A DNA stretch of 64,000 nucleotides, taken from positions 22,856-86,855 of the IMG/VR virus record IMGVR_UViG_3300009163_000026; one strand, given 5' to 3'. Positions 1-64,000 of the stretch are shown here, piece by piece. The translations under genes and the position numbers were made by a program. The notes under the pieces were generated by a model. It did not search any database and was not told the origin of the DNA. It saw nothing but the letters and a program-made list of their open reading frames with translations. The stretch comes from a virus. The number at the start of each line of letters is the position of its first letter. The stretch's first letter is position 1.

Positions 1-129
1 CTTAACTATAATCTTATTACCATAGTCATCAAGAACCTCGTAGTTATCATCGTCGAGTTTTGTAATAATGGGGCAGCAGTTACCTTTGCCACATAATTGG
101 ATTTCATTTTCAGATAGTCGTTTAAGCAT
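1..129 (-). CDS. Small conserved phage protein, cut by the window edge
   Basis: The frame is open from an ATG at 129 to base 1, so at least 43 residues are present and the C-terminus lies outside. The start MLKRLSENEIQLCGKGNCCP, with a Cys and a CC pair, resembles short phage proteins of unknown function that begin with a similar IQLCG-x-CC pattern. That resemblance is from memory and could not be searched. A TATAAATA box stands 18 bp upstream. Confidence 0.6.
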   Translation of the reverse strand, partial: MLKRLSENEIQLCGKGNCCPIITKLDDDNYEVLDDYGNKIIVK

Positions 130-146
130 ACCAGTATTTAGTTTAT

Positions 147-154
147 TATTTATA
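147..154 (-). promoter_or_regulatory. T4-type late promoter box TATAAATA
   Basis: Exact TATAAATA on the minus strand, 18 bp before the start at 129. Confidence 0.55.
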
Positions 155-181
155 TAAACAACTAATATTTTTAAAAAGATA

Positions 182-958
182 TTATACGCAAGACATGACA
201 AGCGCTGCTTCTTCATCACGCCGCTTTAATAATCCATCTAAACCCTTACCTACCCACAACCGCTTCATACTAAGAATCTGCTGTGCAATATATGGGTATA
301 TATTTTTGCTGCCCGATTTTATAGTTGTTTGAATATTAAACATTTCTACCCTACTCGGACCGGTGGTTGAAGCACCTCTATTAAAAACAACACTCACAAG
401 AGCGCCAAACGCATCAGGGTGCAACTTGTCTGCTCCAGGAAACGCCTTTATTGTTTCAGCGATAAATCTAGGCAAAGTATTTTTATTAAAGACAATCAGA
501 GCATTCTCCCACGGTATATCAATATTCTTTACAGATGCGACTTGCTTACGAGCAGATTCACTTTTGTATCCAAGTACTGTAGTAAGTCGGTTAAAATCGG
601 TAGGTGGTAGCAATTCTTTCCAGTCGCGGGTAAACTGACCTGTCGTATTATAACCTAAATCATATCCAATACCTATTGTTACGCCTGAGGCTCCGCCAGG
701 CCAACAAGGGTGTTTTAGTTGCTTATTATAATAAACTGAACCTCCACCTACTTCATAATCTATTATCAATTGTAATGCGCGATCAGATAGAGGATTAAAA
801 CTTACTGTACTTAGAGTAGATGTAGGCAACTCTTTTTCTAAAGGACATATTCGCTTACTTATAGCGAGCCATGTCTGCATACCATCAATACCATCCTCTA
901 CTATTCCAAGTTCACGTTGAACCTGTTTGACTAATATCTCGCGGTCTGTTGAGCTCAT
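182..958 (-). CDS. Endolysin, lysozyme-like with N-terminal peptidoglycan-binding segment
   Basis: 258 residues. Residues about 8-35 (QVQRELG, then DGIDGMQTW) look like a short peptidoglycan-binding type 1 helix domain. From about residue 60 comes a lysozyme-superfamily core: the segment IIDYEVGGG places a candidate catalytic Glu at 69, and GVTIGIGYDLGY (about 92-103) matches the TIGIG strand of phage muramidases, with Thr94 and Asp100. It would cut peptidoglycan glycan strands at lysis. It is divergently transcribed from a small membrane protein and spanin pair, which supports a lysis role. The start overlaps a palindromic promoter shared with the opposite gene. The exact glycosidase family is uncertain. 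Confidence 0.85.
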   Translation of the reverse strand: MSSTDREILVKQVQRELGIVEDGIDGMQTWLAISKRICPLEKELPTSTLSTVSFNPLSDRALQLIIDYEVGGGSVYYNKQLKHPCWPGGASGVTIGIGYDLGYNTTGQFTRDWKELLPPTDFNRLTTVLGYKSESARKQVASVKNIDIPWENALIVFNKNTLPRFIAETIKAFPGADKLHPDAFGALVSVVFNRGASTTGPSRVEMFNIQTTIKSGSKNIYPYIAQQILSMKRLWVGKGLDGLLKRRDEEAALVMSCV

Positions 959-1002
959 AACATTTATATTTAAGCAGTAGTAGACTAAATATAAATGTTA
1001 TG
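956..1002. promoter_or_regulatory. Palindromic divergent late promoter
   Basis: Bases 956-972 and 986-1002 form a perfect 17-bp inverted repeat separated by 13 bp. Each arm carries AAATATAAATG and ends in the start codon of one of the two divergent genes, so the same promoter-like sequence faces both ways. Confidence 0.6.
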
Positions 1003-1197
1003 GAAATTATATTAAACTTAATAAAAGACTATCCTTGGTTCACAATCGTATCAGCTGTTGTTACGCTTGCTTCTGCAATAGCAGCTGCTACACCTACCCC
1101 GAAAGCAGGTACCCCGCTCGCTAAAGTATATTTCTTCATCGATCTTCTTGCTTTGAACATCGGTAAGGCTAAAGACACCGGTGCAGGAAAGAAATAA
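1000..1197 (+). CDS. Small membrane protein, holin candidate
   Basis: 65 residues. Residues about 12-31 (PWFTIVSAVVTLASAIAAA) form one hydrophobic segment, followed by TPTPKAGTPLAKVYFFIDLL, a second moderately hydrophobic stretch, and a basic tail ending AGKK. Its size, topology and position between the endolysin and spanin genes fit a holin or accessory lysis membrane protein. A better holin candidate (LydA-like) lies at 34411-34731, so this may be an antiholin or pinholin partner. The role is inferred from context only. Confidence 0.6.
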   Translation: MEIILNLIKDYPWFTIVSAVVTLASAIAAATPTPKAGTPLAKVYFFIDLLALNIGKAKDTGAGKK

Positions 1198-1209
1198 ATA
1201 TTACAACCG

Positions 1210-1470
1210 ATGGATATAATCGGTCTCATCAAGAACGCCCTGTTAGCTTTAACTGCTTTTTTAGAGTTAAAGAACAAGGCGTTCTATTATGATATACTCA
1301 GATCATCAAAAACAAGACAAAAAGAACTTATAAATGAAATTGAATCTCTTCGCACTAAGACTAATAATGCTGATAGTGATTATGCAGACCTCTTGCGGTC
1401 TGAACTTCTCGACGAAAAAAGAAACGCTGAACATCTATCAGCCTTCTATTCTATCACTGGAAAAAAGTAA
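1210..1470 (+). CDS. Putative inner-membrane spanin (Rz-like)
   Basis: 86 residues. A short hydrophobic N-terminus (IIGLIKNALLALTAFLEL) is followed by a charged, helical, coiled-coil-prone body (KTRQKELINEIESLRTKTNN). This is the usual shape of an i-spanin, which bridges the periplasm to an o-spanin and fuses the two membranes after peptidoglycan loss. The gene for a lipoprotein starts inside it in the +1 frame, the classic Rz/Rz1 overlap. The N-terminal helix is weaker than in lambda Rz. Confidence 0.65.
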   Translation: MDIIGLIKNALLALTAFLELKNKAFYYDILRSSKTRQKELINEIESLRTKTNNADSDYADLLRSELLDEKRNAEHLSAFYSITGKK

Positions 1471-1573
1471 GCCAGTAATTACTAAAGACGGTATATATAC
1501 ACCGAGTACAGATGAAATATGGCATTCAGATAAGCGGTTCCGTTTATTAGAGCGTGAGATTTACTATAAGTAA
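1334..1573 (+). CDS. Putative outer-membrane spanin lipoprotein (Rz1-like)
   Basis: 79 residues, starting within the preceding gene in another frame and extending 103 bp beyond it. The N-terminus has a hydrophobic signal (LFALRLIMLIVIM) ending QTSC, so Cys21 would be lipidated; Ser at -1 is standard, but Gln at -3 is not ideal for a lipobox. The rest is a short polar periplasmic domain. Together with the upstream gene this is an overlapping spanin pair. The overlap and lipobox are seen directly; the function is inferred. Confidence 0.65.
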   Translation: MKLNLFALRLIMLIVIMQTSCGLNFSTKKETLNIYQPSILSLEKSKPVITKDGIYTPSTDEIWHSDKRFRLLEREIYYK

Positions 1574-1586
1574 TATTTTACTTTAG

Positions 1587-1709
1587 TTATCGTCCTTGAC
1601 CGCGGTATTTTTTCTTGTAATTTTTTGATTGCTTAAGGTGTGACGTTTTTGCTTTTGCGTGAATGCCTTTACGTTTAATTTTTTTATTTTTTTGTGCTAA
1701 GAATTTCAT
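1587..1709 (-). CDS. Very basic 40-residue phage protein
   Basis: Reads MKFLAQKNKKIKRKGIHAKA onward to a KKKYRGQGR end, with almost half Lys/Arg/His. It recalls short basic proteins of T4-like and other myophages that contain KG[IV]HAK-K and end in YRGQGR; their role is unknown. It is on the opposite strand to its neighbours, between the spanins and a 31-residue ORF. A nucleic-acid-binding role is plausible from charge alone. Confidence 0.65.
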   Translation of the reverse strand: MKFLAQKNKKIKRKGIHAKAKTSHLKQSKNYKKKYRGQGR

Positions 1710-1743
1710 ACCATATTATATAATGTGAATCATATTTAGCTAC

Positions 1744-1751
1744 CATAAATA
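1744..1751 (+). promoter_or_regulatory. Late-promoter-like box CATAAATA
   Basis: One mismatch from TATAAATA, 7 bp before the ATG at 1758 on the plus strand. Confidence 0.35.
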
Positions 1752-1757
1752 AAAGAT

Positions 1758-1853
1758 ATGGAGCTATTTGACGAGGGTGTAAAGAGAATGCAAAAAATGC
1801 AAAAAATATTCAAATTCAATAGTGATTTTTTAGATTTATACACTATATATTAG
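1758..1853 (+). CDS. 31-residue hypothetical protein
   Basis: Open frame MELFDEGVKRMQKMQKIF to a TAG at 1851. It follows a late-promoter-like box, and the next ATG is 5 bp downstream of its stop. It is short enough to be chance, but the tight spacing supports it weakly. No family recognised. Confidence 0.35.
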   Translation: MELFDEGVKRMQKMQKIFKFNSDFLDLYTIY

Positions 1854-1858
1854 TATCT

Positions 1859-2038
1859 ATGACAGACAAAGTATATATCAACAATATATTCAAACAGGAG
1901 CTCTCTAACTTAAAATGCGGAACAGCAGATGACTTCATTATTGTTACACGGATTGAAGGTGGTAAGGTGTTTTTTACCTATGGTGATTGTAAGCTACACG
2001 TCACAACGGCTGAGCTAGAGGAAGCTAGAGTTAATTAA
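1859..2038 (+). CDS. 59-residue hypothetical protein
   Basis: Starts MTDKVYINNIFKQELSNLKC and ends EEARVN. It contains alternating beta-type segments (DDFIIVTRIEGGKVFFTYGDC). It starts 5 bp after the preceding short ORF and ends 22 bp before dnaJ, so it probably belongs to the same transcript. No family recognised. Confidence 0.6.
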   Translation: MTDKVYINNIFKQELSNLKCGTADDFIIVTRIEGGKVFFTYGDCKLHVTTAELEEARVN

Positions 2039-2060
2039 TTTAAACAAGCACACATAAGAA

Positions 2061-3170
2061 ATGTCGGATAAGCGTGATTACTATGTAGTGCTAGAGGTAG
2101 ATCGTAATGTCGATGCAGAGGGTATTAAAAAAGCATATCGTCGACTTGCTATTAAGCATCACCCAGATAAAAATCAAGGTGATAGTGCTGCAGAAGAGAA
2201 ATTCAAAGAGTTAGGTGAAGCATATGAGATTCTAAGTGATCAAGATAAGCGAGCTGCTTACGATAGACACGGTCACGCTGCCTTCGTAGGTGGAGGTAGA
2301 CCGCAAAGTCACTCACATCAAGATATTTTCGCTCAGATGTTCGGTGGTGGATTTGGTAGCTTCTTTGGCGGTCACGCTGGGCCTAGACAGCAGAAGGGTG
2401 AAGATATACGTTGTGATATATCTCTTAATCTAGAAGAAGTAATACACTCAACTGCAAAAGAAATTACCATTCCACGGTTCGTTGGCTGTGAGGCGTGTAG
2501 TTCAAACGGTACACAGTCGACAAATGGCCTACAGACTTGTACGACGTGCAGTGGTAACGGTGTTGTTATTCAACAGTCTGGTATGTTTGTCCAGCAAACC
2601 ACATGCCCTGAATGTCGTGGTGCGGGTGAGATAATTACAGACCCATGTAACGTTTGCAGCGGTGAAGGCCGTGTACAATGTAACACTCAGATACAGGTGA
2701 ATATACCTGCAGGGGTTGATGCAGATACGCGTATGTGTATGCAAGGCAATGGTAACAGTGGTAGAAGAGGTAGTCCAAGTGGCGACCTCTATATACACAC
2801 TAATATTGTGCAACACAGTGTCTTTAGGAGAGAAGGAACTGAGCTGTTCTGCGATGTACTGTTGGATATTAAAACCGCTACCCTAGGCGGTACACTAACC
2901 GTGCCTACGTTTGAAGGAGGAGTAGTAATAAAAATACCAACTGGTACGCAAAGCGGTTCTGTGTTTAAGTTAAGTCATAGAGGTTCACCAATGATTAATT
3001 CAAGCGATAGAGGTAGTCTGAATATTACAGTACAGGTCGAAATACCAGTAGAGCTTGATAGCTATCAACAAGAGTTATTAAATGCATTTACTAACTCACT
3101 AGCACCAGTAAACACCCCTTTACATAAAGGCTTTACTACAGTAGCGGAAAGATTCCTGAACAAGATTTAA
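2061..3170 (+). CDS. dnaJ: DnaJ/Hsp40 co-chaperone
   Basis: 369 residues, full length for a type I DnaJ. The J domain covers about residues 5-70, with the essential HPD motif at 34-36 (KHHPDKNQG). A Gly/Phe-rich linker (FGGGFGSFFGGHAG) follows at about 90-110, then four CxxC zinc-finger repeats at about 140-205 (CEACSSNG is the degenerate one; CTTCSGNG, CPECRGAG and CNVCSGEG are canonical), then the C-terminal substrate-binding beta domains. It would stimulate the ATPase of a DnaK, and a matching dnaK lies at 25523-27391 on the other strand. Carriage of both by a phage is uncommon. grpE is not in the window. Confidence 0.95.
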   Translation: MSDKRDYYVVLEVDRNVDAEGIKKAYRRLAIKHHPDKNQGDSAAEEKFKELGEAYEILSDQDKRAAYDRHGHAAFVGGGRPQSHSHQDIFAQMFGGGFGSFFGGHAGPRQQKGEDIRCDISLNLEEVIHSTAKEITIPRFVGCEACSSNGTQSTNGLQTCTTCSGNGVVIQQSGMFVQQTTCPECRGAGEIITDPCNVCSGEGRVQCNTQIQVNIPAGVDADTRMCMQGNGNSGRRGSPSGDLYIHTNIVQHSVFRREGTELFCDVLLDIKTATLGGTLTVPTFEGGVVIKIPTGTQSGSVFKLSHRGSPMINSSDRGSLNITVQVEIPVELDSYQQELLNAFTNSLAPVNTPLHKGFTTVAERFLNKI

Positions 3171-3183
3171 TTTTAAGATTATA

Positions 3184-3522
3184 TTATAATATCTCGTTAT
3201 CTTTATAATATACATGAATTGCGGGGAAATGTTCAAGTATAAAATTATTTAGTCTCTCTGTACCAGGACGGAAATCGCGACTTTCTCCTTCATCACCCTC
3301 TTCGTCGAGAGTATCTGACCTGTGCCACAAATCAAAGTTAAAATTAGGATGGTCTTCCGCTACCATTATCTCCCTTTCAAATTTGAACCTCCTAGGATTA
3401 GGGGTAGGTCCCATATAGGTAACGTCTACATAAATATTTCCTAATTCCGGTAAGTCACCATCCTCACCATACATTTCGTGCGAAACAACATCAGCCTCAA
3501 TTTCAAATATTTTATATCTCAT
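3184..3522 (-). CDS. MRYK-family protein, copy 1
   Basis: 112 residues, starting MRYKIFEIEADVV. The family motif is present as EDHPNFNFD at about 56-64. The start codon lies inside the 3' end of the neighbouring copy (11-bp overlap at 3512-3522), so the two are probably translationally coupled. This is the last gene of the first MRYK run; it converges on dnaJ with only 13 bp between the two stop codons. Confidence 0.8.
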   Translation of the reverse strand: MRYKIFEIEADVVSHEMYGEDGDLPELGNIYVDVTYMGPTPNPRRFKFEREIMVAEDHPNFNFDLWHRSDTLDEEGDEGESRDFRPGTERLNNFILEHFPAIHVYYKDNEIL

Positions 3523-3970
3523 TGTCGTATGTATTTAAATTTACAAAGTCAGGAAGACATTTGTGTAGTATAGTACGTGTCATATCACGTGCAGCTTCTT
3601 TATCATCAGTAATAAAATAATATAGTTCGGCATCCTTCCTACGGGCGGCGTTTAGAACATCAAAATTAAAGCTGGGGTGTGATTCAGGTAGTATGTAATA
3701 GTACCGTGTTGCGTTACCGTATTGTGCATCTGTATTGCTACCACCATCAACCATCCTATATAGGTATTGAGCAACCCTAATAAATTCATATTTTGATAGA
3801 TCATCATCCTCATCGGTTCCTGCTGGACTCCAGTGGCTATTCAAAGCATTTTCTGGTACTCGGTCATACTTGAGTATACTACCATCGACTATCTTAACGT
3901 CTTCTATATGTAGTGTCTCAACTTCATCGAGATCAACAGCGCCTTGTATTTGAAATTTCTTGTATCTCAT
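3512..3970 (-). CDS. MRYK-family protein, copy 2
   Basis: 152 residues with start MRYKKFQIQG and motif PESHPSFNFD at about 95-104. It is longer than most copies because of an insert before the motif (DEDDDLSKYEF and GGSNTDAQYGN). One base separates it from copy 3 upstream. Confidence 0.8.
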   Translation of the reverse strand: MRYKKFQIQGAVDLDEVETLHIEDVKIVDGSILKYDRVPENALNSHWSPAGTDEDDDLSKYEFIRVAQYLYRMVDGGSNTDAQYGNATRYYYILPESHPSFNFDVLNAARRKDAELYYFITDDKEAARDMTRTILHKCLPDFVNLNTYDNEI

Positions 3971-3971
3971 T

Positions 3972-4355
3972 TTAAAAGTAGTTACGTAACAAGTTATTAA
4001 ATTGCTTCCAAGCGGGGTGGTCTTTAGATATTATAGGCTTTACAGGTGTGTTATATGTACCACCTTCTCCAAGTACAACTCTATCTACTACATATATATT
4101 AAAGAATGGATGTGTCTCTGGTACAAAGAAAGCATTCCGAGAAAACGTCCGTTGATATTCTAACAACTCGTAAATACCATCACGCCATAAGCGGTAGCGA
4201 TTGTCTCTATATATCGGAGTATACGGAGGTGCACCAGGCTCCATTTTAAATTCGTCATCGGTTAGATAGAAAAAGCCATCAGGTATATCCGGATAGTTCA
4301 TACGCACAGATCGCTGTTGATCATTATAGCCGAAAAAGTATAGCCTATATCTCAT
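3972..4355 (-). CDS. MRYK-family protein, copy 3
   Basis: 127 residues. It starts MRYRLYFFGY, with K replaced by R, and has the consensus motif PETHPFFN at about 79-86. It is the first gene after a TATAAATA box and a hairpin terminator at 4389-4403, so a transcript of copies 3-2-1 probably begins here. Confidence 0.8.
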   Translation of the reverse strand: MRYRLYFFGYNDQQRSVRMNYPDIPDGFFYLTDDEFKMEPGAPPYTPIYRDNRYRLWRDGIYELLEYQRTFSRNAFFVPETHPFFNIYVVDRVVLGEGGTYNTPVKPIISKDHPAWKQFNNLLRNYF

Positions 4356-4374
4356 TTTTATAACCAGTTAAGTA

Positions 4375-4382
4375 TATTTATA
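4375..4382 (-). promoter_or_regulatory. T4-type late promoter box TATAAATA
   Basis: Exact box, 19 bp before the copy 3 start at 4355. Confidence 0.6.
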
Positions 4383-4388
4383 GTAAAA

Positions 4389-4403
4389 GCGTCCGAAGGA
4401 CGC
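4389..4403 (-). terminator. Hairpin terminator GCGTCC-TTC-GGACGC
   Basis: On the minus strand a 6-bp GC stem with a TTC turn is followed by TTTTAC. It lies between the copy 4 gene and the late promoter of copy 3. The adjacent 4422-4460 stretch is a degenerate GTCTC(G/A)-TGGTCTC tandem repeat. Confidence 0.55.
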
Positions 4404-4466
4404 CCGGCACACACATCTTTGTCTCGTTGGTCTCGTTTGTCTCACTGGTCTCGTGTGGTCTTTTTA

Positions 4467-5033
4467 CTATCGCCCGAATTCAAAAGGCGTCCCGTTAGGT
4501 CCAGCGGTAGCCATTACTCTCCCAAAATCATCAGTGTCTTCATTCGCTACAAGCGAGTTGTATTGTTCGTGGGTGATAATTAAATCACGTAGTTGCCTCT
4601 TAGTATCGAGATTGTGAAACTCAGTTGAGGATATAAAATAATCATCAACACAATTATACATTAAGTCTATATTAAACAAAGGATCTGTTTCATCTACTAC
4701 CTTTATAAAGAACTGTGTCATGGTGAAATGAAGATCTTGTTTAACGGATCGATCACCATATTCTTTCGATGTAGGTTGATCCTTACGTGTAACATAGTTA
4801 TAGAACTGAGTTTTACCTAACTGAACATAGTATAGGTGTCGGAGATTATAAGAGTAATTAGGAGAGATTATAATGTCGTCTCTACCATAAATGAACCTAC
4901 CAGGCGGCTTCTTAAGTATACCGGCAAGAGCGCCTATAAAATCTATTTCGGAGCCGTCGTGGATCTCGTCACCGTTAGTATCATAGGCAGCATCGTAAAC
5001 CCTATAGGAAAAATCAATTGCTTTATATCTCAT
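4467..5033 (-). CDS. MRYK-family protein, copy 4 (longest)
   Basis: 188 residues from the MRYK methionine at 5033; an in-frame ATG 15 bp upstream is possible, but the family alignment favours MRYKAIDFSY. The motif is altered to DETDPLFNID. It has N- and C-terminal extensions relative to the usual 110 residues. Confidence 0.8.
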   Translation of the reverse strand: MRYKAIDFSYRVYDAAYDTNGDEIHDGSEIDFIGALAGILKKPPGRFIYGRDDIIISPNYSYNLRHLYYVQLGKTQFYNYVTRKDQPTSKEYGDRSVKQDLHFTMTQFFIKVVDETDPLFNIDLMYNCVDDYFISSTEFHNLDTKRQLRDLIITHEQYNSLVANEDTDDFGRVMATAGPNGTPFEFGR

Positions 5034-5041
5034 ATTATTTA

Positions 5042-5338
5042 TTACCAATTTCTACACGACCAGTAACCGGCCGATGTCTTATCTTTCTTCTGAGAACACT
5101 TGTGTCTAGCTCTGAATGACTTGCGGCGCTTTGGATTAGACTTCTTAATACGTAGATTAGGGTCTCCGTAATGCACTCGCTTATAACCGGTCTTTGTCTT
5201 CACACACCGCATATATTTCTTATCGGATCTACTAGAGGACTGCTGACCGGTTACCTTAGTGCATTGGGTGGCCTCTATGATAATAGAGGTATCAGCTAAT
5301 GCTTCCAGTAACTCATAATACTCGATAAACGATATCAT
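5042..5338 (-). CDS. Basic Cys-containing conserved phage protein
   Basis: 98 residues. The N-terminus MISFIEYYELLEALAD is like the MxSFxxFxxE starts of several phage virion proteins. The C-terminal half is strongly basic (YMRCVKTKTGYKRVHYGDPN, then KRRKSFRARHKCSQKKDKTS, then a YWSC ending). This C-terminal pattern recalls a conserved module in phages and giant viruses with unknown function. A TATAAATA box sits 5 bp upstream. DNA or RNA binding is plausible from charge. Confidence 0.7.
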   Translation of the reverse strand: MISFIEYYELLEALADTSIIIEATQCTKVTGQQSSSRSDKKYMRCVKTKTGYKRVHYGDPNLRIKKSNPKRRKSFRARHKCSQKKDKTSAGYWSCRNW

Positions 5339-5343
5339 ATTAG

Positions 5344-5351
5344 TATTTATA
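5344..5351 (-). promoter_or_regulatory. T4-type late promoter box TATAAATA
   Basis: Exact box, 5 bp before the start at 5338. It overlaps the stop codon of copy 5 (5347). Confidence 0.55.
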
Positions 5352-5685
5352 GCTTTAGGGATTGCAGATATTTAAATAGTAGACTTGACAGTATGGGTGC
5401 TAGATCTAGAGAGAGGGCCGTGTTTATTTGAGTTTGATAAGCAGGAATATCAAAGATTTCTGTTTTAATAGCAGAATAATTAAAGAATTTATTATCCTCT
5501 GGTACCATATATATATCACCGTACATAGAACCGAGGAACCAAACACCATCTTTAGCCTCCTTAAATCCTTTAAGTACAAGGTTAGCCGGGTAGTTCACTC
5601 CTGCAAAGTTGCTTCCGTGTCTGATATATAATGTTTGATCATAATCCATCATTCCTTTATGTTTAAAATATGATTTGTATCTCAT
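5347..5685 (-). CDS. MRYK-family protein, copy 5
   Basis: 112 residues with start MRYKSYFKHKG. It keeps three family blocks: IRHGSNF near residue 22, DGVWFLGS near 46, and PEDNKFFN near 62. It shares length and most positions with copy 6 (KEAKDGVWF-GS-YGD-Y-VPEDN-FFN, then KYxxSLKL at the end), so the pair is a fairly recent tandem duplication. Confidence 0.85.
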   Translation of the reverse strand: MRYKSYFKHKGMMDYDQTLYIRHGSNFAGVNYPANLVLKGFKEAKDGVWFLGSMYGDIYMVPEDNKFFNYSAIKTEIFDIPAYQTQINTALSLDLAPILSSLLFKYLQSLKL

Positions 5686-5690
5686 TGTTA

Positions 5691-6029
5691 TTAGAGCTTT
5701 AAGGAGAAGAAATATTTAAGTATTAAATTTGACACTCTACCAGATACATCAAACCCAAAGACCGCGTTTAGTTCAGTTCGATAAACAGAATAATCAAAGA
5801 TTTCTTTTTTAAGAGGGTAAAAATTAAAGAATTCATTATCCTCTGGTACCAGATATGTATCACCGTACTGAGAACCGATGAACCAAACACCATCTTTAGC
5901 CTCCTTAGCTCTTTTAAGTCCAATGTTATTTGGGTTCTCCACGTCTACAAAGCTGTTTCCGTGTCTGATATATAATATCGAACCACAACTTATCGTTCTC
6001 CCCTCCACAAAATACGGTTTATATCTCAT
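5691..6029 (-). CDS. MRYK-family protein, copy 6
   Basis: 112 residues with start MRYKPYFVEG, blocks IRHGNSF, DGVWFIGS and PEDNEFFN, and ending FFSLKL. It is the closest relative of copy 5. Its start codon overlaps the end of the nucleotidyltransferase-like gene by 4 bp (6026-6029), so the two are probably coupled. Confidence 0.85.
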   Translation of the reverse strand: MRYKPYFVEGRTISCGSILYIRHGNSFVDVENPNNIGLKRAKEAKDGVWFIGSQYGDTYLVPEDNEFFNFYPLKKEIFDYSVYRTELNAVFGFDVSGRVSNLILKYFFSLKL

Positions 6030-6979
6030 CTTTTGGTTAAGTTTGAATTATCTGGCAAAAACTTGCCTTTGAGTTCTAAGCGTTCTTGGTTATCGATCCA
6101 ATATTGCTGAAGGTCCTCAGGAATGTCGGCTCGGGTACTATCGAGGATTTTTAAGTATATATCATATACAGCGTGTAGGTCTCGGGCTGGTAAGCTATTC
6201 TTAAGCGCTCCAATTAGTTTAAAATAATCACCAGCTGTATCCGTGGTTAAATCTAAACCATATAGTCTATTAAGGAGACTTATAGCCTGGGGAGGACTCG
6301 ATGCCGCAATCTCTTGAGTTGCCTTATTTTTGATTCCATAGTTGTGGGAGAATGTATATCCTTTGTGAGAGAAAAGAGCTACAATAAGCTGGGTTCTGTG
6401 TAACCCTTTAATACTTCCTTTATAAACTGCCGAGTGGTAGGCAAACGATAACCAATCTATATCACCTACATTGATATCAATCTGAACATTCTGCCCTACT
6501 TCCCTACCCTGTTCATCATATTGAGGAAACTGACAGAAGAGAGAACCAGAGGAAGAACCTTTAATGTCTACTAAAATCTGCTTATCAGAGGCTTGGAGTT
6601 TTTCTGCAATTGCTACAATAACTGCTCGCTTAAGAAGCTGGGTATCTACAGCGGTCTTTGAGCGTTTCTTAAAACCAACAAAGAGGTCTTGAACTCTGTT
6701 ATCATCTAATCCCCAATCAGAAATATCTTTGAAAGAGTCCTCTGATAGAGCAAGATCTATGTCTCCTGAGTAGTCTTTTTTACCGACAGATCCAAGTGTG
6801 CGCACACCTTTAAAGTGTGGGTGTGCTTTAGGAAACACACCTCCAAACTGCTTAAAGAATTCTCGAAGAGTTGGATTTATATGCTCCTTTTTAATCGGAC
6901 CAGTCTCATCAAAAACATTACCCCCCTCTGTGAGAATTTGTCTTGTAGTAAAGAACCTAGCAAACGATATCATATACAA
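6026..6979 (-). CDS. Nucleotidyltransferase-fold protein
   Basis: 317 residues (or 315 from the second Met). The signature LGSVGKKDYSGDIDLAL at about 62-78 matches the NTase helix-and-strand motif GS-x(n)-DxD, with Gly63-Ser64 and Asp73/Asp75. A third carboxylate may be in VQIDINVGDIDW near 165-175. The family transfers nucleotides to RNA, proteins or small molecules; the substrate here cannot be told. The N-terminus (MISFARFF) again resembles the MISF tag of the 5042-5338 protein. A TATAAATA box lies 3 bp upstream. It is flanked on both sides by MRYK copies. Confidence 0.7.
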   Translation of the reverse strand: MYMISFARFFTTRQILTEGGNVFDETGPIKKEHINPTLREFFKQFGGVFPKAHPHFKGVRTLGSVGKKDYSGDIDLALSEDSFKDISDWGLDDNRVQDLFVGFKKRSKTAVDTQLLKRAVIVAIAEKLQASDKQILVDIKGSSSGSLFCQFPQYDEQGREVGQNVQIDINVGDIDWLSFAYHSAVYKGSIKGLHRTQLIVALFSHKGYTFSHNYGIKNKATQEIAASSPPQAISLLNRLYGLDLTTDTAGDYFKLIGALKNSLPARDLHAVYDIYLKILDSTRADIPEDLQQYWIDNQERLELKGKFLPDNSNLTKR

Positions 6980-6982
6980 GTG

Positions 6983-6990
6983 TATTTATA
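6983..6990 (-). promoter_or_regulatory. T4-type late promoter box TATAAATA
   Basis: Exact box just before the start at 6979. The upstream AT-rich block at 7012-7038 is shared with the 8181 promoter. Confidence 0.6.
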
Positions 6991-7011
6991 GGAGACCCAT
7001 TATAAAGAGCT

Positions 7012-7038
7012 CGAGAATTTTGGCAAAAAAAATTTTTT
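7012..7038 (-). repeat. Promoter-upstream repeat, copy A
   Basis: Plus-strand reading CGAGAATTTTGGCAAAAA followed by an AT run. A second copy at 8210-8232 occupies the same place relative to another TATAAATA box. Confidence 0.55.
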
Positions 7039-7384
7039 AGGGCTTAAAATTGTCAATTGCTAGTTGCTGTATCTCACGGGTCCGGTGTATGACATGATTA
7101 GGATACATTTCATCGTTTGCTCTGATAAGACGATCTATATTAAAAAATGGGTTACTCTCTGGTACCATATAGACAGCACCATTTGAACGGCGTTCGCTAG
7201 GGACCCATATACCATTTTTAATCTCCGTACAATTAATAAGATTAATACCCCATCTATAAGCCGGCTGATCGCTTTGCGGGTAGTGGAAGTTGTTACCCTG
7301 TTTTATAAACACCTCCCCACACCCCGCAAGCTCCGTCTGGTGAGTTATCTGTTCAACTTGAATTAAATATGCTTTGTATCTCAT
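7037..7384 (-). CDS. MRYK-family protein, copy 7
   Basis: 115 residues with start MRYKAYLIQVEQ and blocks IKQGNNF, NGIWVPS and PESNPFFNID. It lies 9 bp downstream of copy 8. Its stop touches the promoter-upstream repeat. Confidence 0.85.
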   Translation of the reverse strand: MRYKAYLIQVEQITHQTELAGCGEVFIKQGNNFHYPQSDQPAYRWGINLINCTEIKNGIWVPSERRSNGAVYMVPESNPFFNIDRLIRANDEMYPNHVIHRTREIQQLAIDNFKP

Positions 7385-7393
7385 TATTACAAT

Positions 7394-7750
7394 TTAAGAC
7401 TTTAAGGATTTGAGATATTTAATTACAAGAACCTTTACTCTAACCTGTAGATAAATAGGATCTGCATCCAATCCATTTATAATAACACCTGTAGTAAAAA
7501 ATTGGTGGCTCTCTGGTAAAATAAAGATATCACCTACTTCATGTTTGAGGAAATAGACACCATCGTTAAGCTCTTCACAATTCTTAAGGTTACTCATGAC
7601 AACGTTGCTTGTTTTATAATCAAAATGATCTCTATTGCTAATACCAGCGAGCTCCTTCATATCTACAAAGTCATTACCTTGTCTAGCTAACACCAACCCA
7701 CCAGGATATAATGACCTGTACCCCTGTATAATGCATGCTTTGTATCTCAT
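7394..7750 (-). CDS. MRYK-family protein, copy 8
   Basis: 118 residues with start MRYKACIIQG and blocks RQGNDFVD, DGVYFLK and PESHQFFT. It ends IKYLKSLKS, almost identical to the copy 9 C-terminus (IKYLESIKS). Confidence 0.85.
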   Translation of the reverse strand: MRYKACIIQGYRSLYPGGLVLARQGNDFVDMKELAGISNRDHFDYKTSNVVMSNLKNCEELNDGVYFLKHEVGDIFILPESHQFFTTGVIINGLDADPIYLQVRVKVLVIKYLKSLKS

Positions 7751-7759
7751 TATTAGTAT

Positions 7760-8167
7760 TTAAGACTTTATGGATTCGAGATACTTTATTGCTAAATTTC
7801 TTATTATATCTTTAGTGAGCAGCGTTTCGTCGATGTCCCGTAATTCATCCAACCCAACTAGAATAAGATCTACATTAAAGAAAGGATGAGTCTCTGGTAT
7901 ACAAAAGATAGCTGTTTCCCGTGCTCGGCCCGCTAAGCCCCTAGTTCCAGCAATCTCCTCTGCTGACGGAGGGTCAGCATGCATCCAGATACCATCTTCA
8001 ACTTCGTGTAGATCTTCAAGCATCATACTACCTGAGGACCCCCATTCAGTCCGAGAATTATTTACGAAGTTATTACCATTCCTAAACAGCATTGGCTCGT
8101 ACCCTAATCTAAATCTAACGGTTCCGGTGCGCAAAAATGTCTCTATAAGGTATCCTTTGTATCTCAT
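7760..8167 (-). CDS. MRYK-family protein, copy 9
   Basis: 135 residues from the MRYK methionine at 8167, which directly follows a late promoter; the 19 residues upstream in frame are therefore not used. Blocks: RNGNNFVN, DGIWMHAD and PETHPFFNVD. First gene of the 9-8-7 run. Confidence 0.85.
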   Translation of the reverse strand: MRYKGYLIETFLRTGTVRFRLGYEPMLFRNGNNFVNNSRTEWGSSGSMMLEDLHEVEDGIWMHADPPSAEEIAGTRGLAGRARETAIFCIPETHPFFNVDLILVGLDELRDIDETLLTKDIIRNLAIKYLESIKS

Positions 8168-8180
8168 CTTTGTGTGTGTA

Positions 8181-8188
8181 TATTTATA
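8181..8188 (-). promoter_or_regulatory. T4-type late promoter box TATAAATA
   Basis: Exact box 13 bp before the copy 9 start. Confidence 0.6.
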
Positions 8189-8194
8189 CAAAGC

Positions 8195-8348
8195 CCTATA
8201 TAGAGACCACGAGAATTTTGACAAAAATTTTTGGACATGGGCTCAAACCCCGCCCTCCGGCGTCGCTATTATACACAATTCGGAGCGCTGGAGGCTCCAT
8301 AGAGCGTCTCTCTCCAGCACCATAGAGAGAGACGCTCGCCCTCGGCGA
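8195..8348. other. Intergenic region with promoter repeat copy B and a perfect hairpin
   Basis: No ORF is seen. Bases 8210-8232 repeat the 7012-7038 block. Bases 8302-8314 and 8325-8337 form a perfect 13-bp stem (GAGCGTCTCTCTC) with a 10-nt loop. It has no T-run on either side, so it is not an ordinary intrinsic terminator. Confidence 0.55.
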
Positions 8349-8744
8349 TCACTTCGTACCATCAATCACTAGGCAGCCCATATCATCATCGTCCTCCCCC
8401 ACAAAGGTTTCCGGTTCTTCTTTACCTTCAAACACTACTACCTTCTTTACTGGCTTAGGCTTAGCTTCTTTCTTCACGGCTGTCTTCTTTACCTTAGCCT
8501 TAGCTGCAGCTGGTAACGCCTCAACGATCTCACCGCGAGTAATCTTACCTACCTCCTTGAGGTGCTCAGCTACCATCTTGAGCTCTACTACCTCTTGGCG
8601 TAGATCATCAGTGTACTTCATTGCGACGTTCCACAGAGCTTGCATCAACTGCTTATCAGTCGTCATCAGGTCTTGACGCACATAGGTAAACTCAGAGCGG
8701 ACTTGTTCAGGTGCAACGATAGTAACGAATTTGCTTTTAGTCAT
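8349..8744 (-). CDS. Hypothetical protein with Lys/Ala hinge and acidic tail
   Basis: 131 residues. Residues 1-75 are mostly helical (LRQEVVELKMVAEHLKEVGK). Residues about 80-105 are a Lys/Ala/Pro-rich linker (AAAKAKVKKTAVKKEAKPK), and the C-terminus is acidic (GEDDDDMG). The layout suggests a soluble helical protein with a disordered charged tail. The compact GGAAC/TATAAT element lies 39 bp upstream of this start. Confidence 0.65.
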   Translation of the reverse strand: MTKSKFVTIVAPEQVRSEFTYVRQDLMTTDKQLMQALWNVAMKYTDDLRQEVVELKMVAEHLKEVGKITRGEIVEALPAAAKAKVKKTAVKKEAKPKPVKKVVVFEGKEEPETFVGEDDDDMGCLVIDGTK

Positions 8745-8782
8745 TTGATTAATTTGGTTTTAAGTTTAGCTTCTCTCTTCGC

Positions 8783-8805
8783 CTTATTATACGGCAGTTC
8801 CCTTA
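8783..8805 (-). promoter_or_regulatory. GGAAC/TATAAT element 1
   Basis: Begins at the TAA of the 41-residue gene. The next start (8744) is 39 bp away, unusually far. Confidence 0.55.
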
Positions 8806-8928
8806 CAAGAGCTCATCAAGCCCAGCAATGAAGTTCTCCCAAGTCTCTTGCTCTTCGTCAGAGAACGAGTCCCAGTTTTGGTTGATTGCAGCGATGATGG
8901 CTTTGATTTGATCGATTGATTGTTTCAT
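8803..8928 (-). CDS. 41-residue hypothetical protein
   Basis: Starts MKQSIDQIKAIIAAINQNWD, then SFSDEEQETWENF, and ends DELL: an amphipathic helical, acidic small protein. It is bracketed by two GGAAC/TATAAT elements, and its stop is the first base triplet of the downstream one, the same arrangement as the larger genes around it. Confidence 0.65.
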   Translation of the reverse strand: MKQSIDQIKAIIAAINQNWDSFSDEEQETWENFIAGLDELL

Positions 8929-8933
8929 TACGC

Positions 8934-8956
8934 CTTATTATAATAGAGTTCCCTTA
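8934..8956 (-). promoter_or_regulatory. GGAAC/TATAAT element 2
   Basis: Starts at the TAA of the 8954-9178 gene and ends 5 bp before the start at 8928. Confidence 0.6.
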
Positions 8957-9178
8957 GCGGCGTTTGCTGACAACATAATGCCAGACTTCTTTTTCAGTAA
9001 CAGGATCGTAACTTTCGCAATCCTTTCCACATTCCAAATCACCTTTCAGGTAGCAGACATATTGTCCGGATTGGGAGAAGTGCCAAGGCATATGCCATCC
9101 CTTTTCAACTTCATACTTTGCCTTCACATCTTTAAAGGTCTTAAAAATCTCTTCAGTGTGTTGATTAATTTCGGTCAT
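8954..9178 (-). CDS. Hypothetical protein with three Cys
   Basis: 74 residues. Aromatic-rich centre (GWHMPWHFSQSGQYVCYL) then CGKDCESYD. No family recognised. Its ATG overlaps the TGA of the upstream gene (ATGA), so translation is coupled. Confidence 0.65.
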   Translation of the reverse strand: MTEINQHTEEIFKTFKDVKAKYEVEKGWHMPWHFSQSGQYVCYLKGDLECGKDCESYDPVTEKEVWHYVVSKRR

Positions 9179-9429
9179 ATCTTATTATAATAGAGTTCCC
9201 TTCGGCCAGTTACATCAGCAGCGGCATCAAGAATGAATTCAACGATGCTATAGCCGTCGAATCCGGTTTTGTAAGGCGCGCGCTTTAAAAGGTCGTTGTC
9301 GTAAGTATCAACTGCAGCCTTGTAAGCATCAAGAGCAGACTCAGCCGCTTCCTTGGTGCTGTATGCACCTATTGCTTGTCCTCCCTCGTAATCAACGAGG
9401 CCTTCTAGTATGAATATTGATTGTTTCAT
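9175..9429 (-). CDS. Small conserved phage protein
   Basis: 84 residues. The segment IFILEGLVDYEGG followed by IGAYSTKEAAESALDAYK looks like the short beta-hairpin-plus-helix proteins of phages and bacteria annotated as domains of unknown function (a DUF7336-like layout, from memory). Its last seven codons (RELYYNK) are the GGAAC/TATAAT element of the next gene, so here the element is also coding. Confidence 0.65.
   Translation of the reverse strand: MKQSIFILEGLVDYEGGQAIGAYSTKEAAESALDAYKAAVDTYDNDLLKRAPYKTGFDGYSIVEFILDAAADVTGRRELYYNKI
9181..9202 (-). promoter_or_regulatory. GGAAC/TATAAT element 3
   Basis: Lies inside the 3' end of the 9175-9429 gene and 3 bp before the start at 9178. Confidence 0.6.
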
Positions 9430-9455
9430 TACCGTTAGTGTATTAGATGTCCATA

Positions 9456-9683
9456 TTAGGCATACATCACAGACTCATCAATGATGGCATAGAGTTCTTC
9501 CATGGCTGCTTGCTGCGAGCCATAGTCAGAGATGGTAACCTCCCAGCGGTCTCTGAGGAATGAGTTGTTGGTATATGTTCCGGTGACGAGCTTATCGCCT
9601 TCACGACGTACCTCAGTGTAGAGATAATCTCCATTTTCTAGCTTGATCTCTATCGGCCCGATACTATAATTAGTTAATGACAT
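9456..9683 (-). CDS. Hypothetical protein
   Basis: 75 residues, beta-rich at the start (IGPIEIKLENGDYLYTEV) with a helical acidic end (AAMEELYAIIDESV). It belongs to the chain of tiny genes separated by GGAAC/TATAAT elements. No family recognised. Confidence 0.65.
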   Translation of the reverse strand: MSLTNYSIGPIEIKLENGDYLYTEVRREGDKLVTGTYTNNSFLRDRWEVTISDYGSQQAAMEELYAIIDESVMYA

Positions 9684-9688
9684 ATCAG

Positions 9689-9709
9689 TATTATACCTAA
9701 GTTCCCTTA
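9689..9709 (-). promoter_or_regulatory. GGAAC/TATAAT element 4
   Basis: Begins at the TAA of 9707; next start 9683. Confidence 0.55.
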
Positions 9710-10024
9710 CGCGGAGAAGACCATCTCTGCCTGCTCTTCCTGCTCAGTGGGGAGCTCTAGATCGTAGAAGAAGACCATCTCTTCCTGCTCAGTGGGACAT
9801 CCTCGAGGTGTTTGGCTGAGGGGCAAGCATGGGCATGCCTTCTCTCCATCAGACCAGCCCCAGGAGTAGAGCTCTTCCACTAGCTCTCCAATTGGTCTAG
9901 CGGTGTATACTCCTTCAAAGAAATAGACGCCGAACACTGTCTTACAGATGTTCAGGGGCAGACCACCAGTGATGTCCTTATACCAGCCCATACGCAGGGC
10001 TAAGCGATGTAGTGCAGTCTTCAT
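9707..10024 (-). CDS. Hypothetical protein with an internal repeat
   Basis: 105 residues from the ATG at 10024, chosen because the regulatory element lies immediately upstream; an in-frame ATG at 10081 would place the element inside the gene. The C-terminus has two copies of PTEQEE...EMVF, encoded by a short direct DNA repeat near 9725-9800, so it has grown by local duplication. A CPC pair is present. No family recognised. Confidence 0.6.
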   Translation of the reverse strand: MKTALHRLALRMGWYKDITGGLPLNICKTVFGVYFFEGVYTARPIGELVEELYSWGWSDGEKACPCLPLSQTPRGCPTEQEEMVFFYDLELPTEQEEQAEMVFSA

Positions 10025-10034
10025 TAGTCGTGGA

Positions 10035-10061
10035 TATTTATATTGTATTAGAGTTCCCTTA
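10035..10061 (-). promoter_or_regulatory. Hybrid element: GGAACTC plus TATAAATA (element 5)
   Basis: GGGAACTCTAATA is followed by CAATATAAATA, so both repeated signatures are present in one 27-bp sequence, 11 bp before the start at 10024. Confidence 0.55.
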
Positions 10062-10091
10062 GCGCCGCTCTTTAACGACATAATCTGTACG

Positions 10092-10367
10092 TTAAAGTTG
10101 TTTTGGTAATATCAATTTAGGAAGATCAATTCCATCAATACTTTTCAAACTTCCAATAACTAACCAAAAAGCTCCTTCATCGTAAACAGCCATTAAGATA
10201 TTAGGAACCATTATTTCTAATCTATAAAAAATATGAGAAGTTGTATCTTCAAAGAACTTTTTAATGTATGGATGATTAACTAATTCTTCTTGTGTTTCAA
10301 ATAGAAATGGATCTGGTTCTTCGTCCATTTCGATGAAGTCTGGAATATATGGCATGAATTTATTCAT
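10092..10367 (-). CDS. Hypothetical protein
   Basis: 91 residues, acidic N-terminus (PDFIEMDEEPDPFLFETQEE) and hydrophobic C-terminal half (VPNILMAVYDEGAFWLVIG). No family recognised. Confidence 0.6.
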   Translation of the reverse strand: MNKFMPYIPDFIEMDEEPDPFLFETQEELVNHPYIKKFFEDTTSHIFYRLEIMVPNILMAVYDEGAFWLVIGSLKSIDGIDLPKLILPKQL

Positions 10368-10370
10368 ACC

Positions 10371-10392
10371 TGATGATATCAGAGTTCCCTTA
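10371..10392 (-). promoter_or_regulatory. GGAAC/TATAAT element 6
   Basis: Begins at the TAA of 10390. The -10-like part is degenerate (GATATCATC). Next start 10367. Confidence 0.5.
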
Positions 10393-10578
10393 GCGGCTCT
10401 CCATCAGCCAGTCGACTGGGCTGCGGCTAACAGAGAGCGCCCAGTGGTCTGCGAATCGCGCAGCATAGACTAGGCGCTCTTCTGCTGTCAGAAGTTCCGA
10501 TAAGGCTTTATTGGACGGGCATGCGGCGATCTTCTCATTGACCGAGCGCTTGAGTTTCTCTTTAGTTTTCCAATGCAT
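10390..10578 (-). CDS. Hypothetical protein, 62 residues
   Basis: Start taken at MHWKTKEKLKRSVNEK (10578) because the regulatory element ends 3 bp upstream; a longer frame to 10668 would run through the element and deep into the next gene. Helical and basic at the start, ending WLMESR. No family recognised. Confidence 0.6.
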   Translation of the reverse strand: MHWKTKEKLKRSVNEKIAACPSNKALSELLTAEERLVYAARFADHWALSVSRSPVDWLMESR

Positions 10579-10581
10579 GCC

Positions 10582-10603
10582 TGATGGTATCGGAGTTCCC
10601 TTA
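10582..10603 (-). promoter_or_regulatory. GGAAC/TATAAT element 7
   Basis: Begins at the TAA of 10601; next start 10578. The -10-like part is weak (GATACCATC). Confidence 0.5.
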
Positions 10604-10939
10604 ACCCTCGAACTCTGTCCACCAGATAGTATCGACGATGAGATCAAGCTGCATTCCGAACAGCTCACCTATCATATCAAGCGACTCATCATATGAGATA
10701 TCCGCGGCATCATCACCGTATTTCTCATCGATGAACGCATCCCAAGCATCTACGCTGATGGCACCCTTCTGCCTTAGTGTGTTATAGACTCCTTCTTCTA
10801 CGCTGCCAGGCTCAGGCACATAAGCACCGCCGCTATCGTCTTTAAACTGACCCTTGAATGAGTATTCGTTCAGCAGATGATTCACGGTCTTATCGTATTC
10901 TTCTTGAATCTTAGAGTGGGATTGAGTTGATTTCTTCAT
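10601..10939 (-). CDS. Hypothetical acidic protein
   Basis: 112 residues from the ATG at 10939 (a GTG at 10948 is also in frame). Acidic throughout (DEKYGDDAADISYDESLDMI). No family recognised. It is preceded by the second hybrid promoter and a 350-bp non-coding region. Confidence 0.6.
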   Translation of the reverse strand: MKKSTQSHSKIQEEYDKTVNHLLNEYSFKGQFKDDSGGAYVPEPGSVEEGVYNTLRQKGAISVDAWDAFIDEKYGDDAADISYDESLDMIGELFGMQLDLIVDTIWWTEFEG

Positions 10940-10950
10940 GTGTGTCACTA

Positions 10951-10970
10951 TATTTATATCAGAGTTCCCT
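10951..10970 (-). promoter_or_regulatory. Hybrid element: GGAACTC plus TATAAATA (element 8)
   Basis: AGGGAACTCTGATATAAATA, 12 bp before the start at 10939. TATAAATA replaces the TATAAT of ordinary copies. Confidence 0.55.
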
Positions 10971-11319
10971 AATGAGGAAACCAGTTTCCGCCTAGGCGTA
11001 GGAGTTTGGAGCTATAGGGAACACCGGGATAATGGGTCTCAGAAGTTCTGAGTGGCCGAGCTGGGAAAACCAGTTTCTGCCTGGGCGTCGGAGCGCAGAA
11101 CCACAGAATACGGGGTATATTAGTATTTCAGGCCTATGCAGCATAAGCTCTAACTACTATATATCTATATAGACAGTGGTATTAGATAACTTTTTTTATT
11201 AGATAACTTTTTTTATTAGTGTTACTTAACAGGTGACTTTTACCCTTTTTATGATAATATTTTAAGTATTTTTTTACTTTTTTAAATACCTCTGGGCAAG
11301 ATAAGTCTCATATCTTATC
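10971..11319. other. Non-coding region with duplicated hairpins
   Basis: No ORF is seen in 349 bp. A GGAAAC-CA-GTTTCC hairpin with an adjoining CGCCTAGGCG palindrome (10976-10998) recurs in diverged form at 11064-11094. A CTCAGAA-GTTCTGAG hairpin lies at 11038-11052. A perfect 17-bp tandem repeat (ATTAGATAAC plus seven T) occupies 11181-11214. It may be a structured RNA or long leader; nothing known was recognised. Confidence 0.5.
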
Positions 11320-12528
11320 TTATTTAACGCCTAGTGTCATAAACCTCGATAAAGCAGACATCTTTCCTACCGGATAAGACTTATTACCCAATCCGTCGGA
11401 TCTTAATACCATGCACTTTTCAATTGTTTCTTTACCTTCGTCGAAATCAAAATCTACATTAATTTGCCAGATCCTATCAGGGTTGTCAGGGTGATCCCTA
11501 TCCACTTTATAATAGTATGTACCACTGATACCATTATCATGGAAGGTTTTGAGTATGCAGTATGTAGGACTATAAGGATTTTCTGATTTAAGTGTAAAGT
11601 TATTAACAATCTCTTTACTACGAAAAACTCCTTCCTCATCGTCTTCTACCTCACCCTCTACAAGTGAATAGTTATCATTTATGTTACGCGGAGGTGTAGC
11701 TTTAAGGTCTGATATCTTCTCTCGGTCTTTTTCGCTAAGATATTTTTCAAACTCACTACCCATAATATGGTCTACTATTATTTTATTAAGGACAGCTACT
11801 CTACATCCAATACTCACATCCTCTTCATCCATATATTGTTCACCAGCGTAGTGAAGCTGATACTTAATACTGGGGTCTTTTTTGCTTATAAAAATTATTA
11901 ATTGTCCTGATTTGGAATAATGTTCATAATAATTTAATCCTGGTGCAGCTGTACACCAGTCAGTATCCTTACCGAGTGAGCAGGCAGCACCTTTTGTTTG
12001 AGGAAAATACACCTGCCAAATATCGTTTTCATATACAAGAAGTTGTCCTTCACCTTTTGTGGATCTTTCTATTTTTTGAGAGTTATACTGCTGGTAAGGA
12101 CCTTCTGCCTCGATTAAATCTACAACAAATTCTTCAAAAGTCTTATATCTTTCAATAGCACTATACTTTAAAAACTTATCCGCAAGATTTTGTTGTTTTA
12201 TTTGATAGAATAATTCTAGATATTTCCTTAACTCCATGTGATAGTTCGATAAGAGTGTCGCACCACCTGCTCTTATTATGTATTGCTTATTCTGCTTCTC
12301 GTTTTTAATAGAACTTATAAGCCAGTTTAGAGCATTAGCCTTGTCTTTTTCTCTAATATCATTAGGGATAATGCTCATTATTATATTCTTTACCGCTAGA
12401 TATTCTATATCTGTGAATATTCCTTTAAACTTTTCACTATCCATTAACTTTGTTACTTCATCAAAAGAAAGTTCTAAAAGTAAAACCTTATATGTTTCAT
12501 AAAATGTCTTCATATTATTTGTATTCAT
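11320..12528 (-). CDS. Conserved phage protein with DWCTA motif
   Basis: 402 residues from MNTNNMKTFYETYK; the frame extends upstream to 12603, but that would overlap copy 10 of the MRYK family, which ends at 12536. The middle contains QVYFPQTKGAACSLGKDTDWCTAAP, followed by YYEHYSKSGQLIIFISK and YQLHYAGEQYMDEEDVS (quoted in parts). The GK-T-WCTA plus later QF/MDE pattern is shared by proteins of many T4-like phages with no assigned role (from memory). The first 150 residues are helical. Confidence 0.65.
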   Translation of the reverse strand: MNTNNMKTFYETYKVLLLELSFDEVTKLMDSEKFKGIFTDIEYLAVKNIIMSIIPNDIREKDKANALNWLISSIKNEKQNKQYIIRAGGATLLSNYHMELRKYLELFYQIKQQNLADKFLKYSAIERYKTFEEFVVDLIEAEGPYQQYNSQKIERSTKGEGQLLVYENDIWQVYFPQTKGAACSLGKDTDWCTAAPGLNYYEHYSKSGQLIIFISKKDPSIKYQLHYAGEQYMDEEDVSIGCRVAVLNKIIVDHIMGSEFEKYLSEKDREKISDLKATPPRNINDNYSLVEGEVEDDEEGVFRSKEIVNNFTLKSENPYSPTYCILKTFHDNGISGTYYYKVDRDHPDNPDRIWQINVDFDFDEGKETIEKCMVLRSDGLGNKSYPVGKMSALSRFMTLGVK

Positions 12529-12535
12529 CTTTCTT

Positions 12536-12886
12536 TTATAATGTTTTGCGTATGCTATCGTATAAATCATATAGTATCTCTGATACACGGTAACCTCCTT
12601 CAATATGACCTTCAGATACTCTACATCTTTTTATGAACATACCCGCATTGAAGTACTGGTGTGTCTCTGGTATAAGTAGTTTATCAACTATTGGGCGGTC
12701 ATTAAGTCCTGGTACTATCATAGAATAAAATCTTATGCCATTCTCTTCTATCTTTCTCAGTTCAAACAATGAAAGGTCGCCGCCGTGTGTTAGCTCTATA
12801 TCATCTCCATCGCTTATGCCTATTTCATATACTAGTGGTGTAGCTACAAACGTCCCTGGTACAAATTTTATACTGCTGTATCTCAT
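12536..12886 (-). CDS. MRYK-family protein, copy 10
   Basis: 116 residues with start MRYSSIKFVPG and motif PETHQYFNAG. It begins the second MRYK run (copies 10-16), where the fourth residue is mostly S, T or H instead of K. It ends 7 bp before the DWCTA gene start. Confidence 0.85.
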   Translation of the reverse strand: MRYSSIKFVPGTFVATPLVYEIGISDGDDIELTHGGDLSLFELRKIEENGIRFYSMIVPGLNDRPIVDKLLIPETHQYFNAGMFIKRCRVSEGHIEGGYRVSEILYDLYDSIRKTL

Positions 12887-12891
12887 ATACT

Positions 12892-13272
12892 TTAAAATAA
12901 TTCTGGTTGAGTGGTTACGCTCTTTAGATAGTTACCGAACATTCTAAAAAGAACTTTTAATATATCGCCATGAACATCGTTAATATCATTTTTGTCGTTA
13001 ATTTGTGAAATTCCATACATAATAGAACCACAACCAAAGAGTGGGTTATCTTCCCGGGTAAGAACTACAAAATCATCTGAGCTACGATTACCCACATACA
13101 CACTCAAGCTATCATCTGTTGTTGGTATTAGTTGGATACTGTTAACCTGCCCTGTAATAAATGTGAATGGTAGGTCTTTTACAGCTGCTTCAAGTGAGGT
13201 ATATACCCTAGATAATGGGTCGATATAACCACCTCCTGAATATTTAAAGTAACGTGTTATTGTGTATCTCAT
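12892..13272 (-). CDS. MRYK-family protein, copy 11
   Basis: 126 residues with start MRYTITRYFKY and a diverged motif REDNPLFGCG. Positioned 4 bp upstream of copy 10 and 4 bp downstream of copy 12. Confidence 0.8.
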   Translation of the reverse strand: MRYTITRYFKYSGGGYIDPLSRVYTSLEAAVKDLPFTFITGQVNSIQLIPTTDDSLSVYVGNRSSDDFVVLTREDNPLFGCGSIMYGISQINDKNDINDVHGDILKVLFRMFGNYLKSVTTQPELF

Positions 13273-13276
13273 ATCG

Positions 13277-13645
13277 TTATTTTTTTTGTTTTGCGCGCCA
13301 CTCTTTCATCACTCCTAGGTAAAGTTTATGTAGTATATCAATTATTATATCATTAAAACTTATTGGAAGGTCATTTTCTACCTGAAGTATCACATAGCTG
13401 TTAAACAACGCGTGTGTCTCTGGGAGAAACATATGACACTCGGGCGCAACTGCAAAGGACAGTACAATGCCTTCCTTACTCACAAAGTTTACAGGAAATC
13501 GAATAATCTCTGGAATATAATCGCTATTTGTCCTCTTCTTACTATAATAATATAGATTCATACTATCATCTTTTACTATAGATAATCCAGGTGATATATA
13601 TAGATGATCCTTATTATTAGGGTATCCTATGTATGAGTATCTCAT
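13277..13645 (-). CDS. MRYK-family protein, copy 12
   Basis: 122 residues with start MRYSYIGYPN and motif PETHALFNSY. Ends in a basic tail (WRAKQKK). Confidence 0.8.
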   Translation of the reverse strand: MRYSYIGYPNNKDHLYISPGLSIVKDDSMNLYYYSKKRTNSDYIPEIIRFPVNFVSKEGIVLSFAVAPECHMFLPETHALFNSYVILQVENDLPISFNDIIIDILHKLYLGVMKEWRAKQKK

Positions 13646-13652
13646 ATCGCTT

Positions 13653-13979
13653 TTAATTATTTAACTCTCTCACTATGCCTTCTGATGTATTCTTCAAGAA
13701 CGAATCTATCTTGTACAAATTAAATCTAAGGATACACACTGCACTGAACAGTGGGTGTGACTCTGGTATAAGAAGAAATATATCATATTTCAGGTTCGTG
13801 CTTGTACTGCCCAGTAGGTATACTCCATCCTTTTGCTTAATTAAATCCAACATCCAACTCTTTGGGTTTCCGGTAATAGCGGTGAGCTTATTATACTCTG
13901 GATTAAAGTTATAGGTATACGGGCTCGTATTATTATAGACAGAACCTTCCTTAGCAAATGTAATAACTGTGTATCTCAT
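13653..13979 (-). CDS. MRYK-family protein, copy 13
   Basis: 108 residues with start MRYTVITFAKEG, the block DGVYLLGS and motif PESHPLFSAV. The shortest copy. Confidence 0.8.
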   Translation of the reverse strand: MRYTVITFAKEGSVYNNTSPYTYNFNPEYNKLTAITGNPKSWMLDLIKQKDGVYLLGSTSTNLKYDIFLLIPESHPLFSAVCILRFNLYKIDSFLKNTSEGIVRELNN

Positions 13980-13985
13980 ATGCTT

Positions 13986-14339
13986 TTAATTTGTAGTAAA
14001 CAACTCAGCGAGTTTTATTGCTTCTGGTAATAGGAACGCTCGTACTTTCCCTCGTAAGCTATATAGATCAGTGCTATATAAGGCTGTGTAATAATTAAAC
14101 AGTGGGTGTGTCTCTGGTATGACTAGATACTCATCCCTATGACTGTCTCTTCCATTAGCGACTGCAAAGCAAAAAAAGACACCAGAGACCTCGTCCGTTT
14201 TTATTAGCATCGTTGGTTGATCGGATCTGTTAAGCTCTTTAAAAGCACCATTGATTTTCTGAAACGGGCGGAACACTACCTGCGGTGAATGATTGCGCGC
14301 TGCTTCTCTTTTTGAATAGTGTATAGCTCTATATCTCAT
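13986..14339 (-). CDS. MRYK-family protein, copy 14
   Basis: 117 residues with start MRYRAIHYSKRE and consensus motif PETHPLFNYY, preceded by DEYLVI. Confidence 0.8.
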   Translation of the reverse strand: MRYRAIHYSKREAARNHSPQVVFRPFQKINGAFKELNRSDQPTMLIKTDEVSGVFFCFAVANGRDSHRDEYLVIPETHPLFNYYTALYSTDLYSLRGKVRAFLLPEAIKLAELFTTN

Positions 14340-14343
14340 TTTT

Positions 14344-14679
14344 TTAAAAGGTTTTTACTAAGTTCTTAAGGACTAAATAGGTTATTTCAGGGTGGGACCA
14401 CTGTCGGGGGAAGTTTGGACCTAGAGCTGCTATATACAGATTGAATATAGGGTGTCTCTCATCTACTATAAAGCAATACTTCCCAAAAGTTCCTGGTGTC
14501 TTATATACTGTTAGACCTAGTTGACCGGTGTTAATCATTTTCATATGCTTACCATATATTCCTTCGATGACATCAATAGCTTTCCCTCTTGTATTATAAC
14601 AAAATCTATATGCGTCTGTATCGTGTGCTTCGCCTACTACTTTTGTAGTATTCTTGAGAGTGTATAAATGGTATCTCAT
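14344..14679 (-). CDS. MRYK-family protein, copy 15
   Basis: 111 residues with start MRYHLYTLKNT and motif DERHPIFNLY. Its ATG overlaps the stop of copy 16 (14676-14679, ATGA), so it is translationally coupled. Confidence 0.8.
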   Translation of the reverse strand: MRYHLYTLKNTTKVVGEAHDTDAYRFCYNTRGKAIDVIEGIYGKHMKMINTGQLGLTVYKTPGTFGKYCFIVDERHPIFNLYIAALGPNFPRQWSHPEITYLVLKNLVKTF

Positions 14680-15011
14680 AATGTTCCTTCTTCACCATAC
14701 TTCTCTGCTTCATCTAGAGTTGTGGGTATACCAACCTTCCTAAACTCCCTGGCTCCATAGAGATGAATCCTTCTAAAAAGCCTTTTTCGTGTACTAAACT
14801 CGCAATCTATTATAACACCAATGTTAAATAATGGATGTGTCTCAGGTACCTTAACATCTACTAAACGTAATGTAGGATCATCTTTTAGGTGTACGTAGTA
14901 TCCAAGCCCATCTGACGTAAAGATCCATTCATTACCCATCTTGTCGTAGAGTTCTATTTCAATATCATTTAGACTCTCTTCTATATATACCTCAAGATAG
15001 CTGTATCTCAT
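14676..15011 (-). CDS. MRYK-family protein, copy 16
   Basis: 111 residues with start MRYSYLEVYIEE and motif PETHPLFNIG. First gene of the 16-10 run, behind a late promoter box. Confidence 0.85.
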   Translation of the reverse strand: MRYSYLEVYIEESLNDIEIELYDKMGNEWIFTSDGLGYYVHLKDDPTLRLVDVKVPETHPLFNIGVIIDCEFSTRKRLFRRIHLYGAREFRKVGIPTTLDEAEKYGEEGTL

Positions 15012-15019
15012 ACTTTTTA

Positions 15020-15027
15020 TATTTATA
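15020..15027 (-). promoter_or_regulatory. T4-type late promoter box TATAAATA
   Basis: Exact box 8 bp before the copy 16 start; probably drives the seven-gene run down to 12536 and the DWCTA gene. Confidence 0.6.
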
Positions 15028-15077
15028 CTTTAATAGACACATAGGTTACTATTTATAATAGCTCTTGGGAGATAGAC

Positions 15078-15114
15078 AAAGACTCCTGCAGAGCTAAACT
15101 CATACAGGAGTCCT
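15078..15114 (-). terminator. Probable terminator GACTCCTG...CAGGAGTC
   Basis: An 8-bp perfect stem with a 16-nt loop; on the minus strand it is followed by TTTG. It separates the acidic gene from the MRYK run. Confidence 0.45.
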
Positions 15115-15147
15115 TACAAATAGGGAGATGCAAGAGCATCCTATGAA

Positions 15148-15675
15148 TTACATGCGACGTTGGGTGTCCTTAAGAGGGCGACCCATAGCGTCTAGCCTAG
15201 GAGTTTTCCTCGGTTTGTTAAGCTCTTCGTTTCCTAAACCTCTAACGCCTTCAGGTTTAGGTCTAGGACTGTTCTTCGGTTCGTTGAGATCTTTGTTTCC
15301 TAAACCTCTAACACCAGCCGGGCGTTTGAATTTGCCAGCCGATGGACGCCTAACGTTCTCAGCATCCTCTTCGTCATCGTACTCCTCATCTTCCATGTCT
15401 TGCTCTTCAGGAGATTCATCTTCCATCGCTTCTACCTCACCACTAAGAATCATCGAAAGGTGCTCGCAAGCTTCACCTTCATCAATCGATCCATCTTCAA
15501 CACCCTGTAATAACTGGGCTAAGAGGCCCATCAATCCTGGTTCATCAGACTCTTCTGAGTCATTACCACTTGATTGACCTGAAGAGGACGACTTCGAACT
15601 ACCACCGAGAGGCCCGCCTTGAGATATTGAACCTTCAAAAGCTTCCCACATTAAAACCTGATCTGTTTTGCGCAT
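15148..15675 (-). CDS. Low-complexity acidic protein with C-terminal repeat
   Basis: 175 residues. Ser/Gly-rich start (GGSSKSSSSGQSSG), a very acidic middle (EEQDMEDEEYDDEEDAE) and a duplicated basic C-terminal unit, GVRGLGN[KE][DE]LN[EK]P[KR]. The charge segregation and disorder suggest a scaffolding, core or decoration-type protein, but no family is recognised. A TATAAATA box sits 5 bp upstream of the start, consistent with late expression. Confidence 0.7.
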   Translation of the reverse strand: MRKTDQVLMWEAFEGSISQGGPLGGSSKSSSSGQSSGNDSEESDEPGLMGLLAQLLQGVEDGSIDEGEACEHLSMILSGEVEAMEDESPEEQDMEDEEYDDEEDAENVRRPSAGKFKRPAGVRGLGNKDLNEPKNSPRPKPEGVRGLGNEELNKPRKTPRLDAMGRPLKDTQRRM

Positions 15676-15680
15676 AATAT

Positions 15681-15688
15681 TATTTATA
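15681..15688 (-). promoter_or_regulatory. T4-type late promoter box TATAAATA
   Basis: Exact box just before the start at 15675. Confidence 0.6.
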
Positions 15689-15710
15689 CTAACAATAAAG
15701 ATTTAATCTA

Positions 15711-15881
15711 TTACCCTACCTTGATAGAGCTTTTTAGTTCTCCGCAAAGGTCTGAGATTCGATGTCTTAAATACTCTAGAGTTTCATCAAGCTCAGATTT
15801 TGTTGGATAGTCGCATTCAAACAGCTCATTGACTGCATTATGAATTATAAAATCAACCGCTAATATTTGTTCTTTCTGCAT
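15711..15881 (-). CDS. 56-residue hypothetical protein
   Basis: Starts MQKEQILAVDFIIHNAVNEL, continues helical (SELDETLEYLRHRISDL), and ends SSIKVG. Bracketed by a GGAAC/TATAAT element upstream. No family recognised. Confidence 0.6.
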   Translation of the reverse strand: MQKEQILAVDFIIHNAVNELFECDYPTKSELDETLEYLRHRISDLCGELKSSIKVG

Positions 15882-15884
15882 ATT

Positions 15885-15905
15885 CTTATTATAAGAGAGT
15901 TCCTA
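15885..15905 (-). promoter_or_regulatory. GGAAC/TATAAT element 9
   Basis: TAGGAACTCTCTTATAATAAG, 4 bp before the start at 15881. Confidence 0.55.
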
Positions 15906-15915
15906 TGCAGACAGA

Positions 15916-16227
15916 TCATACGGGCTTAGATTTTGCTTTAATCGTCACACGCAGTTTTTTAACTGCATCATGAAATAATTCTTCAGTACCGATTTTAATA
16001 TAATCAGCTGTTTTAAGCACTAGTAATCCATAATTATAATACGGGTGGGTTTCAGGTATACCCATCCAATGTTCTGTAAGAAATATACCGGTTTCATCAT
16101 CTGTTGAAATAATATCCCAGCTGCCATTCCTTGCAGCTAACACCATATCATTCCCATCTCTATAGCAAAACGCAGACCTAAATTGTATCGGCCCATGCCG
16201 GCCAAAATATACAGCTGAATATCTCAT
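15916..16227 (-). CDS. MRYK-family protein, copy 17
   Basis: 103 residues from MRYSAVYFGRHG at 16227; eight upstream in-frame codons overlap the neighbouring gene and are not family-like. Motif PETHPYYNYG. An isolated copy among small non-family genes. Confidence 0.8.
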   Translation of the reverse strand: MRYSAVYFGRHGPIQFRSAFCYRDGNDMVLAARNGSWDIISTDDETGIFLTEHWMGIPETHPYYNYGLLVLKTADYIKIGTEELFHDAVKKLRVTIKAKSKPV

Positions 16228-16238
16228 CTGTAAGATAT

Positions 16239-16658
16239 TTACTCTAAACAAACCAATAAAGGTCGCAACCTGTACTCTATTGCTGATTCAATTATATACC
16301 ACCTACCGTCCTCGAACAAGTAATTATACTCTTCTAGGTCCTGTGTTAGATCGCTGAGCGTATCATAATGAGAGATCACCATTGACTCGCCGCGGTCGCG
16401 ATGATATGCTACCGTGACGTCATTGATAGGCTCTTTAAACGAATGATTCTCATCAGCAGTTGGCGCGATACGCTCTCTGAGACAGCTTAGAGAACCCAGA
16501 GCAATTAAAGCTTCGACCTTCTCGTCCGTATCGTAATGCTTTAACAGCATAGCGCCTACCCCTGATGGATATCCATCATAATGACAATAGATTGTCTTGT
16601 AGCCGAAATCGTTATACTCTTTATTTGAGCTGATTGTAATGGTTGATCTTGTCGACAT
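16239..16658 (-). CDS. Conserved MSTRSTI phage protein
   Basis: 139 residues. The start MSTRSTITISSNKEYN and the segments IYCHYDGYPSGVGAMLLKHY and VEALIALGSLSCL match a widely distributed phage/bacterial protein family of unknown function (recognised from memory). No catalytic motif is evident. Confidence 0.75.
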   Translation of the reverse strand: MSTRSTITISSNKEYNDFGYKTIYCHYDGYPSGVGAMLLKHYDTDEKVEALIALGSLSCLRERIAPTADENHSFKEPINDVTVAYHRDRGESMVISHYDTLSDLTQDLEEYNYLFEDGRWYIIESAIEYRLRPLLVCLE

Positions 16659-16669
16659 ATTTTGTTGGA

Positions 16670-16801
16670 TTATAATTCTGATACTTCAACACTAAAGCCA
16701 TCCTGACGATAAGCAAGAGCGCATTCTGCGGCATTGCCATAATCGTCATAGTAAATAGTGAAAGCTTCGGGTCCGGAATTAACTGTTACTGCATAGGTCA
16801 T
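16670..16801 (-). CDS. 43-residue hypothetical protein
   Basis: Starts MTYAVTVNSGPEAFTIYYDD and ends FSVEVSEL. The upstream GGAAC/TATAAT element ends 3 bp before the ATG. No family recognised. Confidence 0.6.
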   Translation of the reverse strand: MTYAVTVNSGPEAFTIYYDDYGNAAECALAYRQDGFSVEVSEL

Positions 16802-16804
16802 AAT

Positions 16805-16826
16805 ATTATTATATCAGAGTTCCTTT
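16805..16826 (-). promoter_or_regulatory. GGAAC/TATAAT element 10
   Basis: AAAGGAACTCTGATATAATAAT, 3 bp before the start at 16801. Confidence 0.6.
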
Positions 16827-17182
16827 CGCTTTTTACGTCGCTTATAATTAGAAAGAAGCTTTACAAGCCAAGGTTCTACAACTTTACTAGCAGGTAAGAC
16901 AGCATCATACGTATCTAATACTGTTACTAATTCTGAATAACGCAAAAGCGTGCAATTAAAAAACGGATGATTCTCAAAAAAAGCAATTATGTAGCTATGC
17001 TGATCTTCCTCACCGATAAAATTCGGACACCACGCAAAGTCTTTTTCCTTTATCCAACTGTAATAATCATCCTCTAGGTCCTCCAGACCTTTAATAGAAC
17101 TACTACCCAGTCGTGTTGGATCTTGATAACGGTAGAAGCTGTCAGCTTCAGTCATATCAATTGCTATAAAGTTAACACGCAT
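16814..17182 (-). CDS. MRYK-family protein, diverged copy 18
   Basis: 122 residues starting MRVNFIAIDMTE instead of MRYK. ENHPFFNCTLL at about 70-80 keeps the HPFFN core, and overall length and motif position match the family. The tail is basic (NYKRRKKRKEL). Family membership is likely but not certain. Confidence 0.7.
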   Translation of the reverse strand: MRVNFIAIDMTEADSFYRYQDPTRLGSSSIKGLEDLEDDYYSWIKEKDFAWCPNFIGEEDQHSYIIAFFENHPFFNCTLLRYSELVTVLDTYDAVLPASKVVEPWLVKLLSNYKRRKKRKEL

Positions 17183-17199
17183 GTAAGATTATTTATTAA

Positions 17200-17493
17200 C
17201 TAAACATCTAATTCTCTACGTGTCTCAAAATCCCGAGGATCAATACCAATCTCTTTTAGACGAGCATCATATGCATCGCTGCTTGCATCATAAGGATCTG
17301 GAAGGTTCCAATATCCAAACCATTCGTCTACTTGGCCTTCGAGACGTTGACGCGCTCTCTTATCAAAGATTGTACGGTTGTTGTTGCAGTAACCGCAGCC
17401 GCCATGATTGCGGCAAGAGCAGTCAAAAACCTTCGCACCGCGGTAGGGCTTACGATACTCCTTGTTGTACTTGATTGCTTTTTCTAGACTCAT
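17200..17493 (-). CDS. Conserved phage protein with four-Cys knuckle
   Basis: 97 residues. KPYRGAKVFDCSCRNHGGC followed by GYCNNNR gives a CxC-x5-C-x2-C cluster that could bind zinc. The pattern (SLEKAI, KPYRG-K-FD-SCRNHG-C-C) occurs in small proteins of many phages; function unknown. Confidence 0.7.
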   Translation of the reverse strand: MSLEKAIKYNKEYRKPYRGAKVFDCSCRNHGGCGYCNNNRTIFDKRARQRLEGQVDEWFGYWNLPDPYDASSDAYDARLKEIGIDPRDFETRRELDV

Positions 17494-17497
17494 AACT

Positions 17498-17517
17498 GAT
17501 TATATCAGTGTTCCTTA
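17498..17517 (-). promoter_or_regulatory. GGAAC/TATAAT element 11
   Basis: TAAGGAACACTGATATAATC, starting at the stop of 17515; next start 17493. Confidence 0.6.
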
Positions 17518-17724
17518 ATGGCTCAGAGCTTCTTCTCTGTCGCAAGCGTCTTTGATAACGCTATCAAGACCGCATATATCCTTGTTAGCAGACTCAATAT
17601 CAACTACGAGAGCCATGGACTGCTCTTGAAATGCTTGAATCAATGCTGTATATCTTTCAAGGAGCTCACACTTCTGCTGTATCAGCTTATCTTGCTTTTC
17701 CTGTAATTGTATAACACTCATCAT
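17515..17724 (-). CDS. Small coiled-coil protein
   Basis: 69 residues, almost entirely predicted helix with heptad spacing (MMSVIQLQEKQDKLIQQKCE, then LLERYTALIQAF). No family recognised. Confidence 0.65.
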   Translation of the reverse strand: MMSVIQLQEKQDKLIQQKCELLERYTALIQAFQEQSMALVVDIESANKDICGLDSVIKDACDREEALSH

Positions 17725-17728
17725 ACAT

Positions 17729-17750
17729 TTATTATATCAGAGTTCCTTTA
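17729..17750 (-). promoter_or_regulatory. GGAAC/TATAAT element 12
   Basis: Starts at the TAA of 17748; next start 17724. Confidence 0.6.
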
Positions 17751-17942
17751 ACTATTAAAGTCTTCTGTCTTCTTCTTGATTAAATTCACTAGCTCCTTCT
17801 GCTTTAACACAAGGACAGCTAAGTCTTTTTTATCATCCTCTTTTGATTTACCGAGCACATCACCGTAGTTTCTAAAGTTCATCAGCAATTTAATCTTCTT
17901 CTTAATCGTCAATAATTCCAACTGTAATGCGCCTTTATTCAT
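17748..17942 (-). CDS. Small Lys-rich coiled-coil protein
   Basis: 64 residues, helical and basic (QLELLTIKKKIKLLMNF, then LVLKQKELVNLIKKKTED). It may pair with the adjacent coiled-coil gene, but that is only proximity. Confidence 0.6.
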   Translation of the reverse strand: MNKGALQLELLTIKKKIKLLMNFRNYGDVLGKSKEDDKKDLAVLVLKQKELVNLIKKKTEDFNS

Positions 17943-18014
17943 ACGTTATTATATACTGGGTGAGGTAGTTAGCAAGTTAATAAGTTAACTACGAGTATAC
18001 AAGTTATTTAACGC

Positions 18015-18926
18015 TTAGATAGCATTTGATAACGTCTTTTTAAAGACAGCGTTCTCTCCTCGCCCGTAGCGTTTTAGTTTACCAGCATCTTGAAGCTCTT
18101 TTAATGCAAGGTATGCTTGAGAAGGTGTGAGATTGAATTGCTGCATTACTGCTTGCTTAGTAATATTAGGCGGATCTAGTTCAAGAATCGCGTTAGCGAT
18201 CTCAGCTTTACGATCACCCTTACTCTGCGATCTCGCAACTTCTTTTTTACCTGTAACCTCAATACCACGTGAAGTCATAATAGCCGAATAATCTCCAATT
18301 CTCCCGTAGCGATTCTTATAGACGCTCAATACGCGTTGAGTCTCGTCGCCATCAGGATCTAGAGTAATCATAAAGTTAACATCAACACTATGCGGCACTA
18401 AAGTACTGCCTTTCAATTGATTACCAGACTTAGTAAAGTGCATTACAAAGACAACAGCGCAATTCGTACGCTTAGCAGCGCTAATTAAAGTCGTAACAGC
18501 ATAGCGTTCAAGCTCGGAGCGATTGAGCTTATGCTCAGTAGTAAGCGCTTGAAAAGAATCGACAACGAGAATATCGAGATCATCCATAGCAGCAGCAAGA
18601 CTATCAATATCAGTCTCGTTAGCAATTTGAACATTCTGAACGTTCAATCGCTTGCAAGTATAAGCAACTTGCTGCATACTCTCTTCACCGCTCGCATAGC
18701 CTACGCTATAGCCATTATTAGCGAGAGCTTCAGTTAATTGAAGCAACGCTGTAGACTTACCCGCTCCTGCAGCTCCTGTAAACGTCATTGCACATCCAGG
18801 AAGAATTCCATCTCCGAAGAGATTATCAAACTCTTCAATTCCAGTTTTCATTCGGCAATAGAATGAGCTTGGAATCTCAATATCTGATACCTTTCTAAAC
18901 GACGATTTAGTTAAATTTAAGTTCAT
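18015..18926 (-). CDS. RadA/KaiC-like RecA-fold ATPase with C-terminal winged helix
   Basis: 303 residues. Walker A GAAGAGKST at 51-59, Walker B LDILVVD at 117-123, and GYASGEES at about 76-83 as in RadA. The C-terminus (about 245-300; ITKQAVMQQFNLTPSQAYLA, then ELQDAGKLKRYG) looks like a winged-helix DNA-binding domain. It lacks the N-terminal zinc finger and Lon-like domain of RadA. A role in recombination, branch migration or helicase loading is likely. The start has a 20-bp leader below element 13. Confidence 0.8.
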   Translation of the reverse strand: MNLNLTKSSFRKVSDIEIPSSFYCRMKTGIEEFDNLFGDGILPGCAMTFTGAAGAGKSTALLQLTEALANNGYSVGYASGEESMQQVAYTCKRLNVQNVQIANETDIDSLAAAMDDLDILVVDSFQALTTEHKLNRSELERYAVTTLISAAKRTNCAVVFVMHFTKSGNQLKGSTLVPHSVDVNFMITLDPDGDETQRVLSVYKNRYGRIGDYSAIMTSRGIEVTGKKEVARSQSKGDRKAEIANAILELDPPNITKQAVMQQFNLTPSQAYLALKELQDAGKLKRYGRGENAVFKKTLSNAI

Positions 18927-18946
18927 AATTTATTTTCTCTTCTCCT

Positions 18947-18966
18947 AATTATACGAGTGTTCCCTT
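18947..18966 (-). promoter_or_regulatory. GGAAC/TATAAT element 13
   Basis: AAGGGAACACTCGTATAATT, 21 bp before the start at 18926, leaving room for a separate ribosome site (AGGAGAAG). Confidence 0.6.
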
Positions 18967-18985
18967 TGCTAATCTCTTGAAACTA

Positions 18986-19207
18986 TTACTTATTATTGTA
19001 ATAGTTCTCGAGCGGGTGCCGCAGGTTTACTTTAAAAGGAGTTTTATACCAGCCACGAATCTGCTCACCGTTAACGTTGTAAAAGTTAGCAACTCTCCCG
19101 CTACCTGAGAGTTTAATGTAAGCTCTCATCGCTTTTGCATTATCAATAGTAGCTTTGTAATTACTTCCAAGTTTTACTTTATAATACGCTCTCCAAAATA
19201 TATTCAT
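18986..19207 (-). CDS. Hypothetical basic protein
   Basis: 73 residues with many aromatic and basic residues (FWRAYYKVKLGSNYKATI, then RGWYKTPFKVNLRHP). No family recognised. Confidence 0.6.
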   Translation of the reverse strand: MNIFWRAYYKVKLGSNYKATIDNAKAMRAYIKLSGSGRVANFYNVNGEQIRGWYKTPFKVNLRHPLENYYNNK

Positions 19208-19215
19208 TGTATCGC

Positions 19216-19236
19216 AATTATACGATAGTTCCCTTA
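19216..19236 (-). promoter_or_regulatory. GGAAC/TATAAT element 14
   Basis: TAAGGGAACTATCGTATAATT, 8 bp before the start at 19207; begins at the stop of 19234. Confidence 0.6.
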
Positions 19237-19467
19237 CCAGGAAATCGTTCGCGAAGAACCAAGCTCATTACCGCCTTCAAACTTATAACCAGCACGCTGA
19301 AGAAATTCTTCGACGCAAGGCGAAAGACTAGTTCGCGTAATATTAATAGAGAATTTTCCCAAAACAGCTGCGCCCCAAATATCCCCATCCAGAGCTTTAA
19401 GTTGGTTCTGACTCTCAAGTGTTGTAATCTTGTTAGCGATGTCTCTTGCTTCTTGCGCTGTAATCAT
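19234..19467 (-). CDS. Small conserved phage protein (MITAxEAR type)
   Basis: 77 residues from MITAQEARDIANKI; the longer frame to 19500 is unlikely. The middle (CVEEFLQRAGYKFEGG) fits short phage proteins that begin MITA-EAR and end in a beta-hairpin. Function unknown. Confidence 0.65.
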   Translation of the reverse strand: MITAQEARDIANKITTLESQNQLKALDGDIWGAAVLGKFSINITRTSLSPCVEEFLQRAGYKFEGGNELGSSRTISW

Positions 19468-19510
19468 ACTTAATATTAGTATCAAATGTAGCAGAGTCAA
19501 CTGTTTAAAA

Positions 19511-19551
19511 CAAAAAAAACTCCTGTAGATTAAATCTACAGGAGTTTTTAC
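19511..19551. terminator. Bidirectional intrinsic terminator
   Basis: A 12-bp perfect stem (ACTCCTGTAGAT) with a three-base loop, flanked by an A-run on one side and a T-run on the other, so it works in both directions. It follows the 19563-19985 gene on the minus strand. Confidence 0.8.
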
Positions 19552-19562
19552 TTTAATTTTCT

Positions 19563-19985
19563 TTACATGTTATCAAAATCAATTTCTGCTACACCTTTAT
19601 CCTTTACTTCAATATCTGCCATGGTTTTGCCAGCGGATGCTTTAAAAGCATCTGTCCATTGTTTACTGTTGTGATCGATCTTCACATCATCGAGGAAGTA
19701 AAAAGCTAACTTAGGATCCTCCTGATCATACTCACCTTGTTCATTAGCAAAAACAATAGCAGGTCCTGCTGCGTTATGAAGAACATCATTTTCTGTATCA
19801 CTTATCTTCTTTGTATAAAACATAACAATATTTTTTGAACCATCTTTAAAATCATTTAGTCTAAGATTTTGACCTTTTTGGTTATAAAGGTGACTGGCGG
19901 AATTATTAAGATTCTCTGCATCTGCAGTACCTTCTAGGATAAGACGAGCAATGTCGCCTAGGGATTGGATGTCTGATTTTCTCAT
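19563..19985 (-). CDS. Hypothetical protein with MORN-like strand
   Basis: 140 residues. The middle HNAAGPAIVFANEQGEY followed by LAFYFLDDVKI resembles the short DGPA-x-WY-NG repeats of phage proteins. The N-terminus LGDIARLILEGTADAENL has the LxEG start seen in several proteins of this window. A TATAAATA box lies 8 bp upstream. Function unknown. Confidence 0.65.
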   Translation of the reverse strand: MRKSDIQSLGDIARLILEGTADAENLNNSASHLYNQKGQNLRLNDFKDGSKNIVMFYTKKISDTENDVLHNAAGPAIVFANEQGEYDQEDPKLAFYFLDDVKIDHNSKQWTDAFKASAGKTMADIEVKDKGVAEIDFDNM

Positions 19986-19992
19986 ATGTTTA

Positions 19993-20000
19993 TATTTATA
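19993..20000 (-). promoter_or_regulatory. T4-type late promoter box TATAAATA
   Basis: Exact box 8 bp before the start at 19985. Confidence 0.6.
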
Positions 20001-20011
20001 TAGTCTGTTTA

Positions 20012-21109
20012 TTATTTATCAAGATTAATAGCGTTAAATTCTACATCTGATCCATTATCTAATGCCCATTTAACAAACGGTAAACTACTACTACGATCTG
20101 TTCCGCCTGTCGGTATTAAGAATACAGTTTTTACCTCTGGCAGGTAGGACTTTTTAAAGTCAGCCTCTATACAATCTGTAAGGAATATAAATCCGTGAAA
20201 TCTATCCATAGGCATATCAGTATCATCAAAATCAACGCGTTCACCAGTAATTGTATCTCTAAAGCCTTTCTCAAATATGCATTTCATTGTTGTTCCCCAG
20301 TCGTTACCACCAGAGAAGCCTGTTTCTATAGTCGGTCTAATAATATCAATCATTGCATAGGGATCTTTATTGCCTTCAGATGGAGTAAAATCGATATAAT
20401 GCCAGACATTACCACTGTAAAAAATAATACGAATGACACCTAGACTACTTCGATGTTCTTCAGCGATGCTAAAGACAGCACCCATAAACGTTTCTAGCAT
20501 TGGAGGATTACCAGCAGTAATAGAACCAGAAGTATCTATACATATAGCAAGATTACCTAAGGTAGGCTTGCCTGGAACCTTTCCTGGTACACCTGAACTT
20601 CCCTGCTCTATACGATTTAAACTAGCTCTATGACTCTTCGAGTGATCTCGACCACCTTTTGGTTTGAATGCTCCAAGCATGCCTTGAAGAATATAGCGCC
20701 AATCTGCTTCAGGTATTTCTATATCGTCTAAAATAGTTTTAGCCTTAGCGTTTTCTCTCTGAGCTCTAACCTGTTCAGCGTGTTTATGAGCTTTACGTAT
20801 AATTTCTACTTCACTTTCCTGATCTTCATTATTTCCATCATTGGGTACATCAGAACCAGGTAGACCTTCAGCTCCATCACCTTCATGCATATCATTAACG
20901 GGTATAATACCTCCTGGAGTACCTGGAGGACCTTTACCTCCTCCTGGAGTACCTGGAGGACCTTTACCTCCTCCTGGAGTACCTGGAGGACCTTTACCTC
21001 CTCCTGGAGGACCGTCGCCCGGAGTACCGCTGCCACCGCCACCGCCCCCGCTTGGTACCCCACCACCTGGACCTACAACACCTTCTATTATAAACTTAAA
21101 CTTCTTCAT
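20012..21109 (-). CDS. VWA-domain protein with collagen-like N-terminal repeats
   Basis: 365 residues. N-terminus KFKFIIEG, then a Gly/Pro segment with three exact GKGPPGTPGG units at 39-68 and surrounding poly-Gly. The VWA domain starts near 185 with the MIDAS core DTSGS at 192-196; further ligands are likely near the TGFSGGNDWGTT segment and FLTDC. It resembles the CobT-like/DUF2201-type VWA partner of MoxR ATPases. The two upstream genes encode the peptidase and ATPase of the same trio, 6 and 3 bp apart, so the three probably act as one complex. Confidence 0.8.
   Translation of the reverse strand: MKKFKFIIEGVVGPGGGVPSGGGGGGSGTPGDGPPGGGKGPPGTPGGGKGPPGTPGGGKGPPGTPGGIIPVNDMHEGDGAEGLPGSDVPNDGNNEDQESEVEIIRKAHKHAEQVRAQRENAKAKTILDDIEIPEADWRYILQGMLGAFKPKGGRDHSKSHRASLNRIEQGSSGVPGKVPGKPTLGNLAICIDTSGSITAGNPPMLETFMGAVFSIAEEHRSSLGVIRIIFYSGNVWHYIDFTPSEGNKDPYAMIDIIRPTIETGFSGGNDWGTTMKCIFEKGFRDTITGERVDFDDTDMPMDRFHGFIFLTDCIEADFKKSYLPEVKTVFLIPTGGTDRSSSLPFVKWALDNGSDVEFNAINLDK
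20909..20998. repeat. 30-bp triplicated DNA repeat in the VWA gene
   Basis: Three perfect head-to-tail 30-bp units encode the GKGPPGTPGG repeats. Perfect identity including third positions indicates recent slippage expansion. Confidence 0.8.
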
Positions 21110-21115
21110 AATTCA

Positions 21116-22012
21116 TTAATATTTAATTACCTCTATAGGTATGGGAAATACAGGGACTTGAATAACAGGTTTTGTTTCATAATCTCCGTTTGGTAAGATA
21201 CTTACAACTTCTTGCCAATCAGGAGGATCAGAGCCTTTAATCATAAGCTTATCACCTACTTTAAACTTATAATCTGCAGGTGCTAATAAATTAGGGGTAA
21301 GTGTCGGATTCTCTTTCTGTATTCTTTCTATCTCACGAGCATCTTTTAACATTAGAGTATATAATCTTTCTGCAGAGCTGCCCTTCACCATATACCTCTT
21401 CCCAGTGAAGAATACCGGAAACTGTGTAAGACCATCTGCACCACATAACATACCGTCCTCGGGCGGTTTGAGACCATATGTATGCTCTAAATGATAATTC
21501 ATCTCATAATCTGTAGCGATATTCCAAAGCCGGATTGGTCGCTTGTCATGGTCAAAGAGTACTATAGCTTGTCGTCCTCGCTTACGATCAAACGTTTGAT
21601 TAAAAATATGATAAACTTCATGCGCGAGAACAAACGCTATTGGATTATTTTGGTCAAGTATTTTAAAGCCCTTGTCACTCAGTTGTACACTACCTTTACC
21701 AATCTCGAGCATAAAATCAGGGTTAATATAAAGATTACGTTTATCATCTACGGCCATAGTAGGTACATCAAAAGTTATTTGAATACTCATTTGTCTAAGG
21801 AGAAATCCAAAGTATGGATGAGTGTTATCCATATGATCTCTGAGTGCTGCTATTAAAGATTGTACAACGGTTGGATTATAATCAGAATGTCCAGGTGTAT
21901 TGCTCTCATTAATAGCTTGTTTATAACGACGGGTAATGACTTGCTTACTCGGTAATGGTCTCTTATAAAGCTCATTTATAAGAAGGTTATATTGATTATT
22001 AAACTTAAGCAT
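21116..22012 (-). CDS. Putative zinc metallopeptidase of the MoxR/VWA trio
   Basis: 298 residues. AFVLAHEVYHIFNQTFDRKRG has a zincin HExxH motif, HEVYH at 131-135, and a downstream region with WNIATDYEMNYHLE that fits the DUF2201-type peptidase-like domain usually joined or adjacent to a VWA domain. The third zinc ligand could be the Asp/Glu of DYEMN. The active-site residues are intact, so proteolysis is possible but unproven. Confidence 0.75.
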   Translation of the reverse strand: MLKFNNQYNLLINELYKRPLPSKQVITRRYKQAINESNTPGHSDYNPTVVQSLIAALRDHMDNTHPYFGFLLRQMSIQITFDVPTMAVDDKRNLYINPDFMLEIGKGSVQLSDKGFKILDQNNPIAFVLAHEVYHIFNQTFDRKRGRQAIVLFDHDKRPIRLWNIATDYEMNYHLEHTYGLKPPEDGMLCGADGLTQFPVFFTGKRYMVKGSSAERLYTLMLKDAREIERIQKENPTLTPNLLAPADYKFKVGDKLMIKGSDPPDWQEVVSILPNGDYETKPVIQVPVFPIPIEVIKY

Positions 22013-22015
22013 ATA

Positions 22016-23992
22016 TTATGGATGAGTTAAAAACTTAAGACTCTGTTGAACTAAAATGTTAATTTCTTCTAATGAAGCTCCTTCTTCTTCCTCGTCTTCT
22101 GATGAAGCTCCTTCTTCTTCCTCGTTATCGTCATTAAAATGTTCGCTCAGCTTACGTTGCAGCGACGCCATAGCGTCTTTCATTTCTTGCTGGCTAAATT
22201 CAATATCTTTGCCTCTATCATCTTTGATTTTCTGTTGTTGTGCTGGAGTGAGATTCTTATCTAGAGCGAGCTTGAATAAAGGAAATAGCTCTATATCATT
22301 ATGCTTAGCATTTGCAAGATAGCTATATGTTACTGCCGCAAGATCTCTAGCATTTTCCGCTATCTGTGTATTTATAATACTATAAATTCTTGAGATAGTT
22401 TTAAATTCATTATCAATATCTTTATTAAAACTAACAGGTATGCTATCAGCAAACTCTTTATACTTTTTCTCATTACCATGAGGGTGCGGGATTGGTACCT
22501 TACCAGTAACATAATCACCTAACCCACAGTTTGTAATAAACTGTCTCATGATTGATTGAAATAGATTTTTAAGTTGACCCATACCGCTAGTCACCTGCTG
22601 CGCTGTACCACCCTTACTTTTCCCAGTAGAAGTTTTTGAAGCGTAAGTCAGCTTTTGTATAATTGAATCCCTAGCTTCAGAATCACTACTAAACTTAAAG
22701 ATACCCTTAATGTTATTATTTATACTCATTATGTATTCTTTAAATCGACTGGCCCACTTCGAGTTAATTTTAGCTTGTGTGTCTTGTATTATATCCTTTA
22801 AATATGTCTCAGCGAGTATCTTGTCTAATTCACTCTTTTTACTTTGAAGTTGCGCATTCGCACGAGCCTTCTCCGGTGTACCATCAATAAGCGTCTCATA
22901 GTTTGATGTTAATTCAGCAATTTCACCTGTTAATCGCTTATTTGCCGCATTAGTTATAAAATCTTGCGTGTATATAAATTCAGAGAGAGCAACGAAGTTT
23001 CTCGGATTCGGGGCATTATGGCCGATTGATTTTTTGTTACCTCCCTGTTTAATGAATGTGGTTTTAAATTCCTCTTCAGACTGAGCTTCTTTCATTTGCT
23101 TTAAGAATCCCATTACAAGTGGATGAATCAGAGAGTGTTCAGTACCATCTCTCTTGGTAACTTTTACAGTATCAGCCCATTCTTTCCAGCTTTTGAAATC
23201 TATTTCAAGCCATACCGATTTAAAGCGGTCCCGTAGAGCATCTAACATCTTCTCTACTCCTAAACCACTTTCAGGAAGATTACCAGCACCATGAACTGTC
23301 CAAGCTTCTTTGTTAGCTATTCTTCGTCCAGAGATCATTCTCTCATCCTTATGAAGAAGTCCGTATAGAGCTGTCTGTGTACCGGTCTCAGCTTGGTTGA
23401 TCTCATCTAAGAATAACATACCTGCAGCATTAGGCAAGAATAAAACTACCATCCAGGTTTCAAATAAAGAGTCCATTGTATCTTTTTTTGTTTGAGATTT
23501 AAATGGCGTGCCTTTTAGTTCATATTTTTCGTAAGCTGTCATACGAACATCAATAAAAATATAATACTTATCGGGGTTTTCGTAAACTTCGGTAAATTTA
23601 TCCTCATTTGAGCCTAATTTTACAAGCTCGATAAATTCCCTTGTGCCGTTATACCTTGATTGACAAATATGTTTAGCAGTATCAAGTATAATAGCGGATT
23701 TACCCATCCCGGGATCACCTAATACACAAATAGAATGATTAAGATCGTTATCATAACCGTTAGAATTTTTAAAGAGATATTCTCTTAAAGAAGGTATATC
23801 CATAACGGGTAATTCCATCCCGCCTCTGATTGCTGTCTTATCAACTGTAGATCTAAACGGTATATTTTCCATAGATGAAGGTAGTAGACCTTCATCTGAA
23901 TCCTCATAGTCAAAGGGAGCCTCAGTTAGTAATGATACTCGTTGACCTTTGTTATTTTTCTCTAAAAATTGTAAATAGTAGTCAGTTGACAT
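22016..23992 (-). CDS. MoxR/CobS-like AAA+ ATPase
   Basis: 658 residues. Walker A GDPGMGKS at 92-99, Walker B LFLDE at 193-197 within GMLFLDEINQAETGTQTAL, and an arginine-rich segment EKMLDALRDRFKSVW. MoxR ATPases remodel or load partners recognised by VWA proteins, here the two genes just downstream. The C-terminus ends in duplicated acidic units (DEEEEGASSEDEEEEGAS) that are likely disordered. T4-like marine phages often carry a CobS-type ATPase; the full trio in consecutive genes is more informative. Confidence 0.85.
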   Translation of the reverse strand: MSTDYYLQFLEKNNKGQRVSLLTEAPFDYEDSDEGLLPSSMENIPFRSTVDKTAIRGGMELPVMDIPSLREYLFKNSNGYDNDLNHSICVLGDPGMGKSAIILDTAKHICQSRYNGTREFIELVKLGSNEDKFTEVYENPDKYYIFIDVRMTAYEKYELKGTPFKSQTKKDTMDSLFETWMVVLFLPNAAGMLFLDEINQAETGTQTALYGLLHKDERMISGRRIANKEAWTVHGAGNLPESGLGVEKMLDALRDRFKSVWLEIDFKSWKEWADTVKVTKRDGTEHSLIHPLVMGFLKQMKEAQSEEEFKTTFIKQGGNKKSIGHNAPNPRNFVALSEFIYTQDFITNAANKRLTGEIAELTSNYETLIDGTPEKARANAQLQSKKSELDKILAETYLKDIIQDTQAKINSKWASRFKEYIMSINNNIKGIFKFSSDSEARDSIIQKLTYASKTSTGKSKGGTAQQVTSGMGQLKNLFQSIMRQFITNCGLGDYVTGKVPIPHPHGNEKKYKEFADSIPVSFNKDIDNEFKTISRIYSIINTQIAENARDLAAVTYSYLANAKHNDIELFPLFKLALDKNLTPAQQQKIKDDRGKDIEFSQQEMKDAMASLQRKLSEHFNDDNEEEEGASSEDEEEEGASLEEINILVQQSLKFLTHP

Positions 23993-24000
23993 GATATATC

Positions 24001-24008
24001 TATTTATG
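24001..24008 (-). promoter_or_regulatory. Late-promoter-like box CATAAATA
   Basis: One mismatch from TATAAATA, 8 bp before the MoxR start at 23992; probably serves the whole trio. Confidence 0.5.
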
Positions 24009-24033
24009 CCTCGTGAGTAAATACTCTATAAAC

Positions 24034-24393
24034 TTAAAGCTTAAAACTATTCGGCTTAACACTACGGATATACTGCTCACCATATGCCTCAAGTGTTCCA
24101 GAGATAAACTGAAACTGTCTCTGTGAGAGGGAGTCAATATCTTTTAACTTCTTATAGCTTATAAGGTATTCAGCTTTAAATTTATCCTCCCTATCCTCTC
24201 TCTTATACCATTTAAGTCCATTGGCGTAAGGCTTAACCTTACCAGCAAAGTGGAAAGCTGTTAATGTAGCGTAACCACCTTTCTTTTCTGCGGCTGCTTG
24301 TATCTTAGCAGCTCCAGAAGCCCGCTTCTTTATAAATTCAAGGAAATCATCTACTGTATCTATAATTTTTTCAAAAAGTCCAATGAATTGCAT
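24034..24393 (-). CDS. Hypothetical phage protein
   Basis: 119 residues. Starts MQFIGLFEKIIDTVDDFLEF, then a basic helix (KKRASGAAKIQAAAEKKGGY) and a LTAFHFAGK segment. A late promoter box precedes it and the MoxR operon follows, so it may be co-expressed with the trio. No family recognised. Confidence 0.65.
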   Translation of the reverse strand: MQFIGLFEKIIDTVDDFLEFIKKRASGAAKIQAAAEKKGGYATLTAFHFAGKVKPYANGLKWYKREDREDKFKAEYLISYKKLKDIDSLSQRQFQFISGTLEAYGEQYIRSVKPNSFKL

Positions 24394-24400
24394 ATAGATA

Positions 24401-24408
24401 TATTTATA
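24401..24408 (-). promoter_or_regulatory. T4-type late promoter box TATAAATA
   Basis: Exact box 7 bp before the start at 24393. It overlaps the stop of the 24404-24637 gene. Confidence 0.6.
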
Positions 24409-24637
24409 GGTAAGGCTGTTGATTATAATTAATACCTTCAGTTACTCCACATGAGAACATATGAAGAATAGCTTTTTCAAGCTGCTCGATAGTAAAGAGT
24501 TTCAGTGTCATAAAGTCTCTATAGGTGTTGAACTTGAATGCATTGCCTTCTAAGCATGTATATGCTGTATTAAATGCATCCTGCGTGTTAAACTTAATGT
24601 AGAGGCCTTCGAGCGGTTGGTTGATATCAATTGTCAT
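24404..24637 (-). CDS. Hypothetical protein
   Basis: 77 residues, beta/alpha composition (GLYIKFNTQDAFNTAYTCLE). No family recognised. Element 15 lies upstream. Confidence 0.6.
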   Translation of the reverse strand: MTIDINQPLEGLYIKFNTQDAFNTAYTCLEGNAFKFNTYRDFMTLKLFTIEQLEKAILHMFSCGVTEGINYNQQPYL

Positions 24638-24642
24638 ATTAT

Positions 24643-24662
24643 GATTGTAAGTAAGTTCCTTT
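24643..24662 (-). promoter_or_regulatory. GGAAC/TATAAT element 15
   Basis: AAAGGAACTTACTTACAATC, 5 bp before the start at 24637; -10-like part is weak. Confidence 0.5.
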
Positions 24663-24686
24663 GTCGTAATTATTTGTAGAGAAAAT

Positions 24687-24717
24687 AAAACGCCCGGTAC
24701 TAAGTACCGGGCGTTTT
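24687..24717. terminator. Bidirectional intrinsic terminator
   Basis: A 14-bp perfect stem with a 3-nt loop (AAAACGCCCGGTAC / GTACCGGGCGTTTT), T-run on either strand. It ends the transcript of 24740-24967. Confidence 0.85.
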
Positions 24718-24739
24718 ATTTAGTTATGCAATCAGTATA

Positions 24740-24967
24740 TTACTTAGTAGTAATGCCATTCATCTTGAGCGCACGTGCCAGGTCGCGTGGTGCGACTCGG
24801 ACCCACTCAGACGATCCACCTGTCTTAGTCTCCATCAACGCACTATGGCCTTGGATCTCAAACTCACCATTCGGCTGCCGCAGAAAGGTAACGTTGAAGT
24901 TCTTAGGGTTCTTAGTTGCATTGCGATTTGCGAGATACTCGCTCCATGTTTCGTTTGTTTTCTTCAT
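24740..24967 (-). CDS. Hypothetical protein
   Basis: 75 residues. MKKTNETWSEYLANRNATKN start, a beta-rich centre (NVTFLRQPNGEFEIQGHSAL) and a helical end. Isolated between a terminator and a spacer. No family recognised. Confidence 0.65.
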   Translation of the reverse strand: MKKTNETWSEYLANRNATKNPKNFNVTFLRQPNGEFEIQGHSALMETKTGGSSEWVRVAPRDLARALKMNGITTK

Positions 24968-25004
24968 AAATTATATTATCATTATATGATCTATCCTATA
25001 CAAA

Positions 25005-25253
25005 TCAAGAGATATTCTCAGATGATTTGACCTTCTCAATCCAGCCTTCCTGGATGATCATCCAATCGTGGATGCATGCACGCTCAGCAATTAACCGCTG
25101 AGCGCATCCCTGACGGGCATCGGTTATGTGAGTACGAGACCATCGAGTGAAGAAGCGCTCCAGTACCTCCTCACGCGTAAGGCGTACCGTCCTGGTGCCG
25201 ATTGGATGATCGTTCTCAGCGTATTCAGGCTCTGTGTGGCAGTAGTAAATCAT
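25005..25253 (-). CDS. Hypothetical phage protein
   Basis: 82 residues. YYCHTEPEYAE start and a CIHDWMIIQEGW end; the IHDW-x-V-x-W ending recalls small phage proteins of unknown function (from memory). Confidence 0.6.
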   Translation of the reverse strand: MIYYCHTEPEYAENDHPIGTRTVRLTREEVLERFFTRWSRTHITDARQGCAQRLIAERACIHDWMIIQEGWIEKVKSSENIS

Positions 25254-25254
25254 A

Positions 25255-25279
25255 TTATTATTATATTAGAGTTCCCTTA
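25255..25279 (-). promoter_or_regulatory. GGAAC/TATAAT element 16
   Basis: TAAGGGAACTCTAATATAAT, starting at the stop of 25277 and ending next to the start at 25253. One of the closest to consensus. Confidence 0.65.
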
Positions 25280-25450
25280 ATAGCATTCACTATCTGTCAT
25301 TCCTTTTAATGAGATTGACTTACGCTTACGATATGTTGGTGACCGCAGGTAGATATTCTCACGCTCCACTGGCTTGAAGATGACTGACGAGACGTCTTTA
25401 TGCTTCAGCAGTGAGATTGGATCTGGCTTAATAACTTGTTTTACAAACAT
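25277..25450 (-). CDS. 57-residue basic hypothetical protein
   Basis: Starts MFVKQVIKPDPISLLKHKDV, contains YRKRKSISLKGMTDSECY at the end. It is flanked by elements 16 and 17. No family recognised. Confidence 0.65.
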   Translation of the reverse strand: MFVKQVIKPDPISLLKHKDVSSVIFKPVERENIYLRSPTYRKRKSISLKGMTDSECY

Positions 25451-25453
25451 ACT

Positions 25454-25473
25454 TTATTATATTGAAGTTCCCA
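25454..25473 (-). promoter_or_regulatory. GGAAC/TATAAT element 17
   Basis: GGGAACTTCAATATAATAAA, 3 bp before the start at 25450 and directly below the dnaK terminator. Confidence 0.6.
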
Positions 25474-25505
25474 AAAAACCCCTACCTGGAAAACCAAGTA
25501 GGGGT
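25473..25505 (-). terminator. dnaK terminator
   Basis: ACCCCTAC stem with CCA/TGG extension and an AAAA loop; on the minus strand it is followed by TTTTTT. Lies 17 bp after the dnaK stop. Confidence 0.8.
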
Positions 25506-25522
25506 AAGTTAGTACTTACTTG

Positions 25523-27391
25523 TTATGCGGCAGTTTCCTCAACCACTTCAGCATCGAACACACCATCTTTATCAGCTTGTGATTCATCTACTGGCTTAGG
25601 CATTGCTTGCGCTAATTGCATAAGCAATGCTTCAAGTTCACCTTGAGCAGCCTTAAGCGCATCAATATCTTCACCAGCTAAAGCTAGGTTACAAGCAGCA
25701 ATCTTTTCTGTTACTGTCTCTTTAAGCTCACTCGGGATATTCTCTCCCAGCTCTCTTACCTGACCTTCAACATTAAACACAAGTGAACTACACTGATTGC
25801 GTTGATCGATCATATCTACGCGCAGCTTATCAGCATCAGCGTGCAGCTCTGCGTCAGCTTTTGCCTGCTCAATCTCTTCTTTTGATAGTCCAGACGATCC
25901 TTCAATTGAAATTTTCTGCTCCTTGCCGGACTGCTTATCTTTAGCAGACACATGCAGGATACCGTTTGCATCAATATCGAAGGTTACTTCAATTTGAGGT
26001 TCACCTCTACGCGCAGGTGCAATACCGTCTAGTTTAAATTGACCTAGTAATTTATTATCACTAAACATCTTACGCTCACCTTGACAGATTTGAATATCTA
26101 CAGCGGGCTGATTATCAGCTGCTGTAGAGAACGTTTGACTTTTCTTAGCAGGTATAGTTGTATTACGTTCGATAATGTTAGTAGCGATGCCGCCCATTGT
26201 TTCAATTGAGAGTGAGAGAGGAGTAACATCAAGTAGTAGTACATCTGTTACATCTCCTGCTAACACACCGCCTTGAATAGCAGCACCTAACGCAACAACC
26301 TCATCAGGATTAACACCTTGGTTTGGTGCTTTACCTGCTAATGCAGCAGCGGTTTCAACAACCTTAGGCATACGCGTCATACCCCCTACCAAGACAAGTT
26401 CTACAGCACCTTTAATACCACCATCCTTTAAACATTCTTTAACAGGCTTTTTAGTGCGAGTAAACAATGAGTCAGTTAGCTGTTCGAGCTGTGATCTCGT
26501 CATTGTGAGGGAGATATGCTTAGGACCTGTAGCATCAGCCGTAACAAACGGAATTGAAATATCATAAGTCTGTGCTGATGATAGAGCAATCTTAGCCTTC
26601 TCAGACTCCTCTTTGATTCGTTGCAACGCGTCGGGCTGATTAGATAGATCAATGCCTTGATCCTTCTTAAACTCTCCTACAATCCATTCAATTAAAGCAT
26701 TATCCCAATCATCGCCACCTAGTGAGGTATCACCGTTTGTAGATAGAACTTCAAATACTCCATCACCGATTTCGAGTACTGAGATGTCGAAGGTACCGCC
26801 ACCTAAGTCATAGACAGCGATCTTACCGTCTGCCTTCTTATCTAAACCGTAAGCCAAAGCAGCTGCAGTTGGTTCGTTAATGATACGTAACACTTCAAGA
26901 CCGGCAATTTCTCCCGCTGCTTTAGTAGCGCTGCGTTGTGAATCATTAAAGTAAGCTGGTACAGTGATGACTGCTTTAGTAATTTTCTCTCCGATCTTTG
27001 CTTCTGCATCTGCTTTTAGTTTACTTAGAAGCATTGCAGCAATTTCTTGTGGTGAGTATACTTTCTTTTGACCTTCAACTTCAACTTCAATATGTGCATC
27101 ACCGTTAGCTGCTTCTACGATAGTATAAGGTACGCGCTTATCAGCGTCCTTAAGCTCGGAGAATTTGCGACCAATAAGTCGCTTTGCAGAGCTAATTGTA
27201 TTTTTTGGATTGGTTACTGCTTGACGCTTAGCGGCTTGGCCTACAAGGCGTTCACCGTTCTTAGCGAACGCTACTACTGATGGAGTAGTGCGTGCGCCTT
27301 CTGCGTTTTCAAGAATGTTCGCATCTTTACCATCCATGATGGCCATGCACGAGTTAGTAGTTCCTAGGTCGATTCCTAATATTTTTGACAT
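25523..27391 (-). CDS. dnaK: DnaK/Hsp70 chaperone
   Basis: 622 residues, close to the usual 635-640. All ATPase signatures are intact: [10 protein letters not shown] at the N-terminus, [27 protein letters not shown] and LVGGMTRMP. The linker and start of the substrate-binding domain read [18 protein letters not shown], and the C-terminus keeps a helical lid. It would fold virion or host proteins with ATP, working with the phage DnaJ at 2061-3170. It stands alone between a terminator and a fibre gene. The high identity to bacterial DnaK motifs suggests acquisition from a bacterium. Confidence 0.97.
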
Positions 27392-27475
27392 ATATACGAA
27401 TTTATATTATCAAATGTATTTTTCAACTATTTTTAATAAGAAAATCTAAGTACTATTGTTTTTTATAGTCGTATT

Positions 27476-28684
27476 TTAAGGAAGACTTCTAATCATCGCT
27501 CCCTCGAAGAATCCGGTTACCGTAACATTATTACTTGCTATGACCCAAATTTGCATTTTATCTCCCGCTGTACATGAAAGAATAGTTTGACAAGTGCTTC
27601 TAACTGTAGCCGCGCCCATTTGATTTCCTTCTATCATACTAACTCCATTTTGCTTAATCCTTGGATTTATGTTGGCGACTCCGGCGACGCTATTGTAAAT
27701 CGTTGATAGAAATAAATAGTATCCCGTTATAGGTATTGTATACTCACCGGCTGAAACTCCACTATTTGTATCATACATCACCGTAAAGTTTGTAAGTCTT
27801 TCATCAATATTCCCATTAGGCACAATGGTTGTTGTCGTCGTGGGTACAATTGTAACCTTAAACAATGGTCCTTGACCAACGACGTTAGGGGCGAGTTTAA
27901 CTTGAGTAATAGCTTGGTTGTTAATCCTATCAGTTGTAACAGCGCTTAAGGCTATTCTATCGGTTGTTACCGCAGTTAAAGCAAGCTTAGCTGTTGTGAT
28001 CGCCTTATTGTTAATTACCTCGGTCGTCACTGCACTTAATGAGATTTTGTCTGTTGTTATTGTAAGCCCAGCAAGTGCATCATTAAGTATGTTTGGAGCT
28101 AGTTTTGCTAGCGTGACAGATTGGTTGTTAATCCTGTCAGTTGTAACAGCGCTTAAGGCTATCTTATCAGTTGTGATAGCGGTTAGAGCTATTCTATCAG
28201 TTGTAATAGCGCTTAAAGCTATCTTATCAGTTGTAATAGCTTTATTGTTAATTACTGCGGTTGTTACTGCACTTAAAGCAATCTTCTCTGTTGTAACAGC
28301 CTGACTGTAAATCTTTGGTGTTATGACAGAGTCTACAGCAAGCTTATCTGAATTAACAGCTTGATTTACAATTTTTACTGTTGTAACAGAATCAACAGCG
28401 AGCTTATCCGCTGTAACAGCGAGGTTGTTAATTCTATTAGTTGTGACAGCACTTAAAGCAATTTTCTCTGTTGTTATAGCACTTAAAGCAATTTTCTCTG
28501 TTGTAATCTGTGATTCTGCAACTGCAGGAATTTGAGATATAATAGATGCAGCAAAATTCGCTATTGTTATTTTTTTATTAGTACCACTTGTAGACATAGT
28601 TGTATCTGCAATGTCAACTAGTTGTAATACGTCTGTAGCTCTTAGGTTAGTTGCTGCTGTTAGTGACGTGATTTTGCGTGCCAT
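27476..28684 (-). CDS. Repeat-rich tail fibre with C1q/TNF-like tip
   Basis: 402 residues from MARKITSLTAATNL; 20 in-frame codons upstream precede the promoter and are not used. Residues 1-50 form an anchor-like domain. Then come about 15 short units of the type ITTDKIALSAVTTDRI, a trimeric fibre shaft repeat. The last 130 residues (starting near FKVTIVPTTTTTIVP; then YTIPITGYYLFLSTIYN) look like a C1q/TNF jelly-roll tip. It probably contacts the host surface. A CTAAATATA box precedes the start. Confidence 0.75.
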   Translation of the reverse strand: MARKITSLTAATNLRATDVLQLVDIADTTMSTSGTNKKITIANFAASIISQIPAVAESQITTEKIALSAITTEKIALSAVTTNRINNLAVTADKLAVDSVTTVKIVNQAVNSDKLAVDSVITPKIYSQAVTTEKIALSAVTTAVINNKAITTDKIALSAITTDRIALTAITTDKIALSAVTTDRINNQSVTLAKLAPNILNDALAGLTITTDKISLSAVTTEVINNKAITTAKLALTAVTTDRIALSAVTTDRINNQAITQVKLAPNVVGQGPLFKVTIVPTTTTTIVPNGNIDERLTNFTVMYDTNSGVSAGEYTIPITGYYLFLSTIYNSVAGVANINPRIKQNGVSMIEGNQMGAATVRSTCQTILSCTAGDKMQIWVIASNNVTVTGFFEGAMIRSLP

Positions 28685-28735
28685 ATCTATATTTAGTCTA
28701 ATAGGTAAACAACTAAACTGATTACTAAAACTATA

Positions 28736-28767
28736 GACCCTCACCTAGCGTTAGCCAAGTGAGGGTC
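28736..28767 (-). terminator. Probable terminator after the outer-membrane protein gene
   Basis: A 9-bp perfect stem (GACCCTCAC / GTGAGGGTC) 29 bp after the stop at 28796; no strong T-run. Confidence 0.55.
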
Positions 28768-28795
28768 TTGTAATTGTTAATATTAACGTTACGTA

Positions 28796-29533
28796 TTAGA
28801 ACGCACGCTTGAAGGCGATGCCGCCAAAGAATTCGTTCTCTGTATTGCCGTTAGCGCCTTGAAAATCGCTCAGTGAGATTGAGTATGCCACAAACGGTAC
28901 AGCAACAATGCCGCAGAATGTAGTATCGATTTCAGTAGACAGGGTTGTCTCTACATAAGTAGCCTCTCCTTGTTCTACGATATAACCAAGAGCTGTATTC
29001 AGATCAAGGGTAAAGGGCAGACCGAAGCTGTTTTTATAATCGACGCTGAATTCACCGTAGCTATTGTTGTCTCCTTCAACAGCGATATACTGTGTAAGGG
29101 ATAGATCAACAGGACCAACAGCTCTCGAAACGCCAAGGCCAACCTCCTGAGCTGCACCGCCAGTGTTGGTGACGAAGCCAGAGCTAAACCAGGTATAGCT
29201 TGCCGAGAAGCGAAAGTCGGCGATGTCTTTAGAAAAGACAGCAGACAGATCACCTTGATTATCCTCAATGGATTGCGAATTACTATAATCAGCAATCAAA
29301 CTAAGGTTAATATCAGCAGGTAGAACGATTGAACCAGTAACAACAGCAGACGCTTCATTCTGACCAATGTCTTGACCACGCCACATGTTAGTTGAACTAT
29401 AACCAACTTCAACGCTTGCATCAATTGTAGGTGATGGGCTTGGAGTTAGTTGAGGTGAACCAGCCGTAACGACTTGTACATTAGCGAGTGTAGCTAGAGC
29501 TACGATTGTAAACAGTGTGTTTAGTTTCTTCAT
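28796..29533 (-). CDS. Outer-membrane beta-barrel protein
   Basis: 245 residues. Signal peptide at about 1-25 (KKLNTLFTIVALATLANVQV then VTAG). The mature part alternates amphipathic strands (SVEVGYSSTNMWRGQDIG, FRFSASYTWFSSGF) and ends GGIAFKRAF with a terminal Phe, the BAM-recognised beta-signal. It resembles TorF-type putative porins. In a phage it could block receptor-mediated superinfection or change permeability of the infected cell; neither is shown. No clear GGAAC/TATAAT element or exact late box precedes it. Confidence 0.75.
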   Translation of the reverse strand: MKKLNTLFTIVALATLANVQVVTAGSPQLTPSPSPTIDASVEVGYSSTNMWRGQDIGQNEASAVVTGSIVLPADINLSLIADYSNSQSIEDNQGDLSAVFSKDIADFRFSASYTWFSSGFVTNTGGAAQEVGLGVSRAVGPVDLSLTQYIAVEGDNNSYGEFSVDYKNSFGLPFTLDLNTALGYIVEQGEATYVETTLSTEIDTTFCGIVAVPFVAYSISLSDFQGANGNTENEFFGGIAFKRAF

Positions 29534-29577
29534 ATAAGAATAATGTAAACACTGTAACTGTTAATGCAAGCAGAAAA

Positions 29578-29889
29578 TTAAATCTCTTTCCAGCCGCAAC
29601 CACAGCATAAAAATTGCTTATCCATGTAAGAGCCATACCCTTTAGTTCTAACTAAAACAGCATCCCCTACAGAAAGAGCGCGATGTGATTTCCATCGTGT
29701 GCTAAGTATTTCAAGCTGCGATTGACTTAATAATGACTCTGGTGCATTGGAGATATGAAAGGCTTCTTCTGCTGCAGCTTCACCCTGACACTCCGTCCAA
29801 TACCATAACGCAAATGTACGATGCGCGTCGCGTTCTTCAGAAAATAATTTTGTATTATCAATATTTAAATAAATCTCTACTTCCGTCAT
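29578..29889 (-). CDS. Hypothetical protein with C-terminal Cys cluster
   Basis: 103 residues. RTFALWYWTECQGEAAAEEA at the start and QFLCCGCGWKEI at the end. No family recognised. Confidence 0.6.
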   Translation of the reverse strand: MTEVEIYLNIDNTKLFSEERDAHRTFALWYWTECQGEAAAEEAFHISNAPESLLSQSQLEILSTRWKSHRALSVGDAVLVRTKGYGSYMDKQFLCCGCGWKEI

Positions 29890-29893
29890 ACCT

Positions 29894-29914
29894 TGATTAT
29901 AAGGATGTTCCTTT
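29894..29914 (-). promoter_or_regulatory. GGAAC/TATAAT element 18
   Basis: AAAGGAACATCCTTATAATC, 4 bp before the start at 29889. Confidence 0.55.
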
Positions 29915-29938
29915 CAACTAAGTTACGAGCCAAAAATA

Positions 29939-30151
29939 TTACCAATAAGGACTTCTCCTAAGAGAGTAATAATAATTCAACGGCCTTGAATAGTATTCGT
30001 AAGGATAGGAATACCTTGGGTAAAATCTGTAATAATTAACACACGGATATTCTATGGGCTCAATATAAGCCGGGTCAATATATACATTACCTGTTGGTGT
30101 TATGACGCAAGAACACAATGCTAGTGATGCAAGTAAGGATAATAGTTTCAT
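29939..30151 (-). CDS. Small Tyr-rich lipoprotein
   Basis: 70 residues. Signal MKLLSLLASLALCSC with lipobox L-C-S-C, so Cys15 would be lipidated. The mature chain is extraordinarily rich in Tyr and Pro (YYRFYPRYSYPYEYYSRP), probably disordered or aggregating. It lies between a small gene and the tRNAs, and could act in the host envelope. Confidence 0.65.
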   Translation of the reverse strand: MKLLSLLASLALCSCVITPTGNVYIDPAYIEPIEYPCVNYYRFYPRYSYPYEYYSRPLNYYYSLRRSPYW

Positions 30152-30169
30152 GTTGATATTTAGTATATA

Positions 30170-30246
30170 TGGTGAGAGTGGAGGAATTCGAATCCCCGAC
30201 CTAAGGAGTAGAAATCCTTTGCTCTATCCAGCTGAGCTACACTCCC
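30170..30246 (-). tRNA. tRNA-Arg(UCU)
   Basis: Full cloverleaf: acceptor GGGAGTG/CACTCTC, D arm, anticodon stem AAGGA/TCCTT with loop TTTCTAC, T-loop TTCGAAT, A73 and encoded CCA. It reads AGA, a codon favoured in AT-rich genes. Confidence 0.9.
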
Positions 30247-30257
30247 TTTTATAAATT

Positions 30258-30334
30258 TGGTACCCCCGCTTGGGCTTGAACCAAGGACCTGTCGATTATG
30301 AGTCGAATGCTCTAACCAGCTGAGCTACAAGGGT
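30258..30334 (-). tRNA. tRNA with CAU anticodon (Ile2 or Met)
   Basis: Acceptor ACCCTTG/CGGGGGT, anticodon loop CTCATAA, T-loop TTCAAGC, A73 and encoded CCA. The GACTCATAATCG anticodon arm matches tRNA-Ile2, whose C34 is changed to lysidine to read AUA; elongator Met is the alternative. Position 27-43 is mismatched. Confidence 0.85.
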
Positions 30335-30380
30335 ATATAGAAAATTATTCGAACCTTTTAAAGACATGCTCAGGTCTTAC

Positions 30381-30402
30381 CTAAGTATATCGAAGTTCCT
30401 TA
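30381..30402 (-). promoter_or_regulatory. GGAAC/TATAAT element 19, before the tRNA pair
   Basis: TAAGGAACTTCGATATACTTAG begins at the stop of 30400 and precedes tRNA genes, not a protein gene. Confidence 0.6.
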
Positions 30403-30597
30403 AGCGGAAGCCTTAGCGTCTCGGCGTGCATTCTTCTCAGCAGTAATCTCATTGCGGCGAGCTTTAGCAACAGCGATGATTTCCTGAAGAACCTTACGTG
30501 CACGTGTTGAAGCAGATGCATTACCATTAATAAACTTCTCATCATCTACTGAGAAGGTACCTGCAAGTTGAATTAGTTGTTCTGTTGTCTTTGTCAT
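30400..30597 (-). CDS. Histone H1/Hc1-like small basic protein
   Basis: 65 residues. The middle EKFINGNASASTRARKVLQE followed by a Lys/Arg/Ala-rich helix (AKARRNEITAEKNARRDAK) matches the layout of bacterial Hc1-type histone-like proteins, which have KF-GN-A-GTR-RKALQEIK. It may compact or protect DNA. The match is from memory, and phage proteins of this type are common. Confidence 0.6.
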   Translation of the reverse strand: MTKTTEQLIQLAGTFSVDDEKFINGNASASTRARKVLQEIIAVAKARRNEITAEKNARRDAKASA

Positions 30598-30604
30598 ATG
30601 AGTT

Positions 30605-31010
30605 ATTTTATAATAAAGCTCGTTGATATCAAGGAGGTATTTATAAGAAAGGTTTTATCTGCCAGACCTTAGAGTCCTATACCCCTCGCGCATAGGAAAG
30701 CATCTTCGCCGAGTCACGGAAGGGCCACTTTGTAGAAACTTTCGTTTCCTCAGACGGATCTTCGGCATAGGTCTTCACAGCTGTGTGTAGATATTCTCGA
30801 CAGATAAAAATTGTGGAGGAAGCCCGTAACCTCCGTATGGCTTTTTAAGCAGTGAGAGAAGCTCGAAACTCTCAATAAGTGATTTGTCAGACTGGTTCAC
30901 TCAGACCTTGATAGGCTTTTTATATTTACAATGTATGGTTATTAACCCACACGGAATCTCAAGCCTGTAAGTATATTGCTATACTCCTAACTCACCGATT
31001 GGCATTGCAA
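30605..31010 (-). ncRNA. Candidate structured non-coding RNA next to the tRNAs
   Basis: No ORF in about 400 nt between a histone-like gene and a tRNA-like element. On the minus strand several hairpins can be seen: GAAAC-GAAA-GTTTC with a GNRA loop near 30733-30746, and two stems with near-identical loops, GAGAG-TTTCGAGCTT-CTCTC and GGAGG-TTACGGGCTT-CCTCC, near 30810-30875. Large ornate RNAs such as GOLLD and ROOL lie beside phage tRNAs, so this is a candidate for such a class; no consensus was matched. A TATAAATA box at 30638-30645 lies at its 3' edge and may serve the 30400 gene. Confidence 0.45.
30638..30645 (-). promoter_or_regulatory. T4-type late promoter box TATAAATA
   Basis: Exact box 40 bp before the histone-like gene start at 30597, with an AGGAGG-like reverse complement not in position to act. 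Confidence 0.45.
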
Positions 31011-31014
31011 AAAA

Positions 31015-31117
31015 TGGTCAATGTAGACAGAATCGAACTGTCGCTTCGGCATGTTTGCCTATCCTATCGGACAAGAAACCCTTTGCTTGGGGTGTGCTAC
31101 CACTACACTATACATTG
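31015..31117 (-). tRNA. Atypical tRNA-like element with enlarged centre
   Basis: 103 nt. The acceptor CAATGTA/TACATTG, D arm GTGT/GCAC, T arm GACAG-TTCGATT-CTGTC and encoded CCA are all sound. The anticodon arm is not: CCCC-AAGCAAA-GGG allows a GCA (Cys) reading but lacks U33, and 30 or so extra nucleotides with a GGCA-AACA-TGCC hairpin follow. It could be a type II-like tRNA, one with an insertion, or a tRNA mimic. Confidence 0.55.
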
Positions 31118-31122
31118 AAAAT

Positions 31123-31196
31123 TGGAGCGTAATAAGAGAATCGAACTCTTGACACCTACTTGGAAAGAAGGAGTTTTACCATTAAACTAATCACGC
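31123..31196 (-). tRNA. tRNA-Gly(UCC)
   Basis: 74 nt. Acceptor GCGTGAT/ATTACGC, D arm with GG in the loop, anticodon loop TTTCCAA, T-loop TTCGATT, U73 as usual for Gly, and encoded CCA. One U-U mismatch in the anticodon stem. Confidence 0.85.
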
Positions 31197-31205
31197 GAAA
31201 AAAGT

Positions 31206-31278
31206 TGCGGGTTTCGGAATTGCACCGAAACTATTTCTGCTTATGAGACAGATCCAGCACTGCTACTGATTGACCCGC
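31206..31278 (-). tRNA. Degenerate tRNA-like element, CAU anticodon
   Basis: Exactly 73 nt fold as a cloverleaf: GCGGGT/ACCCGC acceptor, D stem TCAG/CTGG, anticodon stem TCTGT/GCAGA with loop CTCATAA, T stem TTCGG/CCGAA. Many invariant bases are changed: A8 for U8, U14 for A14, no G18-G19, G55 for psi55, and no CCA. It may be a decaying Met/Ile tRNA or a tRNA mimic. Confidence 0.5.
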
Positions 31279-31279
31279 G

Positions 31280-31486
31280 ATTTAAAAATTTAAAGAGCTT
31301 TAACAGGCATACGACCTCGACAGTCCGAAGACTAGAACTTAATCTAAATCGAGAGCATCGCCACTCTTCATGAGTCCGGTTGCATTTTATATCAAAGAGC
31401 GAAAATTAATCACTAACCTTTAGTTAGTGAGGATCTTTCAAGTCTGGCTAATCCCTACTCAATCGATCCGTTTATATTGTAAATAC
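31280..31486 (-). ncRNA. Second non-coding stretch upstream of the tRNA group
   Basis: About 200 nt without an ORF. A CACTAAC-TAAAG-GTTAGTG hairpin lies near 31411-31430 and an AGTC-TTCG-GACT hairpin near 31330-31341. It lies directly below a late promoter box and element 20, so it is the 5' part of the RNA transcript and may be part of the same RNA as 30605-31010. Confidence 0.4.
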
Positions 31487-31494
31487 TATTTATA
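31487..31494 (-). promoter_or_regulatory. T4-type late promoter box TATAAATA before the RNA region
   Basis: Exact box at the 5' end of the non-coding/tRNA block. Confidence 0.55.
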
Positions 31495-31506
31495 CTTTAT
31501 CTACTT

Positions 31507-31528
31507 CTAAGTATATCGAAGTTCCTTA
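31507..31528 (-). promoter_or_regulatory. GGAAC/TATAAT element 20, before the RNA region
   Basis: TAAGGAACTTCGATATACTTAG, identical over 22 bp to element 19; the only two copies in front of RNA genes. Confidence 0.65.
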
Positions 31529-31693
31529 ACCTGGTTTCGATCCAAAGACAATTCGTGAGGAATATGAATGCTGATTGTATTCAAAATGCATCATATCACC
31601 AGCAAAGGTCTCTTCAATGTCGATAAATTCAGTGTCCTCAACGTTCACCCAACCGTAATGCTTATCCGTAAATACCCAAGTATTGTCTTTCAT
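31526..31693 (-). CDS. 55-residue hypothetical protein
   Basis: Start MKDNTWVFTDKHYGWVNVED at 31693, just below element 21; a longer frame to 31717 would include the element. Acidic with aromatic residues. No family recognised. Confidence 0.6.
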   Translation of the reverse strand: MKDNTWVFTDKHYGWVNVEDTEFIDIEETFAGDMMHFEYNQHSYSSRIVFGSKPG

Positions 31694-31695
31694 AT

Positions 31696-31716
31696 GATTA
31701 TTATAAGTAAGTTCCA
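31696..31716 (-). promoter_or_regulatory. GGAAC/TATAAT element 21
   Basis: TGGAACTTACTTATAATAATC inside the last codons of the metallopeptidase gene; next start 31693. Confidence 0.55.
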
Positions 31717-32186
31717 TTGAAAATTAGCGGTGTTAATAATTCTGCTCGACTGATCGCTTCAGCCTCCCAAGGTAAGCTAGTATACTCTTCATCGCAAGAA
31801 GGTTTAACAGTCACAATATCCTTACCTTTCCATTTATAGCATTGAGCTTTGGAGCTATTTCCGAGTCTCTTAGCGTAAAATTGCTCGATATGCACGAGCT
31901 CATGTAACAACGTATCTTTAAAAGAGTCGAAATCTTGCCGCACATCAACCTCAACAATATAATTCTTACCGTATGACGTTAAAGGTATGTGCTCCGTCGT
32001 AGCGCTGCCGTAAATATTGCGAATTGGTCGCAAGCGTATGAACAGATTTCTAGGTAAGATCATATGCTTTCTAATATCCTTAAACCGCTCTTTGATGACA
32101 TCAGCTAGAAGCCGTGCATATGCGCGGTGTTCTCTGTAGTTACCGGAAAGAATTGATGAAGATATGGTAATGGTGGGTAAACTCAT
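31701..32186 (-). CDS. SprT-like zinc metallopeptidase
   Basis: 161 residues. DTLLHELVHIEQFY gives an HExxH zinc motif with His95, Glu96 and His99; a downstream acidic segment (EEYTSLPWEAEAIS) may supply the third ligand. The N-terminus has a helix-strand layout typical of SprT/phage metalloproteases. Its ATG overlaps the TAA of the upstream gene by one base (TAATG). Confidence 0.7.
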   Translation of the reverse strand: MSLPTITISSSILSGNYREHRAYARLLADVIKERFKDIRKHMILPRNLFIRLRPIRNIYGSATTEHIPLTSYGKNYIVEVDVRQDFDSFKDTLLHELVHIEQFYAKRLGNSSKAQCYKWKGKDIVTVKPSCDEEYTSLPWEAEAISRAELLTPLIFNGTYL

Positions 32187-32359
32187 TATGCGGGTATAAT
32201 TTTAATGATTTCGCTTATATCTGGGCATATTTCGTAAAAGAAATCACGCGCTTCTGTCTTATCTGCAGCATAAACAATAATTGAATTCTCCAGCTGCGTC
32301 CGTGGTACAATAAATTTTACAAAATACATTCCTAAATTTTTAACCTTGGCTTCTCTCAT
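32186..32359 (-). CDS. 57-residue hypothetical protein
   Basis: Starts MREAKVKNLGMYFVKFIVPR and ends IIKIIPA; beta-alpha-beta pattern with ADKTEARDFFYE helix. Element 22 lies 3 bp upstream; the stop is coupled to the metallopeptidase start. Confidence 0.65.
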   Translation of the reverse strand: MREAKVKNLGMYFVKFIVPRTQLENSIIVYAADKTEARDFFYEICPDISEIIKIIPA

Positions 32360-32362
32360 ACC

Positions 32363-32385
32363 ATTATTATATTAGAGTTCCCTTA
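32363..32385 (-). promoter_or_regulatory. GGAAC/TATAAT element 22
   Basis: TAAGGGAACTCTAATATAAT, starting at the second stop of the interrupted MRYK gene; next start 32359. Confidence 0.65.
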
Positions 32386-32580
32386 ACTCTTAACTCTTAA
32401 ACAACGCAGGTTGATCAGTTGTCTTGGTGAGATATAGAATGTATTCTCTGGATCGGAATATGATCTGAGCATATAACTTCTACCTTCTCTATTCATAGGA
32501 TCTTACCAGAAGATCTCTCGTTCATATTGGTTATAAGCTATTTTGGTTCTTTCACTACGACTGCAAACTTTGTATCTCAT
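32383..32580 (-). pseudogene. MRYK-initiated ORF interrupted by an in-frame TAA
   Basis: From an ATG at 32580 the frame reads MRYKVCSRSERTKIAYNQYE then REIFW and a TAA at codon 26; the same frame continues DPMNREGRSYMLRSYSDPEN and on to a second TAA at 32383, where element 22 begins. The ATG overlaps the TGA of the full copy 19 (ATGA). It could be a decayed short copy, two tiny ORFs, or a read-through ORF. The PETHPFFN motif is absent. Confidence 0.5.
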
Positions 32581-32942
32581 AGCTTAACTCCTACCTTTGT
32601 TTGTATAAAATTGCGCATATACTTGTTAGCAAAATCACGAATGACTTCCCGTTTATCTTTTGGTACATTATAATACAACATATCATAACACATTGATGCA
32701 TTAAACAGAAAATGGGTCTCAGGCATCATAAAATATATTACAGGCTTTTTAAATCTTAGCTCCCTATCTGCGAAATAGATACCGTCAACATTGTTTTTAA
32801 AAACTACACCCATGCTATAGCCATCCTGCGATCGAAACTCACCTGTATCTTCATCTCTATACCACAACTGACCATCACGCTGCAGCAATGTCCCTTCATT
32901 AGTTCGCTTACCTCCAGAACATTCACATACAATATATCTCAT
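32577..32942 (-). CDS. MRYK-family protein, copy 19
   Basis: 121 residues with start MRYIVCECSGGK, blocks RDGQLWY, DGIYFADRE and PETHFLFNAS. It is 15 kb from the other copies and sits below a late promoter box. Confidence 0.8.
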   Translation of the reverse strand: MRYIVCECSGGKRTNEGTLLQRDGQLWYRDEDTGEFRSQDGYSMGVVFKNNVDGIYFADRELRFKKPVIYFMMPETHFLFNASMCYDMLYYNVPKDKREVIRDFANKYMRNFIQTKVGVKL

Positions 32943-32950
32943 CTTTTATA

Positions 32951-32958
32951 TATTTATA
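32951..32958 (-). promoter_or_regulatory. T4-type late promoter box TATAAATA
   Basis: Exact box 9 bp before the copy 19 start. Confidence 0.6.
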
Positions 32959-32973
32959 AAGTTTTGTATAAAG

Positions 32974-33047
32974 TAGGAGTAGAGAGATTCGAACTCTCAC
33001 TTTACGAATTTTAAGTTCGTTGGCTCTACCCGTTGGCCTATACTCCC
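32974..33047 (-). tRNA. tRNA-Leu(UAA) with a short variable loop
   Basis: Acceptor GGGAGTA/TACTCCT, Leu-type D arm (GGC...GGTAGAGCC), anticodon stem ACGAA/TTCGT with loop CTTAAAA, T-loop TTCGAAT, A73. No CCA is encoded. The variable region is only five bases (AAAGT), although bacterial tRNA-Leu normally has a long arm. Confidence 0.75.
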
Positions 33048-33066
33048 TTTATTATTCGAAGAGCAT

Positions 33067-33312
33067 TTAATCTCTCTTATGCCAAGGCCAATTAACTGCG
33101 ACAGCCAAAGCAATTGAAAAGCTTGCTGCAATAGTTAAAAAGTTCATAAAGCGATGTATCCGGTTAAATGTTTCTAAAGGTACATCATCAGCAAAGCTCG
33201 TGGCGTTAAAGTTATTGATAGCATCGTCAAGCAATGAAACCTCAATAACGCCACGAACTGTAAAAATAACGATGCAGATTACAATTAGGTTAATTATAGT
33301 CTTATTACTCAT
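33067..33312 (-). CDS. Small two-helix membrane protein
   Basis: 81 residues. Hydrophobic segments at about 8-24 (IINLIVICIVIFTVRGV) and 55-72 (FLTIAASFSIALAVAV) with a polar link between, ending HKRD. Its start is directly adjacent to the DUF932-like gene stop. Function unknown. Confidence 0.65.
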   Translation of the reverse strand: MSNKTIINLIVICIVIFTVRGVIEVSLLDDAINNFNATSFADDVPLETFNRIHRFMNFLTIAASFSIALAVAVNWPWHKRD

Positions 33313-34341
33313 TTAGTTTTTTGCGTAAATATCAACCAGCTTGTACTCTAACGCAGGACCTTTAACAAACATATCGCCAGCTGCTTTATTAAGCTCAGCG
33401 CTTGCTTTAACACCAATCACTTCGCGTTGATGCGACGCAAGATTTGTAGCAAGATTAAAGACATCGTATAAATTTTCATCAGTATACATGAATCTCGTTT
33501 GCTTCGAATTAAGCTTTTCGATATTATAACCTCTCTCAGCAAATTCTTGTCGCATATTAGCATATTGCGGGAAGAAAGTAGACTTATTCTCTTTACTCAA
33601 GCTATCAGCAACAAGCTTAACCTCATACAACGACGCGCGACAATTGCGGAGACGGTCGACGCGAGGTTTAATTGCGCTAATTGCTTCGCGCGATGAAGAA
33701 TATTTAAGAAACTGCCTACCAATATTAGTATTGTTATTACTATTTCGATATGCAATACCTTGCGATGTTGTCATACCGTTTGTGCAGATGAGTCTATTAA
33801 AGAACTGCTTAAACTGCTGATTGAGAGCGCCAATAGTAGTCGACGTACCGAAATTCCAAAGATCTCCTAAGCCGCAATCTACTTGATCAAGCAGCGCAGC
33901 ATTAACTTCAACCTGGCAATTATGATTGAGGTTAATAGTTTGCAAATTGTGAGTTGAGTTCGACATAATAGCATCAATCAAACTATCAATACGATTATCA
34001 TAATTTAACTGCGTATTTTCTTGAACAGCTTTACTATTTAAAGTAATCATCTGATTATTTTCATTAACAATACCAGAGAACTGTTTCTTTTTATCAATAC
34101 TGCTAATTGCTGCTTGAATATAGTTCCAGTTCTCGTCTGGCTTACTAAAAATATCTTTAGTTAGGTTAGAACGGATACCAAGAGAATCCATAATTTCTTT
34201 ATTGTTACTCACTGCATATTTATCTTTGATATAGATAAAATTTGTATTGTTAACACGTTCACACTTTACATCTGCTGCTGCAAATGGGATAATAGTGTGA
34301 CGTTTTACTGCTTGCTTAATATTTTCAATTTGATCAATCAT
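33313..34341 (-). CDS. DUF932-like phage/plasmid protein
   Basis: 342 residues. The C-T-N-G-M segment (LICTNGMTTSQGIAYRNS) and helical C-terminal half (ASHQREVIGVKASAELNKAA) resemble DUF932 proteins, which are widespread on phages and plasmids with no agreed function. The starting region is beta-rich. Element 23 lies 26 bp upstream. Confidence 0.6.
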   Translation of the reverse strand: MIDQIENIKQAVKRHTIIPFAAADVKCERVNNTNFIYIKDKYAVSNNKEIMDSLGIRSNLTKDIFSKPDENWNYIQAAISSIDKKKQFSGIVNENNQMITLNSKAVQENTQLNYDNRIDSLIDAIMSNSTHNLQTINLNHNCQVEVNAALLDQVDCGLGDLWNFGTSTTIGALNQQFKQFFNRLICTNGMTTSQGIAYRNSNNNTNIGRQFLKYSSSREAISAIKPRVDRLRNCRASLYEVKLVADSLSKENKSTFFPQYANMRQEFAERGYNIEKLNSKQTRFMYTDENLYDVFNLATNLASHQREVIGVKASAELNKAAGDMFVKGPALEYKLVDIYAKN

Positions 34342-34366
34342 AATTTTAGGTTACTTCTTACAACCT

Positions 34367-34388
34367 CATTATATGCTTGTTCCCTTTA
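34367..34388 (-). promoter_or_regulatory. GGAAC/TATAAT element 23
   Basis: TAAAGGGAACAAGCATATAATG, 26 bp before the start at 34341. Confidence 0.5.
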
Positions 34389-34410
34389 AAAAGCAACACT
34401 ATTTAACTCA

Positions 34411-34731
34411 CTATTTACGTTTGAAGAAACTCAATGGATTCTTAGCAAACGCACGACCAAGATCTACGATACCATCAATAATCTCTGGTGAGATAACACC
34501 GATGATCCCGTAAACTATAGCTTTATATAGCGATGAAATATCTGTTTGCTCCAAAACAAACCAAGCAATACCTGCTGCAAGTGCAGCAGTTGTTACCCTT
34601 TTAAATTGATCAAGCAGGCTAATCTTTACATTAGAAGAGAGTAAGCGTGCAAGCATTGATGCAGCACCGATAACTGGCACAAGCCAACCTCCATTAATGA
34701 ATTCTCGTATCAGAGATCTTTCCGGTTCCAT
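34411..34731 (-). CDS. LydA-type phage holin
   Basis: 106 residues. GGWLVPVIGAASMLARLLSS at the N-terminus followed by two further hydrophobic segments (VTTAALAAGIAWFVLEQ and AIVYGIIGVISPEIIDGIV) matches the three-helix LydA/holin family. The tail is basic (SFFKRK). It is preceded by a CATAAATA box and by a lipoprotein with a 3D domain, so it is probably a second lysis module. Confidence 0.75.
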   Translation of the reverse strand: MEPERSLIREFINGGWLVPVIGAASMLARLLSSNVKISLLDQFKRVTTAALAAGIAWFVLEQTDISSLYKAIVYGIIGVISPEIIDGIVDLGRAFAKNPLSFFKRK

Positions 34732-34739
34732 TATGTTAT

Positions 34740-34747
34740 TATTTATG
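34740..34747 (-). promoter_or_regulatory. Late-promoter-like box CATAAATA
   Basis: One mismatch from TATAAATA, 8 bp before the holin start at 34731; overlaps the stop of the 3D lipoprotein gene. Confidence 0.5.
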
Positions 34748-35147
34748 GCTTTTCAACATAAACTTGCATGTATTGCGGGTTAGTTCGTGCGTTTAAACGT
34801 AATTTTGAGTGAGTGCTAACATAAACATCAAAGACATAACATTTACCACGCGATGCCCTTTTCTTAGTTACTGCAGACCCTCGATCTTGTACGATAAATA
34901 TACCATCATCAAACTTATTTTTAAGTTGCGGTATATATACTTTGGTTCCAAACGCAAAATCAGGGTGAGCAGCAATAGTTACGCTTTCTTTCGCATATCT
35001 TATTTTAGTATCTGCTACCCTGTTACCCCATTTCTTGTCACTACTATAAAACGTTATTCTAGCTTTATATTCACGAACAACTTCTGCTTTACTCTGTATG
35101 CAACTCGTTAGAGTACATAGCAATAATAATATATAAATCATCTTCAC
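34743..35147 (-). CDS. 3D-domain lipoprotein
   Basis: 134 residues. Signal with lipobox L-T-S-C (Cys16). The mature domain contains ARITFYSSDKKWGNR, TIAAHPDFAFGTKVYIPQ, IVQDRGSAV and CYVFDVYVST, the three-Asp 3D domain found in MltA and cell-wall-acting lytic proteins. It may cleave or bind peptidoglycan at the outer membrane. Adjacent to the LydA-type holin. Confidence 0.75.
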   Translation of the reverse strand: MKMIYILLLLCTLTSCIQSKAEVVREYKARITFYSSDKKWGNRVADTKIRYAKESVTIAAHPDFAFGTKVYIPQLKNKFDDGIFIVQDRGSAVTKKRASRGKCYVFDVYVSTHSKLRLNARTNPQYMQVYVEKP

Positions 35148-35185
35148 ACGAGAATTGTACTATAAAAAATTATTATAGCAACTAC

Positions 35186-35335
35186 TCAGACTTTAGACAA
35201 CACATACCTATCAGTGAAGCCATTTAACGCAAGAGCGTAGTTTAGTAGGCTAGCAGTCCACTTATCTAACTTACAAGTCATACCTCTAAAGGTATAAGAT
35301 TCTTGAATACAATCTCTATCTATTGGTTCTAACAT
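35186..35335 (-). CDS. 49-residue hypothetical protein
   Basis: Start at MLEPIDRDCIQESYTFRGMT (35335), chosen because the longer frame would lie inside the next gene. No family recognised. Confidence 0.5.
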   Translation of the reverse strand: MLEPIDRDCIQESYTFRGMTCKLDKWTASLLNYALALNGFTDRYVLSKV

Positions 35336-35339
35336 AATT

Positions 35340-35609
35340 TTATTTAATTTTAACGCCGATATACGCTGGTAAACTATACTTTGTGTCTCGTGGACAAACA
35401 AACCAACTATCAATAGTAGCTTTATTTTCACTGTGAGTTATGTCTGAAGCTCTAACCACATGACAAGGCTTCCAGCTCTTAACGGGAATGTTTATAAGAT
35501 CACTAACTGTCTTAAAGTCACCTTCAAAGCGGTAAGGATCGATATTGTATAGGAATCCGCTCTCCACAAAGTAGATATGCGAGTGTTTTTGGTTTGTAAG
35601 TAAATTCAT
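35340..35609 (-). CDS. Hypothetical protein
   Basis: 89 residues, beta-rich (HIYFVESGFLYNIDPYRFEG), ending AYIGVKIK. Ends 4 bp before the next start. No family recognised. Confidence 0.6.
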   Translation of the reverse strand: MNLLTNQKHSHIYFVESGFLYNIDPYRFEGDFKTVSDLINIPVKSWKPCHVVRASDITHSENKATIDSWFVCPRDTKYSLPAYIGVKIK

Positions 35610-35614
35610 AGTTG

Positions 35615-35848
35615 TTAATCTAAGTTTAGAGAATAGGCCTGAAGAGTTTGATAAATTTTTTCTCTTATCACGCTAGCAACATTTACCTCTTCGTTGGTCG
35701 CCTCTCTATTGTCAAATGTTGCGTACTTTGTAATGCTTCTTAGCTCCTGATCAAGATCCCAAAGCGCGCATTTCCATTTGCGACCATCTAAGGCTGTTCG
35801 TGCTTCGTCCTCTTCCTCTGTATCAAACTCAAGTGTTATTTTTGCCAT
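35615..35848 (-). CDS. Small conserved phage protein
   Basis: 77 residues. MAKITLEFDTEEEDEARTAL followed by WKCALWDLDQELRSITKY resembles a family of short phage proteins beginning AKITLEFD and containing WDLDQ-LR; function unknown (recognised from memory). Confidence 0.7.
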   Translation of the reverse strand: MAKITLEFDTEEEDEARTALDGRKWKCALWDLDQELRSITKYATFDNREATNEEVNVASVIREKIYQTLQAYSLNLD

Positions 35849-35866
35849 ATTATAATTTATTTAGTT

Positions 35867-36142
35867 TTATAGAATACCGGTTGACAACTCTACGACAGTT
35901 ATAATTACCAGCCACATAAAAGTATTAACGCGTAAAGCAGCTTTTAAATTATAGTCACACTTGATCAAAAGGTCAACAGAATTTAATACTAGAGCGCAAA
36001 GCCCAAGCAATAGAAAGAAATTAAAGTTGGTTTGCGGTAAGAATTCTCTAAGCAAAGCAGCTACAAGAGCTGTTGCCCAAACAGCTTCAAAAATCACATA
36101 AGCGCCAGCAAGGCAGCTTAATAGTATTGTTCTCATTGTCAT
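35867..36142 (-). CDS. Three-helix membrane protein
   Basis: 91 residues with hydrophobic segments near 5-28, 40-58 and 72-90 (ILLSCLAGAYVIFEAVWATA, FFLLLGLCALVLNSV, FMWLVIITVVEL). No family recognised. Confidence 0.65.
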   Translation of the reverse strand: MTMRTILLSCLAGAYVIFEAVWATALVAALLREFLPQTNFNFFLLLGLCALVLNSVDLLIKCDYNLKAALRVNTFMWLVIITVVELSTGIL

Positions 36143-36144
36143 AA

Positions 36145-36540
36145 TTATTTTTGCAATAGTGCTTCGATGATTTTCTCAGCGTTTTCTTGAATGGACGGAT
36201 ATTCAAGAGTGGTAAATTGTTCTCCATGTTTAGCAATAAAGGCTTGCCAATCAGCGAGAGCTTCTGGGGTCAGTGGTCGTTGTTGTGGGCGAGCTTCAGA
36301 AGCTTTGCGAATGATTTCAACCAATTGATCTTCTTTATCTCGCGCTGCGGCAGAAATTTCTGATTTGTTGGGATAGACTTGCTGACGAATAGAAGTGCTT
36401 CCTGGAGCAACTTTAACTAACCACCAACCTTCACGTAAGCCATCATAAACATAAGGGTCATTCTCCTGTACATACTTACGTCCGACTTTCTTGTAACGAA
36501 TTTGGCTCATCTTATCATATATTCTTGTTTGTGCATTCAT
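36145..36540 (-). CDS. Conserved phage protein (IRYKKVGRKY type)
   Basis: 131 residues. MSQIRYKKVGRKYVQENDPY then GLREGWWLVKVAPGSTSIR recalls short phage proteins starting IRYKKVG. It is not an MRYK-family member, since it lacks PETHPFFN. The helix-rich C-terminus is Ala/Glu-rich. The true start may be the internal Met before SQIRYKK. Confidence 0.6.
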   Translation of the reverse strand: MNAQTRIYDKMSQIRYKKVGRKYVQENDPYVYDGLREGWWLVKVAPGSTSIRQQVYPNKSEISAAARDKEDQLVEIIRKASEARPQQRPLTPEALADWQAFIAKHGEQFTTLEYPSIQENAEKIIEALLQK

Positions 36541-36548
36541 ATTTTATA

Positions 36549-36568
36549 TTATTTTATTGGTGTTCCGT
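36549..36568 (-). promoter_or_regulatory. GGAAC-like element 24, degenerate
   Basis: TACGGAACACCAATAAAATA, 8 bp before the start at 36540; it lies within the last codons of 36554-36829. Confidence 0.4.
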
Positions 36569-36829
36569 AGCGCGGGGTTCCGTAGAGCCTCGAATACGAT
36601 GAGCCGAAGTAACCCATTGCCCAATGCATGGATTTGTTTCACCTCGTTGTTGCATGATGATAGCTTCCTTGATCTTCTTAGCGTACTTAGCTGGGTCAAA
36701 TTCAACCAAGCCAACATCATTGTAACCTCCACAGCTCAAAAAGAGTGCAATCTCACGCAGCGCGTCTTCCGCTAAGTAAGCTTTCTCTTCTGCTGCTTCA
36801 GCTCTTTTAAGTAATTGTTCTTTGGTCAT
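36554..36829 (-). CDS. Hypothetical protein
   Basis: 91 residues, N-terminal coiled-coil (LLKRAEAAEEKAYLAEDALR) and a Cys-Gly segment. Its ATG overlaps the stop of the phosphoesterase gene (36826-36829). Confidence 0.6.
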   Translation of the reverse strand: MTKEQLLKRAEAAEEKAYLAEDALREIALFLSCGGYNDVGLVEFDPAKYAKKIKEAIIMQQRGETNPCIGQWVTSAHRIRGSTEPRATEHQ

Positions 36830-37521
36830 GCCTTATTATATCTTTGTTCCTTACTGTGTTCTAAGAATTCCAACTCCGCAAGTATCCTAGCACGGCATCC
36901 ATTAAAGTCAGTACTAAAATGATTATGGAAATGTCCAGCGTAGCTTTTTTTCGGCCTTGCCAATTTAAACAAGATATCATGATCATATCTTTCTTGGAGA
37001 CATTCATCCCAAAGTGTGGGATCGTCTTTTAACCAATGATAGAACGGTTGTTTATCAGTTGGTCCCAGCCAAGACGGAACAGAGTGAGTAATCAAAACAT
37101 CACACTCTTCAATCTTAGATTTATTAAGGACGAATGGCTCGTCTTTCCAATAAGAGAATCCTTCTCGCCGTATCTTTCGGTCAATAGAGATTGCTCCACC
37201 AACAAATAAAAACTTTTCATCGTTTATGATTTGTGTGTGGTAATCTGGAAGCAATTTAAAATGACTTAAATCTACTGAACCATCAAAGTAAGCGGGATCT
37301 GAGTGATTGCCTCTGATGCTCAAATACTCAATGTCTTTTGATTTTAAATAATCGTTGTATTCGTTAAATTGTTCTAGCTGTTTATCTCTAGGCACAAAGC
37401 CTTCACCGCCATCTCCAACATGAATCAAAATGCAATCTTTAATGCCATAAGCTTCAATAAGACGAAACATAACAGCATATTTGCCATGATTGTCACCAAC
37501 AATATAAACTTTACGGTACAT
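36826..37521 (-). CDS. Metallophosphoesterase 1
   Basis: 231 residues with the calcineurin-like motifs in order: VGDNHG (Asp10, His12), HVGDGGEG, IRGNHSD, ITHSVPSW and AGHFHNHF. All metal ligands appear present. Such phage enzymes hydrolyse phosphodiesters or cyclic nucleotides, or repair RNA ends; the substrate is unknown. It is in a cluster of small early-type genes. Confidence 0.85.
   Translation of the reverse strand: MYRKVYIVGDNHGKYAVMFRLIEAYGIKDCILIHVGDGGEGFVPRDKQLEQFNEYNDYLKSKDIEYLSIRGNHSDPAYFDGSVDLSHFKLLPDYHTQIINDEKFLFVGGAISIDRKIRREGFSYWKDEPFVLNKSKIEECDVLITHSVPSWLGPTDKQPFYHWLKDDPTLWDECLQERYDHDILFKLARPKKSYAGHFHNHFSTDFNGCRARILAELEFLEHSKEQRYNKA
36832..36853 (-). promoter_or_regulatory. 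GGAAC/TATAAT element 25
   Basis: TAAGGAACAAAGATATAATAAG, 3 bp before the start at 36829, inside the phosphoesterase 3' end. Confidence 0.6.
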
Positions 37522-37711
37522 CTTTAATATATTTTTCTTGTTTTAAATAATGCAAGATTTCGTCTTGCGGTCCATGAGTATAGCCTACCTTTTTTAATTT
37601 TCCACGTGCTTGTATTAGGGTAAGATCACGATAAGTCTCACCAAAAGAATGATAAAATATCATAGCGAACTTTGTAAACACGATGCTGTTGCCAGATTTA
37701 TAGTATCTCAC
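37511..37711 (-). CDS. Hypothetical basic protein
   Basis: 66 residues, MRYYKSGNSIVFTKFAM start. Despite MRY it lacks the family motif and ends LKQEKYIKDVP. It overlaps the phosphoesterase start by 11 bp. Confidence 0.6.
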   Translation of the reverse strand: MRYYKSGNSIVFTKFAMIFYHSFGETYRDLTLIQARGKLKKVGYTHGPQDEILHYLKQEKYIKDVP

Positions 37712-37721
37712 TCTATTATAA

Positions 37722-38411
37722 TTATGCTTTCATGTATCCTTGCTTTTTTGCTTCAGACGGAGATAACGTTGCATACCAGCTACCTCTCTTACATATATCT
37801 CCCGCCTTGCCGCTATCCTGACAAGTCTTTGAAGTAAGATACTCTGCAAAACGAATCATACCATCAATGGTCTTGTCTCCGCTGTCAACATATACTCTTA
37901 GAGTTCCAAACTTTTCTTTATACTGAGCAACCTTTACTTGGCGTGGTTTGACATAGATATACATCTCACTTATAAACCATGCCGTAATCCTTAGCGTGAG
38001 TCTTCTTACCTTCATTGCAAAACTTTTGTTCATCTTTTTTGTTTGCTCTTCATTTCTAGCAACAGTATAGTCAACCTTTTTGTATGGATTAAAGATGACA
38101 TCTAGCCGCGCGTGAATCTTTCTCCAGATATTTTTATACACCCAAGCTTTGATCTTCTTGTCTGGATTGTCTTCAGTTTTGGTGGTGTACTTAATGTACT
38201 GATCGATGCTACCAAACAGATTATCCACAAGCGTCTCCCAACCCTTTGGGCAATCATTCCAGCATCGCTGAAATTGCGGCAGTAGTTGTCCATCTTCTCC
38301 AGTGTAGAAAAGATCAGGATACTTCTTAAATAAGTGTTGCTCAAAGTCAAATTCTGCTTTGGCCGTTGCTTCAATCTTTTCTTTTAGTTCTTTTGTGTTT
38401 TTTGCTTTCAT
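37722..38411 (-). CDS. Conserved phage protein (KEKFGTLR type)
   Basis: 229 residues. FKKYPDLF near the start, CPKGWETLVDNLFG, then YKEKFGTLRVYVDSG and FAEYLTSKTCQDSGKAGDIC match a family found in many phages: host-independent, unknown function, with a possible zinc site at the two C-terminal Cys. Confidence 0.75.
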   Translation of the reverse strand: MKAKNTKELKEKIEATAKAEFDFEQHLFKKYPDLFYTGEDGQLLPQFQRCWNDCPKGWETLVDNLFGSIDQYIKYTTKTEDNPDKKIKAWVYKNIWRKIHARLDVIFNPYKKVDYTVARNEEQTKKMNKSFAMKVRRLTLRITAWFISEMYIYVKPRQVKVAQYKEKFGTLRVYVDSGDKTIDGMIRFAEYLTSKTCQDSGKAGDICKRGSWYATLSPSEAKKQGYMKA

Positions 38412-38746
38412 AATTTATTTAAATTTTTATCAAACAATCCAAGCACCCAATTCAATCGGAATTGGCAATTAAAACGATCACTGGTGTAAAACAAATTACC
38501 AGCAATATCTTCCTCACTCTTATAGCCATAAGTATCTAACGGACTTCGCTCATCACGGCCATAATAATCATCAACGGCAAGCCACTTAGATTGTGCAGCA
38601 ATCACTCCAACATAAGGACGAATAATATCTTTTGCAGTTTCTAGAGGTACTCCTTGGCGGTAGAAATTACTAAACACATGTTTAGTCAACAGCTTGTAAC
38701 GTGCTGTTGCTTTTTTCTCAAGGCGATCCTTGGTCTTTTTTTTCAT
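38408..38746 (-). CDS. Hypothetical protein
   Basis: 112 residues, basic N-terminal helix (KKKTKDRLEKKATARYK), aromatic C-terminal half (FNCQFRLNWVLGLFDKN). ATG of the next gene overlaps its stop by 4 bp. Confidence 0.6.
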   Translation of the reverse strand: MKKKTKDRLEKKATARYKLLTKHVFSNFYRQGVPLETAKDIIRPYVGVIAAQSKWLAVDDYYGRDERSPLDTYGYKSEEDIAGNLFYTSDRFNCQFRLNWVLGLFDKNLNKL

Positions 38747-38748
38747 AT

Positions 38749-38772
38749 CTTATTGTATCAGTGTTTCAGTTA
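38749..38772 (-). promoter_or_regulatory. GGAAC-like element 26, degenerate
   Basis: CTGAAACACTGATACAATAAG, 3 bp before the start at 38746; GGAAC has become GAAAC. Confidence 0.4.
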
Positions 38773-38775
38773 TTT

Positions 38776-38988
38776 TTAATGAATATAAATTGCTTCGCAG
38801 TCAAATGGATCGGTGTGGGAGTATGCTACGTCATGCTTACCATAATACCATTCAGTGAACGTATTGAGCTTGATTTTGACTTGACCTGCGTGTTCAGCTT
38901 CATTTACGCCACCTTCATAGCCGCTAACAATTACCATAAGTTCTGGATCGTAGCCTTGCAGCTTTTCAATTAAATGTTTGACTTGCAT
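38776..38988 (-). CDS. Small conserved phage protein
   Basis: 70 residues. HLIEKLQGYDPELMVIVSGYEGGVNE matches short proteins of phages and bacteria beginning with LI-xL-x-DP-xxVVV-GYEGG (quoted as two parts). Function unknown. Confidence 0.65.
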   Translation of the reverse strand: MQVKHLIEKLQGYDPELMVIVSGYEGGVNEAEHAGQVKIKLNTFTEWYYGKHDVAYSHTDPFDCEAIYIH

Positions 38989-38991
38989 AAC

Positions 38992-39012
38992 TATATTATA
39001 TCAAAGTTCCTT
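38992..39012 (-). promoter_or_regulatory. GGAAC/TATAAT element 27
   Basis: AAGGAACTTTGATATAATATA, 4 bp before the start at 38988. Confidence 0.6.
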
Positions 39013-39013
39013 C

Positions 39014-39406
39014 TCAAAGTAAAGGTTTATTTTCAAAAATGTTGCCGATTACTTCACAGCTGGCGAAGGCAGGAATACTACTGCTTCCAAAATTTCTATG
39101 CGTGACTATAGGATCTTGAATGAAGCAGCCAAGCATGTCGTCCTCACCATTGGAGTATTGACCGATTCTGATTTCTCGATTCTTTTCTCTATAGACTACA
39201 ATGTCACCTTCATAAATGTCAACTCCGTTCTTATCTTTAAGACCTGTATATTGTTGCACGATGCATTCATTACCACCAGATCCATTTTGAAGATTGTGAA
39301 ATTCACCCTTCAAGGAAAGAACATAATGCCCTTGATAGCCTTCATCGCATCGAGTGAATCGTTCTGCTAGTTTATCCCAAGCTCTAAATTTTAGTTCTCT
39401 TTGCAT
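39014..39406 (-). CDS. YopX-family phage protein
   Basis: 130 residues from MQRELKFRAWDK at 39406; in-frame upstream codons belong to the neighbouring small gene. RELKFRAWDK then QQYTGLKDKNGVDIYEGD and IVVYREKN are the hallmark of the YopX/phage family of unknown function. One base separates it from the upstream stop. Confidence 0.85.
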   Translation of the reverse strand: MQRELKFRAWDKLAERFTRCDEGYQGHYVLSLKGEFHNLQNGSGGNECIVQQYTGLKDKNGVDIYEGDIVVYREKNREIRIGQYSNGEDDMLGCFIQDPIVTHRNFGSSSIPAFASCEVIGNIFENKPLL

Positions 39407-39407
39407 A

Positions 39408-39587
39408 TTAATTTCCGTCTTCTGCTGGATTTGCATACAGCTTATCAATCTTACTAAGTTCGTCAAGGATTCCTTGACGATCCATACTAATATTTCGAGC
39501 AATATAAATTTTAGCACAAATATTGTCAAGCATAAGTAATTGCTCTTCTTTTGAATATTCGTGAATACGTTTGTATTTGTCTTCCAT
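39408..39587 (-). CDS. 59-residue hypothetical protein
   Basis: Starts MEDKYKRIHEYSKEEQLLML, helical and acidic, ending ANPAEDGN. The stop is one base before the YopX start (TAATATG). No family recognised. Confidence 0.65.
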   Translation of the reverse strand: MEDKYKRIHEYSKEEQLLMLDNICAKIYIARNISMDRQGILDELSKIDKLYANPAEDGN

Positions 39588-39591
39588 ACTT

Positions 39592-39610
39592 GATTATATT
39601 GGTGTTCCTA
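39592..39610 (-). promoter_or_regulatory. GGAAC/TATAAT element 28
   Basis: TAGGAACACCAATATAATC, beginning at the TAG of 39608; next start 39587. Confidence 0.6.
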
Positions 39611-39880
39611 CTTTGTCTTAATCTCCCAATCAAAGCAAAGTAGATTAAAGAATGGCAGGTCTCTCTCAGCGTCATACACCTCAATCTCTTCTAGCCAAAC
39701 ATAAGTAGATGAAGAATTAAGTTCTGTCTTGCGCACAGTGTATTCTTGATCCTTAACCAAATACTTTTGATCGTCAACTACATTAGAAAACCATGCGTGT
39801 TCGCACGGGTACTTAAATATAATTTTCTGACCATCTGCTGGGAATCCCAGTCTTTCTTTATCGTCTTCATACGTATTCAT
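39608..39880 (-). CDS. Hypothetical protein
   Basis: 90 residues, beta-rich (KIIFKYPCEHAWFSNVVD, VKDQEYTVRKTEL) with a PFFNLLCFDWEI end. Its FFN lies at the C-terminus, unlike the MRYK family. No family assigned. Confidence 0.6.
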   Translation of the reverse strand: MNTYEDDKERLGFPADGQKIIFKYPCEHAWFSNVVDDQKYLVKDQEYTVRKTELNSSSTYVWLEEIEVYDAERDLPFFNLLCFDWEIKTK

Positions 39881-39881
39881 A

Positions 39882-40208
39882 TTAATAATTTAATTTTAAA
39901 AAATCTGTATCTTTATCAAGCGTCTCGACAACATAATTAAAGCTCTGTGAATCTTTAGTTAATTTATCTAAAACGGATGCTCCATAAGAATGAAGTCCGT
40001 ATCTAGTTTTGTTACACCTGTAAATTGAACCTGAATGGCCAGTAAACTCGTATGCGTAACCAATGTCAGTGACTTTCTTAATACCGCTATTCAGCTGCCA
40101 ACTTGCGCTGCCTGTATAACTGCCATTCCAGCAAGCAAAAACCTTGTAGTTTGCTTGCTTACCGTCAATTTTAATAACTACCCATTTATCTGGTTTATTT
40201 ACGTCCAT
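39882..40208 (-). CDS. Hypothetical phage protein
   Basis: 108 residues. DKWVVIKIDGKQANYKVFAC and WQLNSGIKK followed by YEFTGHSGSIYRCNK resemble a family of short phage proteins of unknown function (recognised from memory). It overlaps the next gene by 10 bp. Confidence 0.6.
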   Translation of the reverse strand: MDVNKPDKWVVIKIDGKQANYKVFACWNGSYTGSASWQLNSGIKKVTDIGYAYEFTGHSGSIYRCNKTRYGLHSYGASVLDKLTKDSQSFNYVVETLDKDTDFLKLNY

Positions 40209-40693
40209 AATACTTGTCTTAATTCAAGTATAGTTGATAAAGTCTCATTATCAAGCCTTTCCATTTCTGCTTCAATACTAATTACTCCAGCATACCTTTT
40301 CAGATAATTGCTTTTATTATTAATCATGTCATCAATATTAGTAAACTCAGGATAAGCCTTGTATAAATCTTTATCTAATTGTGGCCTTTGCTTTGTGATA
40401 TAATCATAGCATTTAAGGATTTTTGCTTTTGTTTCTTTCTTCTCCTCAAATATTTTTTCCCAGTTTGGACTGCTATCCCTAAAATCTTCTTCGTCCCAAG
40501 CAACATTCTCAAAGCATTTTTCTCCGTCAACGTAATGCACCAAGCATTCGAACAGTATCATTCGAATCAACTCTACTTTATCGCACCAATGATTAGGAAT
40601 CTTTTTGGTGAGCCACCTTTGGCGGGGATTAAACATGCATTTAAAGTCTGACCAAGCATTACTCCAGAACCACCACTTAAATATTTTCTTCAT
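40199..40693 (-). CDS. Conserved phage protein with RW-TK-IP motif
   Basis: 164 residues. FNPRQRWLTKKIPNHWCDKV and ILFECLVHYVDGEKC are typical of a phage family of unknown function with FNPRQ-W-TK-IP and WCDKVELI. Helical C-terminus. Element 29 is just upstream. Confidence 0.7.
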   Translation of the reverse strand: MKKIFKWWFWSNAWSDFKCMFNPRQRWLTKKIPNHWCDKVELIRMILFECLVHYVDGEKCFENVAWDEEDFRDSSPNWEKIFEEKKETKAKILKCYDYITKQRPQLDKDLYKAYPEFTNIDDMINNKSNYLKRYAGVISIEAEMERLDNETLSTILELRQVLWT

Positions 40694-40697
40694 ACAC

Positions 40698-40718
40698 CTA
40701 TGGTACTAGAGTTCCTTA
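40698..40718 (-). promoter_or_regulatory. GGAAC/TATAAT element 29
   Basis: TAAGGAACTCTAGTACCATAG, beginning at the stop of 40716; -10-like part is poor; next start 40693. Confidence 0.45.
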
Positions 40719-40916
40719 TTTGGCACGCTTAGATTTTTTCCACCATTTACACCATGCGGTTGGCTTAATAACTCCAGCAACAGCAGAACAACCATGGGGC
40801 GGTCTCCACATGGTGCAGGCTTGACAAGCCTGTCCTTTAACAGTGCGCGCTACATAACCAGCCTCTACTTTAGAATGCTTGACTTTTTCTAAAAAGTATT
40901 GTATAAACTTTTTCAT
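40716..40916 (-). CDS. HiPIP-like four-Cys protein
   Basis: 66 residues with Cys at 31, 34, 43 and 56 in ACQACTMWRPPHGCSAVAG and TAWCKWW. The C-x2-C-x8-C-x12-C spacing followed by WW matches the high-potential iron-sulfur protein layout; similar phage small proteins have CxxCxMF-PP-C-G-IxxxGWC. A 4Fe-4S or Zn site is possible. No signal peptide. Confidence 0.6.
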   Translation of the reverse strand: MKKFIQYFLEKVKHSKVEAGYVARTVKGQACQACTMWRPPHGCSAVAGVIKPTAWCKWWKKSKRAK

Positions 40917-40923
40917 ACTATAT

Positions 40924-40931
40924 TATTTATA
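40924..40931 (-). promoter_or_regulatory. T4-type late promoter box TATAAATA
   Basis: Exact box 7 bp before the start at 40916. Confidence 0.55.
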
Positions 40932-40943
40932 ACCACTTTGTGA

Positions 40944-41615
40944 TTAAATATAAACTAATTCAAAATCTCCGTAATCATCAATAATGCAATAAGAACATGA
41001 CTCATCGCAAAAGCTACCAGTATTGATATATGTGCATTTTGCAAAGTGTCGTATCTCTGGATAGTGCGTATGACCAGCAATAAGTATCTCTGCTGTTTTT
41101 TGATGCTTTAAGACAAACTTTGAACGAACTAAATCTTTAGCTCTTATCCACGATTTAGATATTCTTTTGATGTGTCGTGTAAGTGTATGCGAACGATCGA
41201 TCTTTTGAAACCAATAATATAAACCAGTAAAGAACCATGTAATAAAAGGACGTTCGCTTGTCCATTTATCATATTGATGACCATGCTCTAGATAAAAACT
41301 TCTATTGTTTATTTTCATGTAGTAATCCTCAACAAAGTTCATACCTGTAACGCCTGTTATGAATTCACAATCTTCATCGTGATTTCCATGCACAAGAACA
41401 ACGCTATGTGTTTTAGTTAGCTTTCTTATTTTTGACAATATCTTCCAATCTTTTTTATCGTACCTATGAAAACTATAATTATCAAAAAGATCTCCATTGA
41501 TAATTAGAGTTTTAAAATTAAGGTCGAGTACTTTTAGAAACTTATCTTTCTGCGAGACACTTGTTCCTAAATGTATATCACTTACAACCAGGGTATTAAT
41601 TTCTTCTGTATTCAT
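40944..41615 (-). CDS. Metallophosphoesterase 2, LpxH-like
   Basis: 223 residues with VVSDIHLG (Asp13, His15), IINGDLFD, LVHGNHD, YLEHGHQYD and IAGHTHYPEI. The GDLFD and FYLEHGHQYD spacing is like UDP-2,3-diacylglucosamine pyrophosphatase LpxH relatives. It may act on a nucleotide-linked substrate, possibly lipid-A-related; that is inference only. Partly hydrophobic/aromatic segment WFFTGLYYWFQK could contact membranes. Confidence 0.8.
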   Translation of the reverse strand: MNTEEINTLVVSDIHLGTSVSQKDKFLKVLDLNFKTLIINGDLFDNYSFHRYDKKDWKILSKIRKLTKTHSVVLVHGNHDEDCEFITGVTGMNFVEDYYMKINNRSFYLEHGHQYDKWTSERPFITWFFTGLYYWFQKIDRSHTLTRHIKRISKSWIRAKDLVRSKFVLKHQKTAEILIAGHTHYPEIRHFAKCTYINTGSFCDESCSYCIIDDYGDFELVYI

Positions 41616-42421
41616 CGCAAGCGTGTTATCTTCTTAATATATAAATTCTTTGGTCCGTTAGGCTTAGGCAAACTCACCATGTCTGTAATCACAGTTATTT
41701 CAGCCGCAGCCATTTGCGTACGGCTAGTAGGATCGCTAAGACCTTTTAAGATAACATACCTCGCCATAACAGCAGGAAAATAAACTGTTTTTAAAGTACG
41801 GTCAACCGCAAATGTTCCGCTAGCAACTGGAAGACCTCTGTCTAATCGATTAACGGATGCGTAAAACTCGTATTGTCCAAGCGTACCGTTTAGCCAAGCG
41901 TCCTGACGAGGCAAATAAGTAAAGCCTTTTATTGTTTGCGCTCCGCCCAAGTCAATTTGAATTTCATGTGGAAAAGGAGGTTGAGATTGCCTCCATGCCG
42001 TATGCCAAAAAGTGTTTGGGTTTTTATCAATTGCTAAAAAAGCATCATAGCCATTAGCTTCCTCGCTATCCACATACACCACTCCTGTTGTGTATGTCAC
42101 AGGCCAATCATTATCGTTGGTAGGAATCACATAAGATATTTCATCGCTGTCTAAACTTTCTAGTCCTTCATCATTGAAAGCACTGACTGCAAAAAAATAC
42201 TGTGTGCCTTCAACCATATTGGGTATGGTTATTTCAGTCACTTTACCTGTAGGCACAACTACAGAATAAACTCTTGAAGCAAAGCCATATTTTAGTTTGT
42301 AACCTGCGATATTGGCTTCGGGATTAGCATCCCACGCAAGGGTCACTGTACTATCACAGTGACCCGTGATGCCTGTTAACCATAAGCAAACCAATGCATA
42401 CAACAAACAGACCGCTTTCAT
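41612..42421 (-). CDS. Secreted fibronectin-III plus discoidin-like protein
   Basis: 269 residues from MKAVCLLYALVCLWLTGITG (signal peptide). An Fn3-like domain follows (TLAWDANPEANIAGYKLKYG, then VEGTQYFFAVSAFNDEG), then an F5/8-type C domain (FLAIDKNPNTFWHTAW, PHEIQIDLGGAQTIKGF). Such domains bind carbohydrate or protein outside the cell. The C-terminus GPKNLYIKKITRLR resembles the end of its upstream neighbour. Confidence 0.75.
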   Translation of the reverse strand: MKAVCLLYALVCLWLTGITGHCDSTVTLAWDANPEANIAGYKLKYGFASRVYSVVVPTGKVTEITIPNMVEGTQYFFAVSAFNDEGLESLDSDEISYVIPTNDNDWPVTYTTGVVYVDSEEANGYDAFLAIDKNPNTFWHTAWRQSQPPFPHEIQIDLGGAQTIKGFTYLPRQDAWLNGTLGQYEFYASVNRLDRGLPVASGTFAVDRTLKTVYFPAVMARYVILKGLSDPTSRTQMAAAEITVITDMVSLPKPNGPKNLYIKKITRLR

Positions 42422-42422
42422 A

Positions 42423-42779
42423 TTACCGCCTTGTGCTTGTGGTTGTAGTAGTTGTGACGCGCACAATACGCTTTACAAATACGCCCTTAGGATTGAGCGG
42501 TGCTGCTGGAATAATCAGCGTCGCTGATGGCTCCGATTCACCGCCAGCGTTTACAGACACAACGGTAATTGCGGTAGCAGTGTCAGGAATAACAAACGTG
42601 GCTTCGTTTGTTTCTACCGTTGCTGCAACAGCATCACCTACTTTTACGATAAATGAAGTTGCAGTGGTGTCTGCTTCCCATCCGATAGTTGCAGTACGAT
42701 CTGCAAATGCTAGCGCTGTTAATAAAAATGAAACAGCAATTGTTGTTAGAGCCTTAAGGCTATTTGTTTTATTTTTCAT
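42423..42779 (-). CDS. Secreted single Fn3-like protein
   Basis: 118 residues. Signal peptide at about 1-26 (ALTTIAVSFLLTALAFA), then one Fn3-like beta-sandwich (TATIGWEADTTATSFIVKVG, then GESEPSATLIIP) and a tail PKGVFVKRIVRVTTTTTTS. The tail aligns with the 41612-42421 C-terminus. It ends 2 bp before that gene's start, so the two are co-expressed. Confidence 0.7.
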   Translation of the reverse strand: MKNKTNSLKALTTIAVSFLLTALAFADRTATIGWEADTTATSFIVKVGDAVAATVETNEATFVIPDTATAITVVSVNAGGESEPSATLIIPAAPLNPKGVFVKRIVRVTTTTTTSTRR

Positions 42780-43213
42780 AAAGGTATATATAGGTACTTT
42801 TGCATTTCAATTTGGCCAATAGGGTTAGCTGAATGTATAAAAGTATTTATTCTACTAATCTTATTATTAGTCTTATGACAGAAATCTATAAAGTATTTCA
42901 CACAATCAAGGCCTGTTTTAACTTTAAAATTATCATATAGGATTTCATTGTGTTGCTTAGTGTGACTAAACCAATGATCAATGTGCTCCTGATCCAAATC
43001 ATGATCGAATGAAACGTTATTAGGTAAGCCTTTGGAGTTTAACATGAACACAAATTCATCATAACTACGCACAATTACCCAATCGTCGTCTTTTATGCCA
43101 GTCTGGTTAGCAAGTGATCTACTCGGCATAACCTTACCCTCACTATCACGCTTAGGATAAATATACGCGTGAGCCGGCATGCGAATATCATCAAGAAACA
43201 AATTATAACTCAT
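42776..43213 (-). CDS. cREC-like (cyclic-phosphate-processing receiver) protein
   Basis: 145 residues. NLFLDDIRMPAHAY at the start, WVIVRSYDEFVFML, and NVSFDHDLDQEHIDHW match a receiver-like domain family with DDxR and DHDLD acid clusters, named for predicted processing of cyclic nucleotides. Next come CVKYFIDFCHKTN and HSANPIG. This may be a counter-signalling protein. It overlaps the thioredoxin-like gene by 11 bp. Confidence 0.7.
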   Translation of the reverse strand: MSYNLFLDDIRMPAHAYIYPKRDSEGKVMPSRSLANQTGIKDDDWVIVRSYDEFVFMLNSKGLPNNVSFDHDLDQEHIDHWFSHTKQHNEILYDNFKVKTGLDCVKYFIDFCHKTNNKISRINTFIHSANPIGQIEMQKYLYIPL

Positions 43214-43544
43214 CTTTTAATCTTTTAAAAATTTCTTCAGATCCATGAATAACATCCTGTAATTCATCCTTTTCAAATACAAGAAGCTGCGGTACAGCTT
43301 TTATATTATGAAGCTTAAAAAACTCAGAATTATCTTCCATCTGCTTAATCTCAACAACAATATTATTTGTATCAAGCTTTGCCTTTAAAACCTTACACGG
43401 GCCACAAAAGTTAGCCGACGCTAATATGTACTTCTTTTTAGGTTTGAAGATATTATCCCAACCATCCCTGTATGCTTGATTAGGTGGTTCTGTCTTAATA
43501 AACTTTCCAGTTATATTGTTCTGTGCTATTATTCCTGTAGCCAT
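43203..43544 (-). CDS. Thioredoxin-like protein
   Basis: 113 residues. CGPC at 47-50 and the cis-Pro segment KAVPQLLVFEKD give a complete thioredoxin-like redox site. A 43-residue N-terminal extension precedes the fold. It could reduce a phage ribonucleotide reductase or control disulfides; no reductase is in view. Confidence 0.8.
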   Translation of the reverse strand: MATGIIAQNNITGKFIKTEPPNQAYRDGWDNIFKPKKKYILASANFCGPCKVLKAKLDTNNIVVEIKQMEDNSEFFKLHNIKAVPQLLVFEKDELQDVIHGSEEIFKRLKDEL

Positions 43545-43735
43545 AAGTTATTTGAAGGATTGATATAATTGTTAAATATGTAATCAAAGATAGCTTCATC
43601 TTCATCATGATCAACTATATTAAGATCTGATAATAGCTTAGCGTATAGACTATCTTGCTGCGTAGATAAATCTACAATAGCTAGTTTAATACGCTCTATC
43701 TCTGTCTGTTGCTCTGTTGTTAGTTTAGTTTTCAT
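43529..43735 (-). CDS. Small coiled-coil protein
   Basis: 68 residues (TEQQTEIERIKLAIVDLSTQ then QDSLYAKLLSDLN) with an acidic middle. Overlaps both neighbours by 11-16 bp, so it belongs to a coupled four-gene run 44435-42776. Confidence 0.6.
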   Translation of the reverse strand: MKTKLTTEQQTEIERIKLAIVDLSTQQDSLYAKLLSDLNIVDHDEDEAIFDYIFNNYINPSNNLWLQE

Positions 43736-44435
43736 CGGTATACCAAATGTCGAATTTTTTACGATATTTTTTAATAATTTCTAAGATCTTTTCAGCTGTT
43801 GCATCTTTTGTACTAGTAATGTTAACTAGATTATAGATAGTATCTATCAGCTTTTGTGAGTCAGAAGGGTGCGACTTACGTTGTTCTTTATACCTCTCCT
43901 CTCGCTCAACACGTTCAATGAATCGCTCTTTAACAAGAGTATCAACCTCTTCTTCCGTGTGCTTAACTGGGAGAGTATGACTAATAAGAATAACATCACC
44001 TTGTACCTTACCGTTAACTAATTGCACCTGATAATCAATCCACCCATACTGATAACGCAGGTAATTATATTTTCTATGAGATAATTCATTACTATAATCC
44101 TGATGATGATATGATTCGTGGAAATTAATTTCACCTGTAAAATCTACCTTCTCCCAACTACGAGACGTTTCAATATAGTTACCCAATTTATTCCATAAAG
44201 ATAGGGTAGACTTTAATTCTTCAGGTTCAGGATACTCCCAATATCCCTCAATCTTCTCAAAGAGCAGCTGTCCAGTAGAATCAACATTATACAGAGACAT
44301 TGCTTGATTAGGAGTATCTTTAGTTTGAAAGATAACATCACTAGAAAGATTGTCTCCTAGTTTATAGCGATTAAGTATCGCTTGCGGTAACTCCGGAAGC
44401 GGTAACTCTATTTTAAAGTGATCAAACATTCCCAA
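43725..44435 (-). CDS. Conserved phage protein (MGMFD type)
   Basis: 236 residues. MGMFDHFKIELPLPELPQAI and VIFQTKDTPNQAMSLYNVDS match a family of phage proteins that begin MGMFD and contain FQTKD; no function known. The C-terminus is a long charged helix. Confidence 0.7.
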   Translation of the reverse strand: MGMFDHFKIELPLPELPQAILNRYKLGDNLSSDVIFQTKDTPNQAMSLYNVDSTGQLLFEKIEGYWEYPEPEELKSTLSLWNKLGNYIETSRSWEKVDFTGEINFHESYHHQDYSNELSHRKYNYLRYQYGWIDYQVQLVNGKVQGDVILISHTLPVKHTEEEVDTLVKERFIERVEREERYKEQRKSHPSDSQKLIDTIYNLVNITSTKDATAEKILEIIKKYRKKFDIWYTDEN

Positions 44436-44472
44436 AATTATTGTTTCTTTCTATTATTTTATTTGTTGTAAA

Positions 44473-44538
44473 TGGTGGACGCTGGGGAATCGAACCCCGT
44501 CCGCGACTTTCTTGTCACGTCGAATCCATGTAACGCCC
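44473..44538 (-). ncRNA. Minimal tmRNA-like RNA (tRNA-like domain only)
   Basis: 66 nt. The 5' arm GGGCGTT pairs with AGCGTCC at the 3' end, followed by A and CCA. ACATGGATTCGACG matches the 5' tmRNA signature GGATTCGACG, and GCGGACGGGGTTCGATTCC has the tmRNA 3' signature. Between them, instead of the mRNA-like domain and pseudoknots, is only CGTGAC-AAGAAA-GTCGCG, a closed short P2-like hairpin. No tag reading frame is possible inside. It could be a decayed gene or a working tmRNA mimic. Confidence 0.65.
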
Positions 44539-44578
44539 GTTAAAATTATTGTAATTTAATCTTTATTATTTGCAAGAT

Positions 44579-44824
44579 TTAAACGCTAATACTTTTACTA
44601 AAGTTCTTAACGCAACTCCTAGCACCATTAGGAATAAAATATTTTTTATTTCTATTCCAACTATCAGCGCTATGAATCTCAATTTCTGCACCGGTCTTAT
44701 GACCGTAGACTTGACGTCCCTTCGGTCGCGGCACATCAGGTCCAGTAAAAGCGCAACTCCTACAACACTTAAGACCGAGTTCGCGTCGACCTTCCTCAAC
44801 TAAGTTTCCACATCCACAATTCAT
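44579..44824 (-). CDS. Small phage protein with N-terminal Cys cluster
   Basis: 81 residues. MNCGCGNLVEEGRRELGLKC then CRSC gives five Cys (zinc site likely), followed by RPKGRQVYGHKTGAEIEIHS. The second half matches short phage proteins containing YGHKTGAE-EIH and WNRNKKYF. Function unknown. Confidence 0.7.
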   Translation of the reverse strand: MNCGCGNLVEEGRRELGLKCCRSCAFTGPDVPRPKGRQVYGHKTGAEIEIHSADSWNRNKKYFIPNGARSCVKNFSKSISV

Positions 44825-44827
44825 AAC

Positions 44828-44849
44828 CTAATTATAATGGAGTTCCTTT
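44828..44849 (-). promoter_or_regulatory. GGAAC/TATAAT element 30
   Basis: AAAGGAACTCCATTATAATT, 4 bp before the start at 44824. Confidence 0.6.
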
Positions 44850-44852
44850 GAG

Positions 44853-45035
44853 TTATAACTTACTGCTTTCTGCATACCACGCCATAATTTCATAATGAAA
44901 CTCTTTTTCTGTTAAGCGGTCTGTTGTGCTTATGAGAGCTACCGGTTCAACACCAGCACCTTCTTCATAAATTAAAATCCGACTTGTTTCACTCTCATAC
45001 TCAAACCGATATTTGCTAATACTACTACGGTACAT
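44853..45035 (-). CDS. Small conserved phage protein
   Basis: 60 residues ending TEKEFHYEIMAWYAESSKL; the EKEFHYEIM-WY ending recurs in phage proteins of unknown function (recognised from memory). Confidence 0.6.
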   Translation of the reverse strand: MYRSSISKYRFEYESETSRILIYEEGAGVEPVALISTTDRLTEKEFHYEIMAWYAESSKL

Positions 45036-45049
45036 TTTTTTATTTTTTA

Positions 45050-45268
45050 TTATTCATTTGATGTCTCTAAGAATCTAATTAACTCTCTCGCAATTAAGAG
45101 TTTATCTACTATATTTACGTCATTCATTAAATTTCCCACTTTATTATCAATAATACTATAAATTCTCATATCTGAAGCCATAATAGATTTATCCTTTTTA
45201 ATGATGTACTCTAAATCTACTAATGTTCCTTCTGAATCATCAACGCTTATACCTCTCAAGATATTCAT
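45050..45268 (-). CDS. Hypothetical protein
   Basis: 72 residues, acidic (GISVDDSEGTLVDLEYIIKK) with helical C-terminal part. No family recognised. Confidence 0.55.
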   Translation of the reverse strand: MNILRGISVDDSEGTLVDLEYIIKKDKSIMASDMRIYSIIDNKVGNLMNDVNIVDKLLIARELIRFLETSNE

Positions 45269-45328
45269 TTTAATTAAGTATCAATATACTAAGCTCTAAC
45301 GGTGTTAAGTCCACCATAATTTGTAGCT

Positions 45329-45553
45329 TTATTTTTTATTGCCGTAATACTCTTCAACATATAAGATAATATCACTCGACGTCATTATCGAATTATCGTG
45401 TATTGTTTCAACTAAAGCATCTGCAAAATCATTACCCATTTGTGAAAGATCATCATTCTCTGTATCATCTAATAAATCACGTAATTCATAAATCGAGTTA
45501 GTTATTTTATCGATTTTTTCATTAATTTTGCGTATGAGAGTGCCTTTATTCAT
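45329..45553 (-). CDS. Hypothetical helical protein
   Basis: 74 residues, coiled-coil-prone (LIRKINEKIDKITNSIYELR) then acidic (LDDTENDDLSQMGND). No family recognised. Confidence 0.6.
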   Translation of the reverse strand: MNKGTLIRKINEKIDKITNSIYELRDLLDDTENDDLSQMGNDFADALVETIHDNSIMTSSDIILYVEEYYGNKK

Positions 45554-45580
45554 AATCTATAATATAATTAGTCAGATGCG

Positions 45581-46264
45581 TTAGCTTTTTTTAAAGTGAT
45601 TTAAAATATTTAGTATATCTGTCTTTAAATAGTTTGAATAGTATGGTACCCATTCATCCTCTTTCAAGTAAAATGTTACTAATTTTTTACACTTCTTACC
45701 TGTTGCTTGCTCGTACATATATGCATATAGTGATAGTTGTAAACTATAAGTATTAAATTCACACATAGATAGGTGAGCGATAGGTTGAAGAAAGTATTCT
45801 TTAAAGTCATTCGCAAACCTAAACCGCTTATTTGTCTTAAAATCAGCTATTATAAAGTCATGCTCACTCTCGTATATTATATCTGCTGTACCGGCTAATT
45901 CATATTCATGAAGAGACATACGCGTTTCAGACAACACAACATCAAACTTACCTATTTCTTTTGAAATGAGTCGATCGTAGCTACGATAAAGATAATTATA
46001 ATCCTCTTTTACTGTACCCATTTTAATATAATTTTCCATCAACGCGTGTATATTGGTCCCGCGATCTGTCGCACGCTTTGTTTCTGCGGCCCAGGTTTCG
46101 AGAATAAATTCAGGCGTAACACCTTCTCGTGCTGAGACTCTTAAAGCATGATCCTTAGAGTTAAAGTAAGTTTTATATTTATTTAAAAGAGTAGTAGCTG
46201 ATATGTAGTTTCGGCCTGTTTCAGGATTTTTGTACGTGTGACTCTCTTCATCAAAAATAATCAT
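45581..46264 (-). CDS. RecB/Cas4-like PD-(D/E)XK nuclease
   Basis: 227 residues from MIIFDEESHTYK at 46264; the longer frame would cross the divergent adhesin gene start at 46314. Motifs: His73 in GTNIHALMENY, Asp128 in ELAGTADII, and Asp141-x-Lys143 in FIIADFKTNK, followed by a QLSLYAYMYEQATGK helix as in RecB-family exonucleases. It probably degrades DNA ends or processes recombination intermediates. It is the last minus-strand gene before the adhesin block. Confidence 0.8.
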   Translation of the reverse strand: MIIFDEESHTYKNPETGRNYISATTLLNKYKTYFNSKDHALRVSAREGVTPEFILETWAAETKRATDRGTNIHALMENYIKMGTVKEDYNYLYRSYDRLISKEIGKFDVVLSETRMSLHEYELAGTADIIYESEHDFIIADFKTNKRFRFANDFKEYFLQPIAHLSMCEFNTYSLQLSLYAYMYEQATGKKCKKLVTFYLKEDEWVPYYSNYLKTDILNILNHFKKS

Positions 46265-46297
46265 ATAATAAAGTTTAGTGTAAAAAGCGGATAATGC

Positions 46298-46305
46298 AAT
46301 AAATA
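46298..46305 (+). promoter_or_regulatory. Late-promoter-like box AATAAATA
   Basis: One mismatch from TATAAATA, 8 bp before the adhesin start at 46314. Confidence 0.4.
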
Positions 46306-46313
46306 TTATCACT

Positions 46314-49262
46314 ATGGGTATTAAGATTTCAGACCTGCCAAAGGTTACATCAACTATAACGGGTGAAGAGTCTTTTATAGTTGTGCAGAATAATATAACT
46401 AAGCAGACGAGCTTAAATTTTGCACTTTCTAGTGACAGAAAAAGAACAGGGGATCTATACACTTTAATTACAGCTAATAGCGCAGGGTGGGCTACCGCAA
46501 GTCAAAATATTAACAACTTTGCTACGCTTACGAGCTTTACCGTGGGACCGGCTCAAAGTGCTACAGCAATATATACAACGGTTATAGGTCTTTGCTCCAT
46601 CGCTTCAGCTAGAGGTTCTATAGCATTAGGGGAAAATGTAAAAGCATTAGGTTCAAATAGTTTTGTACAGGGAACATGTAATACGGCTTGTGGCTCTAGA
46701 TCTAACGTATTAGGTGGTATTAATAATAGAGCTGTTGGTAATTGTTCTAGTGTAGTAGGTGGTCTTAGTAATCAGACTTGTGGGTTTATTTCCAATATAG
46801 GTGGTGGATTTAATAATATAGCTTTTGGTTCTTACGCTGCTGTAGCTGGCGGCTATAGTAATAATGCTTGTGGTAATAATTCCGTTGTAGCTGGTGGTAG
46901 TAATAATAAGGCTTGTAGTAAATGTTCTAATATAGCAGGGGGAGCTAATAATATTGCTTACGATACATCGTGTCTCCCCGGGGGAGATGATGATCAAGGA
47001 CTTAATGGTGCAAATACTATTGGAGGTGGTCTATTCAATGTCGCGGGTAATAGCTCTAGTTCAGGGTATGGATTTAATGTTGTAGCTGGTGGATGTCGTA
47101 ATATGGCAGTTGATGAATTCTCTAATGTGTCAGGTGGTCAGTATAATAGGGCTTTAAGTGCTTATTCTAATGTAGCTGGTGGGCGTTGTAATACGGCTTG
47201 TAATTGCTTTTCTACTGTAGCTGGCGGGAGTTTAAATATAGCTTCTGGTGCTAATTCTACCGTAGGTGGTGGAGCTCGTAATATAGCTTCTGGTGTTGTT
47301 TCTACTGTAGCTGGTGGTATTTATAATACAGCGTCTGCCCTTAATTCTAATGTGGCAGGCGGTAGTGATAATACAGCTTGTGGTTGTTATTCTAATGTAG
47401 CTGGTGGGCGTTGTAATACAGCTTCTGGCTATTATTCTAATGTAGCTGGTGGGCGTTGTAATACAGCTAGTTGTTATTGTACTAATGTAGCTGGTGGCTA
47501 TTGTAATACAGCTTCTGGTACTTATTCTAATGTAGCTGGTGGGCGTTGTAATACAGCTTCTTATTATGATTCTGCAGTAGGTGGAGGATTTAGTAATACA
47601 GCTAGTAGTTCTTTTTCTAATGTAGCTGGTGGTGGTAATAATACAGCTTCTGGTGTTGGTTCTAATGTAGCTGGGGGGCTAAATAATATTGCCTCATTTG
47701 GTGTTTCTAATGTAGCTGGTGGGTGTTGTAATAAGGCTTGTGGTGCTATTTCTAATGTAGCCGGTGGAGGTGATAATATAGCTTCAGGTTGTTATTCTAA
47801 TGTAGCCGGTGGTTTAAGTGGTAAAGCTTCTGGTTATGCTTCTAATGTAGCTGGTGGGTGTTGTAATACAGCTTGTGGTTTTTTCTCTAATGTAGCTGGT
47901 GGGTATCGTAATACAGCTCTTGGTAATTATTCTAATGTAGCTGGTGGGCGTTGTAATACATCTTCTGGTTATGTTTCTAATGTGGCTGGTGGGCAGTGTA
48001 ATACAGCTTCTGGTTGTTATACTAATGTAGCTGGTGGTGTGAGTAATAGAGCTTTGGTTTGTTTTTCTAACGTAGGTGGCGGGTATTGTAATGCAGCTTG
48101 TGAATGTTACTCTACTGTAGGTGGTGGGCGTTGTAATACATCTTCTGGTTATGTTTCTAATGTGGCTGGTGGTATTTGTAATGCAGCAAATGGTGTTAGT
48201 TCTAATGTAGCTGGTGGGAGGTGTAATACAGCTTCTAATTATTACTCTAATGTAGCTGGTGGGTGTTGTAATACAGCTTCTGGTACTTATTCTACTGTAG
48301 CTGGTGGGCGTTGTAATACAGCTTCTAATTATTACTCTAGTGTAGCTGGTGGGTATTGTAATACAGCTTCTGGTTGTTACTCTAATGTAGCCGGTGGGGT
48401 TAATAATACAGTTTCTGGTTTTTACTCTAATGTAGCTGGTGGAGCTTTAAATGCAGTTTCTGGTAGTTGTTCTAATGTAGGTGGTGGGTTTTGTAATACA
48501 GTTAGCAGCCTTTATGCTAATATAGCTGGTGGGAAGGGTAATTTAGCTTCTAATTATTCTGCTACTGTAGCTGGTGGTACTAGTAATACAGCTTCTGGTG
48601 TTTATTCTACTGTAGCAGGGGGACGGAACAATACAGCTTCTGGTTATGTTTCTAATGTAGCTGGTGGGTGTTATAATACAGCTTTAAGCGCTTATTCTAA
48701 TGTAGCTGGTGGGTGTTTTAATATAGCTTCTGGTTGTTATTCTAGTGTACTAGGTGGTCTTAGTAGTAGAGCTTCTGGTCCTTATTCTACTATAGCAGGA
48801 GGACAGTATAATACAGCTTCTGGTTGTTGGTCTACTATAGCAGGCGGCTTTCTTAATACAGCTTCTGGTACTTATTCTAATGTAGCAGTCGGCTATGGTA
48901 ATACAGCTTCTGGTACTTATTCTACTATAGCTGGTGGGCGTCTTAATACAGCTTCCAATTATCTAGCTATAGTAGGCGGTGGGGTTCGTAATACAGCTTC
49001 TGGATTTTACTCTAGTGTAATCAATGGTTTTAGTGGTAGAGTGTTTGCATGTCACTCTACTATACTTAATGGTTGCTGTAATACAATAAGAACTGCGGCT
49101 AGTGCTTCATCTATTCTAGCTGGTACAAGTGTTACTGCTATATCTGCAAATACGGCATACGCAACTTGCTTGGTGTTAAGCAACCTACCTAGTTCAAGCA
49201 CTGGTCTCGGTGCAGGTACTATATGGAAATGTACTGCAACAAATGCTTTGTATATTGTATAA
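46314..49262 (+). CDS. Cys-rich YadA-like repeat adhesin
   Basis: 982 residues. Residues 1-40 (GIKISDLPKVTSTITGEESF) form an anchor domain shared with two other fibre genes. From about 120 to 920 come about 53 fifteen-residue units of the type SNVAGGRCNTASGYY, a left-handed beta-roll pattern like YadA heads (NSVAIG-x-S-x-A-x-G). Many units carry Cys at fixed places (RCN, GCY, ACG), which is unusual for an extracellular repeat. A 20-residue non-repeat insert lies near residue 220 (TSCLPGGDDDQGLNG). It ends with a compact tail. Probably a tail-fibre or receptor-binding trimer. Confidence 0.75.
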   Translation: MGIKISDLPKVTSTITGEESFIVVQNNITKQTSLNFALSSDRKRTGDLYTLITANSAGWATASQNINNFATLTSFTVGPAQSATAIYTTVIGLCSIASARGSIALGENVKALGSNSFVQGTCNTACGSRSNVLGGINNRAVGNCSSVVGGLSNQTCGFISNIGGGFNNIAFGSYAAVAGGYSNNACGNNSVVAGGSNNKACSKCSNIAGGANNIAYDTSCLPGGDDDQGLNGANTIGGGLFNVAGNSSSSGYGFNVVAGGCRNMAVDEFSNVSGGQYNRALSAYSNVAGGRCNTACNCFSTVAGGSLNIASGANSTVGGGARNIASGVVSTVAGGIYNTASALNSNVAGGSDNTACGCYSNVAGGRCNTASGYYSNVAGGRCNTASCYCTNVAGGYCNTASGTYSNVAGGRCNTASYYDSAVGGGFSNTASSSFSNVAGGGNNTASGVGSNVAGGLNNIASFGVSNVAGGCCNKACGAISNVAGGGDNIASGCYSNVAGGLSGKASGYASNVAGGCCNTACGFFSNVAGGYRNTALGNYSNVAGGRCNTSSGYVSNVAGGQCNTASGCYTNVAGGVSNRALVCFSNVGGGYCNAACECYSTVGGGRCNTSSGYVSNVAGGICNAANGVSSNVAGGRCNTASNYYSNVAGGCCNTASGTYSTVAGGRCNTASNYYSSVAGGYCNTASGCYSNVAGGVNNTVSGFYSNVAGGALNAVSGSCSNVGGGFCNTVSSLYANIAGGKGNLASNYSATVAGGTSNTASGVYSTVAGGRNNTASGYVSNVAGGCYNTALSAYSNVAGGCFNIASGCYSSVLGGLSSRASGPYSTIAGGQYNTASGCWSTIAGGFLNTASGTYSNVAVGYGNTASGTYSTIAGGRLNTASNYLAIVGGGVRNTASGFYSSVINGFSGRVFACHSTILNGCCNTIRTAASASSILAGTSVTAISANTAYATCLVLSNLPSSSTGLGAGTIWKCTATNALYIV
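46690..49080 (+). repeat. 45-bp coding tandem repeat array
   Basis: Units recur every 45 bp with GTAGCTGG and AATACAGCTTC as the most stable words; divergence between units is high in the variable 6-9 bases. Confidence 0.85.
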
Positions 49263-49396
49263 ATCTAGCTGCGAGTAACTAAATAAGAATATGAGCTCTG
49301 ACATTACACACATACTACTACATGATAATATGCAATCTAAAAGCATAATGCCCCTTACTGTAACGCCTTTTAATACTATTTAAGTTTTAATTTTAT

Positions 49397-50074
49397 ATGT
49401 CAAAAATTCTCATTAACGACCTTGTCATCGCTACCAATATTACTGGTGGTGAGTTTCTTGTTTTAGATAATGTAACAAGTACAAAAAGAACTACGATCAA
49501 CTCACTTAGTTCAATATATGCGCTAAAAGGCAGTACCCAATCGACTACCACGACTACGTCTGATCCCCGTATTGCTCCGCTTGAAACTACTGTACGGTCA
49601 TTAACCGGCTCTGTAGTAAACTTAACAACATCCGCACAGAACTCAGTATACGATGTAGCATATCTTAATAATCAATTTATTAGCTTATCGAGCAGCTTCA
49701 AACAACTTACAACTAATGTTACAGCTGAAACTAACAAGATAGCAATACTATCGAGTCTAAATACATACTTGCCTATTGTTAGCGCTGTAAATAATAGCAA
49801 TTTTACTATAGCTCTTTCATCAATGGGCAACATGATAACATATACCGGTATGCAAAATATTACAGCTTTTATAACAAATAATATTAATGTTAACGGATTT
49901 GTATCTACTGTAGCTCAACTGAGCACTGGTACAATCACAATCGCTCTCAGCTCTACATATTCTGCTACCCGTATTGCTTATAATAATAGCTTTACTACTG
50001 CTGGAGTCGGCGCTGTCGCATCACTTATGAGAGTTAGCAATAATCAATTTCTTATTACAGGTCTGCTGCAATGA
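49397..50074 (+). CDS. Fibre-associated protein with the shared anchor domain
   Basis: 225 residues. MSKILINDLVIATNITGGEF then LVLDNVTSTKRTTINSLS aligns with the N-termini of the 27476 and 46314 proteins. The rest is Ser/Thr/Asn-rich (LTTSAQNSVYDVAYLNNQF) as in virion shaft proteins. Its stop overlaps the next ATG (ATGA), so it is coupled to the 3645-residue protein and may be its adaptor. Confidence 0.65.
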   Translation: MSKILINDLVIATNITGGEFLVLDNVTSTKRTTINSLSSIYALKGSTQSTTTTTSDPRIAPLETTVRSLTGSVVNLTTSAQNSVYDVAYLNNQFISLSSSFKQLTTNVTAETNKIAILSSLNTYLPIVSAVNNSNFTIALSSMGNMITYTGMQNITAFITNNINVNGFVSTVAQLSTGTITIALSSTYSATRIAYNNSFTTAGVGAVASLMRVSNNQFLITGLLQ

Positions 50075-53000
50075 TTTTTAATTTTTTATTAGCCTCGGTA
50101 TTTGATCTGCAAGGACCAATCACGAAGCAAGCAAGCTCTGCAGATACTATCTACATATCAACTACAGGGCGTGATAATTATTATGGATTTACTCCATCAC
50201 GTCCCGTTAAAACCTTACAGGTTGCAATAGAGCGGCTCCGCACTACACAAGCATACGGTCCAAAAAACCGCTTCCTCGTCTTTGAAGGTGGTGAATATAA
50301 TATTAAAGAGTTGAACCCAACCGGAGCTATTTTTACATATGATGTTAATACTATTAATGATAATACATTGACCATACGGCCATATAACTCAACACCGGTT
50401 GTAATTGTGGGTAATAGATATAATGACAAGAATATTACAGCACTTTCAAACGGGTTATGGAAAATAGCAATTACAAAGAGCTTAAGTGAGCAATTTTACG
50501 ATTTTTATTTAAATGATCAAAGAATGTTTCCTGCGCGATTTCCGAAGCGTGGTACATATTCTCACGGTGAGTATAATACCGTTACACGGTCAAACGGTGA
50601 ACTTGTATTTCAAATAAAAGATACAACTAAGTTTATAACAGCTTTATCTAATGTTATTATTCCACGTAGTGTTAATAATGCGTCTATTGTTACAAGTGTT
50701 GATAATTATCTAGATATAGGTCCTACAGATAAGAATTACATTAAAGATATACGAGCTATTAGTACAAATATGTACTCTATTACGAGTAGCGTGATAGTAG
50801 ACGGTCTCTCGATATTGGGATATAATCCTTTATTTGTCAATACAAACTTAAAAGATCAAGCAGCAAGCTTATGCACGGTAGAGGGTGAGTTTGTTGTAAG
50901 TAAGGAGTTTAATGACTTGTTTATATATGTTAAGCCTTATAGCAATCTAACTATTAGCTCAACAACCTTCAATACTTTTGAAGGCCCAAGCTCTAAGTAT
51001 GGTGAACGCTTTGTAGATCACTCGTTTGATAGTATTAACGGTAATTTTCTGTACGCAGATAAAACAACTTTAAGTGGTAATGGGTTGGATTTTAATTCGG
51101 TTAGTAACGTCGTTGTAAAGGACCTCAACTTTAAGCATCTTAATAAAGCGATATCTAATTTTAACTACTGCCGTAACTTTACTATTAGTGGATGTGATAT
51201 ACGTCATTGTAGTAACGGCGTTCATAGCATAGATGCTACATCGCTTCAAGTATATAAAAACCTCGTATTTGATATAGATGGTAGCGGTATATTAATTCAG
51301 TCCTCTTTATCTGCGAAAGTAGCGAACAACATTATCAAGTATGTAGGTATGGTACGAACCTCGCAAGGTCGCTCCATCGATGTTAAAGCAATTAACGGTG
51401 CAATTTGGTCAAATTCAAGTAATGAAGCTGCGTTAACGGTATTAAGCGCTACTAACAATACCTTCACTATTAGTGTATCATCTATTACGAATAAAGGTTA
51501 TCCCAACAATTCCTATAGTAATGGTAATTTAAGATATCGTTTCCATCATCAGAATAACGGATATATAGAAATTCTGACTGGTGCATTAGCTGGTCAGAAG
51601 AGAATAGTTAACAATTATTATGTGTTAAGTAGTACCTTAGCTAACTTTAATACTGCCGATGAAACTGGGCTATCTAGCTACGGATTTGTTACATATGGTA
51701 TTGTTGATCCCTGGACGCCAGTAGGTGGTACATTAGTACCAGCAAAAGGAACTACACTTAAGTATGTTGGAGGTGGATCAAACCGCAATCAAAATTTTGT
51801 ATTGGAACATAATTTTCTTGAGTATGCTAGTACACAATGCATATCTATACGTGAGAGTATGTTTGCTACTATATCTGGTAATTATATATCGAGCGCTTCA
51901 TATGGTAGTACAGGTGGCACTGCTTTATATATTAGCGCAGAAGATATTAAGGTTAGTGATAATCAAATACAAAAGAGCCGTAAGGGACAAGGACAGAGTC
52001 AAGGTTTTGCAGTGTATGTAAGTTCATCAGCGCAGAGGGTACAAATAAAGAATAATATTATATCGCGTTCTGATGGAGGCTTATCTCTAGTTTCTCCGAA
52101 TCAAATAACAGTCACAAACAATATTATTGAGCGTTCGTATGATAGCTTGATACCTTTGGCAGCGCTTGCAAGTCCTCAGAGTACATATGCAGGAGCTAGC
52201 TCGACATATATGCTTAATTGCTCTAGTAATATTTTAATTACTTCACCTAGTATAGATTTTACATTTAAAAAGCAAGATTATTTTGTAACTCCGGCTGCAA
52301 ATAATTTAAGTGGAGGTCTTCAAGCATATAGCCCTGCAATGAGAGTAGTTAACTTTCGTTTATCCGCATCAGATACCGACTACTATAGCTTCTCATTATT
52401 TCCTACTGCTATAGATGAGAAGGAACGGTTTAGCCTTATAACTAATAACGAAAAATTTTATAGATGTGGGGTTATAAATAACAGACCTGTATACCTAATA
52501 GCTTCTACTACATTAGGATTTTATGTAAAGAATAACAACTGGGTGCTTGGCACACTTTATACCTCTACTATATATCTATCATCAAACTGCGGTATCATTG
52601 GATTCAACTACCCATGGAGTTTATCAGCGACACGAAATTATTTTAGACCTGAATCTGGTAGCGCTAACAAACTTGACTTTTATTTTGAATATTACTCAAA
52701 TAAGCGAGCAGTACCACTTGTATATACGCATAATAATTGTCTCTATACTGATATAGTAGATTATAAAACAACAAAATACCCACTACTCTCAAATAATTTC
52801 CACGCGTGGGCTGGTCAAGTCGCTCCTGATCGTAACGGTGTATATACAGGATTTCAAAGTCTAAGTGTAACGGAGGTTACTGTACCATCATTCCAAGAAA
52901 CTCGAACTTTCTGGAATAGTTCAAACATGTTCACCATGTCATCTGGATTTGACGGCCTTGTTGATTGGGAAGAGAGCTCAATATTCGCCAATCCAAAATT

Positions 53001-56000
53001 AACTCTTTCTTCATATCAAGTAGCTAATGACTCACCTGCTCTTGGACTCGGATTTACTCAAATAGATGTTCAATCTATTGGACTACTTAAAGATAGTAAT
53101 ACATGGGTTGCCTTAGCTAGTACACTACAAGCACGGCCGATATATGGTAGTGCTGACTGGGCTGATTATACTTATTATAACGATAACGACCCGTATCTGC
53201 CCGTAGTATATAATAATGTTGATGATTTAAAGAAGTTGAAGAGTCAAAACCCGTTTGACAGAGCCGGTGGTAACACACAGCCTTACAGAACTGGAAATAT
53301 AGTTAGAGTGTTAAATGATTTTACTGATAGTTATGACGGTATTATTTATGAATGGGCTAATAAGAGTATCGCTGTAGCTAACGATCAAGAGATTGTTATT
53401 CCGGATACCTATACAAGTAATCTTTCAGGTCGCTGGATTCATACACTCGCTGCTCCAATTTCAACAGTAAACATCTCTAGGTTTGGAGCTGTTGGTGATG
53501 GTGTGACTGATGATGCTCCTGCTATTCGAGAGGCTATTCTTTATTGTACAAAGAATAATATTCAAATTCTTCAGTTTAATAGTGGTACGTACTTTTTATC
53601 GTCTTATGCACCGTGGAGTGCACAGTACGGCGCTGGTCATGAGCTTATTAGTATAGGCTCACCTCAAAAACTACTAAGCAGCTATCCGAAAGTGGAGTTA
53701 ACGTTACTTGGCAGCACTAACGGTACTACTACACTATCTGCGACAACGAATAGCTACAGTCTCGCCAACGGAAGTTATTCTATGTCGATTATCGGGATCG
53801 GGATGCACATAAAATCTCTTAAGATACGACGCTTAACGCTTATTTGGGACGGTGGTAACACGTATGAATTACCTGCACCACCTGCTGGAGCGTTTACCCA
53901 GGAATACAAGACTTTACTTAGTACTAGAAAACATAGCGTACCAGGTGAAGAGTTCTTCAGTGGTATTATGACATCGATTGCCGATAGAGATGTGCTATAC
54001 GCCGGTGCCTATGCTTGGCCTACACCTATCGATATTGAAATTGTAGAGATATCTAACTGTGTATTTATTAATTGTCATAGAGCAATTACCTGGAACAGCA
54101 CTTGTCAAATACCCGGTAGAGGAGTATTAAAATTAGATATTAAATTTAATACATTCTTATATCCAAAAGGTACAGATTTATATGGCACACCGGGCCATGG
54201 TACTGGTAACCAAATAACATACTTTGACCGAGATATAGCTAAGCTCTATTTTACAGATAATTTTGTTGAAGGTACAACATATACTGACCCACCGCGATGT
54301 CAGAATGAAGCATCAAAGGACGGATGTATAACGTTTCTTGGATTAAGTTCAGTTATTGCACGTAATACGTTTACTCGGATGTGGATTGAGACTATTCAAG
54401 CTACATGTGTTGGACCCGCTGGCTTTGCACAGAATTGGGAGTCACTTACGATACCTTCCATAGGTCAAACCTTAACAGCTGTATATGAAACTAGATTAGG
54501 TAATCCTGGAACCTATAGTCTATGGCAGAAGGGATCAGGAGGTTCACCATATGCTCCTGGAAACGTTGTAAGTTTTACTGACGGTAACTCGTATGGTGGT
54601 GGTGTATACCGTGTTGATAGGTATGTACCAGATAAGGTACTAGTTGCACCTGGTCATCCTAACTATTTTCAAGGCTATGATACAACATCACGGGGATTAT
54701 CTGCTGTATGGACTCGTATAGATCCACCGGGTGGTGCGGGTGTATTTGCGGATGGTAGAACTGGTGCTGTTGGCAAGCCTTTACAAGACGGTATGTTTGT
54801 CTATTATAACTTTGACGGTGAGTATAACACACAGTGTGCAATTATCGATAATATTTTTGAACCTGGTATTACAAGCTTTACCCCAGCAGGAAGATCAGGC
54901 ACACTATCACAAGCATCTCTGAGAACTAATCATGGACCCTGTGTTAGATCAGATAACGGTACTTTATATCTAAGTGGTAACTACTTTACTGGTGGATCGT
55001 TAAGTCTTAATACACGATCTGCCTCTCCGTTTAGTAAAGCTACAGTTGAATATAATAATTTTCATATTTATGATTATATGTATCTGAAAGGCTTTGTTGG
55101 AAACTATAGTGGAAGTATATATACCTCTAACACTGTTAACGATATTTACTACCCAATCGTACCAGCAAGCACAACTTTAAGTTCTACGGTAATAAGACAA
55201 AATAATTTTCATTTTTGGCAGGACCTTAATACAGGCGGTATATCTTTAACTGCAAATACAGATTTTAAACACGGCTTCGGTGAGTTCGCGCTTCATGCTG
55301 ATAACAACGACCTCGGTAATGTTAATGTGTTTGTAGATAATACGACATATTGCTATGTTCCTGCGCTATCTAGCTATCTACTAGAACACGCTAAAAATAA
55401 TTATAGAGCTGCAGGTAGAAATAACATTGTTAACGCGGAAGATATACTATCTGGCAACAAGCTTGTCAATGTGTTTCCTGACTATGTTAACGTTAGTTCA
55501 TTCGGCGCAAAGGGAGACGGTGTAACCGATGATCAACCTGCTATTCAACGTGCTATCGATTTCTGTAGTCTTAACAATATCCCTACTATATACTTTAGCT
55601 CAGGTGTTTATTATTTAAGTTCAACCGCTACAGGTACAGGCACACCAAACACAGGTAACGGGATTGGAGTTGGTGCTGGTGATCACTTAAATATTGGATA
55701 CTATCCCGAAGCTACTAATATTATATCTTATGCTACAATGTATAATAATATTAACTATAAGCCTACTAATCCTAAGAAGATTAGTTTGAATTTAGTCGGC
55801 ACAGGCACAACAATATTGAGTGCTAGAAAGCAGGATAGACTAAGACAGTATGGCGGTCAAGCTAGTATTATAGCCTTAAGAGAAAATATTAATAATTTTA
55901 AGATGGAAGGCTTAACTCTTGTCTGGTCTGGTAGCGCTACAGCCGCTGGATCACCTGAACCACAGGGTGTTATTATTACTAGCAATTACGGACGTGCTGC

Positions 56001-59000
56001 TTTCTGGCCTATTAATAGAAATCAAATTGATATATTAAATTGTACGTTTATTAACTGCCACGGAGCTATTTCCAGTTATAGCTCTATATTAACAGGTAAG
56101 GGTACCAACACCGTTAATATTATCGGCTGTAATTTCCGCTATCCGAAAGGTAGTGATAGTAAATCGTTAAACGGTGGCGGTGTAGTTACAGATTTTAGGT
56201 ACGATACACTCAACCTTAATATTACAGATAATTTTGCTGAAGGTAGTACAACAATACCTGTAGATAGTCCAAACTATTATCCTAAAGATTTATTTATCGT
56301 AGCGGGTGGCGTCAATAATCGGTATGAGCGCAATACTATGGCAAGATTTTATCAACCGATAAATGCTTCAACATTTGGCCCTGGTATATCTATAACTACT
56401 CAATTACCGATACCTCCTGTCGGTGGCACTATTACACTGTCTGCTCTAAATACTGCTAAGAATCCTGGTTCAAATGAGTATCTTCAGAGTATATCGATAC
56501 TCTCTGCGTACCAAGGGTTTGCTGTAGGAAATATCGTAACACTAGTTTCACCCTACGCTGGAGTATATGTTATTAACAGTCTAGCTGAATCGAATTCCAA
56601 TAGGTATATAATTGTCGCAACCCGATTAAGTGGAGCTGACTACGGTGGTGAGTTCGCAAACATTGATGTAGCTGCTACTGGGAGCATCCCAAACAGTTCG
56701 TTCCTTGTACCGTTTAACTTTCAAAATAAAATTAATTGTGGTACATATATATATGATAATATCTTTACAGCAGGTCTCGCCATATCGAGCCCTACAAATA
56801 AAATTCTAGCGAATCAACCAGCGATTGGTGCGAATTCTGGATTTATATCTATCAGCGGTAACTCTATACCTGCATATCAGGCAGTACGTAGTACTTTTGA
56901 TGGTACAGACTTTAGAAGTGAATGTAGAATTGAACGGAATACGTTCTATAGCTATTCTGCTGGTAGTAATCCAGCTGTATGCTTTATAACATCATATCAA
57001 AGTTCAATTGTAAGCAATAAGTTTTACTTTTGGTCAGACTTCCTTAATAATAATTCATTAGTTTTAACTAAACCTGCAGAAATAACTAGTGGCTACGGCT
57101 ACGGAGCTAATCGTGTTTCATGGGCAGGTGTAGATATTAATAGCACTACATATGCTAAAAAACAAGCATATCCTAGTACTGCTAATGTAGGTAATCATAT
57201 AGTAGCAAATAATATATTTTATTGCACTTATGCTCTCTCTGCAAATAATATTATACCTGTAGTGAACAAGACTACATTTGATATAGATTATGGAAATATT
57301 GTGCAAACACCGACTAAACCGGTGGTTACTTTAGGCTCTTCAAATACGTCTACCACACCAAGACTTCATTTTAGTTTTGCAAATAGCCTTTCTGATATAT
57401 CTGCTACGTATACTATACAAGTTGCAGAGACTGCTCCTACTTTAGATTTTGTTGATATATTAACACTTAAACCTACATCTACAGAAACAATTATTTCTAA
57501 TTATGTATCTACCTATAAAGGCTTAACACTAAAATATAATTCCATATATTGGTTGAGAGTGTTACCGAGAGATAAAGACGGTGTAGACATACCGTTTACA
57601 TCAGTATCTGATAGTATAAGTAGTTATACAGTACCTAACAGACCAGCAATCAATACAAGCTCAACAGTAAAAACAACTAATGCAATAACTATTAACTGGG
57701 CTGTGATATCAGCTACTCTAAATGGAGGAATTAAGCTATATTATAACCCGATACCGACTAACAATCTGCCAGTACAAGCGACTATAATATACCTAACCAA
57801 TACAGATAGTAGCTATACAGTTACAGGTCTCAATAGCTCCACTGGTTATAACTTCAAGGTAGCTGCATATAATTTGAATGGTGCTGTAGAGTATGAAGGT
57901 CCGGCATCCGTGGAAGTTAGCATCTATACAAATAGTGTACCACCGCCAGCGAATTCTAAATTAACTAGCCTCACACTCAACAACGGTACATTAACCCCGA
58001 ATTTTGCTGAAGGTACGACGACCTACAATGTAAGCGTACCTGCTACAACAACATCCATTACTACCACACCAACAGTCATCGACAGCAACGCAACTGTGAA
58101 GGTGAATGGAGTCACCGTGGCTTCGGGTATGGCAAGTGTGCCACTGGATTTAGTAACCGGATCTAATTCGATCAGCATAGAAGTCACTGTAACTAATGAG
58201 TCTACAACGATATATACAGTAGTAGTTATACGAGCAGCAGGGATTGTTACGCTGCCTACGATAGATACATCACCTAGCATTGCTTACTCCTTTGTTAATA
58301 AGTCTTCCGAGGCCTTAGGTTATGGACTCTACATATCTGATGGAGGAGATTTTACACTACACAAATCGTTTGAAGCGGTAGAACTAAACGAAATCATTAC
58401 TGATGTTATACCGAATCTTGCATATAATTCAAAATATAGTATAAAGGTTGTATACTTTAATAATCAAGATGACTTCAATATATATACTATAGCATTACCG
58501 GCTCCTACTATCACACTAGCAACCTCAACACCAGCCATTACAAGGTATACCGACTCAACCCTGACTTGGTCAACAACTAATGCTCAATCTGTAACAATCG
58601 ACTCTCTCTCTATACGTAATAAGTCAAGTACTTTCTCTGTAGCTCAAAACGCTTTATCTAGTGGTAGTTTAACTATTACACCATCAGCGACTACTACATA
58701 CACAATCCGGGTACTTGATGAGGTAGGTGAAACGAGTACATTAAGTACAACTCTTTTAGTTGTATCATCACCTATTGCTACACTATCAGCTTCAATCTCG
58801 CCAATTCTTACAGGAGCTTCATCAACTATTACATGGTCGACAACCTATGCAACATCCGCGTTCATTGATTCTCGTTCGATAACTGGTCGGTATGAAAACC
58901 TCGGTCGCGTAGCTATAACTAGCGGTAGTTTAACAGTTTCTCCATCTGCAACTACAAGCTACACAATTAGTGCGTTTAACGCTGCAGGTACCCTTGCAAC

Positions 59001-61008
59001 AGCTTGTATTTCAATCGGAGTGTGTAAGGATATAGCAACAACACTTACACTTAACCAATCTTCAACATCTGTAACACAGTATGGTATTACATGGACCTTC
59101 GACAGGCCTTACCGTGTTGGTCAATTCATTAACGGTGATTGGTGGGTGGTCGGTCCAGTGATAATTAAAGATATCGATCCTAAGACTGGTACTTGTGGTC
59201 TTGCTCACGGTACTATGCTTAACCCTAAACCAGGTGTTGATCGTGGTGAGGGATTGGTGACTCGATCTGATTTTGTATCTTCTACACTTACTAATGGAGG
59301 AGCAATATTTGATACCTTGTGCGCATTCAGTAACGGTGACTCAACTACGAGATTCTTTAAAATACCAACGTCCGCTGATAGAGCAATATCTCAAGGTTTA
59401 GGCTATCATCAGCAAAACCACTTATATAATTCAGGATTATACACATCTCAAGAACAAGAAACTATTGTAAAACTATTACTTCCTCTTTCACAAGGATTTG
59501 GAAGCTTTGATGTAAACTATAGTGTAGAGTATGACTCAGATAAAAATATATCGATTCGCTTACCATACACTGTTTCAGCGGGTAATTCAATTTATTCTGT
59601 AAATTGCAACCCTCTACCGTATGGTCGATGCCAGGTGGATGAGTTTGGAGCTGAAATACACAATCAACCTGACCCTATTACAGTCGTAGGTAAGTATGGC
59701 TGTTATAAGGATGATGCTGAAAAAACATATTTTAAAGAAACCGCAGTACTTACTGTACTATCATCTGTACCACTTTCTGGAAGCTTTCGACCACCATATG
59801 CTGGGTCAGATAAGACCATTCAATGGAATATAAGTAATTTAGACTATAGTGTGTTGCGCAAGCTTACGATTCCTATTCCAGACCACGCACCAACAATAAG
59901 TTGGTTAGAAGACGCTATAAAGCGTCCACTACTAGAAATGAATCATAGCTTTCAAAATACAGTTTGGAAAGCTAGATGGAATCCGTCAAAACCAGGCGGA
60001 TATACAATAAGAACGTATGGTAGAGAGATCGGTGGGATTGCTAGCGGTATTGGGTTAATACTTAACTCAAACTTTACTAACGCAGAAAAAGAAAAGCTGC
60101 TAATTTACATGGTGCAGTGGGGAATTGATATAAATGGCCTGGTAAATGCTGGTATGGTGTGGGGTCCGAATGGTGGTCACCAACACGGTCGTTCACTTCC
60201 ACTCTTTATTGCCGCAAAAGTACTAAACAGTAATACTATGCTTGCGAATGTTTCTGGTTCAAAGAACTTCCAGGAATTAATAGAACACGGATTTGTAGAA
60301 CAAGAACGAGAAATTAATACACCTAGAACACTTCAATATGATCCGGGTCCAATTAGGCCCTATACGCAAAATATGTTAGGTATGCCTGAGTGGAACCTAT
60401 GGTATGACGGAGTGTCGCCGACACCGGGTTCGGCTTGGGTGAAAGGAAAGCAGACAGATTTAAATGATGGAATATATTATGATGCAAATGCCTATCGCCA
60501 AAATGTTGGTGGTGTAGGTTGTGGAACAACTGCGACGATTATTATCATGAATGGCCGTAGTGATCTTAACCAAGAAGCATTCATACGCTACCATACAGAA
60601 CGTTATTTCTATAAACAATATTACTATGCTCAATATTTGGATCAAAGAAGGTTTACAGGTGATAGCAATGCTACAGAGGCATTTGTAACGGATATGTGGG
60701 ATACTTATATTCCGAGAATTGAATTAACTGCTTCAACTCCCGCAGCTACTTCAGCACTCTCAGCAAACTTCGCTTGGAAGACAGTGAATATTTATTCAGG
60801 TAATACATCAACTATCACATGGGCGATAAGTACTGCTACTTACGCAGTTCTAACTCCTACATATGGACGCATAGCTCAAAATGCTTTATCTGGTGGTACA
60901 TACAGTGTTTCACCAACGGTAACCACAACATATACACTCAGTGCAGTTAGCTTATCCGGTGTATCAAATACTATGAGTGTGACTCTCTCTGTATTACCAA
61001 CACCCTAA
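50071..61008 (+). CDS. Giant multidomain tail-spike/adhesin with two pectate-lyase-3 modules
   Basis: 3645 residues. Approximate domains: 30-1000 parallel beta-helix starting DTIYISTTGRDNYYGFTPSR; 1130-1760 pectate-lyase-3 module with SRFGAVGDGVTDDAPAI; 1805-2480 second such module with SSFGAKGDGVTDDQPAI; 2520-2625 Fn3; 2630-2730 cadherin-like beta-sandwich (LTSLTLNNGTLTPNFAEGTT); 2770-2990 Ig-like repeats; 3005-3560 a module starting YGITWTFDRPYRVGQF, found again in the next gene; last Ig-like unit to the end. There is no signal peptide. Likely a depolymerising or binding fibre. Confidence 0.8.
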   Translation: MIFNFLLASVFDLQGPITKQASSADTIYISTTGRDNYYGFTPSRPVKTLQVAIERLRTTQAYGPKNRFLVFEGGEYNIKELNPTGAIFTYDVNTINDNTLTIRPYNSTPVVIVGNRYNDKNITALSNGLWKIAITKSLSEQFYDFYLNDQRMFPARFPKRGTYSHGEYNTVTRSNGELVFQIKDTTKFITALSNVIIPRSVNNASIVTSVDNYLDIGPTDKNYIKDIRAISTNMYSITSSVIVDGLSILGYNPLFVNTNLKDQAASLCTVEGEFVVSKEFNDLFIYVKPYSNLTISSTTFNTFEGPSSKYGERFVDHSFDSINGNFLYADKTTLSGNGLDFNSVSNVVVKDLNFKHLNKAISNFNYCRNFTISGCDIRHCSNGVHSIDATSLQVYKNLVFDIDGSGILIQSSLSAKVANNIIKYVGMVRTSQGRSIDVKAINGAIWSNSSNEAALTVLSATNNTFTISVSSITNKGYPNNSYSNGNLRYRFHHQNNGYIEILTGALAGQKRIVNNYYVLSSTLANFNTADETGLSSYGFVTYGIVDPWTPVGGTLVPAKGTTLKYVGGGSNRNQNFVLEHNFLEYASTQCISIRESMFATISGNYISSASYGSTGGTALYISAEDIKVSDNQIQKSRKGQGQSQGFAVYVSSSAQRVQIKNNIISRSDGGLSLVSPNQITVTNNIIERSYDSLIPLAALASPQSTYAGASSTYMLNCSSNILITSPSIDFTFKKQDYFVTPAANNLSGGLQAYSPAMRVVNFRLSASDTDYYSFSLFPTAIDEKERFSLITNNEKFYRCGVINNRPVYLIASTTLGFYVKNNNWVLGTLYTSTIYLSSNCGIIGFNYPWSLSATRNYFRPESGSANKLDFYFEYYSNKRAVPLVYTHNNCLYTDIVDYKTTKYPLLSNNFHAWAGQVAPDRNGVYTGFQSLSVTEVTVPSFQETRTFWNSSNMFTMSSGFDGLVDWEESSIFANPKLTLSSYQVANDSPALGLGFTQIDVQSIGLLKDSNTWVALASTLQARPIYGSADWADYTYYNDNDPYLPVVYNNVDDLKKLKSQNPFDRAGGNTQPYRTGNIVRVLNDFTDSYDGIIYEWANKSIAVANDQEIVIPDTYTSNLSGRWIHTLAAPISTVNISRFGAVGDGVTDDAPAIREAILYCTKNNIQILQFNSGTYFLSSYAPWSAQYGAGHELISIGSPQKLLSSYPKVELTLLGSTNGTTTLSATTNSYSLANGSYSMSIIGIGMHIKSLKIRRLTLIWDGGNTYELPAPPAGAFTQEYKTLLSTRKHSVPGEEFFSGIMTSIADRDVLYAGAYAWPTPIDIEIVEISNCVFINCHRAITWNSTCQIPGRGVLKLDIKFNTFLYPKGTDLYGTPGHGTGNQITYFDRDIAKLYFTDNFVEGTTYTDPPRCQNEASKDGCITFLGLSSVIARNTFTRMWIETIQATCVGPAGFAQNWESLTIPSIGQTLTAVYETRLGNPGTYSLWQKGSGGSPYAPGNVVSFTDGNSYGGGVYRVDRYVPDKVLVAPGHPNYFQGYDTTSRGLSAVWTRIDPPGGAGVFADGRTGAVGKPLQDGMFVYYNFDGEYNTQCAIIDNIFEPGITSFTPAGRSGTLSQASLRTNHGPCVRSDNGTLYLSGNYFTGGSLSLNTRSASPFSKATVEYNNFHIYDYMYLKGFVGNYSGSIYTSNTVNDIYYPIVPASTTLSSTVIRQNNFHFWQDLNTGGISLTANTDFKHGFGEFALHADNNDLGNVNVFVDNTTYCYVPALSSYLLEHAKNNYRAAGRNNIVNAEDILSGNKLVNVFPDYVNVSSFGAKGDGVTDDQPAIQRAIDFCSLNNIPTIYFSSGVYYLSSTATGTGTPNTGNGIGVGAGDHLNIGYYPEATNIISYATMYNNINYKPTNPKKISLNLVGTGTTILSARKQDRLRQYGGQASIIALRENINNFKMEGLTLVWSGSATAAGSPEPQGVIITSNYGRAAFWPINRNQIDILNCTFINCHGAISSYSSILTGKGTNTVNIIGCNFRYPKGSDSKSLNGGGVVTDFRYDTLNLNITDNFAEGSTTIPVDSPNYYPKDLFIVAGGVNNRYERNTMARFYQPINASTFGPGISITTQLPIPPVGGTITLSALNTAKNPGSNEYLQSISILSAYQGFAVGNIVTLVSPYAGVYVINSLAESNSNRYIIVATRLSGADYGGEFANIDVAATGSIPNSSFLVPFNFQNKINCGTYIYDNIFTAGLAISSPTNKILANQPAIGANSGFISISGNSIPAYQAVRSTFDGTDFRSECRIERNTFYSYSAGSNPAVCFITSYQSSIVSNKFYFWSDFLNNNSLVLTKPAEITSGYGYGANRVSWAGVDINSTTYAKKQAYPSTANVGNHIVANNIFYCTYALSANNIIPVVNKTTFDIDYGNIVQTPTKPVVTLGSSNTSTTPRLHFSFANSLSDISATYTIQVAETAPTLDFVDILTLKPTSTETIISNYVSTYKGLTLKYNSIYWLRVLPRDKDGVDIPFTSVSDSISSYTVPNRPAINTSSTVKTTNAITINWAVISATLNGGIKLYYNPIPTNNLPVQATIIYLTNTDSSYTVTGLNSSTGYNFKVAAYNLNGAVEYEGPASVEVSIYTNSVPPPANSKLTSLTLNNGTLTPNFAEGTTTYNVSVPATTTSITTTPTVIDSNATVKVNGVTVASGMASVPLDLVTGSNSISIEVTVTNESTTIYTVVVIRAAGIVTLPTIDTSPSIAYSFVNKSSEALGYGLYISDGGDFTLHKSFEAVELNEIITDVIPNLAYNSKYSIKVVYFNNQDDFNIYTIALPAPTITLATSTPAITRYTDSTLTWSTTNAQSVTIDSLSIRNKSSTFSVAQNALSSGSLTITPSATTTYTIRVLDEVGETSTLSTTLLVVSSPIATLSASISPILTGASSTITWSTTYATSAFIDSRSITGRYENLGRVAITSGSLTVSPSATTSYTISAFNAAGTLATACISIGVCKDIATTLTLNQSSTSVTQYGITWTFDRPYRVGQFINGDWWVVGPVIIKDIDPKTGTCGLAHGTMLNPKPGVDRGEGLVTRSDFVSSTLTNGGAIFDTLCAFSNGDSTTRFFKIPTSADRAISQGLGYHQQNHLYNSGLYTSQEQETIVKLLLPLSQGFGSFDVNYSVEYDSDKNISIRLPYTVSAGNSIYSVNCNPLPYGRCQVDEFGAEIHNQPDPITVVGKYGCYKDDAEKTYFKETAVLTVLSSVPLSGSFRPPYAGSDKTIQWNISNLDYSVLRKLTIPIPDHAPTISWLEDAIKRPLLEMNHSFQNTVWKARWNPSKPGGYTIRTYGREIGGIASGIGLILNSNFTNAEKEKLLIYMVQWGIDINGLVNAGMVWGPNGGHQHGRSLPLFIAAKVLNSNTMLANVSGSKNFQELIEHGFVEQEREINTPRTLQYDPGPIRPYTQNMLGMPEWNLWYDGVSPTPGSAWVKGKQTDLNDGIYYDANAYRQNVGGVGCGTTATIIIMNGRSDLNQEAFIRYHTERYFYKQYYYAQYLDQRRFTGDSNATEAFVTDMWDTYIPRIELTASTPAATSALSANFAWKTVNIYSGNTSTITWAISTATYAVLTPTYGRIAQNALSGGTYSVSPTVTTTYTLSAVSLSGVSNTMSVTLSVLPTP

Positions 61009-61038
61009 GAAATATCTTCACTCAACCTCCAAACAATC

Positions 61039-61046
61039 GATAAATA
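61039..61046 (+). promoter_or_regulatory. Late-promoter-like box GATAAATA
   Basis: One mismatch from TATAAATA, 10 bp before the start at 61057. Confidence 0.4.
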
Positions 61047-61056
61047 ATTATACAAT

Positions 61057-64000
61057 ATGGCATCATCAATTACACACAAAGGCGTAAGTTGGACGTTTGA
61101 TAAGAATTATACGACCGGTCAGTATGTAAACGGCGATTGGTGGGTTGTTGGACCAGTTACAATTATCTCTATTTCACCTATCTCACTCGCAGCAAACCCC
61201 AATTGGACTCAGCCAGATGGTCTAGCTACAGCAGTTAAAAATGGTACTGTAGTAAATCCTCAACCATCGAGTAGTTCTTACAACAAACAAGGTTTCAACC
61301 AGAATATAGACTGGCAGACGCCATATGATGATAATTTGAATATTGCTAATAAGCTGCCTCAAACAGTTCAGGTTAACAGCTCGATCGTTTCAAGTGTCTC
61401 CGGTGTACCCTCAATTCCTAAGGGTCTTTATCAAATTAATTCATATGAGATTCTCACAGTTGTTTCCGTAGCTCCTACGCCTGGGAGCTTCCGTCCCCCA
61501 TATATGGGATCCACTAGTCGCGTGAGTCAGTGGAATGTATCTAATCTAGATTATAGTAAGCTTAATACACTACCATCAGCCGCATTGTTGACAGTTCGTC
61601 CAGACATCATAGCAGCTGCTGCTAAGTTTTCAAGAGTCTGGTACGAGCAAGATTTAAATCAAACAGGATGGTATCTTCATCCCCCTTACATGGGTGGAAA
61701 CGGTTATGGTAGGGAGATGTCTGTTGATACAGGTGATGCTGCGTTGTTGTTACAACTCGATTATACCAATGCTCAAAAAGAGCCGCTATTAATTAACTTT
61801 GTCCAGTATGGTATCGATATTTCCGGGATTATTTTAGCGGGCGGTTCGTGGTATGCAGATGGTGGTCACAATGTTGGCAGGCTTTCTCCATTGCTTATTG
61901 CGGCATTTGTTTTGAATGATGTGAGTCTAAAGCAAATGGTTATAGGTTCAGCTATGAAATTCCAAGAATTTCAAACAACATTTTTTGTGACTCAGGGAGA
62001 TGTTGATCGTACTGATAGAGTAGGATCAAACGGCGACCCTTCTTATCCCTATGTTACAAGTGATATTGGCATGCCTGAGTGGGGCATCCGACATGTAGAA
62101 AAACCATGGTTAGATAATAATTGGTGGCGAGCATCTTATCGAGGCACAAATGGAGGTTTAATGACAGCGCCCGCAATGGTGGCTCAAGTGATGGGTGTAC
62201 GTAGTGCAGTTAATTGGGAACCCATGTTTCAGTATGCAGCACGACACTTAGAATATGAGCAAAGTGCGAGTTACCAGGGTGAATTTGGTGACGGTCCGAC
62301 AACGCCTTTTCCTAGAGCATTCTACAATGCCTATAAAGCAGTAACAACATTATTACCTAATTTTAATACCGCACTAACAACTCCTGTAATATACAGCTTA
62401 TCTGCAGGAGGTAAATCATTACAGGTATATACCCGACCTACAGAACCTACAGATGTAATTATAACACCTGCAGCTACTTCAATTACTGTTACATGGACAT
62501 CAAACCAAGATCCAATCTTCGGTGGCTTTAAAGTTCAATATAAGGAAGATAAAGTAGGTGAGAGCTTCAAACAGATATTAGTTACCCCCGATGTACGGCA
62601 GGTTAGAATTACTGAAAATATAACAGGTTTAACTTATTATATGATAAATGTAATAGCATACAATGTTAACTTCGGAGTTGCAATAGATAGTGAATCAACA
62701 AGACAATATCGGATACAGACTACAAATGACTACATATCTTATACCATGCTGCTAAGTCCAGCTCATTTCTGGACGTTTGACTCTGACAGCACTAACACCG
62801 TGCCAAATGTGTATATATTTAATGATATTGTTACTAAAGATGCTAAGTTTCAGTTATACATGTATGGCTGGAACGGTAAAATAGAGAGTGGGTCTCTTGT
62901 ACTTGACGGTAGCACCGGTAAACATATTGTTACAAGAGCTACGGATACAAATAGTACTTATCCTATACGTTTTAACCCAATTGGGATAGCTACTGATCCA
63001 AATGTATACATTACAATTATGGGGATATTTAAACTTAATGCTAACAATAACCAATCTTTACTTAAGATTTATGCGACGCCAGGGTATAGTGGGTTTGTTG
63101 ATGGGTTACAAATATCATCATATTATGATGTTGTAACAACTAAGTCTACTATAACAATTAGCACGCGGTATTCTAAAGTATATCCCGATGTCGGTGAGCA
63201 GTTTAGCAAGACAATTACGTCTCTACCTATTGCTACTGGCTTGGTACACATAACAGTAACAATAAAATCAGGTGAACAAAAGCTCTATATTAACGGCGAC
63301 CTCCATGGTGTATCTGACCTCACCGGTCCTGATAACTTATTTAAGGCATTTTGGAGTGATTATGACTTAGTTCTAGGTAGTGGAGGCGACTGGATTACTG
63401 AAGCAGACAATATCAGTATATTTAAGAAAATATTAACACAACAAGAAATTCTTGGGCTAACGAATACAGCTCTAAATAAGTCATTAACTACTATTACATC
63501 ATTAGTTACTGAAGGAGCACCGGTAGTACCGCCTGTGACTACTAGAACTCAAGGTTGGGAATTAACTACAAGTTCACCTGCTACTTTAGGTGATGCAATA
63601 GTTAGCACAGAAGGTACTTTCGTTCAAGCTAAGAGGTTTGGTGTTAGTACTAATCTATCTATAAATAATGTTACATTTACTGGAACAGCTCTGTCTAATA
63701 ATAGTGGTGAAGCCGCAGCTGTATCCGACGCCTTTGCAGTTAGAGGTATCGCGAGTGATAGCTTAATTTCACTATATACGAATTTAACTTTCAGCATACT
63801 AAATAATACTCATATTATAAGCAATCTAATTATAGGTAGGTATTATTTAATTCAGTGGTTCTTTGGTGATGAAAGAACTAGTTATGGGATTCCAACTAGA
63901 AGCCAAACTGTTTCATTTGCAGGTTATGCATTTACCTCAGATGCTCCGTTAGTAGCAGTTTCTAGAAAAGGATATTTTGTTGCAACAGCAACAAGTATGC
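61057..64000 (+). CDS. Adhesin paralogue of the giant protein C-terminus, truncated by the window
   Basis: At least 981 residues, open at the right edge. It starts MASSITHKGVSWTFDKNYTT and continues GQYVNGDWWVVGPV, matching residues about 3005-3030 of the 3645-residue protein, including GSFRPPY, GREM/GREI and GGHN/GGHQ-x-GR-LPL segments. After the shared module (about 500 residues) comes an Fn3-like unit (ITVTWTSNQDPIFGGFKVQY) and a LamG/concanavalin-like segment (VHITVTIKSGEQKLYINGD). This is a free-standing version of the module with a new C-terminus. Confidence 0.75.
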   Translation, partial: MASSITHKGVSWTFDKNYTTGQYVNGDWWVVGPVTIISISPISLAANPNWTQPDGLATAVKNGTVVNPQPSSSSYNKQGFNQNIDWQTPYDDNLNIANKLPQTVQVNSSIVSSVSGVPSIPKGLYQINSYEILTVVSVAPTPGSFRPPYMGSTSRVSQWNVSNLDYSKLNTLPSAALLTVRPDIIAAAAKFSRVWYEQDLNQTGWYLHPPYMGGNGYGREMSVDTGDAALLLQLDYTNAQKEPLLINFVQYGIDISGIILAGGSWYADGGHNVGRLSPLLIAAFVLNDVSLKQMVIGSAMKFQEFQTTFFVTQGDVDRTDRVGSNGDPSYPYVTSDIGMPEWGIRHVEKPWLDNNWWRASYRGTNGGLMTAPAMVAQVMGVRSAVNWEPMFQYAARHLEYEQSASYQGEFGDGPTTPFPRAFYNAYKAVTTLLPNFNTALTTPVIYSLSAGGKSLQVYTRPTEPTDVIITPAATSITVTWTSNQDPIFGGFKVQYKEDKVGESFKQILVTPDVRQVRITENITGLTYYMINVIAYNVNFGVAIDSESTRQYRIQTTNDYISYTMLLSPAHFWTFDSDSTNTVPNVYIFNDIVTKDAKFQLYMYGWNGKIESGSLVLDGSTGKHIVTRATDTNSTYPIRFNPIGIATDPNVYITIMGIFKLNANNNQSLLKIYATPGYSGFVDGLQISSYYDVVTTKSTITISTRYSKVYPDVGEQFSKTITSLPIATGLVHITVTIKSGEQKLYINGDLHGVSDLTGPDNLFKAFWSDYDLVLGSGGDWITEADNISIFKKILTQQEILGLTNTALNKSLTTITSLVTEGAPVVPPVTTRTQGWELTTSSPATLGDAIVSTEGTFVQAKRFGVSTNLSINNVTFTGTALSNNSGEAAAVSDAFAVRGIASDSLISLYTNLTFSILNNTHIISNLIIGRYYLIQWFFGDERTSYGIPTRSQTVSFAGYAFTSDAPLVAVSRKGYFVATATSM

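Follow-up and report, generated by a model that had tools for sequence, protein, structure and literature searches.

Entry of tmRNA into a stalled ribosome depends on alanyl-tRNA synthetase (AlaRS), EF-Tu and SmpB; its message then allows translation to finish and the ribosome to be released. Among described systems, mycobacteriophage DS6A encodes a tmRNA that consists of little more than the tRNA-like domain (TLD), as far as the accounts of Mao et al. (2009) in PMC4131195 and PMC11915505 go. In the same accounts, an RNA similar to that of DS6A strongly inhibited tmRNA in E. coli whether or not it could be charged, perhaps by titration of SmpB (PMC4131195; PMC11915505). Reduced forms have also been reported from organelles, namely CDS-less plastid tmRNAs of about 65 bp in the Mallomonadaceae and tag-less mitochondrial tmRNAs, which are believed to work together with a mitochondrial SmpB (PMC11915505). 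Full-length tmRNAs, with tag and pseudoknots, are encoded by phages such as Bxz1, Cali, Streptomyces phage Forrest and Melnitz.

The window, by which we mean the whole 64,000-nucleotide stretch of viral DNA that was analysed, contains on its minus strand, at positions 44473-44538, a 66-nt RNA gene for the TLD of a tmRNA from which the tag message is absent. Its acceptor, D-loop and T-arm are as in the full-length phage tmRNAs, whereas it encodes neither tag nor pseudoknots, and relative to the bacterial one-piece tmRNA (RF00023) it retains the whole TLD, including the G3-U70 pair, but lacks about 310 of the 374 model positions. It is similar in size to the organellar RNAs, which have likewise lost the tag; those were reduced by reductive evolution, whereas the TLD-only family described below is viral and under visible structural selection. 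The DS6A RNA, likened to the window RNA by its published description alone, is TLD-only as well, and the gene content of the two phages is unrelated as far as seen. A phage TLD-only tmRNA as such is thus already on record, and the sequence-only reading of the window, in which no such phage element was known, was mistaken on this point.

The RNA of the window phage

The full RNA (44538-44473, minus strand) is GGGCGTTACATGGATTCGACGTGACAAGAAAGTCGCGGACGGGGTTCGATTCCCCAGCGTCCACCA, laid out as 5'-GGGCGTT ACATGGATTCGA CGTGAC AAGAAA GTCGCG GAC GGGG TTCGATT CCCC AGCGTCC A CCA-3'. The 5' strand of the acceptor stem, GGGCGTT, which provides G3 (44532..44538), is followed by the tmRNA-type D-loop domain ACATGGATTCGA, which has no D stem and aligns to GGaUUCGA of RF00023 (44520..44531). 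The place of the tag reading frame and pseudoknots is taken by a P2 stem of 6 bp with a 6-nt loop, CGTGAC-AAGAAA-GTCGCG (44502..44519); this 18-nt hairpin alone lies between the D and T domains, and there is neither a tag reading frame nor a resume codon. The T arm GGGG-TTCGATT-CCCC (44484..44498), the 3' strand of the acceptor stem, AGCGTCC, with U70 (44477..44483), and the discriminator A73 with an encoded CCA (44473..44476) complete the RNA. The acceptor has seven pairs, G3-U70 among them, which together with A73 constitutes alanine identity. The T stem has 4 bp and not the usual 5, giving an acceptor/T stack of 11 bp.

In a 1-kb search with cmscan, RF00023 aligned to the RNA from model position 1 to 374 with the whole middle absent, pseudoknots included (43.8 bits, E = 6.2e-16), and over the whole 86.9-kb virus record the RNA was the sole tmRNA match (E = 1.3e-17). 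This score is just under the gathering score of 47, as expected for an RNA that lacks most of the model; among the relatives, 52 of 54 records exceeded that cut-off. A covariance model, R1, which was built from the long (78-85 nt) class of relatives without the window RNA, ranked this RNA first in the window (34.6 bits, E = 8.8e-7), ahead of an ordinary tRNA at 20 bits, and scored copies from cultured phages at 52-84 bits. Nucleotide BLAST of the RNA against phages returned only partial matches to tRNAs or tmRNA 3' ends. ARAGORN called nothing at 44473-44538, the four ordinary tRNAs that it found in the window lying at other places, and the Rfam tRNA model at gathering thresholds found no tRNA at 44473-44538 either. 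Compared with tRNA (RF00005), the RNA has no D stem, and it has a 6-bp stem with a 6-nt loop, not a 5-bp anticodon stem with a 7-nt loop. An ordinary tRNA is therefore ruled out by ARAGORN, the Rfam tRNA model and the RF00023 match, and a circularly permuted two-piece tmRNA is ruled out by the contiguity of D-arm, P2 and T-arm in normal order. The sequence-only reading had proposed, with correct coordinates and sequence, a tmRNA reduced to its TLD with both ends, a 7-bp acceptor and CCA, with tag ORF and pseudoknots replaced by a 6-bp hairpin with an AAGAAA loop and with an AlaRS-type G3-U70 pair; the sequence and the RF00023 alignment agree with this description, and the best Rfam family is tmRNA.

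By itself, the window RNA is predicted to fold at nearly equal energy as a TLD (-23.8 kcal/mol) or as a D-loop/T-arm alternative (-24.1 kcal/mol), and the gain in energy over shuffled sequences was modest (z = -1.57). The case for this RNA therefore rests on comparison. With its 4-bp T stem, which among the matches listed is common to the window RNA and L002, a 5-bp stem being the rule in 95 of 98 relatives, and with its score under the Rfam cut-off, it is a divergent family member. The short T stem and the nearly equal alternative fold are grounds for caution over the window copy. The GC content is 59% for the RNA versus 38% for the window.

The RNA is intergenic, with an upstream gene for an 81-aa Cys-rich small protein (44579..44824) and a downstream gene for a 236-aa protein (43725..44435), both on the minus strand like the RNA itself; for the 236-aa protein, no relative was found in viral contigs when it was used to seek relatives of the window phage. 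A promoter-like TTGCAA-16-TACAAT (44548..44575, minus strand) ends 9 nt before the RNA, and is suggestive only, the number of such sites not being above chance. The window also encodes a DnaK homologue, HNH proteins, metallophosphoesterases, a DnaB/RecA-like ATPase and the four tRNAs. The DnaK/HSP70 is full-length (25526-27391, minus strand; 813 bits), with best matches in the phage collection about 60% identical. As to the host, matches of structural proteins hint weakly at mycobacteriophages and Microcystis phages. A 982-aa protein (46314-49262, plus strand), with repeated CNTACxC-like peptides and no PHROG match, has relatives in 13 viral contigs. None of these 13 contains a TLD-only RNA, and therefore what we infer about the window copy draws on the family and not on its own lineage.

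The family and its genomic settings

IMG/VR was scanned with patterns that placed the D-loop and T-arm motifs at a short distance from each other and left the acceptor stem and hairpin free. The GGATTCGAC scan gave 13 contigs and the GGTTTCGAC scan at least 120, and the TLD-only design was thus found in at least 133 other IMG/VR contigs, in all 133 of which a 6-7 bp acceptor stem was in place. The truncation, for which the sequence-only reading had proposed to search related phages, is present in these contigs and in cultured phages. Its recurrence, with compensatory changes, in many unrelated contigs rules out an assembly deletion as a general explanation. With the window RNA, the matches listed amount to at least 98 distinct sequences in 66 clusters at 85% identity. 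Two sizes occur: RNAs of 64-70 nt with a plain hairpin, to which the window RNA belongs, and RNAs of 78-85 nt, in which an asymmetric, A-rich internal loop links P2 to a small capped hairpin, often GAAAGCCGCACGCGGA, a motif we take to be comparable, as a lead only, to GAAACCC at the matching place of E. coli tmRNA. For the relatives, the best Rfam family is tmRNA, with the TLD alone present.

Such genes are easily missed. When ARAGORN was run on ten clear family members outside tRNA arrays, two were called ordinary tRNAs, namely tRNA-Glu (L211, 8486-8576) and tRNA-Arg (L237, 1899-1981), and the rest were not called; more TLD-only tmRNAs may therefore hide in database annotations. Other structured RNAs were seen on two of the viral contigs, a Pistol ribozyme (50.7 bits; L001, 5916-6012, minus strand) and, about 1 kb from the TLD-only tmRNA, a RAGATH-24 RNA (54.1 bits; L211, 9494-9696, minus strand).

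The RNA is found in several genomic settings. In at least about two dozen contigs, it lies between the genes for the head-maturation protease and the major capsid protein, and Pontimonas phage phiPsal1 has the same gene order, with three flanking genes homologous to those of these contigs. The capsid proteins of this group are 43-91% identical, and each member keeps the RNA with a different but paired P2 stem. In the Streptomyces phages LuckySocke, GiJojo, Alone3, pSt2308, BRock, Riptide and the Karimacviruses, the RNA lies in or beside tRNA arrays; neither these copies nor that of phiPsal1 carry an RNA annotation. In Streptomyces phage Forrest, the tRNA array includes a full tmRNA that is annotated, and Karimacvirus phages such as LukeCage have a full tmRNA plus a diverged TLD-only RNA. 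The LukeCage copy, with a drifted D-loop, was a doubtful-looking BLAST match and was missed by RF00023, and scored 52 bits with R1; an RNA of this type (L255, 3001-3078) has no UUCGAC in its D-loop and keeps G3-U70. In other contigs, the RNA is near helicase or HNH genes, and its orientation is sometimes opposite to that of the neighbouring genes.

In two bacterial phyla, searched through 397 and 399 species genomes, the GGTTTCGAC pattern did not occur, which gives the TLD-only form the look of a viral or mobile element and not of a chromosomal one. There is an exception in cyanobacteria. The genome of Pseudanabaenaceae LEGE 13415 contains, besides a normal tmRNA, a TLD-only tmRNA (L062, 2383-2463, plus strand; 53 bits with R1) that adjoins tRNA-Trp, tRNA-Glu and genes for a VWA-domain protein and a Tpt1/KptA RNA 2'-phosphotransferase. 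This was the one real case among the matches listed from a loose-pattern scan of a genome collection, the others being mostly chance matches in tRNA-synthetase genes and at the ends of full tmRNAs. Plasmids of Nostoc sp. MS1 (L279, 4994-5074) and Kovacikia minuta (L280, 4981-5078) carry similar elements within large tRNA arrays, the Kovacikia copy with extra sequence inserted in the T arm.

Structural selection and alanine identity

The letters of the D- and T-loops are invariant partly through the search pattern, whereas the acceptor, P2, the discriminator and G3-U70 were not demanded by it. G3-U70 and A73 were nevertheless present in all 98 distinct sequences among the matches listed, while acceptor pairs 4, 5 and 6 vary freely with compensation across the family. 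The acceptor was complete in 96 of 98 sequences, versus 15 of 98 after the 3' halves were swapped between sequences, and the mean number of contiguous P2 pairs fell from 6.6 to 1.9 on swapping halves. In an alignment of 22 gap-free sequences, 95% of the cells pair, with changes on both sides in 117 cells versus 36 in shuffles; the covariation score was 0.61 versus 0.15 for shuffled alignments (reached in 0 of 500 shuffles) and 0.06-0.11 for slid controls. The acceptor, P2 and T stems all covary strongly, and RNAalifold independently predicted the same stems. Furthermore, the copies from cultured Streptomyces phages, which BLAST and not a pattern scan had found, show drift of the D-loop in several cases (GGTTTTGAC, GGCACGAC, GGTTAGAT, GGTGTGAC), and G3-U70 and A73 stay in the copies listed. 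Judged from these comparisons, the TLD-only RNA is functional at the level of the family.

G3-U70 is the main identity element for AlaRS, and its invariance suggests that charging matters in nature. This would favour competition at the A site, or a tag-less form of rescue, over titration alone. The published inhibition needed no charging, which is a point against the competitor model, yet G3-U70 is invariant here, and therefore simple titration of SmpB does not explain all of the selection.

Possible function and alternative explanations

We put at slightly above an even chance the reading that this is a phage-encoded message-less tmRNA, made up of a TLD and a capped P2 stem, and that it acts as a competitor of host tmRNA. 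The RNA would be transcribed and processed like a tRNA and would fold as a TLD, as supported by the covariation; host AlaRS would charge it with alanine via G3-U70 and A73, both of which are seen, and host SmpB and EF-Tu would bind it via the tmRNA-type D-loop and elbow, no SmpB gene having been found in the 55 records examined. By analogy with the inhibitory RNA in E. coli, a charged RNA of this kind may bind the same proteins as tmRNA, and since it has the features for AlaRS, EF-Tu and SmpB and no message, it should block the same ribosomal site. For the window RNA, an alanylated SmpB-binding competitor of host trans-translation would be the best mechanism. The jamming of host trans-translation that the sequence-only reading had suggested thus stands as the best reading, given that TLD-only RNAs inhibit tmRNA (PMC4131195; PMC11915505), and for the window RNA itself it is carried over by inference.

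A pure host-antagonist model does not predict the occurrence of a full tmRNA together with a TLD-only RNA in LukeCage-type phages, nor the copies in cyanobacterial tRNA arrays. It is conceivable, although we think it unlikely, that the charged RNA enters the stalled ribosome, takes the nascent chain and, together with peptidyl-tRNA hydrolase or some alternative factor, helps release; one alanine and no degradation tag would be added, which would aid phage translation and spare phage proteins, and rescue would not be blocked. Such tag-less rescue would agree with the invariant alanine identity, the tRNA genes often found nearby and the tag-less mitochondrial tmRNAs thought to function with mitochondrial SmpB (PMC11915505), but release without a reading frame has no established mechanism, the E. 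coli experiment showed inhibition (PMC4131195), and a release-factor domain (PF00472) was found in none of the 34 records examined. The position between protease and capsid genes in at least about two dozen contigs and phiPsal1 could also reflect a tRNA-like processing or stability element, in which RNase P and 3' tRNA nucleases excise the fold and set mRNA ends, for instance before the capsid gene. This we consider distinctly improbable, because such an element has no need for G3-U70 or A73 in every copy, and because the RNA also lies in tRNA arrays and beside helicase and HNH genes, sometimes opposite to its neighbours.

The sequence-only reading had also allowed for a remnant of a phage tmRNA. 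The full tmRNAs of the related Streptomyces phages Forrest and LukeCage and the shortened T stem of the window copy would be in keeping with decay; for the family it is contradicted by the covariation of all stems and by a position that persists over large protein divergence, and we give it very little weight. Least credible of all is an odd tRNA or an attachment-site copy of host ssrA, despite the two ARAGORN tRNA calls and the common use of ssrA as an integration target (PMC11915505): the absence of a D stem and of a 7-nt anticodon loop, the tmRNA D-loop and the best Rfam family, tmRNA, speak against a tRNA, and an attachment core comprises the 3' end only, yet both ends are kept.

Returning to the family as a whole, we are evenly divided on whether TLD-only tmRNAs are a large and old viral family of charged antagonists or tag-less substitutes with their own conserved, GAAAGCCGCACGCGGA-like P2 cap, extending across Streptomyces, Pontimonas and uncultured phages and the cyanobacterial tRNA-array elements. 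The literature searched, which included few subscription journals, contained no report of such a wide occurrence, of the covariation, of the invariant alanine identity or of the synteny, and the breadth of the family, its covariation and its invariant alanine identity appear to be new. The main interest is thus in the family-level picture, to which the window RNA adds one further member beside DS6A.

Trans-translation is nearly universal in bacteria and is a drug target, and we know of few viral countermeasures to it. Carriers of the RNA include cultured phages of Streptomyces lividans and Pontimonas salivibrio, and the proposal can therefore be tested now. If it is true, ribosome rescue would have a natural inhibitor in a widespread viral RNA that retains fold and alanine identity without the message, and this would show that phages gain in infection from blocking or bypassing the pathway.
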